From positions 1 to 40,717 of the forward strand of contig CACNWU010000007.1 in assembly GCA_902624185.1 (NCBI GenBank): a stretch of DNA of 40,717 nt, read 5' to 3'. The translations under genes and the position numbers were made by a program. A model generated the notes under the pieces. The model was not told where the DNA came from and made no database searches. It worked only from the letters and a program-made list of their open reading frames with translations. The DNA comes from an uncultured Pelagibacteraceae bacterium. GTDB lineage: Bacteria > Pseudomonadota > Alphaproteobacteria > Pelagibacterales > Pelagibacteraceae. Each line of letters opens with the position of its first letter. The stretch's first letter is position 1. Positions 1-40,717 of this stretch are shown here, piece after piece.

Positions 1-317
1 TAAAAACTGGAGTTTATAATAGATTTTTTGATAAGGAATTTGATTTAATTTATCCTAGTTCAGTTCTGCAAAAAAAATCAGTTAATAAAGCTATCAAATT
101 TGTTAAAATGGGAAATGTGAAGTTAGCTAGTAGTGCTATAAAGCCAGCAATTGAATATTTACTTAAAAAGAAATGTAAAAAAATTATTCTTGGTTGCACT
201 GAACTACCTATTGCGATATTTGCTTTCAAATCTTTAAATGCAATAAAATCATCAAAAATATTTTTAGATCCTAACTTAATATTAGCTAATGCAGCTATGA
301 AAAAGTACAAGAAATAA
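1..317 (+). CDS. Aspartate/glutamate racemase family protein, C-terminal part
   Basis: The gene enters from the left edge; the reading frame is open from base 3 and its start lies outside the window. About 105 C-terminal residues are visible. The key sign is GCTELPIAI (bases about 195-220), the GCTE block holding the second catalytic cysteine of cofactor-independent Asp/Glu racemases. It is followed by a short segment ending in a 'DPN...LANAAMK' helix, as in aspartate racemases. These enzymes interconvert L- and D-amino acids with two cysteines; the first cannot be checked here. The next gene starts 3 bp downstream, so the two are probably cotranscribed. A hydantoin racemase or maleate isomerase relative is possible, because the same block occurs across the superfamily. 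Confidence 0.75.
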   Translation, partial: KTGVYNRFFDKEFDLIYPSSVLQKKSVNKAIKFVKMGNVKLASSAIKPAIEYLLKKKCKKIILGCTELPIAIFAFKSLNAIKSSKIFLDPNLILANAAMKKYKK

Positions 318-320
318 ATT

Positions 321-758
321 ATGTCCTCAAAAGAAAAGCCTTATGTATTATTAGCTGCAGAAGTGATTTATCTTGAAGTATGTAAATTAAAAAAAATGAA
401 CCCAGATTTTTCAAATATAAATGCAATTGAGGCTTTTATTGGTACAAAAACATATGAAGATATAAGCAGTGGTAAATTTCATGATGAATTAATTCAAAGA
501 TTAAAAAATAATAAATTTTTTGATAAAAAAACTAAAAATAAAATACCTGAGGAAACTATTAAGTTACTTCAAATTCAAAAAGATATTACTATCAGACAAT
601 TAATAAAATTTCCTGAACTATATTATGCCAAAAGTCATTACCCACTTGAAATATCACAAAGAGCTTTTGATCACTTATGGAGAATGTGTGAAAGCTACGA
701 ACTATGGTGTAAAGAAACTAAGCAAAATAAATTAGTAACACTTAATATTATTGATTAA
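321..758 (+). CDS. Conserved-looking hypothetical protein, 145 aa
   Basis: I do not recognise this family. The product is soluble, highly charged and without signal peptide or membrane segment. It is Lys-rich in the middle and has an aromatic C-terminal half (residues about 110-135: SHYPLEISQRAFDHLWRMC then SYELWC) that could be a helical bundle. The start follows the racemase stop by 3 bp, suggesting translational coupling. Its 3' end overlaps the converging lipoprotein gene by 11 bp. Function unknown; the steady codon use and tight spacing argue that it is real. Confidence 0.7.
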   Translation: MSSKEKPYVLLAAEVIYLEVCKLKKMNPDFSNINAIEAFIGTKTYEDISSGKFHDELIQRLKNNKFFDKKTKNKIPEETIKLLQIQKDITIRQLIKFPELYYAKSHYPLEISQRAFDHLWRMCESYELWCKETKQNKLVTLNIID

Positions 759-1071
759 ATATTTTTATTTTTCCCTTAGTTTTCTCTATTTTGTTTTTTA
801 CTAGTTGATAGAAATCTTCACTCTCAAGAGTTTGTTTTTGGATATTATTTTTCATTTTCAAATTTTCAGAGGTAATTTCTCCTAAATTTTCTAGAGGAGT
901 TTTTCCAGTATACATTGTTATCATCTGATTAGAGCCATAACTTAAGCCTGCTTGATAAATATTTCCTGAAGATGACAAAGAATAGGCTGGACCCAACACT
1001 GCTGTTGGTGATGAACAAGCGCCAAGGCTGATTAATATAAAAAATACTAATATAATTTTTTTGTTAACCAT
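748..1071 (-). CDS. Small putative lipoprotein
   Basis: The protein is about 107 aa if started at the ATG at 1069-1071. A longer frame back to 1137 adds 22 residues that do not look like a signal peptide, so the shorter start is preferred. The N-terminus is a lipoprotein signal: Lys-Lys, a hydrophobic stretch, then LGAC, a good lipobox with Cys about 18 as the acylation site. The mature part contains GPAYSLSSSGNIYQAGLSYG and a Lys/Glu-rich tail. I know no function for this family. It is probably anchored in the periplasmic face of an envelope membrane. The gene converges on and overlaps the 321-758 gene by 11 bp. Confidence 0.65.
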   Translation of the reverse strand: MVNKKIILVFFILISLGACSSPTAVLGPAYSLSSSGNIYQAGLSYGSNQMITMYTGKTPLENLGEITSENLKMKNNIQKQTLESEDFYQLVKNKIEKTKGKIKIFNQ

Positions 1072-1196
1072 AAACACTACGAATCTTATACATTTTAAGA
1101 TACAACTCAAGGTAGAATTTAAGTGTGGTATTTGCATAGTTAATTAAACTAAAATTAAGCACCTATAGTAAGAATAAATGATCTATAAAACCTGAA

Positions 1197-2045
1197 ATGG
1201 TCAGAATTTTTCCTTTAATATTTATACTTCTTTGGTCTTCAGCTTTTATTACTACAAAACCAATAATAGATAATAGCGATCCATTTTCAGCACTAGCTTT
1301 TAGGTTTTCAATTGTAGCAATAGGATTTTATTTATTCTCAATCTATACCCAACAAAAAATTTTAGTTAACATAAAAAATATCGTTGAATCTTTTTTTAGT
1401 GGTGTTCTGTTTCATGGTTTATACTTGGGAGGAGTTTTTTTTTCTATATCAAAAGGAATGCCCACAGGTATTGCTGCTTTAATTGTAACTCTTCAGCCTA
1501 TTTTAACTAATGCATTAAGTGGACCAATTTTAAATGAACAGGTCACTGTTAAACAATGGTTTGGTGTTTTACTTGGTTTTACAGGTGCTATTATAGTTCT
1601 AGGTTTTGATATTGGTTCAAATATTCCATTGATAGGTTTGGTTGCAACAGTAATAGCTTTGATTGCAATAACTGCTTCAACTATTTGGCAAAAGAAACTT
1701 AGTAATAATTTACCATTATCAGTAAGTAATATGTATCAAGCTTTGGGTGGCGTAACTTTTCATATTATAATTCTAATTTTTTTTATTGAGCCATATATTA
1801 ATTTTACTCAAACATTTATAATAGCAATGAGTCATCAAATATTTTTAGTTTCATTTGGAGCTTTTACAATATTAATGTATTTAATTAAAAATAATTCAGC
1901 AAGTAAAACTGTTTCAATATTTTTTTTAATACCAGCAACATCTGCTTTTATGGCATGGGTTTTTTTAAATGAAAATTTAACTCATTTAGATTTAGTAGGA
2001 TTTTTAATAACCACAATAGGTGTTTATATTGCTACTCGTGACTAA
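1197..2045 (+). CDS. EamA/DMT-superfamily exporter
   Basis: 282 aa of almost continuous hydrophobic segments, about ten, consistent with the two five-helix EamA repeats of drug/metabolite transporters (RhaT/YdcZ type). Family-like signs are the N-terminal LLWSSAFITTKP, the AALIVTLQPILTNALSGPILNE segment in the first repeat, and a matching FLIPATSAFMAWVFLNE segment in the second, each ending in the usual Asn-Glu before the last helix pair. Such proteins export amino acids or other small metabolites across the inner membrane; the substrate cannot be read from sequence. No clear Shine-Dalgarno is seen before the ATG. It ends 5 bp from the converging soxG-like gene, with no terminator between them. 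Confidence 0.85.
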   Translation: MVRIFPLIFILLWSSAFITTKPIIDNSDPFSALAFRFSIVAIGFYLFSIYTQQKILVNIKNIVESFFSGVLFHGLYLGGVFFSISKGMPTGIAALIVTLQPILTNALSGPILNEQVTVKQWFGVLLGFTGAIIVLGFDIGSNIPLIGLVATVIALIAITASTIWQKKLSNNLPLSVSNMYQALGGVTFHIIILIFFIEPYINFTQTFIIAMSHQIFLVSFGAFTILMYLIKNNSASKTVSIFFLIPATSAFMAWVFLNENLTHLDLVGFLITTIGVYIATRD

Positions 2046-2050
2046 AATAC

Positions 2051-2638
2051 TTATAATGATTCAAAACCAAATTCTAAAGACGCGTCCGTAATAGAGTGAT
2101 ATAAAGACTCCCCAAAACTTCTTAGAGCAAATAATCTTACTTTATCAGGATTATCTTTTAGTAAATCAACTGTGAAAGTTATTCCATTATAAGTAGAGTT
2201 TATAGAATTGTTTTTTTCTAAAGAATTAAAATTAAATGGACATCCTTTCTTTAAAACTTCTTTTGCCTCTTGCCCTTCTATTTGAATTACAGCTCTTGAA
2301 TGAGATAGGTCAGTTACAGCAAAATCTGATTCTTTAAAGTTTTCTAAGATATTTTTGAATAAATCTTTTTTTGTTGAAACAACAAGCCAATTTTTTGGTC
2401 CATTCCACAATAGTCTTGTATCATCATTATTTGCCACACGTAATGGTTCATCTTTCAGCTTTAAACCATCAATATCAATTTTATCTACAGAAACTGTAGA
2501 ATTTTTATACTGAACTATTTGAACTATTAATAAATTTTTAATTTCTGAGATTTTTAAAAGGTTTTTTTCATCTTTACCTTCATAATCACCAAATTGACCT
2601 AATGAATGAACATTTGCTAATGCTGATATTGAGCTCAT
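2051..2638 (-). CDS. soxG: Sarcosine oxidase-type gamma subunit (SoxG or MgdD)
   Basis: 195 aa, the usual length for the small gamma subunit of heterotetrameric sarcosine oxidase. It has GcvT-like features: [14 protein letters not shown] near residues 75-90, the [20 protein letters not shown] segment, then a Lys-Gly-Cys-Pro block typical of SoxG. It is last in the order B-D-A-G and its start overlaps the alpha-subunit stop by 4 bp (ATGA), implying translational coupling. The same subunit order is used by N-methylglutamate dehydrogenase (MgdABCD), where this would be MgdD. Because the window is a methylamine locus, both assignments stay open. Confidence 0.85.
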
Positions 2639-5631
2639 GATCTAACTCTTTCACCCTTTGGATCAACATAATGTGAAGAAACAATCTCAACTGGGATAAC
2701 TTTATTTTTTAGTGGGGACATTACAAATAATTTCTTACCAATCATATTTTTTCCATCTTTTACAATAGCTAAAGAAAATGGATTATCATGTTCAACGCTC
2801 CAACACGAAGCTGAAATATATCCTAATTTTGGATTTGGTAATGGCGCATTTGAGTCTTTAACTAAATGGGATCCTTCTGGAATACTTGTTTTTTTATCTA
2901 AAGGAACAACACCAACAACTTTTTGTCTATCTTCAGCTGTAAATGCCTCTCTATTTAAAGATCTTTTTCCAATAAAATCTTTCTTTTTACTTAATAAACC
3001 TTCAAGAGAATTATCATAAGGAATCGTTCTTCCATCAAGCTCTGATCCTGCTACATGTCCCATCTCAATTCTTAGAGTTGATAGAGCCTCTGTACCATAT
3101 GGCTGGATCTTAAATTCTTGACCAACTTCCATAATCTTTTCCCACATAAAGTTTCCATTATCTGACTCAACATTTACCTCAAATGCAAGTTCACCCGAAA
3201 ATGAGATTCTAAAAATTCTAGCCTTAACTCCAAACAAGTCTCCCTCCATATAACCCATAAAAGGCAAGGCCTCATTTGATACATCAGATTTTGGAAATAA
3301 TTTTTGTAATAATTCTCTTGATTTTGGTCCAGCTATTGCGGCCCCTGCCCATTGTTCTGTTGTTGAAACAACATTTACATTCAATTCTGGCCAAACTAAT
3401 TGTAAATAATATTCTAAGTGTGATAGAACGTTTGCAGCTTGTGCAGTGGTAGTTGTCATATGATAATGATTTTCAGAAATTCTTGTAGTTGTTCCGTCGT
3501 CCATTACAATCCCATCTTCTCGTAACATTACGCCATATCTTGCCTTACCTACAGGTAACTTTAACCACGCATTGGTATAAACTCTATTAAGCAATTCTGC
3601 AGCATCTGGACCTTTGATATCTATTTTTCCTAATGTAGTTACATCACAAACACCAACATTAGTTCTTACATTTTTTGCTTCTCTTTTCGATCCTTCAAAT
3701 AAACTTTCATTCCCTTGCTTGTAATATCTTGGTCTTAACCATACTCCTGCATCTACAAAAACTGCATTATTTTTCTCATGCCATGAATGCATTGGAGATT
3801 TTCGTGTTGGTTTTGAATGTTTTCCAACCTCTCTTCCAACTATTGCTCCAATTGAAACTGGAGAATATGGAGGTCTAAATGTTGTATGACCTACAGCTGG
3901 TACAACTTTGTTTTCTATTTTTGATACTAATTGTAAACCGTTAAGATTACTTGTTTTACCTTGATCAGTCGCCATACCAAGAGTTGTATATCGTTTGACA
4001 TGTTCAATTGATCGATATCCCTCTTTTAAAGCAATTTCTATGTCTGATACTGCAACATCATTTTGAAAATCTAAAAATCTTTTATAATTTTTTCCTTTTG
4101 GAAGTGGAACACACCAAAACTTATCATGAACTGCTGATTTTTTCTCAATTACATTTGGAAAAGAAATTTTATTATCTTTTTTAGTAATTTCTTTTGATAA
4201 TTTATGACCAGTTTCAAATGAATTTTTTAAAGTTTCCTCTAAAGTATATGTTCCATTAGCAGCACCTAAGGTAGTTTCATTTTGCTTTGATTTTCCAGGA
4301 ACAAAAGCATCTATATCTTCTTTAAATTTTGTTTTATTTCCTGATTGTGAAGCTAAATGAATTGTTGGTGTCCAAAAACCAGATACACATATACAATCAC
4401 ACTTAATATTTTCTACTGTTCCAAGTTGGTCTTTATCTTCAGAAATTTTTGCGATATCAGCTGATTTAACTTTTTTATAACCTTGAGCAGCTACTACTAC
4501 ATAAGAAAACTTAATATTTATTCCTAGATTTTTTGCTTCATCAACTATTTCAGACTTTGGATCTTTTCTTGTATCTAGAATAATTGGGTTTATACCATTT
4601 TTTTGAAATTCAATTGCAGTTTCATAGCCGCTATCATTATTTGTAAATATCAAAGGATTTTTTCCAACCAACACTCCATAAACTTTTAAATATTCTTTTG
4701 CAGCTGAAGAAAGCATCACTCCTGGTGTATCGTTATTACCAAAAACAATTGGTCTTTCAATTGATCCTGAAGAGATCAGAACTTCTTTTGCTCTTATGTA
4801 CCACAGTCTTTGTTTTGGATGAAATTTTTTTGTTTTTGGTAAATGGTCACTTATTCTTTCAGACATCACCAGCATATTATGATCATAGTAACCGAATACT
4901 TGTGATCGATTTTTAACAGTCACATTTGGCATTTCTTTAAGTTCAGAAATTATACTTTCGGCCCATTCTTTTCCTGATTGATTACCAATATTTACTTCAC
5001 TAGTTAATAATGTTCCTCCAAACCTAGATTTATCTTCAGCTAAAATTACCCTAGCCCCATTCTTAGCAGCGGAATATGCACTCGCTAATCCAGATGGTCC
5101 AGATCCTGTAATCAATAAATCACAATATTCATACTTGTGTTCATACCTCTCTTTGTCATGCTTTATAGACGCAACCCCAAGACCAGCAGCTTTTCTAATA
5201 AAAGGTTCGTAAACTTTAAACCAAAAACTTTTTGGCCACATAAATGTCTTGTAATAAAAACCTGCTGGAAGAAATATTTTTAAAAAATTATTAATCGCAC
5301 CTATATCAAAATTAACGCTAGGCCAACAATTTACACTTGTAGCTTCCAAACCTTCAAAAAGTTCCTGCTCTGTCGCTTTAATATTTGGTTCAGTTTCACC
5401 ATTTCTATACAATTGAACTATTGCATATGGCTCATCAACTCCAGCACCAAAAAACCCTCTAGGTCTATGATATTTAAAACTTCTACCAACTAAATGAACA
5501 CCATTTGCTATCAAAGCTGACGCTAATGTATCCCCTTCATAGCCATAATAAACTTTTCCGTTAAATTTAAATGAAAGTTTTTTATTTCTGTTAATTAGCC
5601 CAACATTTTCTAATCTAAAACTTTGTGTCAT
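2635..5631 (-). CDS. soxA: Sarcosine oxidase-type alpha subunit (SoxA or MgdC)
   Basis: 998 aa, normal for the alpha subunit. The N-terminal ~100 residues are a 2Fe-2S-ferredoxin-like fold ([15 protein letters not shown], then [15 protein letters not shown]). A dinucleotide-binding domain follows with [18 protein letters not shown] (about 172-188) and a second nucleotide-binding part. From about residue 600 onward it is a GcvT-like folate-binding domain ([19 protein letters not shown]; later a [17 protein letters not shown] block). This domain normally takes the formaldehyde-level carbon released by amine demethylation onto tetrahydrofolate as 5,10-methylene-THF. The substrate may be sarcosine or N-methylglutamate. 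It overlaps soxG by 4 bp and touches soxD by 1 bp. Cytoplasmic. Confidence 0.92.
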
Positions 5632-5900
5632 TATGAAATTTCCTCACTTGCTTTAAGAGTATTAAAAATTTCATGTGTCGCCGTATCTCTTTCAACTTTA
5701 ATCCATTGGCGACATCCTGATAAATGTTGCCATAACTCCCAATGTTTTCCTCTTAAACTTTTTCTATTGTAAACGAAATCATTCCATTCTTGATCTGTAA
5801 CTTCCTTCCCTAGCTCAGGTCTTTTAACAGTAGCATCCCCACCATAGGAAAATTCATTTTGTGATCTCCATCCACAATGTGGACATTTTATATAGAGCAT
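5631..5900 (-). CDS. soxD: Sarcosine oxidase-type delta subunit, zinc-binding (SoxD or MgdB)
   Basis: 89 aa. The N-terminus MLYIKCPHCG gives Cys6 and Cys9, and His59 and Cys63 lie in QHLSGCRQW. These four positions match the zinc site known for the delta subunit of heterotetrameric sarcosine oxidase. EFSYGGDA is also a family hallmark. The subunit is structural and sits against the alpha subunit. It lies directly after the beta gene with no gap and overlaps the alpha gene by 1 bp, so the order beta-delta-alpha-gamma is intact. Confidence 0.92.
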   Translation of the reverse strand: MLYIKCPHCGWRSQNEFSYGGDATVKRPELGKEVTDQEWNDFVYNRKSLRGKHWELWQHLSGCRQWIKVERDTATHEIFNTLKASEEIS

Positions 5901-7157
5901 TTATGAAATCCAAGTTTTTGTACCAAGTCCTTTTTCATCAAGTAAGTAACCTGTATTAAATCTATTTAAATTATATCCAGCATTTAATTCATGGACCCTG
6001 TCTTGCGCAATGGTGTGAGCAAATGTCCATCCAGATGCTGGAGTTGCTTTAAATCCTCCATAACACCAACCACAATTTAAATATAAGCCTTCAATGTGAG
6101 TTTTATCAATTATAGGTGAACCATCCATAGACATGTCCATTATACCGCCCCAAGTTCTAAGCATTTTTAATTTACTTAGAAAAGGCATCATCGCAATTCC
6201 TTCAGTTAAAACATGTTGTAACGTTGGTAAATTACCTCTTTGAGCATAGCTGTTATATCCATCTAAATCACCACCCATAACCATTTCACCTTTATCTGAT
6301 TGACTTATATAAAAATGTCCAGCTCCAAAAGTAACAACTCTATCTAAAACTGGCTTCACAGGTTCAGATACACATGCTTGTAAAAGATGTGTTTCAATTG
6401 GTAATCTCATATTCAGTTTTTCTGCTAGAATATTTGTGCTGCCAGCAACACACAAACCGATTTTTTTAACTTTAATATCTCCACGTGATGTTCTTACACC
6501 TTTTACTTTTCCACCCACAACATCGAAACCTGTTACTTCACAATTCTGAATTATATCAACTCCCATTGAGTCTGCCTGTCTAGCATAACCCCAGGCTACT
6601 GCATCATGTCTTGCGGTTCCTGCACTAGGTTGCATTAATCCACCAAAAATTGGAAACCTAACATTTTCAGAAAAATCAGCCATTGGAATAATTTCTTTAA
6701 CTTGTTCTCTGTTTAAAAGAACTGCATCGATCCCATTCAATCTCATAGAATTACCTCTTCTCGCATAAACATTCATTTGTGCATCTGAGTGAGCAAGGTT
6801 GATAATTCCTCTAGGAGAAAACATTACATTATAATTTAAATCTTGACTCATCCTTCTCCAGAGATCCATGCCAAATTCACTAAATAATGCATTATCATCA
6901 TGCATATAGTTTGATCTTATTATTGTTGTATTACGACCAACATTACCTCCACCGATCCAACCTTTTTCAATGATCGCTACATTTGTTATATTGTGCTCTT
7001 TTGCCAGATAATAAGCAGTTGCTAGACCATGGCCTCCTCCTCCAATTATAACGACATCATATTCTTTCTTTGGCGAAGGGTCTTTCCAAGCCAAATCCCA
7101 TTTTTCATGATTAGAAAAAGCGTTCTTCATCAAGCTGAATATTGAGTATTTTTGCAT
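5901..7157 (-). CDS. soxB: Sarcosine oxidase-type beta subunit (SoxB or MgdA)
   Basis: 418 aa DAO-type FAD oxidoreductase. The FAD-binding Rossmann motif is VVIIGGGGHGLATAYYLA (about 35-52). The family-specific GTARHDAVAWGYARQAD segment carries His184, the residue equivalent to the histidine that holds FMN covalently in heterotetrameric sarcosine oxidases. The long start (MQKYSIFSLMKNAF) is kept because family members begin in this way; a shorter start at Met10 exists. The subunit oxidises a secondary amine (sarcosine, or N-methylglutamate if this is MgdA), passing electrons from FAD to FMN. It is first in the minus-strand operon; its promoter must lie in 7158-7284, shared with fhs. Confidence 0.92.
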   Translation of the reverse strand: MQKYSIFSLMKNAFSNHEKWDLAWKDPSPKKEYDVVIIGGGGHGLATAYYLAKEHNITNVAIIEKGWIGGGNVGRNTTIIRSNYMHDDNALFSEFGMDLWRRMSQDLNYNVMFSPRGIINLAHSDAQMNVYARRGNSMRLNGIDAVLLNREQVKEIIPMADFSENVRFPIFGGLMQPSAGTARHDAVAWGYARQADSMGVDIIQNCEVTGFDVVGGKVKGVRTSRGDIKVKKIGLCVAGSTNILAEKLNMRLPIETHLLQACVSEPVKPVLDRVVTFGAGHFYISQSDKGEMVMGGDLDGYNSYAQRGNLPTLQHVLTEGIAMMPFLSKLKMLRTWGGIMDMSMDGSPIIDKTHIEGLYLNCGWCYGGFKATPASGWTFAHTIAQDRVHELNAGYNLNRFNTGYLLDEKGLGTKTWIS

Positions 7158-7284
7158 GTCTAAATTTTATAATAATGAATATAAATAGTTCATATTTTTT
7201 TTATATATAATTTTTAGATATTTCCAAACCTGTTAAAAAGAGATACTAATCGACCAACTTTTTAATATTTATATAGGACTTTTA
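7158..7284. promoter_or_regulatory. Divergent soxB / fhs intergenic region
   Basis: 127 bp separate the divergent soxB and fhs starts, so both promoters should be here. A perfect 8-bp inverted repeat lies at 7233-7240 (TTAAAAAG) and 7258-7265 (CTTTTTAA), enclosing GATACTAATCGACC. That inner motif resembles the 3' terminal segment of bacterial 23S rRNA genes. AGGA at 7275-7278 is a plausible ribosome site for fhs. No recognisable riboswitch core was seen. Confidence 0.45.
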
Positions 7285-8970
7285 ATGAGTGAAGTTAAGT
7301 CAGACATCCAAATAGCAAGACAATCTAAAATGTTGCCAATAAAAGATATTTTGGCCAAAATAAATGTGCCAGATGAAAGTTCTGCATTCAGCCCAATGGG
7401 ACGTCATATAGCAAAAATAAATTTAGAATATTTAGATCAACTAAAAAGTAAAAAAGATGGAAAGCTAATTTTAGTAACAGCAATAACACCTACTCCGGCA
7501 GGTGAAGGAAAAACAACAACATCCGTTGGACTAAATGATGGGTTAAATAAAATCGGTAAAAAATCTATAGTTTGTTTGAGAGAGCCAAGTTTAGGTCCCT
7601 CTTTTGGAATGAAAGGTGGTGCAGCAGGCGGGGGTTATGCTCAAGTTGTTCCTATGGAGCAAATCAATCTACATTTCACTGGTGACTTTCACGCAATAAC
7701 TTCAGCACATAATTTACTTTCAGCATTAATTGATAATCATATTTATTGGGGAAATAAACTTAACATAGATGTTAGAAGAGTAGTTTGGAAAAGAGTCATG
7801 GATATGAATGATAGATCATTAAGATCTATTGTAGTTGACTTAGGTGGTGTTGCAAACGGCTATCCTAGACAAGATGGCTTTGATATAACTGTAGCTTCAG
7901 AAATTATGGCTATATTTTGCCTTGCTACAGATTTAAATGATTTAGAAAAAAGAATTGGAAATATTACAATCGCATACACAAGGGATAAAAAAGCAATTTA
8001 TGCAAAAGACTTAAATGCACAAGGACCGATGACTGTACTTTTAAAAGAAGCTATAAGACCAAACGTTACTCAAACTTTAGAAAATAATCCAGCAATTATT
8101 CATGGTGGGCCATTTGCAAATATAGCTCACGGATGTAATTCTGTTATTGCTACTAAAGCAGGTCTTAAACTATCAGAGTATGTCGTTACCGAAGCAGGAT
8201 TTGGTGCTGACCTCGGAGCTGAAAAATTCTTAGATATCAAATGTAGAAAATCAGGAATTAAACCAGATTGTGTTGTAATTGTTGCAACGATAAGAGCTCT
8301 TAAGATGCATGGGGGAGTAGCAAAAGATGATTTAAAAAAAGAAAATGTTGATGCATTAAAAAAAGGGTTGATCAACTTAGAAAGGCACATAAATAATACA
8401 AGAAAATTTGGTCTTCCAGTTACAATTGCTGTAAATCATTTTATAACTGACTCCGATAAAGAAATGAATGCCTTACTTGATTTTTGTAAAACTCAAGGTG
8501 TAAAAGCTTCAAAGTGTACACATTGGTCAAACGGTGGAGAAGGTACTAAAGAATTAGCAAAAAATGTAGTTGAAATTTGCGAGGAAAATAAAAATACTTT
8601 CAAATATTTATACGAAGATAAGTTACCATTATTTAAAAAAATTGAAAAAATTGCACAAGAAATTTATCATGCTAGTGAGGTTGTTGCGGATACAAAAACG
8701 AGACAACAATTGAAAGATTTTGAAGAAAAAGGTTACGGAAATCTTCCGGTATGTATTGCTAAAACTCAGTATAGTTTTTCAACAGATCCTAATCTTAAGG
8801 GAGCTCCAACTGGACATGTTTTACCTATTAGAGAAGTAAGATTATCATCAGGCGCAGAGTTTATTGTTGTTGTTTGTGGAGAAATAATGACAATGCCAGG
8901 TCTCCCAAGAGTACCGGCGGCGGACTCAATCAAATTAAATGATAAAGGTGAGATAGAAGGATTATTTTAA
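7285..8970 (+). CDS. fhs: Formate-tetrahydrofolate ligase
   Basis: 561 aa, the full family length. The ATP-binding loop is [16 protein letters not shown] (about 69-83), followed by the strongly conserved [19 protein letters not shown] and [17 protein letters not shown] blocks. Near the C-terminus, [15 protein letters not shown] is the usual Fhs signature. The enzyme joins formate to tetrahydrofolate using ATP, giving 10-formyl-THF, and can run in reverse to make ATP and formate. Here it sits beside demethylating enzymes (SoxBDAG-type, Tdm) that load carbon onto folate, so it probably balances one-carbon flow between oxidation and biosynthesis. Its stop overlaps the converging amidotransferase stop by 4 bp. 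Confidence 0.97.
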
Positions 8971-9749
8971 TTTAATTGATTGAGCCAATTTTTTAACTCA
9001 ATCATTCTTTTTTCTTTTTTAGCTACTGTAATTTCCTTTTTAATAAAAGAAACATGTCTTTTAATATCTGCCTCATCTTTAAAAACTTTTCTATTTTCAA
9101 TTAACTTATCTTTTCTAAATTCTATTAAACTAATCATTTTTTCGTATGTAATTTCAGGATGATATTGTAAGCCCCAAATTTTAGTATCATTAATTTTAAA
9201 ATAAAGACCTTGAACTTTATTAATCCTATTAGACGCTAAACAAACTGCATTTTCTGGTAACGTTCTCACCTCATCAAAATTAAATGCCGGAGAATTAAAT
9301 TTTAAATCTTTATTTTTATATAATGGATGATTTATGCCATTATCATTTAGCGTAATTTCATTTGCTATTCCAATATGAGAGTCATCAGCTTTTTTGACTT
9401 CACCACCAGCAGCAGTGACTGCTACTTGCATACCCCAACAAATAGCCAAAATATTCTTAACTTTTTTTTGACATTCCTTCATAAATTCAATCTGTCTCTT
9501 AATTTCTGGAGTATTATTATATATATTTAAGCTACTCCCTCCCCAAATTAATCCATCGTAACTCTCAAGGTTTTTATTTACTAAGTCCAGATTTTGATCT
9601 GATGAAGGGTTCACCACATTAAAGTTTAATTCATTTGTAAAATAATTGAGGCTATCTTTTAAACTTTCTGTATGAGTTTGTATTCCTACAGCTGAAAAAC
9701 TTTCATTTTCCTCCCTTAAATTTCCCTCAACTATTAAAATTTTTTTCAT
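8967..9749 (-). CDS. Class I glutamine amidotransferase-like protein
   Basis: 260 aa. The triad of class I (GuaA-type) amidotransferases is visible: Cys104 in [11 protein letters not shown], His197 and Glu199 in [12 protein letters not shown]. The oxyanion segment DGLIWGGSS (about 65-73) is also present. No synthetase domain is attached, so it is a free-standing hydrolase/amidotransferase. Relatives include GMP-synthase-like proteins and gamma-glutamyl hydrolases such as PuuD. A role in hydrolysing gamma-glutamyl amines would fit the neighbourhood but is speculation. It starts 23 bp downstream of the GpsA-like gene on the same strand, so they are likely cotranscribed. Confidence 0.85.
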
Positions 9750-9772
9750 AGAGATAAACCATTATAGATTGA

Positions 9773-10732
9773 TTAATTAATCTTTAATTTTTTATTTTTC
9801 AAAATTGCTCTCAGTAAATAAATCATTAATGGAATTTTTTTCTTGTTAATTTTTCTCATAATAAATGGACCAATTTCTCTAGCTAATTGTTCACCTTCTA
9901 CTGTGTCTCTAGACATAAATCTTTTCTTAGCTGCTTTAAAAGTAAAACCTTTTCCAAGGTAACTACCCATTTTACTGTTCCTCCCTCCAGCTGCACTGAC
10001 ATATAAATCACCTACCCCAGCAAGACCTGAGATTGTTTCGTCTTTACCTTTGAAATATTTAATTAGATATTTCATTTCGAGAATTGATTTTTGAAACAAA
10101 TTTGATGATGAATTTAAACTTTGACCAGCACCAATCACCATAGAATAAATATTCTTAATTGCAGAACATACCTCAATACCGACTACATCTTTTGAATACT
10201 CGGTCAAATAATACTTGGTGGAAATAAGCTTTCCAATAGACTTGGCAATTTTAATGTTTTTATTAGCAATAACTACACTTGTTTGATCTTTTCTCGCGAG
10301 CTCCTTAGCTAAACAAGGACCTTTTAATACAGAAATATTAGACACATTGTAATTTTTTTTGAGTTGTTCTGAAATTGTCAAAATTCTTTTTTTCTTTTTT
10401 TCATATTTTAATCCTTTTGTAAGTACTAAAATAGGAGGTTTTATCTTGAGATCTTTTAATTGTTTGCCAATAAAATCAATACCTGTAAGACTCAAAGCTA
10501 TTACAATTAAATCAAATTTTTCTCTCAATAAATTATTAGAAAATTTTCTAAATCTTAGTTTCTTAGGAAGTTTAATTTTTAAAGCTGAATGAAATTTATT
10601 TTTTGATGAAAGATCTTTGCTAAAAATCTTGCTGTAAGGCTCTGTTATCGTAACACTATTATTATTTTCAAGACACGGAATCGAAAATGCAGATCCCATT
10701 GCTCCACCTCCAATAATCAAAATTTTCTTCAT
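9773..10732 (-). CDS. gpsA: Glycerol-3-phosphate dehydrogenase-like protein (GpsA family)
   Basis: 319 aa, close to the family length. The N-terminal dinucleotide motif is IIGGGAMGSAFSIP. Family blocks follow: LTKGLKYEKK, VLKGPCLAKELA, the active-site Lys region GIEVCSAIKNIYSMVIGAG, and SGLAGVGDLYVSAAGGRNSKMG. GpsA reduces dihydroxyacetone phosphate to sn-glycerol-3-phosphate for phospholipids. The sequence is more divergent than housekeeping GpsA (GGGAMG instead of the common GAGSWG; a very basic C-terminus), so a paralogue with another substrate is possible. It is divergent from tmm and forms a likely two-gene unit with the amidotransferase. Confidence 0.8.
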   Translation of the reverse strand: MKKILIIGGGAMGSAFSIPCLENNNSVTITEPYSKIFSKDLSSKNKFHSALKIKLPKKLRFRKFSNNLLREKFDLIVIALSLTGIDFIGKQLKDLKIKPPILVLTKGLKYEKKKKRILTISEQLKKNYNVSNISVLKGPCLAKELARKDQTSVVIANKNIKIAKSIGKLISTKYYLTEYSKDVVGIEVCSAIKNIYSMVIGAGQSLNSSSNLFQKSILEMKYLIKYFKGKDETISGLAGVGDLYVSAAGGRNSKMGSYLGKGFTFKAAKKRFMSRDTVEGEQLAREIGPFIMRKINKKKIPLMIYLLRAILKNKKLKIN

Positions 10733-10749
10733 TATAAATTATTAATTTA

Positions 10750-10779
10750 TTGCAATTTTTATCATTTTATTAGTAAAAT
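10750..10779 (+). promoter_or_regulatory. Candidate sigma70-type promoter for tmm
   Basis: TTGCAA (10750-10755) and TAAAAT (10774-10779) are 18 bp apart and lie about 34 bp before the tmm start. The region is very AT-rich, so chance matches are easy. AGGA at 10802-10805 may be the ribosome site. Confidence 0.3.
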
Positions 10780-10812
10780 ACAGTTATAAATTATCTAAAT
10801 GAGGATTTATTT

Positions 10813-12144
10813 ATGACTAAAGTTGCAATAATAGGTGCTGGACCATGCGGTTTATCTATGTTGAGATCTTTCGAACAAGCTGAAATAAAAGGTGAAAAAA
10901 TTCCCGAAATAGTTTGTTTTGAAAAGCAAGAAGATTGGGGTGGCTTATGGAACTATAGTTGGAGAACTGGTTCAGATCAATATGGTGATCCTGTCCCAAA
11001 TAGCATGTATCGGTATCTTTGGTCAAACGGACCTAAAGAATGTTTGGAGTTTGCTGATTACTCTTTTGATGAACATTTTGGAAAAACCATTCCATCATTC
11101 CCTCCAAGAGAAGTCTTGTATGATTATATTGTTGGCAGATTGAGAAAGGGAAATTTTAAAGATAAAATAAAGTTCAATACAAGAGTAATTAATACAATAT
11201 ATAAAAACGAAAAATTTGAAATTAGCTATCAAGATAAAATTAATAATAAAGTTTTGAAAGATGATTTTGATTATGTAGTTGTTTCTACTGGTCATTTTTC
11301 TGTTCCTTTCATACCTGAATATAAAGGTATGAAGTCCTTCCCTGGAAGAATTATGCATTCTCACGACTTTAGAGATGCTGAAGAATTTAGAGATAAAAAT
11401 GTAATAGTTTTAGGAAGTAGTTACTCCGCAGAAGATGTGGCGCTTCAATGCAATAAGTACGGAGCAAAAAGTGTAACTATAGGTTACAGACACAATCCTA
11501 TGGGATTTAAATGGCCTAAGGGAATGAAAGAAGTTCACTATCTAGATAGATTAGAAGGAAAAAAAGCAATCTTTAAAGATGGTACTGAACAAGATGCCGA
11601 TGTTGTAATTTTATGCACTGGTTATTTACATCATTTTCCATTTTTAGAGGAAAGCTTAAAATTAAAAACAGGTAACAGGCTTTATCCCCCAAAATTGTAC
11701 AAAGGTGTTGTGTGGCAAGATAATCAAAAACTTTTATATCTTGGAATGCAAGATCAGTTTCATACATTTAATATGTTTGATTGTCAGGCTTGGTTTGCTC
11801 GAGATGTAATTATGAGCAAAATTAAGATACCAGATAGTAATGAAATTGAAAAAGATATTATTAAATGGGTTGCAATGGAGGAAAAATTAGAAAACCCTGA
11901 TCAAATGATTGATTTTCAAACTGAATATACAAAAGAGCTTCACAAAATGTCAGATTATCCTAAAATTGATTTTGAACTAATAAGGAAACATTTTAAAGAA
12001 TGGGAACATCATAAAGTTGATGATATAATGACTTATAGAAACAAATCTTTTTCATCTCCTGTTACTGGTTCAGTAGCGCCAATCCATCATACGCCTTGGG
12101 CAGAAGCTATGGATGACTCATTAAAAACTTTTTTAGATAAATAA
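10813..12144 (+). CDS. tmm: Trimethylamine monooxygenase (bacterial flavin-containing monooxygenase)
   Basis: 443 aa, the usual Tmm length. The FAD motif is VAIIGAGPCGLSML (4-17). The FMO signature FxGxxxHxxxF is present as Phe176-Gly178-His182-Phe186. The NADPH-binding segment is VLGSSYSAEDVA (199-210). The EDWGGLWNYSWRTG and YRYLWSNGPKECLEF segments are characteristic of Tmm rather than other FMOs. The enzyme oxidises trimethylamine to TMAO using NADPH and O2, and can also oxidise other methylated amines and dimethylsulfide in marine bacteria. Clustering with a TMAO-type importer and Tdm supports the call. It converges on tmoW with a 7-bp gap and no terminator. Confidence 0.93.
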   Translation: MTKVAIIGAGPCGLSMLRSFEQAEIKGEKIPEIVCFEKQEDWGGLWNYSWRTGSDQYGDPVPNSMYRYLWSNGPKECLEFADYSFDEHFGKTIPSFPPREVLYDYIVGRLRKGNFKDKIKFNTRVINTIYKNEKFEISYQDKINNKVLKDDFDYVVVSTGHFSVPFIPEYKGMKSFPGRIMHSHDFRDAEEFRDKNVIVLGSSYSAEDVALQCNKYGAKSVTIGYRHNPMGFKWPKGMKEVHYLDRLEGKKAIFKDGTEQDADVVILCTGYLHHFPFLEESLKLKTGNRLYPPKLYKGVVWQDNQKLLYLGMQDQFHTFNMFDCQAWFARDVIMSKIKIPDSNEIEKDIIKWVAMEEKLENPDQMIDFQTEYTKELHKMSDYPKIDFELIRKHFKEWEHHKVDDIMTYRNKSFSSPVTGSVAPIHHTPWAEAMDDSLKTFLDK

Positions 12145-12151
12145 TTTAAAA

Positions 12152-14305
12152 TTAACTAATACCAAGATGTTGTTTTCTTTTTTCAACCCAGGTTCTTATT
12201 AAGTTGTCGAAAATTAGACCAATAAACGCTACACAAATACCAAGAGTTAATCCAATTCCAGCACCATTTTTATCTGAGAGAGCTTTAAGAATATATTGTC
12301 CTAAATCCTCAGTTCCAATGAATGCTCCGATAATAACCATAAATAAAGCAAATACTATCGTTTGGTTTAAACCAAGCATCATATGAGGAAATGCTAAAGG
12401 AAATTCTATTTTGGTTAACCTTTGAAACTTATTAACACCAGACATTGTTGCTGCATCATGTAAAGCGGTAGGAACACTTCTAAGTCCCTCGATTGTATAT
12501 CTTGTTGCTGGTATTGTCGCGTAGACAATAACTGCTATCAATACTGATGTATCAGTAATACCAAAGAGCATCATTACTGGAATTAAATAGACAAAAGATG
12601 GAAATGTTTGAAAAATATCACAAACACCCAACATAAAACTAGTTGAGTGTTTATTCTGAAAACATAATGTTCCTACCGTAAATCCTATTATACATGATAC
12701 AATCACTCCAAAAGTTGCCATATATGTTGTAACCAAAGCTCTATCCCACCATGGGCTTAAAGCAATAAACAATGTCAATCCACAAACAACTAAAGCTGAA
12801 CGAATTCCTCCAATTAAATATCCCGCTCCAACAACCAGTACTAATGTAGCTACAGCTGGCATTCTTAAATATAAGGCTCTCATTGGTTGAAGTACTTCTA
12901 CAATCAACCAAGTGTTAAATGCCTTTATATAAACAAAAAAAGTATCAAAAATCCAATCAACTCCTTTATTCCAAAAATCAGCTGTGGATATTCCCTTATT
13001 GTGGGGAACCTCAAATAAATAATTGTATCCCTCTTTAAAATAAAAAGATCCTAAGTATGCTAATACAATTCCTATTGTTACAGCAATACCAAAATAATAT
13101 GCATTCTTATTTCTCTCAAAAAAAGTTAAGTTACCAAAATAATCAACTTGCTTATTTGCCCAAGCTAAAGACATCTTGTCTAGTAATATTGCAATCAAAC
13201 TAATGCAAAGACCCGCTTCCAATGCCAACCCGATATTAAGCTGATTTAATGCTAATAATAAATTAAATCCTAGACCTTTGGCGCCTATAAAGGCTGAAAT
13301 TACTGCCATAGAAAAACAAACCATAATGACTTGATTTACTCCAATTAATATATCTCTTCTTGCAGTTGGAATTAATACTTTGAACATAATTTGCCAATTA
13401 TTACACCCACTCATCTTGCCAGCCTCTATAACCTCTGGTGGCACTGCTCTTAAACCAAGTAAAGTTAATAATATCATTGGAGGAACAGCAACTATCATAG
13501 TAATTATTACTGCAGCATGATCACCAACTCCAAAAAGAACAAGTGCAGGAACTAATACGGCGTACTGTGGCATTGTCTGCATTACTAATAATATTGGATA
13601 TAAAGCTTTTTCCACACGTTTATTTTTAAATGCTGCAATGCCTAAGCCTAAGCCAAAAACAAATGATAATGGTGCTGCAACTAAAATAAAAGAAAGTGTT
13701 TGCATTGAAGGTTTCCATTGACCAAATATAGAAATGTAAACCATAACCAAACCTGCAAATAGAGCCAAACCCTTGCCACTCAACTTATAAGCTAAAATTG
13801 CTGCTCCAGCTGCAACTATAGTCCATGGAAGACCAGGCATTTTTGCCCAAGAATTAGAGCCTACAAAATCCCAGCTTGTAAAAGCTACTATAGTTTTAAG
13901 ACCTCCTAATAAAATATCTCTGATTAATTCAATTAAAAAAGTCATTATTGAAGTTATTTCTCTTGTTATTTGTAAGACTAAAGGTCGAGTTTTATATGAT
14001 TGAGTATCTTCATTCCAAAATTCCATTGGAAGCCACTCATTCATTAAAAAAAATAATGCGTCATTTATCCAAATAGGCAACCATCCAAGTAATGGTGGCA
14101 GTCTCCAAAAAACATCAAATGGATAATATCTTACTTCTTTACCTAAAAAAATATAATAACTTTGATTAGGATCTTTTACAAACTCTGCTTGACCACGTAT
14201 AAATTTATATGTTTCTGGAACCTCAATTGCAAAGCATAATGCAAAAAAAACAATTAACAAAAATAGCCACTGAAATACTTTTGAATATTTTTTTATGAAT
14301 TCCAT
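12152..14305 (-). CDS. tmoW: TMAO-type ABC transporter permease with two fused permease units
   Basis: 717 aa, about twice a normal ProW permease. It has two permease units: one at about 200-390, with the cytoplasmic-loop motif EAGKMSGCNNWQIMFKVLIP, and a second at about 530-705, with DAATMSGVNKFQRLTKIEFP. Both loops contact the ATPase in this family. Extra membrane helices lie before and between them. A single gene thus supplies both halves of the pore. Family relatives import glycine betaine, proline betaine or TMAO; the TMAO call rests on the neighbours tmm and tdm. It lies 3 bp after tmoV and is probably translationally linked to it. Confidence 0.85.
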   Translation of the reverse strand: MEFIKKYSKVFQWLFLLIVFFALCFAIEVPETYKFIRGQAEFVKDPNQSYYIFLGKEVRYYPFDVFWRLPPLLGWLPIWINDALFFLMNEWLPMEFWNEDTQSYKTRPLVLQITREITSIMTFLIELIRDILLGGLKTIVAFTSWDFVGSNSWAKMPGLPWTIVAAGAAILAYKLSGKGLALFAGLVMVYISIFGQWKPSMQTLSFILVAAPLSFVFGLGLGIAAFKNKRVEKALYPILLVMQTMPQYAVLVPALVLFGVGDHAAVIITMIVAVPPMILLTLLGLRAVPPEVIEAGKMSGCNNWQIMFKVLIPTARRDILIGVNQVIMVCFSMAVISAFIGAKGLGFNLLLALNQLNIGLALEAGLCISLIAILLDKMSLAWANKQVDYFGNLTFFERNKNAYYFGIAVTIGIVLAYLGSFYFKEGYNYLFEVPHNKGISTADFWNKGVDWIFDTFFVYIKAFNTWLIVEVLQPMRALYLRMPAVATLVLVVGAGYLIGGIRSALVVCGLTLFIALSPWWDRALVTTYMATFGVIVSCIIGFTVGTLCFQNKHSTSFMLGVCDIFQTFPSFVYLIPVMMLFGITDTSVLIAVIVYATIPATRYTIEGLRSVPTALHDAATMSGVNKFQRLTKIEFPLAFPHMMLGLNQTIVFALFMVIIGAFIGTEDLGQYILKALSDKNGAGIGLTLGICVAFIGLIFDNLIRTWVEKRKQHLGIS

Positions 14306-14308
14306 AAC

Positions 14309-15340
14309 TTAATTATTATTCTTTCTTCCTCCAAAAACTGTATTGATTATCTTCGTCGGATTAATAGAGCCAACAATTTTATTATTGCTATCTATAACAG
14401 CTACTGTTTTATCTTGAGAAAGAATTTTTTCAGCGACATCTTCTATAGTTTCATCTTTTGAAACTTTTAACTCACTAAAGTCTTTAGTATCAGATTTTTC
14501 CATTACATCCTCAATTAATAATACTTTTTCTCTAGGCACCTCTTCAGTAAATTTTCTTACATATTCTGTTGCAGGATTTAAAACAATATTTGCAGGCGTA
14601 TCTAATTGTTCAATGATACCATCTTTCATAATTGCAATTCTGTCAGCTAGTTTTAAGGCTTCATCAAAATCATGTGTTATAAACATAATTGTTTTTTGCA
14701 ATTTTTCTTGGAGTCTTAAGAATTCATCCTGCATTTCTTTGCGAATAAGAGGATCTAAAGCAGAAAACGGTTCATCTAAGAACCATATATCAGGTTCTAC
14801 AGCTAATGATCTCGCTATTCCCACCCTTTGTTGTTGTCCACCTGAAAGCTCTCTGGGAAAATAATTCTCCCTACCTTCGAGACCTACTAATTTTACCATA
14901 TCCATAGCTTTACTAATACTATCTTCAACCTCTATTCCTTTTATTTGGAGTGGAAAAGCAATATTTTCCACAACAGTTTTATGAGGAAGTAAAGCAAAAC
15001 TTTGGAAAACCATTCCCATTTTATTTCTTCTGAGATCTATCAATTCTTTATTATTCAGTTTTAATAAATCTTGCCCTTCAATATAAATTTTTCCACCTGT
15101 AGCATCTGTTAATCTGGAAATACATCTTAATAATGTAGATTTACCTGAACCAGATAAACCCATTACAACTAGCATTTCTCCTTTAGCAACTTCAAATGAT
15201 GCGTTGTTCACACCTACAATACATCCGTTTTCTTGAAAAGTTTTTGCATCAACATTGCCGTTGGAATCTTGAAGCATTTTTTTAGCATTAGCCCCAAAAA
15301 TTTTAAAAACGTTTTCGCATTTTATTACCGAGCTAGACAT
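14309..15340 (-). CDS. tmoV: TMAO-type ABC transporter ATP-binding protein with CBS-like C-terminus
   Basis: 343 aa. Walker A GLSGSGKSTLL (61-71), Q-loop VFQSFALLPH (111-120), signature LSGGQQQR (165-172), Walker B IWFLDEP (185-191) and the H-loop in IMFITHDFDEAL are all intact. The region from about 275 (VMEKSDTKDFSELKVSKDE, then AVIDSNNKIVGSI) resembles a single CBS motif, as in ProV/OpuAA proteins that sense osmotic state. It powers uptake through TmoW. It is separated from its likely binding protein tmoX by three small envelope genes and a terminator. Substrate assigned from context. Confidence 0.87.
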   Translation of the reverse strand: MSSSVIKCENVFKIFGANAKKMLQDSNGNVDAKTFQENGCIVGVNNASFEVAKGEMLVVMGLSGSGKSTLLRCISRLTDATGGKIYIEGQDLLKLNNKELIDLRRNKMGMVFQSFALLPHKTVVENIAFPLQIKGIEVEDSISKAMDMVKLVGLEGRENYFPRELSGGQQQRVGIARSLAVEPDIWFLDEPFSALDPLIRKEMQDEFLRLQEKLQKTIMFITHDFDEALKLADRIAIMKDGIIEQLDTPANIVLNPATEYVRKFTEEVPREKVLLIEDVMEKSDTKDFSELKVSKDETIEDVAEKILSQDKTVAVIDSNNKIVGSINPTKIINTVFGGRKNNN

Positions 15341-15401
15341 AAATTTTAATAACGTTATATGATATTAAGATAAAATTAAATCTATAAAATTATTTTCCTC
15401 C

Positions 15402-15953
15402 TTAAAAATTTTTAATAAAATATACTCTTGTATCAATTCCTGTACTCAAGAAACTCAATGCTTCACCACTGACAGTAATTGACTCATTAACTCCAACATT
15501 TTTTCCACTTACTGTAAACCCTGCGAAACACTTTTTTTTTTCAGCATTCCACTCAACAAATGTATCGCTAATTTTATTTCCGTTAATTGTATAAATTTCG
15601 TGAGCTCTAAAATTTAAAAAATTTGCTCCCATGATTGCTCTTTGTGGAATAAGTTTTGTAGCTTTACAGACTTGTTCGTAAACTTCATCTGTTAATCTGA
15701 AGTGATCTGTGCCGTCAAAAGTTACTAGTATTCCTGAAGGAAGTTTAGATATTAATTGACTTAATTTTTTTTCCTGAGCTTTTCTTTCTTCCTCTAATTT
15801 CATTTTTTTTACTAATTCGTCACCTTCCCCAAAAATAATATTTAAAATAAAAAAAGATGAGATTATAATCAAAATTAATATTAATAAACCGCCAGTTTGT
15901 TTTATGAAATCTGGTAATTCTCTAATTTTATTGAGATAATTTTCCTTCAACAT
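15402..15953 (-). CDS. Hypothetical membrane-anchored protein
   Basis: 183 aa when started at the ATG at 15951-15953, which overlaps the stop of the preceding MORN gene as TAATG. A start nine codons upstream would run into that gene and is less likely. One membrane segment lies near residues 18-37 (LLILILIIISSFFILNIIF), followed by a charged Lys/Glu stretch that could form a short coiled coil. A soluble domain follows, probably outside the cytoplasm, with KCFAGFTVSGKNVGVNES. I do not recognise the family. The tight overlap with the MORN gene and 61-bp gap before tmoV suggest one transcript. Confidence 0.65.
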   Translation of the reverse strand: MLKENYLNKIRELPDFIKQTGGLLILILIIISSFFILNIIFGEGDELVKKMKLEEERKAQEKKLSQLISKLPSGILVTFDGTDHFRLTDEVYEQVCKATKLIPQRAIMGANFLNFRAHEIYTINGNKISDTFVEWNAEKKKCFAGFTVSGKNVGVNESITVSGEALSFLSTGIDTRVYFIKNF

Positions 15954-16330
15954 TATTCCTGTAACTTTCCATTTTTCCAAGTCCCCATTTTTTGAGTTCC
16001 ATCAGAAGAAGTGAAAGTACCTGATCCATTCATAAAGCCTTTAGCCCACTCTCCCACATATGTTGATCCATCAGGAAAAGTTAAAATACCTTGACCACTC
16101 CATTCGCTGTTCTTAAATTCACCTTTGTAAATATATCCATTAGGCCAAGTTTCAACACCTTGCCCATTTTTTTTAGTTCCTACCCATTCTCCCTCATAAG
16201 TAGTTTTATCTGTATAAACCCATTTTCCATAACCATTTTCACAATTACCCTCTTTACATCCAGTGCTACGCGCTAAAGCAGCTGAAACAAAAAATGCACT
16301 TAAAATTAAAACAATTAAAAAATTTTTCAT
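15953..16330 (-). CDS. Secreted MORN-repeat protein
   Basis: 125 aa. A clear Sec signal peptide covers residues 1-20 (MKNFLIVLILSAFFVSAALA), with cleavage probably after Ala-Leu-Ala. The mature protein carries three to four MORN repeats of about 23 residues: YEGEWVGTKKNGQG, YKGEFKNSEWSGQG, YVGEWAKGFMNGSG and a weaker last copy. MORN repeats make extended beta structures that often bind lipid or other proteins; a substrate-related role cannot be claimed. It sits between tmoX and tmoV with two other small envelope genes, a location I would not expect in a standard tmoXVW operon. Confidence 0.85.
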   Translation of the reverse strand: MKNFLIVLILSAFFVSAALARSTGCKEGNCENGYGKWVYTDKTTYEGEWVGTKKNGQGVETWPNGYIYKGEFKNSEWSGQGILTFPDGSTYVGEWAKGFMNGSGTFTSSDGTQKMGTWKNGKLQE

Positions 16331-16364
16331 ATTAATATCTTACACAAATTAATTAAAAAAAAAA

Positions 16365-16823
16365 TCAGACATTTTCCCTTTTGCTACAAGAGTAAAAAGT
16401 AATGTCTTTTTCAGAATTTTCACTTTTTATATTTTTTGTAATTTCATGAACTAATTCTCCTGTTTTCCTATCAATAATACCTGACTCTGAATAACTTGAG
16501 TTATCATCAATTGCCTTGAATAGAATTATATCTTTGTTAACAACTTTAACACTAAGTTTTATAGATTGTGACAAAAATGATGATAAGCCGTTAATATTAA
16601 GTGTTTCAGGTTGTTGAGATTTAATTTCAAATTTATTTAAATTTTTTTTATCAAGATCTTTGGCTAAAAAAACCTGGTAGTTATACTTAGAATTTTTGAT
16701 TATTTTTTTTTCTAAATCACACCTAAAAGTAAGATTTATATTTTCCTGTATATTAATATTTTTAGCTAATGACTGATTGAAGAATAATAGACTTATTAAT
16801 ATACCTAAATAATATTTAAACAT
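16365..16823 (-). CDS. Hypothetical exported protein, 152 aa
   Basis: The N-terminus is a likely signal peptide (MFKYYLGILISLLFFNQSLA, cleavage near residue 20). The rest is a Lys/Asn-rich soluble protein with two cysteines (LTFRCDL near 35 and FYSCSKR near the end) that could form a disulfide. No family is recognised. It is first of the three small envelope genes lying downstream of the tmoX terminator and may need its own promoter, or read-through from tmoX. Confidence 0.6.
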   Translation of the reverse strand: MFKYYLGILISLLFFNQSLAKNINIQENINLTFRCDLEKKIIKNSKYNYQVFLAKDLDKKNLNKFEIKSQQPETLNINGLSSFLSQSIKLSVKVVNKDIILFKAIDDNSSYSESGIIDRKTGELVHEITKNIKSENSEKDITFYSCSKRENV

Positions 16824-16833
16824 AAACCTGAAT

Positions 16834-16866
16834 TAAAAAAAATCCCCCCCAACTTTGTTGGGGGAG
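16834..16866 (-). terminator. Rho-independent terminator downstream of tmoX
   Basis: On the minus strand an 8-bp perfect stem CCCCCAAC / GTTGGGGG with a 3-nt AAA loop (stem 16846-16864) is followed closely by a run of eight T (16842 down to 16835). This is a textbook intrinsic terminator and one of the few GC-rich sites in the window. It lies 25 bp after the tmoX stop and would separate tmoX transcript levels from the downstream small genes and tmoVW. Confidence 0.9.
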
Positions 16867-16891
16867 ATCTATAATTTAATTGTTATTAACC

Positions 16892-17860
16892 TTATTTAGT
16901 AAATGGTTTCCAAACTGACTCATTATCAGCTAACCACTTTTTGGCAGCATCCTCGTGAGTCATTTTGTCAATATCAACTAAAGCAGCCATTGCTCCAATA
17001 TGACTTGTTGTGAATGACATTTTTTTGAAAGCTGCAGCTGCACCCGGATGAGTTTTTGGAAAATCCTCATGCACTGCTTTTTTCAAATAACCATCTGGAG
17101 ATCCACATTTTCCATCTCCACCATCTTCTGGTCTGCAACCCGCTGTGTAGGGAGGAAAGTCAATAAATGTAAAACCAGCACCATCTGTAAAGTTTGGTGT
17201 CCAGTTAAAAATAATAGTTCCTCTTCCCTCTTTTTCAGCTGCTGCTAATTCAGCCCAAAGGGCATCTGCACTTCCAGCAAATTTAACCATCCATAGATCA
17301 CCTAATCCCAAAGCATCTACTCTTTGAGGAATTAAGTCACCATGCCAAGTTTGTGGACCTTCTAACATACGTCCTTTTCCACCTGAGTCAGGTGTTACAA
17401 AGTTTTTAGCACAGTCTGGATTTTTCAAAGCTGTCCAGTCTGGTAGACCTGGGCATAATCCTTTGTCAGCAACCCAATTAGGATAACCCATATCCTCAAG
17501 TGTTCTTGCCTCATGATCACCCCAATCTAATAAACCACCTTTATCCAAGGCAGTTGTGAATGATTTACCAAATGCAGACTCCCATACCTCGTGAGAGATA
17601 GTTACGTCTCCAATTCTGATTGACTCGTAAACAGCCTGTGAGTCAGCATTAACATAACTCACGTTGTTTCCCATACTTTCAAAAATTCCGCCAATAACGT
17701 AAGCCATTACAATTTGGCTAGACCAGTTATGTGTTGGAATCACTATAGGGGCGCTGCTATCGCCAGATTTCTTTGCAGTTTTATCTCCTCCACCCATGAA
17801 GAAAACAAGACCCGCAATAACAACAATTGCACCGATTAATAACGGTAATTTGTTTTTCAT
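16892..17860 (-). CDS. tmoX: TMAO-type periplasmic substrate-binding protein
   Basis: 322 aa. An N-terminal hydrophobic segment (residues 6-22) followed by GGGDK is an export signal or anchor; there is no lipobox cysteine. The mature part is an OpuAC-type binding domain with VIPTHNWSSQIVMAYV, HEVWESAF and the GPQTWHGDLIPQRVDALGLG segment that I associate with TmoX. Trp46, Trp93, Trp172 and Trp220 are candidates for the aromatic cage that binds a trimethylammonium group (inference). Cysteine pairs in the middle suggest disulfides. It has a strong AGGAGG ribosome site (17866-17871) and its own terminator, consistent with high expression. A glycine betaine or choline ligand remains possible. Confidence 0.85.
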   Translation of the reverse strand: MKNKLPLLIGAIVVIAGLVFFMGGGDKTAKKSGDSSAPIVIPTHNWSSQIVMAYVIGGIFESMGNNVSYVNADSQAVYESIRIGDVTISHEVWESAFGKSFTTALDKGGLLDWGDHEARTLEDMGYPNWVADKGLCPGLPDWTALKNPDCAKNFVTPDSGGKGRMLEGPQTWHGDLIPQRVDALGLGDLWMVKFAGSADALWAELAAAEKEGRGTIIFNWTPNFTDGAGFTFIDFPPYTAGCRPEDGGDGKCGSPDGYLKKAVHEDFPKTHPGAAAAFKKMSFTTSHIGAMAALVDIDKMTHEDAAKKWLADNESVWKPFTK

Positions 17861-17865
17861 TTTTT

Positions 17866-17871
17866 CCTCCT
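17866..17871 (-). promoter_or_regulatory. Strong Shine-Dalgarno of tmoX
   Basis: AGGAGG on the minus strand, 5 bp before the tmoX ATG. It is a perfect Shine-Dalgarno; most genes in this window have weak or no visible ribosome site, so this marks tmoX for high translation. Confidence 0.8.
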
Positions 17872-17889
17872 AGTACTAGTTTAATCTTA

Positions 17890-17920
17890 ATAGTATGTGC
17901 TTTACTTATAGGATAGTCAA
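17890..17920 (-). promoter_or_regulatory. Candidate tmoX promoter
   Basis: Read on the minus strand, TTGACT (17920-17915) and TACTAT (17895-17890) lie 19 bp apart, about 30 bp before the tmoX start. TATGTG (17894-17899) and CACATA (17921-17926) form a 6-bp inverted repeat flanking this core, so an operator is conceivable. The spacer is slightly long for a sigma70 promoter. Confidence 0.4.
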
Positions 17921-17960
17921 CACATAGATATTTATATATTATAAAGATAAATTTTAAAAA

Positions 17961-20300
17961 ATGGGCCTAACTACTTTAGATATTAAAGAACCAGGACTAA
18001 ATACCTTACCACCTGGAGTTGAAAGATATGTTGTTGAGGGTGGTGGTCTAACTGGAATTCAAATTTTACCTGATGACGAAATTGAAATTATTAATAACGA
18101 AGGAAATCAAATTTGTGAAATTTCAGTATTCAATAAAGATGGTAAATCAGAACTTGGAATTTTAAGTCTAAAAGGACTCAAAGACAATTCAGAAATAAAA
18201 AAAATTCTTTTTAAAAAAGATGAAACATCTCTACAGGCTTTACTTCAATTAAAAAAAAGAAACTTAAATATTGAAAAATCTAAATCATCAATAATTTTTA
18301 ATGAGGAAACAAAAGCTGGTGAGAGTATAAAATTAAAATCAAAAGATAAATGTTATTGTATTTTTGCTGCCCCTGGAAAACAAATGCTTGTGCATGAGCA
18401 AAATCCTTCAACCGAACTCACAATAATGGTTTCAAGATCAGAAATTAAAAAAGAAAAAGAATTTTCTATTATCCCTGACCCTATATATGATCCATCAGAG
18501 GAAAGAAATATAGCAAAGACTACTTCGATTGGTTATCAAGTTAAAGAAGGTGATTACATCCAAGTAATTACCCCTACTGGAAGACAATGTTCTGATTTTA
18601 TAGCTTACGATACAGCAAAATTAGATAATGGAAAAGAGAATGGTCTTGACTGGCAAACAACAAGAACTTTTATGGGTCATACTTTTCCAGGACCAGGACT
18701 CTTTTCAAAATTTTATGATGTAGATCACGAACCATTAGTCGAGGTTGTAAGAGACACAGTTGGTATTCACGATACATTTAATCTTGCGTGTACTTCTAAA
18801 TATTACGAAGATGCTGGATATTTTGGTCATGCCAATTGTTCAGACAATTTAAATGAAGTGATGAAAAAATATGGAGTTAAAAACAAAAAAGGTTGGCATG
18901 CAATTAACTTGTTCTTTAACACTTCTGCAGGCGGCCAAAACTCTGTATTATCAGACGAATCCTTTGCACGACCTGGTGATTATGTTATCTTTAGAGCTCT
19001 AAAAGATTTAACTTGTGGTACAACTGCCTGTCCAAGTGATATTGATAGCTGTAATGGATGGAATCCTACAGATATTTTTGTTAGAACTTATGATAAAAAA
19101 AAAGAATTTACAAAATCATTTGCTTTTAGAATGAAAACTGACTCTCCAAAAAAACTTACTAGAAATACCGGCTTCTATGAAAGAACATCTAAACTTACAA
19201 GGAACTTTGTAGATGCGCGAGGATTTTGGCTTCCAAATGATTATACTAAACATGGTGTGATTAATGAATACACTGCCTGTAGAGAAAAGTCAGTAGTTAT
19301 AGATCTGTCTTCATTAAGGAAGTTTGAAATACTGGGGCCAGATGCTGAGGAATTAATGAACTATACCTTAACAAGAAATATCAAAAAACTTTCTGTTGGA
19401 CAAATTGTATATTCCGCGATGTGTTATGAAAATGGTACTATGTTTGATGATGGTACACTTTTAAAATTAAGTGAAACAGGTTTTAGATGGGTTTGTGGAG
19501 ATGAATACGCTGGAGAGTGGCTTAAAGAACAAGCTGAAAAGAAGAAATTTAAAGTAATAATCAAAAATTCAACAGATCAAATTAATAATATTTCTGTACA
19601 AGGACCAAACAGCAGGGAAATTTTAGAAAAAATAATTTTTACTCCACCTACTCAACCAACAATTTCTGAATTACAATGGTTTAGATTTACAATTTGTAGA
19701 CTAGAAGAATTAAATGGAATTCCTTTAATTGTATCAAGGACTGGTTATACTGGAGAACTTGGTTATGAAGTTTGGTGCCATCCTGACCATGCTCCTACAG
19801 TTTGGGATAAAGTGATGGAAGCAGGTAAAAATAATGGGCTCATACCTGCTGGATTTGGTGCTTTAGATTTATTAAGAATTGAAGCAGGATTAATTTTATT
19901 TGGCAATGAATTTGATGGTCAACAAGATCCTTTTGAAGCAGGAATAGGTTTTGCAGTGCCTCTTAAAACAAAAAAAGAAGATTTTATTGGTAAAGAAAAT
20001 TTAATTAAAAGAAAAGAAAATCCACAAAAAAAACTAGTTGGTTTAGAATTGATTGGTAAAGAAAAAGCTAATCATGGGGATTGTGTTCATATTGGTAGGG
20101 CTCAAGTTGGTGTAGTTACAAGTGCTTGTTTATCTCCTGCGCTGGGGAAAAATATTGCTTTGTGTAGAATCGATGTTAGTCACTCAGAAATAGGAACTGA
20201 CGTTGAAATAGGAAAAATTGACGGACATCAAAAAAGGATACCAGCTAAGATAGTTAGCTTTCCTCACTATGATCCTCAAAAAACTCGTGTTAGATCATAA
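17961..20300 (+). CDS. tdm: Trimethylamine N-oxide demethylase (Tdm)
   Basis: 779 aa with three parts: an N-terminal domain (1-165), a DUF1989 domain (about 185-385) and a C-terminal GcvT-type folate-binding domain (about 395-779). In the DUF1989 part Cys277, Cys293 and Cys357 have the same spacing (16 and 64) as the three zinc-binding cysteines I recall for characterised Tdm. Tdm splits TMAO into dimethylamine and formaldehyde; the GcvT domain can trap the formaldehyde on tetrahydrofolate. DUF1989 alone also occurs in urea-related proteins, but fusion to GcvT points to Tdm. It is divergent from tmoX, has no visible ribosome site, and its stop overlaps the next start (TAATG). Confidence 0.93.
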   Translation: MGLTTLDIKEPGLNTLPPGVERYVVEGGGLTGIQILPDDEIEIINNEGNQICEISVFNKDGKSELGILSLKGLKDNSEIKKILFKKDETSLQALLQLKKRNLNIEKSKSSIIFNEETKAGESIKLKSKDKCYCIFAAPGKQMLVHEQNPSTELTIMVSRSEIKKEKEFSIIPDPIYDPSEERNIAKTTSIGYQVKEGDYIQVITPTGRQCSDFIAYDTAKLDNGKENGLDWQTTRTFMGHTFPGPGLFSKFYDVDHEPLVEVVRDTVGIHDTFNLACTSKYYEDAGYFGHANCSDNLNEVMKKYGVKNKKGWHAINLFFNTSAGGQNSVLSDESFARPGDYVIFRALKDLTCGTTACPSDIDSCNGWNPTDIFVRTYDKKKEFTKSFAFRMKTDSPKKLTRNTGFYERTSKLTRNFVDARGFWLPNDYTKHGVINEYTACREKSVVIDLSSLRKFEILGPDAEELMNYTLTRNIKKLSVGQIVYSAMCYENGTMFDDGTLLKLSETGFRWVCGDEYAGEWLKEQAEKKKFKVIIKNSTDQINNISVQGPNSREILEKIIFTPPTQPTISELQWFRFTICRLEELNGIPLIVSRTGYTGELGYEVWCHPDHAPTVWDKVMEAGKNNGLIPAGFGALDLLRIEAGLILFGNEFDGQQDPFEAGIGFAVPLKTKKEDFIGKENLIKRKENPQKKLVGLELIGKEKANHGDCVHIGRAQVGVVTSACLSPALGKNIALCRIDVSHSEIGTDVEIGKIDGHQKRIPAKIVSFPHYDPQKTRVRS

Positions 20301-20650
20301 TGGCTAAAACTACAAAAGATTTATTAGAGTTTTGGGAAGATCAAATGAAACTCTCTCATATGTCTAGTAATTATTTTTTTAGGAAATCACCTTCTCATTA
20401 CCATATGATGCTTTTAGTAATGCATGCCTTTAAATATAAAGAAAATCTAACGGTAGAAGAATTAAAAACAAAATTATTTAAAACTTCACGACCAAAATCA
20501 GCTTTGATGATCAATGAAGCTTGTGAGAAAGGGTTCTTTTTTCTTGAAAAAACATCAGGTGATCAAAGAAAAAAACACATCAAACCTAGTCAGTCTTTTA
20601 TTGCAGAATTTAATCAATATCTTGAAACACTTAAAAATCTGAGTTTTTAA
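20300..20650 (+). CDS. Small putative winged-helix (MarR-like) regulator
   Basis: 116 aa, soluble, basic. Residues about 35-100 look like a winged-helix domain: helices HYHMMLLVMHAFKY and LTVEELKTKLF, then a basic candidate recognition helix (SRPKSALMINEACEKG) and a hairpin-like FFFLEKTSGDQRKKHIKPS, the typical MarR wing ending. The start overlaps the tdm stop by one base (TAATG), so it is translated with Tdm. Transcription regulators are scarce in SAR11, so a local regulator of the TMAO genes is an attractive but unproven idea. Identification is by pattern only. Confidence 0.6.
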   Translation: MAKTTKDLLEFWEDQMKLSHMSSNYFFRKSPSHYHMMLLVMHAFKYKENLTVEELKTKLFKTSRPKSALMINEACEKGFFFLEKTSGDQRKKHIKPSQSFIAEFNQYLETLKNLSF

Positions 20651-20730
20651 CTTATATAATTTTTTACTTATAATTTTTATATATATAAAAAATTATATAT
20701 TTAAGTTGAGCGAAAAATAAAGTTGTAAGT
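20651..20730. repeat. AT-only inverted repeats between the wHTH gene and the FAD enzyme
   Basis: TATAATTTTT occurs twice (20655-20664 and 20669-20678) and its complement AAAAATTATA once (20688-20697). Either left copy can pair with the right arm, so two alternative hairpins are possible. No T-run follows, so it is not a standard terminator. It may be promoter DNA for 20731-22056 or a weak RNA structure. Confidence 0.4.
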
Positions 20731-22056
20731 ATGTCATTACCGACAAAAGCAAAAGTTGTCATAATCGGTGGAGGTATCCACGGATTAAGCACTGCTTGGA
20801 AGTTATCAGAAACATATAAAAATCCAGGTGACATTGTTGTTTTAGAAAAAAAAGATGTTGCTGCAGGAGCAAGTGGAATAGCTTGTGGCGTTGTTAGAAA
20901 TAATTATTTCCAACCAGCGATGAGAGAATTAATGGCACATTCAGTTTCAGTTTGGGAAAGTGATCCAAAAGCATTTAAATATAATGCTGTAGGATATTTA
21001 CAAATATCTCCAGAAGTTATGCATAAAGATGTTGCAACAATTTATGAACAACAAAAAGCTATTGGTTATGATTCGGAATTTATAGAAGGTGAAAAAGATT
21101 GCATGAAATACATGAAAGGGATGTTTGATGATTGGCAAGCGCAAGGAATTACATCAGTGCTTCATGAAAAAAAAGGTGGATATGCATTTAACAAAGATTC
21201 TATTAGAGCTCTTGAAAAAAAATCTACTTCAAATGGAGTTCAAGTTATTAAAGGTGTAAGAGTAAATGGATTTAAAAGAGGAAGTAATAGTAAGGCTGTA
21301 ACTGGTGTTGAAACCGACAAGGGTACAATTGATTGTGAACAAGTAGTTATTGGAGCAGGTCCTTGGGCTAGAGATTTTTGGAATATGCTAGAACTTCCAA
21401 AAACTGCAAACATCAAAGGCAAAGATGGCAAAATGCACACAACAGATATGTGGACTTATTGGATGTTGCAAGAAGGTGTAATTGGAGTTGAGCCAGATTT
21501 TCTAAAAATGAATAATGGTGAACAACCACCAGTAATTCACGTTGACTCTACTGCACCATTATATTCAGACAAAACTAAAAAATTAATTACTGATAAAATT
21601 TGGGGAATTTATTATAAGCCAGATATTGAAGGCTTAGGTGTTCAAGGTGGAACATCTCCTTACATTGTTGACAAACATTTTGATGAGGTAAATGTTGACC
21701 CTTATGGAATTGAGTCTCCTGAATACCAAACAACTGAAGCATTTAATGATATGTGGTGTTCCGCTTTAGCACATTGTCAAAAAAGATTTGAAGGTAAATC
21801 TGATCTTTATAGAAAAGGACCATCAGGTGGTCTAGGGTGTATGACGCCAGACTCATTTCCAATATTTGATAGATTTTTAGAGAATGTTTATATGATTGCT
21901 GATGCTAATCATGGTTACAAAATGATAGGTGTTGGTGAGCTAGTTGCTAAAGAAATTTTAGGACAAGAAAGTGACTTGTTGAAACCATTTAGATTCAACC
22001 GATACGAGAAAGGTGAACTTCACCCTACTTCGAACAGTCCGTTTCCTTGGAGCTAG
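20731..22056 (+). CDS. FAD-dependent amine oxidase/dehydrogenase of the SoxB/DadA type, substrate unknown
   Basis: 441 aa DAO-family flavoprotein. The FAD motif is VVIIGGGIHGLSTAWKL (9-25), then VVLEKKDVAAGASGIACGVVRNNYFQP and a second FAD contact VVIGAGPWARDFW (about 205-217). The C-terminal GGLGCMTPDSFPIFDRF and ADANHGYKMIGVGELVA segments are as in sarcosine/dimethylglycine oxidising enzymes. It lacks the RHDAVAWGYA segment of the SoxB gene in this window, so the covalent FMN site is not evident, and no partner subunits sit beside it. It should oxidise a secondary or tertiary amine or an amino acid. It precedes the ligase at 22127 by 70 bp, suggesting a shared pathway. Confidence 0.8.
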   Translation: MSLPTKAKVVIIGGGIHGLSTAWKLSETYKNPGDIVVLEKKDVAAGASGIACGVVRNNYFQPAMRELMAHSVSVWESDPKAFKYNAVGYLQISPEVMHKDVATIYEQQKAIGYDSEFIEGEKDCMKYMKGMFDDWQAQGITSVLHEKKGGYAFNKDSIRALEKKSTSNGVQVIKGVRVNGFKRGSNSKAVTGVETDKGTIDCEQVVIGAGPWARDFWNMLELPKTANIKGKDGKMHTTDMWTYWMLQEGVIGVEPDFLKMNNGEQPPVIHVDSTAPLYSDKTKKLITDKIWGIYYKPDIEGLGVQGGTSPYIVDKHFDEVNVDPYGIESPEYQTTEAFNDMWCSALAHCQKRFEGKSDLYRKGPSGGLGCMTPDSFPIFDRFLENVYMIADANHGYKMIGVGELVAKEILGQESDLLKPFRFNRYEKGELHPTSNSPFPWS

Positions 22057-22126
22057 TTGTTCTAAGTAGACAGACGTTTTTTTTTCAGTTACCTTTTTGA
22101 ACTAAAAATTCTTAAATGAGGGGACT

Positions 22127-23596
22127 ATGACAGATCTAGAAAAACATGTTAACCAACCAGGAAGAGCAAAACTAGTAAAAAAAGTAAGAGACAAAATTAA
22201 TGAGTTAGGAATAACTTATATTTTTTTTCAATTCATATCAGTTACAGGTAGAGTGGTTGGTAAAGGTATTCCTGCAGACCATTGGGAAAGAACTGCTGAA
22301 AAAGGATTTCAATTAGTCTACGGAGCGACTGCAAATTTATTTTTAGATCGCCATAATAATTATATTGGGTATGGTCCAGAAGCTAAGGAATTAGTTGGTA
22401 TACCTGATCCAGAAACTTTTGTTCAGTTGCCTTGGGACAAAAGGGTTGGGAGAGTTTTTTGTACTTGTTTTAGAAACAGAGAAGAAAGAGAAAACCCAGG
22501 TGGACATTTAACTTCTGACTGTAGAGGAAATTTAAGAATAATTGCTGAAGAATTTAAGAAAAAACATGGCTACCAAATGAGAGTTGGTACAGAACCTGAA
22601 ATGATGTGGTTAACTAAAAATGAAGATGGAACACCCACTGGTAAAGGATTTTCAAAACCATTTTGTTATCACATTGATCAATTTGAGTCATTAAGACCTG
22701 TTTTTATGAAGGTTATTGAGTACGCTAATGCAATGGGTCTTGATATGATTCAAGGTGACCATGAGGATGCACCAGGTCAACTAGAATTAAACTGGATGTA
22801 TGATGATGTTTTAAGAAATGCTGATAGGCTCTCAACTTATAGACAAATTTGTGCACAGGTTGCCCGAGAACATGGATTAATAGCTTGTTTTATGACTAAA
22901 CCATTTATGGGTGTTTCGGCTAGCGGTTGTCACACTAATTTATCTTTGTGGAAAGGTGGAAAAGACGTTGTGAACAAATTAGGACATAAGTCACTACCAG
23001 GTGTTGAAGAAGTATTTACTTATGTTGAAGGTGGAACAAATACTTTTATGCCTGATACAAAAGATATGCAGTTGCCAGGTAAAGTAGGATTAATGTCAAT
23101 TGGTGGTATTATGAAACACTTACCCGCTTTAACAGCTATAGGATCCTCAACGGTGAATTCTTATAGAAGATTATGGGACCAGGGTTTTTGGGCGCCAGTT
23201 TATGCTGACTGGGGATACCAAAATAGAACTTGTGGATTAAGGGTCTCTGCTCCAGGTAGATTTGAATATAGATCTGTTGACTCAATGCATAACCCATATT
23301 TAATGGGTGCAGCATTACTTAAGACAATGGATGATGGACTAACAAATAAAATTGATCCAGGAAAGCCTGAGTCTAGAAACATTTATGAAGCTCAAAAAGC
23401 TGGTAAAGATGTTAAAAAATTACCTTTAAGTTTAGGTGAAGCACTTGATAGATTATCTGAAGATAAAATTGTTCAGTCTGCAATGCCAGATGAAATGTAT
23501 AAAATATTTCATTGGTATAAAAATGATGAATGGGAAAAATTTTTAGGTGCAACAACCCAATGGGACCTAGATACCTATCTAGATTGTCTACCATAG
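22127..23596 (+). CDS. Glutamine synthetase-like amine ligase, specificity unknown
   Basis: 489 aa of the GS fold. Catalytic elements are present: metal-binding GTEPEMMW (Glu156, Glu158), DHEDAPGQLELNW (211-223), SGCHTNLSLW, NSYRRL and PGRFEYRS. The N-terminal domain has GFQLVYGATANLFLD where ammonia-using GlnA has the FDGSSI loop with its ammonium-binding Asp, so a larger amine is probably ligated to glutamate. It is clearly different from the second GS-like enzyme at 29246, which better fits GmaS. It has a GAGG ribosome site and begins a run with mgsABC (28-bp gap), so its gamma-glutamyl product may feed MgsABC. An alternative GmaS role cannot be excluded. Confidence 0.8.
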   Translation: MTDLEKHVNQPGRAKLVKKVRDKINELGITYIFFQFISVTGRVVGKGIPADHWERTAEKGFQLVYGATANLFLDRHNNYIGYGPEAKELVGIPDPETFVQLPWDKRVGRVFCTCFRNREERENPGGHLTSDCRGNLRIIAEEFKKKHGYQMRVGTEPEMMWLTKNEDGTPTGKGFSKPFCYHIDQFESLRPVFMKVIEYANAMGLDMIQGDHEDAPGQLELNWMYDDVLRNADRLSTYRQICAQVAREHGLIACFMTKPFMGVSASGCHTNLSLWKGGKDVVNKLGHKSLPGVEEVFTYVEGGTNTFMPDTKDMQLPGKVGLMSIGGIMKHLPALTAIGSSTVNSYRRLWDQGFWAPVYADWGYQNRTCGLRVSAPGRFEYRSVDSMHNPYLMGAALLKTMDDGLTNKIDPGKPESRNIYEAQKAGKDVKKLPLSLGEALDRLSEDKIVQSAMPDEMYKIFHWYKNDEWEKFLGATTQWDLDTYLDCLP

Positions 23597-23624
23597 ACAT
23601 TAAAAGTTAAAGAGAGGAAAAGAT

Positions 23625-24569
23625 ATGTGCGGAATTGCGGGATTAATACATAGAGGAAAATCATCAAAAGTTGGGTTTGAATTGCAAGGAATGTTGCAAG
23701 CTCTAAAACATAGAGGTGAAGATTCAACAGGTTATGCTTTATATGGTGACACTGAGGGGAAAAACTTCATTATGAGAGTTAAGGTTGGAGAAAACGTTGG
23801 TGAAGGAAGTTCATCAGTTGCTGAAGATGTGTCTGTTTATGATGAAAGAAAAAAAATTGTTGAAAGTTATCTTTCAGAAATGGGTGCCAAAATTGTAAAA
23901 GAAGAGAGAATTTTACCATACTCTCTTAGGTATGAAGTTCAGTATGATAAAAAAGATTTATTAGAATTTTCACAAAAAATTGAGAGTATTCCAGGTGTTG
24001 AAATTCTTTCTATGGGTAAATCGTTAGAAGTTATTAAAGATTTAGGTAATGCAAAAATGGTTTGTGATAGATACAACTTAGATAAAGTAATTGGAACTCA
24101 CGCAATTGGGCATGCAAGAATGGCTACTGAATCTGGCGTAGATATAAAGTCTGCTCACCCATTTTGGGGATACCCATTTAGCGATGTATCGGTTGTACAC
24201 AACGGACAATTAACTAATTATTGGAATAACAGAAGAGCTTTAGAAAATAAAGGAATGAGATTTATGTCTGAATGTGACTCAGAATTAATTGCTGTTTATA
24301 TTGCTCAAAAGATGAGAGAAGGTGCAACCCTTGAAGAGGGTATGAAAGAATCTTTATCTGGCTTAGATGGAGTTTTTACTTACTTTGTAGCAACCAAAGA
24401 CTCTTTGGGAATGGCAAAAGATACAATGGCTGCTAAACCCTTAGTTCTTTACGAGTCAGATGACTTAGTGGCAATGGGTTCAGAAGAAATAGCAATCAGA
24501 TCAATTTTACCGCAAGAAATCGACACTTATGATCCATTTGATGGGGAGGTTAAAGTATGGCAAATTTAA
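23625..24569 (+). CDS. mgsA: N-methylglutamate synthase subunit A (GlxB-type class II amidotransferase)
   Basis: 314 aa. The N-terminus MCGIAGLIHRG gives Cys2, the nucleophile of class II glutamine amidotransferases, and LKHRGEDSTGYALYG and VVHNGQLTNYW are further PurF-type blocks. In N-methylglutamate synthase this subunit frees methylamine from gamma-glutamylmethylamide (or ammonia from glutamine). A strong AGAGAGG ribosome site precedes the start. The stop overlaps mgsB by 13 bp. The gene order A-B-C splits the domains of glutamate synthase into three proteins, as in rhizobial glxBCD and methylotroph mgsABC. A standard glutamate synthase role is less likely because the large GltB architecture is absent. 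Confidence 0.88.
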   Translation: MCGIAGLIHRGKSSKVGFELQGMLQALKHRGEDSTGYALYGDTEGKNFIMRVKVGENVGEGSSSVAEDVSVYDERKKIVESYLSEMGAKIVKEERILPYSLRYEVQYDKKDLLEFSQKIESIPGVEILSMGKSLEVIKDLGNAKMVCDRYNLDKVIGTHAIGHARMATESGVDIKSAHPFWGYPFSDVSVVHNGQLTNYWNNRRALENKGMRFMSECDSELIAVYIAQKMREGATLEEGMKESLSGLDGVFTYFVATKDSLGMAKDTMAAKPLVLYESDDLVAMGSEEIAIRSILPQEIDTYDPFDGEVKVWQI

Positions 24570-25411
24570 AAAATACAGAGAAGAAAACGAAATCCCAAGC
24601 AATGGGTATGCATACAGAAGTCTTAACAGGAAGAACTCAACAAAAGTTTTTTAATCCAGATGAAGCAGAAAATTTTTATTACTTTGGAACATATGATGTT
24701 GATTTTAATAAAAGAACAGATCTTGATGTTAAAGATATGACAGCAGCAGAGGCAAATAAAAAGATAGATGGTTTAATGAGTGAAGGATATGGAACAATTG
24801 TTATAAAAAATCCACAAGGTAAGCATAGTTTAGGTGTTGGTATATTAAACAAACTAAATTTAATTTTTGAAGGTAGTTTAGGTTATTTTGGAATGGGTTC
24901 ATGTGATGGTCCTATTGTTAGAATCAACGGTAGAGTCGGCTGGTCTTGTGCAGAAAATTTAATGGCTGGAAAAGTGGTAATTGAGAAAAATGCTGGATCA
25001 TGTTTTGGTGCTGCAATTAGAGGTGGAGATTTAATCTGTAAAGGAAGCGTTGGTGCTAGAACAGGTATAGACATGAAAGGTGGTACAATAATTATTGGAG
25101 GTGATGCTGGTGCATTTACTGGATTTATGATGCAAAGAGGTAGGATAATCATTCTTGGAGATGTTGGAATAAATTTAGGGGACTCGATGTATGATGGGAC
25201 AATTTTCGTAGGTGGAGAAATTGGCTCATATGGTAGTGATGCAGTAGATTCTGAACTTACTAAAAGTGACCAAGATTGGTTAAAAAGAAAATTAAAAGTT
25301 GCAGAAATTGGTGAAAATTTTGATGTTAGCAAAATGAAAAAAATAGTAGCTGGTAAAAAACTTTGGAATTACGATAACTTAGAACCTACTGAGAAAAAAG
25401 GAGCAATCTAA
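24557..25411 (+). CDS. mgsB: N-methylglutamate synthase subunit B (GlxC-type GXGXG domain)
   Basis: 284 aa. Residues about 95-220 are a right-handed beta-helix of the glutamate synthase C-terminal (GXGXG) type: GKVVIEKNAGSCFGAAIRGG, GGTIIIGGDAGAFTGFMMQR, GRIIILGDVGINLGDSMYDG, repeated every 19-21 residues. This domain is structural in glutamate synthase and links the amidotransferase and synthase sites. The N-terminus is short, polar and Lys-rich. It overlaps mgsA by 13 bp and mgsC by 1 bp (TAATG), so subunits are probably made in equal amounts. The antisense strand has a long open frame caused by the repeat; it is not a gene. Confidence 0.88.
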   Translation: MANLKNTEKKTKSQAMGMHTEVLTGRTQQKFFNPDEAENFYYFGTYDVDFNKRTDLDVKDMTAAEANKKIDGLMSEGYGTIVIKNPQGKHSLGVGILNKLNLIFEGSLGYFGMGSCDGPIVRINGRVGWSCAENLMAGKVVIEKNAGSCFGAAIRGGDLICKGSVGARTGIDMKGGTIIIGGDAGAFTGFMMQRGRIIILGDVGINLGDSMYDGTIFVGGEIGSYGSDAVDSELTKSDQDWLKRKLKVAEIGENFDVSKMKKIVAGKKLWNYDNLEPTEKKGAI

Positions 25412-26823
25412 TGGCAAAAAGAAAAAAACTTAAAAAGAAATCAAATGGTAAAGGAGTAGGTGGAAAAGCAGATGTTCATGCTCATGAAGAGGGTAAAAGA
25501 AATAAAAGCTTACTTGGACACAATGCTATTTTTACTCCTGAAGTAATAGACGATATTCATATTAAATCACAATTAGGAAGATACAGAATGCGGGGAATGG
25601 CATTAATGAAAAAAATTCCAACTTTTGATGATTTGGTATTCTTGCCTGGTACTTTAACTAGATTTGTGATCGAAGGTTACAGAGAAAAATGTGAAACAAA
25701 AACCGTTATCGGTCCAAGATGTGAAAACCCTATTGAATTAGATATACCTGTTTATATTACTGGTATGAGCTTTGGTGCATTATCTTATGAAGCAAAGACT
25801 GCTTTAGCAAGAGGAGCAACAATGGCTGGAAGTGCAACATGTTCAGGTGAAGGTGGGATGATTCCTGATGAAAGAAGATATTCTGAAAAATGGTACTACC
25901 AGTGTATTCAATCAAGATATGGATTTAATCCTCATCATGCGCAATTAGCAGATGGAATTGAGGTATTTATTGGCCAGGGACAAAAAGTTGGAATGGGTGG
26001 ACACTTAATGGGTCAAAAAGTTACTGATCAAGTAGCTGAAATGAGATCATTACCATCTGGAATTGATCAAAGATCTCCTGCAAGACACCCTGACTGGTTA
26101 GGTCCAGATGATTTAGCTTTGAAAGTTGAAGAGTTAAGACAACTAACTAAAAATAAAGTGCCTATTCAATTGAAACTTGGAGCATCAAAAGTTTATGATG
26201 ATGTTCGTATGGCCGCAAAATGTGACCCTGACTCCATATACCTTGATGGAATGGAAGGATCTACAGGAGCTGGTCCTCACATTGCAGCTGCAAATACAGG
26301 TATTCCAGGAATTGCAGCAATTAGAGAGGCAAGAAGAGCGATAGATGATGTTGGTAAGACTGGAAAAGTAACTTTAATTTATGCCGGAGGTGTTAGAGAT
26401 GGTGCTGATATGGCAAAAGCTCTTGCATTAGGTGCAGATGCAATTGCGATTGGAACTGGATCAATGATTGCATTAAATTGTAATAAAGATATCCCAGAAG
26501 CAAACTTTGAAAAAGAAATGGGTGTAAAAGCTGGTGAATGTTACCACTGTCATACTGGAAGATGTCCTGTTGGTGTTGCAACACAAGATCCAAAGTTAAG
26601 AGCAAGATTAAATCCAGATGATGCTGCTTTGAGAGTATATAATTATTTACACTCAATGACTTTAGAAGCACAACTTTTGGCAAGAGCATGTGGTAAAACT
26701 AATATTCACTCTTTAGAGCCTGAAGATTTAGCTGCATTAACTTCTGAAGCTTCTGCTTTAGCGAAAGTACCATTAGCGGGAACTAATTATACTGTAGGTG
26801 TTGATAACTTTCATAAAATATAA
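25411..26823 (+). CDS. mgsC: N-methylglutamate synthase subunit C (GlxD-type FMN/Fe-S synthase)
   Basis: 470 aa, matching the FMN-binding central domain of glutamate synthase. Visible are PVYITGMSFGALSYEAK (FMN/2-oxoglutarate region), CSGEGGMIPDER, LIYAGGVRDGADMAKALALGADA (phosphate-binding), and Cys377, Cys380 and Cys385 in ECYHCHTGRCPVG, the usual 3Fe-4S ligand block. It joins the released amine with 2-oxoglutarate and reduces the product, giving N-methylglutamate if the amine is methylamine. An N-terminal 17-residue Lys/Gly-rich tail (MAKRKKLKKKSNGKGVGG) precedes the conserved part. The 138-aa gene follows after 8 bp. Confidence 0.9.
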   Translation: MAKRKKLKKKSNGKGVGGKADVHAHEEGKRNKSLLGHNAIFTPEVIDDIHIKSQLGRYRMRGMALMKKIPTFDDLVFLPGTLTRFVIEGYREKCETKTVIGPRCENPIELDIPVYITGMSFGALSYEAKTALARGATMAGSATCSGEGGMIPDERRYSEKWYYQCIQSRYGFNPHHAQLADGIEVFIGQGQKVGMGGHLMGQKVTDQVAEMRSLPSGIDQRSPARHPDWLGPDDLALKVEELRQLTKNKVPIQLKLGASKVYDDVRMAAKCDPDSIYLDGMEGSTGAGPHIAAANTGIPGIAAIREARRAIDDVGKTGKVTLIYAGGVRDGADMAKALALGADAIAIGTGSMIALNCNKDIPEANFEKEMGVKAGECYHCHTGRCPVGVATQDPKLRARLNPDDAALRVYNYLHSMTLEAQLLARACGKTNIHSLEPEDLAALTSEASALAKVPLAGTNYTVGVDNFHKI

Positions 26824-26831
26824 AGGTATAA

Positions 26832-27248
26832 ATGGCTAAGAAAAAAACTAAAAAAGTAAAAAGTAAACCAAAGAAAGAAAAAAAAATGAAGCTTGGTACT
26901 TTTAAAGAAACTGCTAGAGAGAAATTAATTGGCCAGCATATTGGTTATAGATATGATGTAAATTTGCTTCCAGATTATAAAAAAATTACTCCATTTCTTA
27001 AAAAATATGTAGAGGCAATGGGTTGGGATGATTTAAATTGGCTTGAGGATGTCCATATGGGTTATGAAGAAGGGAGACCTGCAGTATTTTGTAGAAACGC
27101 AAACGGTTGGGTAACTATTCCTAAATCAATTAAATTGCCTGATAACCAACAAGATAGGGACATGATAGCAAGAGAACTTTTGGTAAAATTTCAAATGTCT
27201 CCAAAACATCCGCTTGTTGATTTGAAAAAAGCATACTTAAAATTTTAA
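26832..27248 (+). CDS. Unknown 138-aa protein linked to mgsC
   Basis: Soluble. Its first ~20 residues are almost all Lys, Ala, Ser and Pro (MAKKKTKKVKSKPKKEKKMK), echoing the basic tail of MgsC. The rest (20-138) is a compact domain with GQHIGYRYDVNLLPDYKK, a Trp-rich GWDDLNWLEDVHMGYEEG and AVFCRNANGWVTIPKSIKLP; I do not recognise a family. It is last in the mgs run and 8 bp from mgsC. A start at Met19 would remove the tail, but the longer start follows mgsC directly. A helper subunit or assembly factor for the Mgs complex is plausible but unproven. Confidence 0.7.
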   Translation: MAKKKTKKVKSKPKKEKKMKLGTFKETAREKLIGQHIGYRYDVNLLPDYKKITPFLKKYVEAMGWDDLNWLEDVHMGYEEGRPAVFCRNANGWVTIPKSIKLPDNQQDRDMIARELLVKFQMSPKHPLVDLKKAYLKF

Positions 27249-27375
27249 CACCACAATCTAAAGTTGATTTTATTTTGAAAACTAGTGTCAATACTAGGTT
27301 TTAAAAGACTGTTTCATTTGTCACACCCTTAGAAATTTTATAGGATTTTGAAAACTAAATAAGGAGAAAGAGAAT
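27249..27375. promoter_or_regulatory. Intergenic region mgs operon / amtB
   Basis: 127 bp. ATTTTGAAAACTA occurs twice, at 27272-27284 and 27345-27357. CTAGT (27282-27286) and ACTAG (27293-27297) form a short hairpin that, with flanking AAA/TTT and one bulge, could act as a weak terminator of the mgs transcript. The second copy of the direct repeat lies just before the AAGGAG ribosome site of amtB. No sigma54-type GG/GC element was seen. Confidence 0.4.
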
Positions 27376-28776
27376 ATGACTGATCAGTTAGGTGCTCTTA
27401 CAACCATATTTACGGAATTTTACTACTGGGTAACAGTAGTACTGATGTTTTTAATTCACGTCGGTTTCTGTATGTATGAAGTTGGAGCTTCTCGATACAA
27501 ACATCACCAACATACTCTTATGAAAAATACAATGCTGATACCATTGGTAACGGTAACGTGGTTTTTCTTTGGTTGGTGGATATACTGGGCATTCCCAACA
27601 GGACCGGGAATCGCACCTTCAATAATGAATGAAAGCACAGCTTTAATTACTGACGAAAGTACTTTTAGTGCTAGATGGTATACAGCTGCAAGTGAATACA
27701 TGGCTATTAACTTAGGAGATCATATCTCTGGTGTATTCTGGGCTGCTTTCTTATTATTCTCATGGACAGCTGCTTCGATTGTTTCAGGAGCGATTATTGA
27801 GAGAATAACAACTTTTGCATTTGGAATTTTAGCGATTGCAATAGGTTCTTGTTTTTGGGTAATTGATGCTGCGTGGGGATGGCACTTCGATGGATGGATG
27901 CTTAAAATTTTAGGATACCACGATGCTTATGCATCCGGAGTAATTCACGCGATTGCGGGTGGATTTGCTTTAGGTGTTCTAATGGTTTTAGGACCAAGAA
28001 TTGGTAAATTTTCATCTAGTGGTGAACCAAGAAATATAGGACCAAGAAATCCTTGGCTAGTTACAGTTGGATTATTTTTAATTTATACTGGTTTCTGGGG
28101 ATTTTATGCGGCATGTAATATACCGATATTTGATCTTGGACCTGAGTATGGAATGGAAGGTGTTACATACTGGACAGCTACAAACATATACGTGACCCCT
28201 ACTACACTTAGTGGTATTACTTTTAACTTCTTGATGTCATTATCAGGAGGACTATTAGCTGGTTATTGGATTGCAAAAGGTGATCCTTTCTGGACATACT
28301 CAAGTGGGCTAGCAGGTATCATATGTGCTTCAGCTGGAAATGATTTATATCATCCAATTCAAGCAATGATCATTGGTATGATTGGTGTTGTAATTTCGTA
28401 CAAACTACATTATTGGGTTGAGCGTAAGTTCAAAATTGATGATGCAGTCGGTGCAGTTGCAGTTCATGGTTATGCTGGATTTATTGGTCTAGTAATTTGT
28501 GGTTTTGTTCTAAATGGTTATCCATCATCTGGTTACAGTGTTGGAGCTATGTGGGATGGAACAACTTATGCTTCAATTAACCCATTGGGACAATTCCTAG
28601 GAGCAATAATAATGTTCGTAGTTCTTGGACTAATACCAGGTTATGTCATAGCTAAAGTACTTCACAGTATGGGTAAATTAAGAATCCCTCGTGATGTTGA
28701 AATAGCTGGACTTGACTATGAAATGATGGAATCTGCTAAAAAAGATGAAAGAGCAGTTTCATCAGCAACCAGGTAA
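27376..28776 (+). CDS. amtB: Amt-family ammonium/methylammonium transporter
   Basis: 466 aa, about 11 hydrophobic segments. The two pore histidines are visible: His191 in VIHAIAGGFALGVLMVLGPRIG and His364 in VGAVAVHGYAGFIGLV. The N-terminal part (FLIHVGFCMYEVGASRYKH) is unusual but keeps the Amt layout. Amt proteins import ammonium and many also carry methylammonium. It lies between mgsABC and the GlnT/GmaS-type gene, so methylammonium uptake is an attractive role (inference). An AAGGAG site precedes the start and a 74-aa membrane protein follows after 12 bp. No PII (glnK) gene is next to it, unlike most bacteria. Confidence 0.9.
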   Translation: MTDQLGALTTIFTEFYYWVTVVLMFLIHVGFCMYEVGASRYKHHQHTLMKNTMLIPLVTVTWFFFGWWIYWAFPTGPGIAPSIMNESTALITDESTFSARWYTAASEYMAINLGDHISGVFWAAFLLFSWTAASIVSGAIIERITTFAFGILAIAIGSCFWVIDAAWGWHFDGWMLKILGYHDAYASGVIHAIAGGFALGVLMVLGPRIGKFSSSGEPRNIGPRNPWLVTVGLFLIYTGFWGFYAACNIPIFDLGPEYGMEGVTYWTATNIYVTPTTLSGITFNFLMSLSGGLLAGYWIAKGDPFWTYSSGLAGIICASAGNDLYHPIQAMIIGMIGVVISYKLHYWVERKFKIDDAVGAVAVHGYAGFIGLVICGFVLNGYPSSGYSVGAMWDGTTYASINPLGQFLGAIIMFVVLGLIPGYVIAKVLHSMGKLRIPRDVEIAGLDYEMMESAKKDERAVSSATR

Positions 28777-28788
28777 AGGAGAAACAAT

Positions 28789-29013
28789 ATGGCAAATGTT
28801 ACAAATTGGATCGATCACCTTAGTGCTGAAGAAGTTGTAGGCGCTGTTTACCCTGGTGCTGGATCAATGGAAATGACACTAGTTATAATTGGTATTGTTT
28901 TATGGCTTGGCTGGCATGTCTTAACTGCTAAATCTGAGAGTGATGAACTCGAAAGATTGTCGAGAAAAAGACATGGTGCTAATGACCATAAAAGCAACAT
29001 TACCGATTGGTAA
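28789..29013 (+). CDS. Small single-pass membrane protein coupled to amtB
   Basis: 74 aa. One membrane segment at about residues 27-45 (MEMTLVIIGIVLWLGWHVLTA) is followed by a charged cytoplasmic-looking tail (KSESDELERLSRKRHGANDHK). It has a good AAAGGAG ribosome site 12 bp after amtB and ends 15 bp before a terminator, so amtB and this gene form one transcript. I do not recognise a named family. Position and topology suggest an Amt partner or regulator. Confidence 0.75.
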   Translation: MANVTNWIDHLSAEEVVGAVYPGAGSMEMTLVIIGIVLWLGWHVLTAKSESDELERLSRKRHGANDHKSNITDW

Positions 29014-29028
29014 TTCAAAATAAAATTT

Positions 29029-29057
29029 GGGCGCCGCTTAATTGTGGCGCCCTTTTT
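29029..29057 (+). terminator. Rho-independent terminator after the amtB unit
   Basis: GGGCGCC (29029-29035) pairs perfectly with GGCGCCC (29046-29052); two further inner pairs leave a six-base TTAATT loop. Five T follow (29053-29057). It is strongly GC-rich against the background. It ends the amtB plus 74-aa gene transcript. Confidence 0.92.
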
Positions 29058-29072
29058 AATTTTTAATCACAA

Positions 29073-29228
29073 GTGTCAGAAGAAAATAACAACGAAGAAT
29101 TAAGACCAAGCAAAATGCGAGGTGTTGCTTTCCCTAAAGCAAAGTATGGAGTTATATTAGCAGTAATAATAATTATTGTTGTAAACATTATATATTATAA
29201 GGAAACAATTTTTTCGTTTTTTAAATAA
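29073..29228 (+). CDS. Possible 51-aa single-pass membrane peptide
   Basis: An open frame with a GTG start encodes 51 aa: an acidic, Asn/Glu-rich N-terminus (SEENNNEELRPSKMRG), one hydrophobic helix at about 26-42 (GVILAVIIIIVVNIIYY) and a short tail. An ATG at 29115 would give 37 aa. No clear ribosome site is seen. It occupies most of the otherwise empty stretch between the terminator and the next gene, and its residue pattern looks like a real small membrane protein. Function unknown; it could be a chance frame. Confidence 0.5.
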   Translation: MSEENNNEELRPSKMRGVAFPKAKYGVILAVIIIIVVNIIYYKETIFSFFK

Positions 29229-29245
29229 TTATGTTACTTTAATTT

Positions 29246-30571
29246 ATGCCAAAAAAATTATTCCAAATTGCTAAAGAAAAAAAAATTAAATACTTTTTAA
29301 TTAGTTTTGTAGATTTGTTTGGTGTATTGCGATCAAAATTAGTTCCAACACGAGCTATAAAGGAAATGCAAGAGGCTGGTGCAGGCTTTGCTGGCTTTGC
29401 AGCTTGGTTAGATATGTCTCCAGCAGATTCTGATATGTTTGGTATTCCAGATCCTGATAGTCTTATTCAATTGCCATGGAATAAAGAAGTTGGCTGGTTA
29501 GCTTCAGATCTTTGGATGAATGGAAAGCCGGTAGAGGCATCACCTAGAATAATGCTTAAAAAGCAAATTCAAAAATTACAAAAAAAAGGATTGACGATGA
29601 AGTCTGGAGTGGAGTGTGAATATTTCCTTATTTCACCCGATGGAAGTTCAATAGCAGATCCAAGAGATACACAATCAAAACCATGTTATGATCAATCAGC
29701 ATTGATGAGAAGGTATGATTTAATTAAGGAAATTTGTGATTGTATGATTGAAATGGGATGGGGTCCTTATCAGAATGATCATGAGGATGCTAATGGTCAA
29801 TTCGAAATGAATTGGGATTATGATGACTGCCTGGTTACAGCGGATAGACATACTTTTTTTAAGTTCATGGTAAAAACTATTGCAGAAAAACATGGATTAA
29901 GAGCTACATTTATGCCTAAACCTTTTGAAAATTTAACAGGAAATGGATGTCATGCACATATTTCTGTTTGGGAGGGGAAAAAAAATAAATTTTTAGATAA
30001 ATCAAATAATTTAGGATTAAGTAAAATGGCTTATAATTTTCTTGGAGGATTAATCAAAAATGCATCCTCATTATCTGCTTTTTTCAACCCAACAATTAAT
30101 AGCTATAGAAGAATAAACGCTCCACCAACAAAATCAGGAGCATCATGGTCTCCTAGTAGTATTTCTTATACTGGCAATAATAGAACTCATATGATTAGAA
30201 TTCCTGATCCAGGAAGATTTGAATTAAGATTAATGGACGGTTCAGCAAATCCTTATTTGTTACAGGCAAGTGTATTAGCAGCTGGTTTGGATGGTTTAAA
30301 AAATAGGATTGATCCAGGAAAACCATTAAATTGTAATATGTACGAGGATCATGACAAATATCCTAATCTTCCAAAACTTCCAAACGAATTAGATCAATCA
30401 CTTGAAAAATTAAAAAATAATAAAGAAATGAATGACGCATTTGGTAAAGAGGTTGTTGACAGCTTTATCAAACTTAGAAACTCTGAGCTTAAAGAGTTTA
30501 AAAAAGAAGAGACATTTGATAAAACGAAAGCAATTACTAGGTGGGAACGGGATAATACGTTAGACTGTTAG
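29246..30571 (+). CDS. gmaS: Type III glutamine synthetase-like ligase, probable gamma-glutamylmethylamide synthetase
   Basis: 441 aa GS-family enzyme of the GlnT type. Diagnostic segments are FVDLFGVLRSKLVP, GAGFAGFAAWLDMSP, metal-binding GVECEYFLIS (Glu123, Glu125) and NDHEDANGQFEMNWDYDD, where Asp178 and Glu187 sit at the positions proposed to hold methylamine in GmaS. GNGCHAHISVW and PGRFELRLMDGSANPYL complete the active site. The canonical ammonium loop FDGSSI of GlnA is missing. GmaS makes gamma-glutamylmethylamide from methylamine, glutamate and ATP, the first step to N-methylglutamate. Rhizobial GlnT, annotated as a glutamine synthetase, belongs to the same group, so an ammonia role is not excluded. 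The next gene starts 3 bp downstream. Confidence 0.8.
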   Translation: MPKKLFQIAKEKKIKYFLISFVDLFGVLRSKLVPTRAIKEMQEAGAGFAGFAAWLDMSPADSDMFGIPDPDSLIQLPWNKEVGWLASDLWMNGKPVEASPRIMLKKQIQKLQKKGLTMKSGVECEYFLISPDGSSIADPRDTQSKPCYDQSALMRRYDLIKEICDCMIEMGWGPYQNDHEDANGQFEMNWDYDDCLVTADRHTFFKFMVKTIAEKHGLRATFMPKPFENLTGNGCHAHISVWEGKKNKFLDKSNNLGLSKMAYNFLGGLIKNASSLSAFFNPTINSYRRINAPPTKSGASWSPSSISYTGNNRTHMIRIPDPGRFELRLMDGSANPYLLQASVLAAGLDGLKNRIDPGKPLNCNMYEDHDKYPNLPKLPNELDQSLEKLKNNKEMNDAFGKEVVDSFIKLRNSELKEFKKEETFDKTKAITRWERDNTLDC

Positions 30572-30574
30572 AAT

Positions 30575-31705
30575 ATGAAAATTTTATCTAACGGCCATTT
30601 ATGGAAATATAGTGAATTTTTAGAAAATAAAGATTTTTTTTTTAACAAAAAAGAAATTTTAAAGTCATTATCAAAAAAAGATATTGATGATGCCTACTTG
30701 AGCATATCTAGCTGGAAAGGATATTCTCCTACACCATTAATAGAATTAAACAAACTTTCTGAAGAAATAGGGTTAAATAAAATTTTTTATAAAGATGAAA
30801 GTAAAAGATTTGATCTTAAATCTTTTAAAGCTCTTGGCGGAGCTTACGCAGTTGAAAAAGTTTCTCAAGGAAATAAAGATATCGTAGTTGCAACAGCAAC
30901 AGCAGGCAATCACGGAAGGTCTGTAGCTTGGGGAGCAAGAAGACTTGGTCTTAAATGTAAAATTTTTATTAGTGAGTTTGTTAGTGATGCTAGAGGTCAA
31001 GCAATGTCTGATCTTGGAGCTGACGTAATTAAGGTTAAAGGTAACTATGAAAGATCATTAATTGAATGTATAAAACAGTCAACCGATAATAGTTGGCAAA
31101 TTGTTCAAGATGTAGCTTGGGAAGATTATATGCTAGTTCCAAAATATACCATGGCTGGTTATACAGTAATGATGAGAGAAATAATTGATCAATTAAAACA
31201 AAATAAAATTAGTCACATAATATTACAAGCTGGTGTAGGTGGTATGGCTGGTGCAATGGTAGCTGGTATCGCGAGATATTTAGATTATATTCCAACTACT
31301 GTCGTTGTAGAACCAGATAGTGCTGCTTGTGTTTTAGAAAGTATTAAAACTGGAAAAATTGAAAAAATAGACATCAAAAGAGAGAGTTTAATGGGTGGAA
31401 TGTCTTGTGGAGAGGTATCATTAGTCCCATGGGAAATTTTAAAAAATTCAGTTAAGTATTGCATAAGTTTACCTGATGATGATATTGCAAAGACTATGAG
31501 ATTACTTGGAAATGCCAGCTTTAGTGATGAAAAAATTGTTGCAGGAGAAAATTCTGCGCCAGGTGTGATAAGTTTAATAGCAAGTTGTGAAGATGAAAAA
31601 ATTAAAAATAAACTTGAATTAAACAAAGAGTCAAATGTCTTACTCATTGGCTGTGAAGGTGACACTGATCAAAAAATGTATCAAAAATTAATAAATCAAA
31701 AATAA
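30575..31705 (+). CDS. PLP-dependent diaminopropionate ammonia-lyase-like enzyme
   Basis: 376 aa, fold type II PLP enzyme. The cofactor lysine is Lys85 in RFDLKSFKALGGAYAV; VATATAGNHGRSVAWGAR binds the phosphate side and ILQAGVGGMAGAMVAG is the glycine-rich loop. The SPTPLIEL start, EDYMLVPKYTMAGYTVM and MGGMSCGEVSLVPWEIL match diaminopropionate ammonia-lyases (DpaL/YgeX) better than threonine dehydratases. It would release ammonia and a keto acid from an amino acid; the actual substrate is unknown. It starts 3 bp after the gmaS stop and is probably cotranscribed, which hints at a nitrogen-acquisition role. Confidence 0.82.
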   Translation: MKILSNGHLWKYSEFLENKDFFFNKKEILKSLSKKDIDDAYLSISSWKGYSPTPLIELNKLSEEIGLNKIFYKDESKRFDLKSFKALGGAYAVEKVSQGNKDIVVATATAGNHGRSVAWGARRLGLKCKIFISEFVSDARGQAMSDLGADVIKVKGNYERSLIECIKQSTDNSWQIVQDVAWEDYMLVPKYTMAGYTVMMREIIDQLKQNKISHIILQAGVGGMAGAMVAGIARYLDYIPTTVVVEPDSAACVLESIKTGKIEKIDIKRESLMGGMSCGEVSLVPWEILKNSVKYCISLPDDDIAKTMRLLGNASFSDEKIVAGENSAPGVISLIASCEDEKIKNKLELNKESNVLLIGCEGDTDQKMYQKLINQK

Positions 31706-31709
31706 TTTA

Positions 31710-33131
31710 ATGTCTGATATAGGTGTAGTTTGGATCAGAGAAGATTTTAGAATTGAAAATAATGCCGCCTTGTCTTTTGCAACTCAAAATCATAATTATG
31801 TGATTGCTCTATACATTTATAATAATTTTGATTATGATAATAAGAGAGAAGCTCAAAAATGGTGGTTATCTAAATCCCTAGAAATTTTCAAAAAAGATTT
31901 ATCGAATTACAAAATTAATCTTCAAATTTTAAAGGGTAATGAATTAGATGTTTTTTCAAAGCTAAAGAAAAAAGATAAAATCTCAATATATTGGAACAAG
32001 GTGTATGAGCCTGATGTAATTGCTAAAGGAAAAAAAATACGTGATATTTTTTTAAAAAACGAGATTAATTTTAAATATTTCAAGGGAAATATTCTTAATG
32101 AGTTTCAGGAAGTCACTAAGAATGACGGTACTCCTTTCAAAGTATTTACTCCATTTTGGAGAAACGCAGAACAAAAGTACATAAATTCCACACCTAACAA
32201 AGATTATAAAATAAAAAAATGTATAAATAGTAAACTATTTTTTAAAAATTGTATTGAACCTAAGGATATTTTACCTAAGAAAAATTGGTTTAAAAAATTT
32301 GAAAATTATTGGGAAGTTTCTGAAAAAAAATCAAAAAATATTCTTAAAAATTTACTAGAAAATAAGATTAAGGAATATGGCAGTAGTAGAGATATTCCAT
32401 CAATAGAGGGTACTTCAAAGTTATCACCTTATATTAAACATGGACAAATACACGTTGGCACTATTTGGAAAAAGTGTAATGAACTTAAATCTAAAGGAAT
32501 TGGTTATCGTAAATATATTAATGAACTCGGTTGGAGAGAATTTTCTCATAGTTTAATTAATTATTTTCCAGAATTTTTAAAAGGAAATTTCAGGAAAGAA
32601 TTTGATAGATTTCCTTGGGTAAAAAATGAAAAATTTTTGAAAGCATGGAAAACTGGAATGACAGGATATCCAATTGTTGATGCTGGAATGAGAGAACTTT
32701 ATGAAACTGGTTGGATGCATAATAGAATAAGAATGGTTGTGGGTTCTTTCTTAGTAAAGCATTTGAGAATTAATTGGACCGAAGGTGAAAAACATTTTCG
32801 AAATTGTCTATTAGATTTTAATAAAGCAAATAATGTAGCTCAATGGCAATGGGTTGCAGGATGTGGTGCGGATGCTGCACCTTATTTTAGAATATTTAAT
32901 CCGATCTTACAGGGGGAGAAATTTGACAAGGATGGAATATATGTCAAAAAATGGGTAACAGAATTAAATAAAGTACCAAATAAATTTATTCATAAACCTT
33001 GGGAAATGGAATTACAATATCAAGAGGCTATTAAAACTATTATTGGAAAAGATTATCCTGCTCCAATCGTAGTGCATGAAAAAGCACGAGAGTCAGCATT
33101 AAATGCTTTCCAAAGTTTAAAAAAAAAATAA
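31710..33131 (+). CDS. phrB: Deoxyribodipyrimidine photolyase
   Basis: 473 aa, normal photolyase length. The N-terminal antenna domain begins IGVVWIREDFRIENNAALSFA. The C-terminal FAD domain carries INELGWREFSHSLI, WKTGMTGYPIVDAGMREL, GWMHNRIRMVVGSFLVKHL and NVAQWQWVAGCGADAAPYFRIFNP, all strongly conserved. The enzyme uses blue light and reduced FAD to split UV-induced cyclobutane pyrimidine dimers, as expected in surface seawater. It starts 4 bp after the lyase gene. The WVAGCGADAAPYF block has Cys and Ala where many members have Thr and Gln, a small variation. Confidence 0.95.
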   Translation: MSDIGVVWIREDFRIENNAALSFATQNHNYVIALYIYNNFDYDNKREAQKWWLSKSLEIFKKDLSNYKINLQILKGNELDVFSKLKKKDKISIYWNKVYEPDVIAKGKKIRDIFLKNEINFKYFKGNILNEFQEVTKNDGTPFKVFTPFWRNAEQKYINSTPNKDYKIKKCINSKLFFKNCIEPKDILPKKNWFKKFENYWEVSEKKSKNILKNLLENKIKEYGSSRDIPSIEGTSKLSPYIKHGQIHVGTIWKKCNELKSKGIGYRKYINELGWREFSHSLINYFPEFLKGNFRKEFDRFPWVKNEKFLKAWKTGMTGYPIVDAGMRELYETGWMHNRIRMVVGSFLVKHLRINWTEGEKHFRNCLLDFNKANNVAQWQWVAGCGADAAPYFRIFNPILQGEKFDKDGIYVKKWVTELNKVPNKFIHKPWEMELQYQEAIKTIIGKDYPAPIVVHEKARESALNAFQSLKKK

Positions 33132-33160
33132 TAAATTCTTTAGAATTATATTTCGGATTA

Positions 33161-33343
33161 TTAAGTTTTTTGTTGAGAACAAATGTCTTTAATAACTGGA
33201 ACATTTGCGCAATCACCACATTTTGTTTGTTGCACAATACAACCATTATCAAGTACTTTTACATCAACAACTCTATCGCATTTTGAACAAATGGATGTAA
33301 CTGTTAACCCGCATTTTTTACAATTATAGTTTTGTGTTTCCAT
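33161..33343 (-). CDS. Cys-rich zinc-ribbon-like mini-protein
   Basis: 60 aa with eight cysteines, six of them in CxxC pairs: NCKKCG, ICSKCD and KCGDCA, plus single Cys in DNGCIV and KDICS. This pattern suggests one or two metal-binding ribbons. No family is recognised. It lies on the minus strand, converging on the photolyase with a 29-bp gap. A Fur-box-like palindrome is centred about 55 bp upstream of its start (33389-33407), suggesting metal-responsive expression. Confidence 0.65.
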   Translation of the reverse strand: METQNYNCKKCGLTVTSICSKCDRVVDVKVLDNGCIVQQTKCGDCANVPVIKDICSQQKT

Positions 33344-33388
33344 ATTTTAACTTTATGACTTACAAAACTTTTTACAATTTAAATTTGA

Positions 33389-33407
33389 GTGAATGATAAT
33401 CATTCTC
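33389..33407. promoter_or_regulatory. Fur-box-like palindrome
   Basis: The 19 bases at 33389-33407 read GTGAATGATAATCATTCTC and match 16 of 19 positions of the classical Fur box, including the full central 13 (AATGATAATCATT). The core is a perfect 7-1-7 inverted repeat, GAATGAT-A-ATCATTC. It lies upstream of the Cys-rich mini-protein on the minus strand and downstream of yjbQ, so the mini-protein is the likely target. Confidence 0.65.
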
Positions 33408-33484
33408 ACACTTTTTTTAAATAATCTGAAAATTACTTTAAAAAGTTTTTTAGAATGATTACTATTAACTATTAAAACTTAAAA

Positions 33485-33904
33485 TTATTCACCTAAGAAG
33501 TGATGAATTACTTTTCTAATTGTAGGCGCCAATCTATGTTCAAAAAGATAAATTCCCTGCCAGTTTCCCAATAAAAGTTTTCCACTTTTAATACTTAAGG
33601 TAATTTGATTATTAGTTAAGGAGGATTTTATATGTGCAGGCATATCATCTTTACCCTCACTAATATGAGTATATAAAGACTTATCCATAGGCACCAACTT
33701 ATTAAAATAATCTATTAAATCTTTCTGAACATCTGGATCAGCATTTTCCTGAACAATTAAAGATGCGCTAGTATGTTGTATATTTAAATTTAATATACCA
33801 TTTTTGAAATCGTTTTTTTTTATCCAATTAATTGTTAAATTTGTAAAATCATAAAGTTTTTGACCATTAGTTTTAATTTGTAAATCAAAGAACTTTTGTT
33901 TCAT
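33485..33904 (-). CDS. yjbQ: YjbQ / UPF0047 family protein
   Basis: 139 aa, full family length. Typical blocks: NLNIQHTSASLIVQENADPDV (about 40-60), then HISEGKDDMPAHIKSSLT and LLLGNWQGIYLFEHR near the end. The conserved histidines in these blocks form the putative metal site. Members such as E. coli YjbQ show weak thiamine-phosphate synthase activity, but the physiological role is unsettled. It follows zapE by 3 bp on the same strand and is last in that run. Confidence 0.9.
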   Translation of the reverse strand: MKQKFFDLQIKTNGQKLYDFTNLTINWIKKNDFKNGILNLNIQHTSASLIVQENADPDVQKDLIDYFNKLVPMDKSLYTHISEGKDDMPAHIKSSLTNNQITLSIKSGKLLLGNWQGIYLFEHRLAPTIRKVIHHFLGE

Positions 33905-33907
33905 AAT

Positions 33908-34954
33908 CTAATTAAATGATATTGATGTTAACTCATACAAGCGACTGATGGTTCTTTTAAAAGTTTCAGGCATATTTTTGTTTGATTTGATTGATTCTAA
34001 ATCTAATTCGGAGGTAATCATTAATGGAATCTTTTTTTCGTAAACAATATCAATTAAAGTGATAAATCTTTGTTGTTGATTTGAATTATTTTCATTAAAG
34101 ATTGGTAGATTTTCTAAAAAAATGAAATTACTATTATTTGCAATATTTACATAATCCTCAGATCCTAAATTATTGTCACATAATTCCTTAAAATCAAATT
34201 TAACAATTTTCTCGTAAAAATTTTTTATTTCAAAGCGACGTCCTTTAGTCTCTAAAACTTTTAAACTTTTTTTTTTATTTTTTGTGATTATTCTAAAAAA
34301 TTTATTAAATTTAAAATTTGTCGATTTATCTAAGGGATATAAAAACCTTTCTGAATTAGAATTTTTACTTGATCTATAATCTTCCTCTATAAATAATTCA
34401 TTCTGATAACAATTATTTTCTAAAATCTTTATGAACGGAATAAATTGATCTCTTTGCAAGCCATCTTTATAAAGATCATTAATTTTTATATTTGAAGAAA
34501 AAATTACTTTGATTTTTTCATCGAATATTCTTTTAAATAATCTTCCTAAAATCATTGCATCAACAATATTTGTTACCTGGAATTCATCAAAATATAAAAT
34601 CTTAGCTTTATTGTTTAAATCCTTCACGAAATCATCAATTCCATTTTCTTTATTCTTATTTTCGAAAATAAAATCATGAAATTTTATCATAAATTCATTA
34701 AAATGAAGTCTCAGTTTTTTTTCTTTTAATTCATCAAAAAAAAAATTTAATAGCATAGTTTTACCTACGCCAACATCTCCTACTAAATAAAAACCCATCT
34801 TATTTTTTTTTCTATTGAAAATCTTTTGGAATATTGATTGATTAAAATTTTTTAAATAAAAAATTTTAAGTAAATCAATTATTTGTAACTGATTTGAATT
34901 GACTTCGTAATGGTTTTTTTCACAGTGCTCTAAAAATAATTTACTCAAGTTCAT
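33908..34954 (-). CDS. zapE: ZapE/AFG1-type P-loop ATPase
   Basis: 348 aa. Walker A GDVGVGKT (59-66) and Walker B LYFDEF (about 120-125) followed by QVTNIVDAMILGRLF are characteristic of the ZapE/AFG1 group. FSSNIKINDLYKDGLQRDQFIPFI is the sensor-1 region. In E. coli ZapE acts on the FtsZ ring during stressed growth; in mitochondria AFG1 helps quality control. The gene start overlaps the cupin-like gene's end by 14 bp. It is more Asn/Lys-rich than average for the family, in keeping with low GC. Confidence 0.92.
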   Translation of the reverse strand: MNLSKLFLEHCEKNHYEVNSNQLQIIDLLKIFYLKNFNQSIFQKIFNRKKNKMGFYLVGDVGVGKTMLLNFFFDELKEKKLRLHFNEFMIKFHDFIFENKNKENGIDDFVKDLNNKAKILYFDEFQVTNIVDAMILGRLFKRIFDEKIKVIFSSNIKINDLYKDGLQRDQFIPFIKILENNCYQNELFIEEDYRSSKNSNSERFLYPLDKSTNFKFNKFFRIITKNKKKSLKVLETKGRRFEIKNFYEKIVKFDFKELCDNNLGSEDYVNIANNSNFIFLENLPIFNENNSNQQQRFITLIDIVYEKKIPLMITSELDLESIKSNKNMPETFKRTISRLYELTSISFN

Positions 34955-35378
34955 TTTTCTTTTTTAGTTCAACTCCATATTCTGATCTAGGTCCTTTTCT
35001 TAATCCAAAAGGACCTGGTATAAAAATTGTCATTGGTTTACTTCCTTTTTTTAGATCGACTCTATGAAATGTGTTTGCTGACCTAAATCCAATATACCCT
35101 GGGTTTCTCCAAAATTTTCCTTTTTGAGTCGTCTCCCAATATCCACCTTTAATAATTATTGTTATATAGGGACACAAATGATTATGAACTCCTTCACCAT
35201 GGTCATCAGCTAACATTTCATGAATTAAAATATTAAATGGAAACCACCTAGGTCTATTTCTAAATAAAACATAATATCTATTCATCCATGGTTTTGCTAA
35301 ATCGAATCTTTTATGCGAAGGCCCTCTATCTAAAACTACTTTTTTTCGCCCCAACAAACTAAGTAATTTTAAAAACAT
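34941..35378 (-). CDS. Cupin-like hypothetical protein
   Basis: 145 aa, no signal peptide. Residues about 50-120 look like a small cupin barrel: ILIHEMLADDHGEGVHNHLC (His-rich, with H-N-H as a possible metal site), YITIIIKGGYWETTQKG, GYIGFRSANTFHRVDL and MTIFIPGPFGLRKG. It is not assigned to a named family. The 3' end overlaps zapE by 14 bp, and it starts directly at the bamB stop, so it belongs to the minus-strand run led by the YfgM-like gene or acnA. Function unknown. Confidence 0.65.
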   Translation of the reverse strand: MFLKLLSLLGRKKVVLDRGPSHKRFDLAKPWMNRYYVLFRNRPRWFPFNILIHEMLADDHGEGVHNHLCPYITIIIKGGYWETTQKGKFWRNPGYIGFRSANTFHRVDLKKGSKPMTIFIPGPFGLRKGPRSEYGVELKKKNELE

Positions 35379-36683
35379 TTAATTTATTTTAATTATCTCA
35401 TTGTCTTTAATAACAAATAATTTTTTACTATTTACATATGGTCTTGAAATATTACTCCTGCTTGCCTTATAAATAAATTTTTCTTTACCATTTTTAATAT
35501 CAATTATAATTATTTGGCCTTGGTTTGTAGTTGCATAAATATTATTTTTATTTAGTACAAAACCATTGATTGAAATTTTTTCTCTTTTTTTAATTTTAAA
35601 ATTTTGAAGTATGTCAGTTATTCTTATTATATCTCCAGTATCTTTATTTATGACATACAGATATCCTTTTGAAGAAATAGTTAAAATTAGTTTTCCAGCA
35701 ACTATAGGCCTTAAATTAGAATTAATATTTTGTGACCAATTGACTAAACCATTATTTTCATCAATAGAATAAAAATTATTTTTATTATTAGAGAAATAAA
35801 TTTCATCGTCATTTAATACTATATCTGACGTTTTAATTAGATATGATTTTATACTTTCAGCATAACTCACAGTAGGCGTTATCCAAAATAAATTTCCATT
35901 AAATTTATTTAGAGCAATTAGTTCTCCTTTTGAATTATTGAAAATAACTTTATTTTTACTTAAAACTACAGATTTTCTTTTTTGAGAATTTATCAATTTG
36001 TTTTCACCCTCAAACTTCCATATTTTTTCTCCATCCAGAGCAGAAAAACAAATAAATGTATTATTTGCATCCAAAACATAAAATCTATCATCTTCGATTT
36101 TAATTTCAGATATAAAGGAAACCTCATGGTCATTTCTCCATAATAATTTTCCATCATTTAAGTCAATTAAAAATATTTTAGAAAGACTATCAACAACTAG
36201 CAATTTATCATTAGAAGAAAATAAATTTAATAAAGGTCTTAGTTTTTTTTCTTTCTTGTTGTAGTAATTAACCTTCCATACAATTTCTGATTTATTGTTG
36301 AACCTAATTATTGAGCCTTTTTTATCAAAAAATATTATATCATTTTTAAAAAAGACCAGCTCAGGTTCAAATTGATCAAAATATTGAATTTTTGAAAATT
36401 TATATTTAAAAAGTTTATCTAGTTTTAATGATAAATCAGAAATCCCCAGATTATTCTGATTTGTGTTAATTATTTTTTTGTTATCATTAGTAATTTGTAT
36501 TACTAAATCTTTATTAAATTCATTTTCATTAAATATATTTTCTTGAAATAATTCTTTTATATTTTCTTTTTTTTCATTCAATTCAGATAGTTTTTTTTCT
36601 TGCGTCCAAATACCCGACTTTGTATCAAAGGAACAATGATTAATTAGAAAGAGTATTAAAAAAAAATATATATTCTTATTCAC
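35379..36683 (-). CDS. bamB: BamB-like beta-propeller protein (outer-membrane assembly)
   Basis: 434 aa. The N-terminal MNKNIYFFLILFLINHCSF looks like a lipoprotein signal with Cys17, but the lipobox INHC is atypical. The rest is made of repeating PQQ-type propeller blades, each with a 'DGKLLWRND' or 'NGLVNWSQN' turn: LNDGKLLWRND, LDGEKIWKFEG, FNGNLFWITP, ENNGLVNWSQN, KDTGDIIRI. The layout fits BamB, the scaffold lipoprotein of the BAM complex that folds outer-membrane proteins. Its upstream neighbour is YfgM-like and overlaps by 8 bp, the same pairing as in E. coli (yfgM-bamB). Confidence 0.85.
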   Translation of the reverse strand: MNKNIYFFLILFLINHCSFDTKSGIWTQEKKLSELNEKKENIKELFQENIFNENEFNKDLVIQITNDNKKIINTNQNNLGISDLSLKLDKLFKYKFSKIQYFDQFEPELVFFKNDIIFFDKKGSIIRFNNKSEIVWKVNYYNKKEKKLRPLLNLFSSNDKLLVVDSLSKIFLIDLNDGKLLWRNDHEVSFISEIKIEDDRFYVLDANNTFICFSALDGEKIWKFEGENKLINSQKRKSVVLSKNKVIFNNSKGELIALNKFNGNLFWITPTVSYAESIKSYLIKTSDIVLNDDEIYFSNNKNNFYSIDENNGLVNWSQNINSNLRPIVAGKLILTISSKGYLYVINKDTGDIIRITDILQNFKIKKREKISINGFVLNKNNIYATTNQGQIIIIDIKNGKEKFIYKASRSNISRPYVNSKKLFVIKDNEIIKIN

Positions 36684-37317
36684 TTAGATCTCTATTAAGT
36701 CTTTTTTGGGCTTCTTTAACAATATCTTGATTTGCATTGCTAGTGTTTATTATTTGATTGAAAAATTCTTTTGATTTTTGTTTTTCGTTTTTAGAATAAA
36801 AATATTCAGCAACAAGATATAATGCATGCGACTTCCATACACTATCTGAATTCAATACAGGCTTAAGTGTTCCTAATAATTCATTTTCATTAAAAAAATC
36901 AGCGTTATAGAGTGCTTTTTTATAAATTATCAAATTTTTTATTTCGTCTTCCAAAGATGTTTTGTTAATCAATACCTCAAAAAGATTATTTACCTGTTGT
37001 CTTTCTTTTAAGTTATTATCAATTATAAAGTAAAGAGCTAGAGGTGAATATGTTGAATCTTTTTTTTTGACTACTGTGCTTAGTAAATCTCTTGCTCCAT
37101 CTAAATCTCCATTAGAATGATAGATTACAGCTTTATTATAAACTTCAGAGATCTGTTCCCTTTTTGTATCTTTGAAAATTTTAAATCCAAAAAAACCTAA
37201 AAAAATAATAATAATTACTATAAATGATGTAATTATTTTTTTTCTATTATTAACAAAAAAATCTTTTATTTTTTCATCTCTAGTTTTCTTATCAATTATT
37301 GAAATTTCTTCATCCAT
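36676..37317 (-). CDS. YfgM-like TPR membrane protein
   Basis: 213 aa. One membrane helix at about residues 28-47 (KIITSFIVIIIIFLGFFGF) follows a charged cytoplasmic N-terminus (DEEISIIDKKTRDEKIKDFF). The periplasmic part has alpha-helical TPR-like repeats (VYNKAVIYHSNGDLDGARDLL; LYLVAEYFYSKNEKQKSKEFF). E. coli YfgM has this topology, works with the SecYEG/PpiD chaperone network, and is encoded just before bamB, as here. It starts 3 bp after the acnA stop, so it may be cotranscribed with acnA. Confidence 0.8.
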   Translation of the reverse strand: MDEEISIIDKKTRDEKIKDFFVNNRKKIITSFIVIIIIFLGFFGFKIFKDTKREQISEVYNKAVIYHSNGDLDGARDLLSTVVKKKDSTYSPLALYFIIDNNLKERQQVNNLFEVLINKTSLEDEIKNLIIYKKALYNADFFNENELLGTLKPVLNSDSVWKSHALYLVAEYFYSKNEKQKSKEFFNQIINTSNANQDIVKEAQKRLNRDLSE

Positions 37318-37319
37318 AA

Positions 37320-39989
37320 CTAAATCATATTTCTTAAAACGTATTGCAGTATTCCACCATTTTTGTAGTACTCTAATTCATTTTTGGTATCTATCCTACA
37401 TAATGTTTCTATTTTTTTAATCTCTCCTGATGCATATTTAATTTCAAGAGTTACTTTATCAGAAGGATTAATCCCTTTTTCTATTTCATTTACACTAATT
37501 AATTCTGATCCGATTAAATTTAAATTTGTCCTATTAATATTGTTAATGAATTGCAAAGGCAAAATTCCCATACCAATTAAATTTGATCTATGAATTCTTT
37601 CAAAACTTTCAGCAATTACTGCCTTTACGCCCAATAGTTTTGTTCCTTTTGCTGCCCAATCTCTTGATGATCCAGTTCCATATTCTTTTCCACCTATAAC
37701 AACTAAATCTGTACCCCTTTTTTTATATTCAACAACTGCATCATAAATTGGCATAACTTTTTGTTCTGGATAAAGTTTTGTAAAACCACCTTCTGTTCCA
37801 GGTGCCATCTCATTCCTAATTCTTATATTTGCAAAGGTACCTCTCATCATAACCTCGTGATTTCCTCTTCTTGAACCATAAGAGTTGTAATCTTTAGGTA
37901 AAATTTGATGTTTCATAAAATATTCTCCTGTAGGACTTTCTTTTTGGATATTACCTGCTGGAGAAATATGGTCAGTCGTTACCATATCACCTAGAATTAA
38001 TAATGGTCTTGCATCCTTTATTTCTTTAAAACCTTCGGGTTCATCTGAAAGATTATCAAAAAATGGTGGTTTTTTTACGTAAGTTGAATTGTCTTCCCAC
38101 TTGTAAATGCTACTTTTTTCAGTTTTTATTTGTTGCCATTGTTTTGGTCCTTCCGAAACATTTGAATATCTTTTAATAAACATATCTGCGCTTAAAGATA
38201 ATTTAAGAGTTTCTTCAATCTCTTTATTAGATGGCCAAAGATCTTTCATAAGTATATCTTTGCCGTATTTGTCTTTACCAAATGAATCTTTATATAAATC
38301 AAAGTTCATATGACCAGCCAATGCATAAGCTACAACAAGTGGTGGTGATGCTAAATAATTCGCTTTTATATGAGGTGAAATTCTTCCCTCAAAATTTCTG
38401 TTACCAGACAAAACTGAAACTGCATAAATATTTTCATTTTGGATTGCTTTAACAATATTTTCATCTAATGGTCCAGAGTTTCCTATGCAAGTTGTACAAC
38501 CATAACCAACTAAATTGAATCCAAGTTTATCCAAATAAGTATTTAATCCTGCCTTTTCTAAATAGTCAGTAACTACTTGAGAACCTGGTGCCAAGGAAGT
38601 TTTTACCCATGGTTTTACTTCAAGGCCTAATTCTACAGCTTTTTTCGCTAGCAAACCAGCTCCAATGAGAACATTTGGGTTAGAAGTATTCGTACAAGAA
38701 GTTATTGCAGCAATTAAAATTGAGCCATCTTTAATCTCAAAATCTGTGTTGGGGACTTTAGAAATAGAGAAATCTTTTTTTTTGGTAATTTCTTTAAAAC
38801 TTTTATTAAAACTAGTAGAGGCGTCAGTTAACAAAACTTTATCTTGAGGTCTTTTGGGTCCAGAGATTGTCGGTACTATTGTAGACATATCTAAAGTTAA
38901 AGTATCAGTAAACTCAATCTCATCACTAGCCCATAAACCTTGTGCCTTAGCATACTCTTCAACTATTTTGACTGTGTTTTTATCTCTTCCAGAAAATTTA
39001 AGATATTTAAGTGTTTCATCGTCTATTGGAAAAAAACCACAAGTAGCTCCATATTCAGGTGCCATATTTGCAATTGTTGCTCTGTCGGCTAATGTTAAAT
39101 TTTTTAAACCATCTCCATAAAATTCTACAAATTTGCCCACTACACCTTTGTCTCTTAACATTTTAACAACAGTCAAAACTAAATCAGTTGCAGTAGTGCC
39201 CTCTGGCATTCTATTTTTTACCTCAAAACCTATGACCTCAGGGATTAGCATTGATATTGGTTGGCCAAGCATGCCCGCTTCTGCTTCAATACCGCCAACA
39301 CCCCACCCTAGCACTGATAAACCATTTACCATCGTAGTATGACTATCTGTACCTACCAACGTGTCTGGAAACAAATAGTCATCATCATTATACTTTGCTG
39401 ACCAAACAACTTTTGATAAATATTCTAAATTTACTTGATGACATATTCCTGTGCCAGGTGGAACTATTCTAAAATTATTAAATGCTTGTTGTCCCCACTT
39501 TAAAAAAGAATATCTTTCTCCGTTTCTATTAAATTCAATCTCAACATTTTTATCAAAAGAGTCTGATTTTGCAGATTGGTCTACTTGAACAGAGTGATCT
39601 ATTACAAGATCAACTGCAGAGAGTGGATTGATAGTATTTGGGTCCTTGTTTTTTTCTTTAACAGCTTCTCGCATTGCGGCTAAGTCGGCTACTGCTGGTA
39701 TTCCAGTATAGTCTTGAAGCAAAACTCTAGCAGGCCTATAAGCTATTTCTGTTTTAGATTTTTTTTCTTTAAGCCAATTTTTAATTGCTTCGATTTGATT
39801 TTTAGTGACTGATAAATCATCCTCATATCTTAAAAGATTTTCTAGTAGCACCTTAAGAGATTTGGGTAATTTAGAAATGCCACTTAAACCATTATCTTCT
39901 GCTTTAGTTAGAGAGAAAATTTTATATTTTTTTTCATTAATCCTTATATCTGATAATGAATTATACGAATTTTTTGTCCCTGGTTTCAT
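37320..39989 (-). CDS. acnA: Aconitate hydratase A
   Basis: 889 aa, the IRP/AcnA length. The three iron-sulfur ligands are visible as Cys432 (AAITSCTNTSNP), Cys498 and Cys501 (GCTTCIGNSGPLD). Other hallmarks are GTDSHTTMVNGLSVLGWGVGG, SGNRNFEGRISPH and VIGGKEYGTGSSRDWAAKG (swivel domain). It isomerises citrate to isocitrate in the TCA cycle, and via its 4Fe-4S cluster can sense iron/oxidative stress in some bacteria. It ends 3 bp before the LysE gene's stop side and precedes the YfgM-like gene by 3 bp; the whole 33485-40583 run is one strand. Confidence 0.97.
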   Translation of the reverse strand: MKPGTKNSYNSLSDIRINEKKYKIFSLTKAEDNGLSGISKLPKSLKVLLENLLRYEDDLSVTKNQIEAIKNWLKEKKSKTEIAYRPARVLLQDYTGIPAVADLAAMREAVKEKNKDPNTINPLSAVDLVIDHSVQVDQSAKSDSFDKNVEIEFNRNGERYSFLKWGQQAFNNFRIVPPGTGICHQVNLEYLSKVVWSAKYNDDDYLFPDTLVGTDSHTTMVNGLSVLGWGVGGIEAEAGMLGQPISMLIPEVIGFEVKNRMPEGTTATDLVLTVVKMLRDKGVVGKFVEFYGDGLKNLTLADRATIANMAPEYGATCGFFPIDDETLKYLKFSGRDKNTVKIVEEYAKAQGLWASDEIEFTDTLTLDMSTIVPTISGPKRPQDKVLLTDASTSFNKSFKEITKKKDFSISKVPNTDFEIKDGSILIAAITSCTNTSNPNVLIGAGLLAKKAVELGLEVKPWVKTSLAPGSQVVTDYLEKAGLNTYLDKLGFNLVGYGCTTCIGNSGPLDENIVKAIQNENIYAVSVLSGNRNFEGRISPHIKANYLASPPLVVAYALAGHMNFDLYKDSFGKDKYGKDILMKDLWPSNKEIEETLKLSLSADMFIKRYSNVSEGPKQWQQIKTEKSSIYKWEDNSTYVKKPPFFDNLSDEPEGFKEIKDARPLLILGDMVTTDHISPAGNIQKESPTGEYFMKHQILPKDYNSYGSRRGNHEVMMRGTFANIRIRNEMAPGTEGGFTKLYPEQKVMPIYDAVVEYKKRGTDLVVIGGKEYGTGSSRDWAAKGTKLLGVKAVIAESFERIHRSNLIGMGILPLQFINNINRTNLNLIGSELISVNEIEKGINPSDKVTLEIKYASGEIKKIETLCRIDTKNELEYYKNGGILQYVLRNMI

Positions 39990-39992
39990 AGT

Positions 39993-40583
39993 TTATATAT
40001 AAAATGTAATTATGCTCAAAAGAAGAAGCCCTGACATAGCATAATTAAAGTACTTAATAAATTTATCATTTGTCGCAAATTTCCTTAAAAATTTACCTAT
40101 AAATGTCCATAACGTAATACTTGTTGATGAAAATAAGAAAGCAAGAAGAACTACTTGAGTCGCATAATTTATATAATTTTCTCCTAATTCAACATAAGTA
40201 GAAACTACTATAATAGCTACCATTACACCTTTCGGATTAAGATATTGAAAAAGAAATGTTTCTATAAATTTAACTGGATTTTCTTTTTTGGTTTCACCTG
40301 AATTTGTTGATAATGCAATTTTATATGCCAAATAAATAAGAAACAATGTTCCAAGGTATTTAATTATAATTTGTATTATTGGAAACAACTTAAATACATT
40401 GATTAAACCAATAGTTAAAAAGATAACCAATGAAGTGAAACCTAAAGTTACTCCAAGAATATGCGGAATAGTTTTTACAATTCCAAAATTAAAACCTGAG
40501 TAAGAAGCAACAACATTATTAGGCCCTGGTGTATAAGCTGTAACAAACCAAAATAAAGCAATCGATAAAATCTCAGGATGCAT
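39993..40583 (-). CDS. LysE-family amino-acid exporter
   Basis: 196 aa with about six hydrophobic segments. The N-terminal FWFVTAYTPGPNNVVASYSGFNFG is the LysE/RhtB signature, followed by PHILGVTLGF and FLFQYLNPKGVMVAIIVV. These proteins export basic amino acids, threonine, homoserine or related compounds across the inner membrane; the substrate is unknown. The start lies two bases after the stop of the upstream gene (40586), and acnA begins 3 bp downstream of its end. Confidence 0.88.
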   Translation of the reverse strand: MHPEILSIALFWFVTAYTPGPNNVVASYSGFNFGIVKTIPHILGVTLGFTSLVIFLTIGLINVFKLFPIIQIIIKYLGTLFLIYLAYKIALSTNSGETKKENPVKFIETFLFQYLNPKGVMVAIIVVSTYVELGENYINYATQVVLLAFLFSSTSITLWTFIGKFLRKFATNDKFIKYFNYAMSGLLLLSIITFYI

Positions 40584-40585
40584 AT

Positions 40586-40717
40586 CTATGCTATTGGCAA
40601 TCCATTTTCAGATTTTTGAGATGGATGAACTAAAATTACTTTTCCTTCTTCATCTATAGAGCCCAAAATCAAAACTTGAGAAATTACACCTGCAATATTT
40701 TTTTCAGCAAAATTGCA
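40586..40717 (-). CDS. Unidentified protein, C-terminal end only
   Basis: An open frame enters from the right edge on the minus strand and stops at 40586-40588. The 43 visible residues (ending in ENGLPIA) contain AGVISQVLILGSIDEEGKV and LVHPSQKSENG. This is too little for an assignment. It ends 2 bp before the LysE start, so the genes are probably cotranscribed. Confidence 0.5.
   Translation of the reverse strand, partial: CNFAEKNIAGVISQVLILGSIDEEGKVILVHPSQKSENGLPIA

Follow-up and report, generated by a model that had tools for sequence, protein, structure and literature searches.

A conserved Fur-type operator and promoter accompany the gene of an eight-cysteine mini-protein in Pelagibacteraceae, a probable overlooked member of the SAR11 iron regulon

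SAR11 bacteria live where iron is very scarce and have few regulators; the Fur targets described for them are iron transporters. The SAR11 Fur boxes reported in PMC4771312 lie before iron transport genes only, and strain HTCC7211 is counted there among the genomes without an apparent Fur box. Expression of sfuC rises 16-fold in iron-limited HTCC1062 (PMC2864753), and sfuA and sfuB rise in HTCC7211 under iron limitation (PMC13271415). In Fur systems generally, the boxes of activated genes lie upstream of the polymerase site, whereas those of repressed genes lie on it; the known activating boxes sit about 90-200 bp upstream (review PMC3788343). We found that sfu, in the genome studied here as well as in 20 of 24 relatives, has a promoter of the form TTGATA-N17-TA, with a first box on the -35 element and a second 22 bp further on, at the -10. 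A double Fur box on the sfuC promoter can be seen, for example, at locus L005, positions 3373-3437. The candidate structured RNA upstream of sfu, as cited in PMC2864753, might simply correspond to these inverted repeats.

The window, i.e. the whole stretch of DNA analyzed, comprises 40,717 nt of an uncultured Pelagibacteraceae bacterium (GCA_902624185.1, contig CACNWU010000007.1, positions 1-40,717, forward strand), whose assembly amounts to 917 kb and is 80% complete. An earlier note on this DNA had described a near-perfect Fur box ahead of a gene for a 60-aa protein with eight cysteines, and considered this gene the only well-placed target of the box. The open reading frame was confirmed (Table 1), and re-reading of the palindrome, GTGAATGATAATCATTCTC, indeed showed agreement with GATAATGATAATCATTATC at 16 of 19 positions. 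Its core, GAATGAT-A-ATCATTC, is a perfect 7-1-7 inverted repeat, as the note had stated, but differs from the TGATAAT-n-ATTATCA form of the 7-1-7 model. The assignment to the mini-gene, whose ATG lies 47 bp from the box, also held up, since the upstream neighbor is a co-directional yjbQ-like gene (33904..33485) and the adjoining photolyase gene (31710-33131) is convergent. No paper describing the mini-protein was found among the open-access papers searched.

Table 1. Coordinates of the mini-gene and its upstream elements in the window
Feature	Position	Strand	Remarks
Eight-cysteine mini-protein gene (family A)	33161..33343	-	60 aa; three CxxC pairs and two single cysteines
Fur-type operator core GAATGATTATCATTC	33391..33405	-	-62 to -48 relative to the ATG
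19-mer around the operator core	33389-33407		conserved 21-bp palindrome TGnGAATGATTATCATTCnCA at 33388-33408
-35 element TTGTAA (consensus TTGAAA)	33372..33377	-	-34 to -29; TTG there in nearly all orthologues
-10 element TAAAGT (consensus TAnnnT)	33350..33355	-	16 bp past the -35, 6 nt before the ATG
Weak second box TAATAGTAATCATTC	33453..33467	-	3 mismatches; about 6 helical turns (62 bp) further up than the main box

Allowing up to one mismatch, we found a single copy of the core in the window, where 0.01 sites are expected from dinucleotide shuffles. No other site in the 917-kb assembly matches it exactly; the runner-up (one mismatch) is part of the double box before sfuC, an iron(III)-binding protein/transporter gene. 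A genome-wide pattern scan for further targets was too unspecific at one mismatch. The earlier note had proposed scanning other SAR11 genomes for the box and regarded a lack of conservation as fatal to its suggestion. Matches to the mini-protein were found in 76 of 197 Pelagibacteraceae genomes; about 42 of these matches are close orthologues (family A), the others representing a more distant homologue (family B). The family A orthologues assembled with the genome collection number 121, all with the eight cysteines in register and identically spaced. In a non-redundant set of 35 upstream regions, less than 72% identical to one another, a Fur-type box (at most 3 mismatches, within 200 bp) was present in every one, compared to 3% of dinucleotide shuffles. 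The gene is found in at least nine neighborhoods (photolyase, CFA/lipoprotein, KatG-AspH-DUF2061 and others) and therefore shared flanks do not account for the conservation of the box, which travels with the gene. The observation stood up to the conservation check set by the earlier note. Thus, although the genome is AT-rich and relaxed searches yield about as many sites as shuffles do, the rarity of the core and its presence upstream of all 35 genes, whatever their neighbors, led us to reject a chance palindrome in AT-rich intergenic DNA, to which we give virtually no credence. Outside the family, a 1.4-Mb alphaproteobacterial genome (G453; L209, position 1494) encodes a mini-protein orthologue whose sole box is doubtful (3 mismatches).

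When the upstream regions were aligned on the ATG, conservation peaked at the palindrome (-65 to -45), at a TTG (-34 to -32) and at a TA (-12, -11). A TTGnnn-N16/17-TAnnnn promoter is present in 35/35 upstream regions, and in 33 of these it ends 6-7 nt ahead of the ATG; a stricter, position-bound search recovered the promoter in 77% of the regions vs. 4% of shuffles. Comparison of these sequences places the box in a dedicated promoter of the mini-gene, a new finding here, and operator, promoter (TTGAAA-N16-TAnnnT) and gene together form what, at the sequence level, is a conserved unit across Pelagibacteraceae genera in at least nine neighborhoods. At the level of the operator, the mini-gene has two attributes of a Fur regulon member, a Fur-type inverted repeat near the target promoter and an operator conserved with the orthologues. 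Since the box always precedes the gene and is coupled to a short promoter of its own, the mini-gene very probably belongs to the small SAR11 iron regulon, where it has been overlooked. Shine-Dalgarno-like motifs are rare (3/35, vs. 14/24 for sfu) and the promoter ends close to the start codon; the mRNA is therefore probably leaderless, with a predicted transcription start at the ATG. The mini-gene does not appear in the printed table of HTCC7211 start sites (PMC5069720). We identified one genome of the collection (G035) as HTCC7211, with proteorhodopsin and acpP at that strain's published coordinates; contrary to the listing in PMC4771312, it has boxes with one mismatch before both sfu (L251) and the mini-gene (L262, 4249-4263).

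The box is centered near -55 in family A promoters, upstream of the -35 and -10 elements and not on them, a layout typical of Fur-activated genes and unlike that of sfu. The distance from the start of the box to the -35 is 28 bp in most cases, leaving the box 13 bp clear of the -35; the clear exceptions, 38 and 49 bp, correspond to one and two additional helical turns. Second boxes in relatives lie 30/31, 41, 50/51 or 60/62 bp further upstream, i.e. near 3, 4, 5 and 6 turns (Rayleigh p about 0.003 for seven distinct spacings, an approximate value as lineages are non-independent and the period was not preset). In four upstream regions, the best box is displaced by 6 bp, which does not fit strict phasing.

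By analogy with known Fur promoters, we prefer activation of the mini-gene, because the sfu box overlaps its promoter, as in a repressor layout, while the mini-gene box lies upstream. Our favored reading, to which we lean only somewhat, is that the Fur operator serves this one gene, that Fe-Fur activates the mini-gene and represses sfu, and that the product is a Cys4 protein of iron or peroxide homeostasis. The palindrome would be a genuine Fur operator dedicated to the mini-gene; Fe-Fur would bind around -55, often with more dimers at whole helical turns upstream, and stimulate RNA polymerase under iron-replete conditions; at sfu, this Fur would act as a repressor via the boxes on the -35 and -10. 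The mini-protein, with one or two putative Cys4 metal centers (zinc-ribbon or rubredoxin-like), would serve in lineages that have KatG instead of rubrerythrin. Against activation, a box placed at -55 could obstruct polymerase as well, and the known activating boxes lie further upstream (about 90-200 bp; PMC3788343). The favored reading as a whole also has to accommodate the four 6-bp-shifted boxes, a genome in which Fur1 was not found (G105) and the poor protein models. The main alternative, possible but in our judgment rather less probable, is ordinary repression, where Fe-Fur bound around -55, possibly polymerized across several boxes, would exclude polymerase or its alpha subunits, and the protein would be made together with sfu under scarce iron for an iron-sparing or metal-handling function. 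Most Fur targets are indeed repressed, and iron limitation induces the sfu operon, which bears the same motif. Repressed promoters often have more than one box, and Fur oligomerizes (PMC3788343). However, the main-layout box leaves the promoter uncovered, 13 bp upstream of the -35, unlike sfu in the same genomes, and its distance varies in steps of full helical turns, a regularity that blocking would not require.

Up to three Fur-family proteins are found in good Pelagibacter genomes: Fur1, whose nearest PDB entries are the Fur chains 5fd5/5fd6 and 4ray/4raz, an Irr-like protein adjoining fabA, and a Zur-like protein adjoining znu. The fabA-adjacent protein is presumably Irr, a name we give it from its position and general knowledge. 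Of 41 relatives checked, 40 have a gene for a true alphaproteobacterial Fur. Only the Zur-like protein was found in the 80% complete assembly of the window, Fur1 not being found, and Fur1 was likewise not found in G105, which has the mini-gene and its boxes. By eye, no link was seen between the length of the Fur1 insert and the presence of the mini-gene. Alphaproteobacterial Fur homologues can respond to manganese. It is thus conceivable, given three Fur-family proteins in most genomes and the two assemblies just mentioned, that Irr, Zur or a manganese-responsive Fur uses the box and that the gene answers haem, zinc or manganese. We consider this quite improbable, as the same motif precedes the iron-responsive sfu and Irr elements differ from the Fur-type box. 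A Zur site was rejected, since the znu region has no Fur-type box and bears another motif, GTTATAATATAACA, between znuA and znuC (L071, 1150-1180), distinct from the Fur box.

Besides the cysteines, the invariant residues of the mini-protein are K10, G12, S20, V26, D27, G34, V37, K41, P49 and D53. Membership of a known family was rejected, as Pfam and NCBIfam matches fell below cut-offs and PDB sequences gave no match. Models built from the single sequence and from 37 sequences were both poor (pLDDT 60-65), and a fold search gave no significant match. With regard to a zinc-ribbon fold, the CxxC pairs are present in the sequence. The earlier note had suggested an iron- or metal-responsive metal-binding protein. 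Fur-type control is supported by the conserved box, the motif shared with sfu and the Fur of relatives, whereas the metal site is one that we infer from the cysteines, since no curated family matched above its cut-off and the models are poor. Family B proteins (63 aa, MATYECSKCGMSVNATC...KSPLCCGQDM) show homology to family A in roughly the first 40 residues (E about 1e-4 to 1e-7) and share CxxC pairs, but end in CCGxDM, reminiscent of desulforedoxin. Family B upstream regions showed no Fur-type operator, with one weak 3-mismatch match at -19 from the start codon. The two families never occur in the same genome among the 42 tested, and family B was accordingly rejected as a same-genome partner of A. 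Family B is present in other SAR11 genera and other Alphaproteobacteria (L056-L070, L210, L212). A phage origin was rejected in the absence of family A or B relatives in viral contigs.

Among 42 genomes, counted without correction for shared ancestry, KatG is present in 18/18 high-quality Pelagibacter carriers of family A and rubrerythrin in 0/21 carriers, while 17 non-carriers have rubrerythrin; two genomes (G134 and G174) have KatG and neither family A nor rubrerythrin. Ferritin-family matches were rubrerythrins only. In a 1,308,759-bp genome (G026), the site after irr is occupied by rbr, an Fe-S protein gene and DUF3501, and in other genomes by katG, an AspH-like gene, DUF2061 and often the mini-gene. 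These two sets are near-exclusive alternatives in Pelagibacter (L260, 2169-5103; L261, 1939-5337), and the mini-protein accompanies KatG even where its gene sits elsewhere in the genome. The association may reflect shared ancestry. An extended version of the activation scheme, in which Fe-Fur activates the leaderless gene from about -55 and the iron-loaded product, together with KatG, replaces rubrerythrin in lineages lacking a ferritin-like protein, seems unlikely to us. Control of katG or irr by the same box was rejected, as the loci read contained no box even when 2 mismatches were allowed. A DUF2061-like small membrane protein repeatedly adjoins the mini-gene, up- or downstream and in varied contexts (L262, 4311-4772; L058), and is a possible partner of the mini-protein; it also occurs near some family B genes.

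If our interpretation is correct, the mini-gene, a conserved non-transport target with a promoter layout opposite to that of sfu, would give the iron signal a second output. It would also be a candidate for marking the iron status of SAR11 lineages. HTCC7211 is a cultured carrier of the gene that can be iron-limited with ferrichrome.

Like rubredoxin, desulforedoxin and small zinc ribbons, the mini-protein is short and has CxxC knuckles, but its eight cysteines have a spacing of their own and it has no significant match to a curated model or solved structure. Like the SAR11 Fur regulon (sfuABC, FTR1), the mini-gene has the 15-bp inverted-repeat motif, which is frequently present in multiple copies. 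It differs in being a non-transporter target, outside those reported in PMC4771312 or PMC2864753, and in having its box upstream of a leaderless-type promoter, whereas the sfu boxes lie on the -35 and -10. With Fur-activated promoters (Neisseria norB, E. coli ftnA and Vibrio ompT; PMC3788343), it shares a box upstream of the polymerase site; here, however, the box is much closer (center about -55), at a near-fixed distance and helical phase, and the gene, for which activation is predicted, is probably leaderless.
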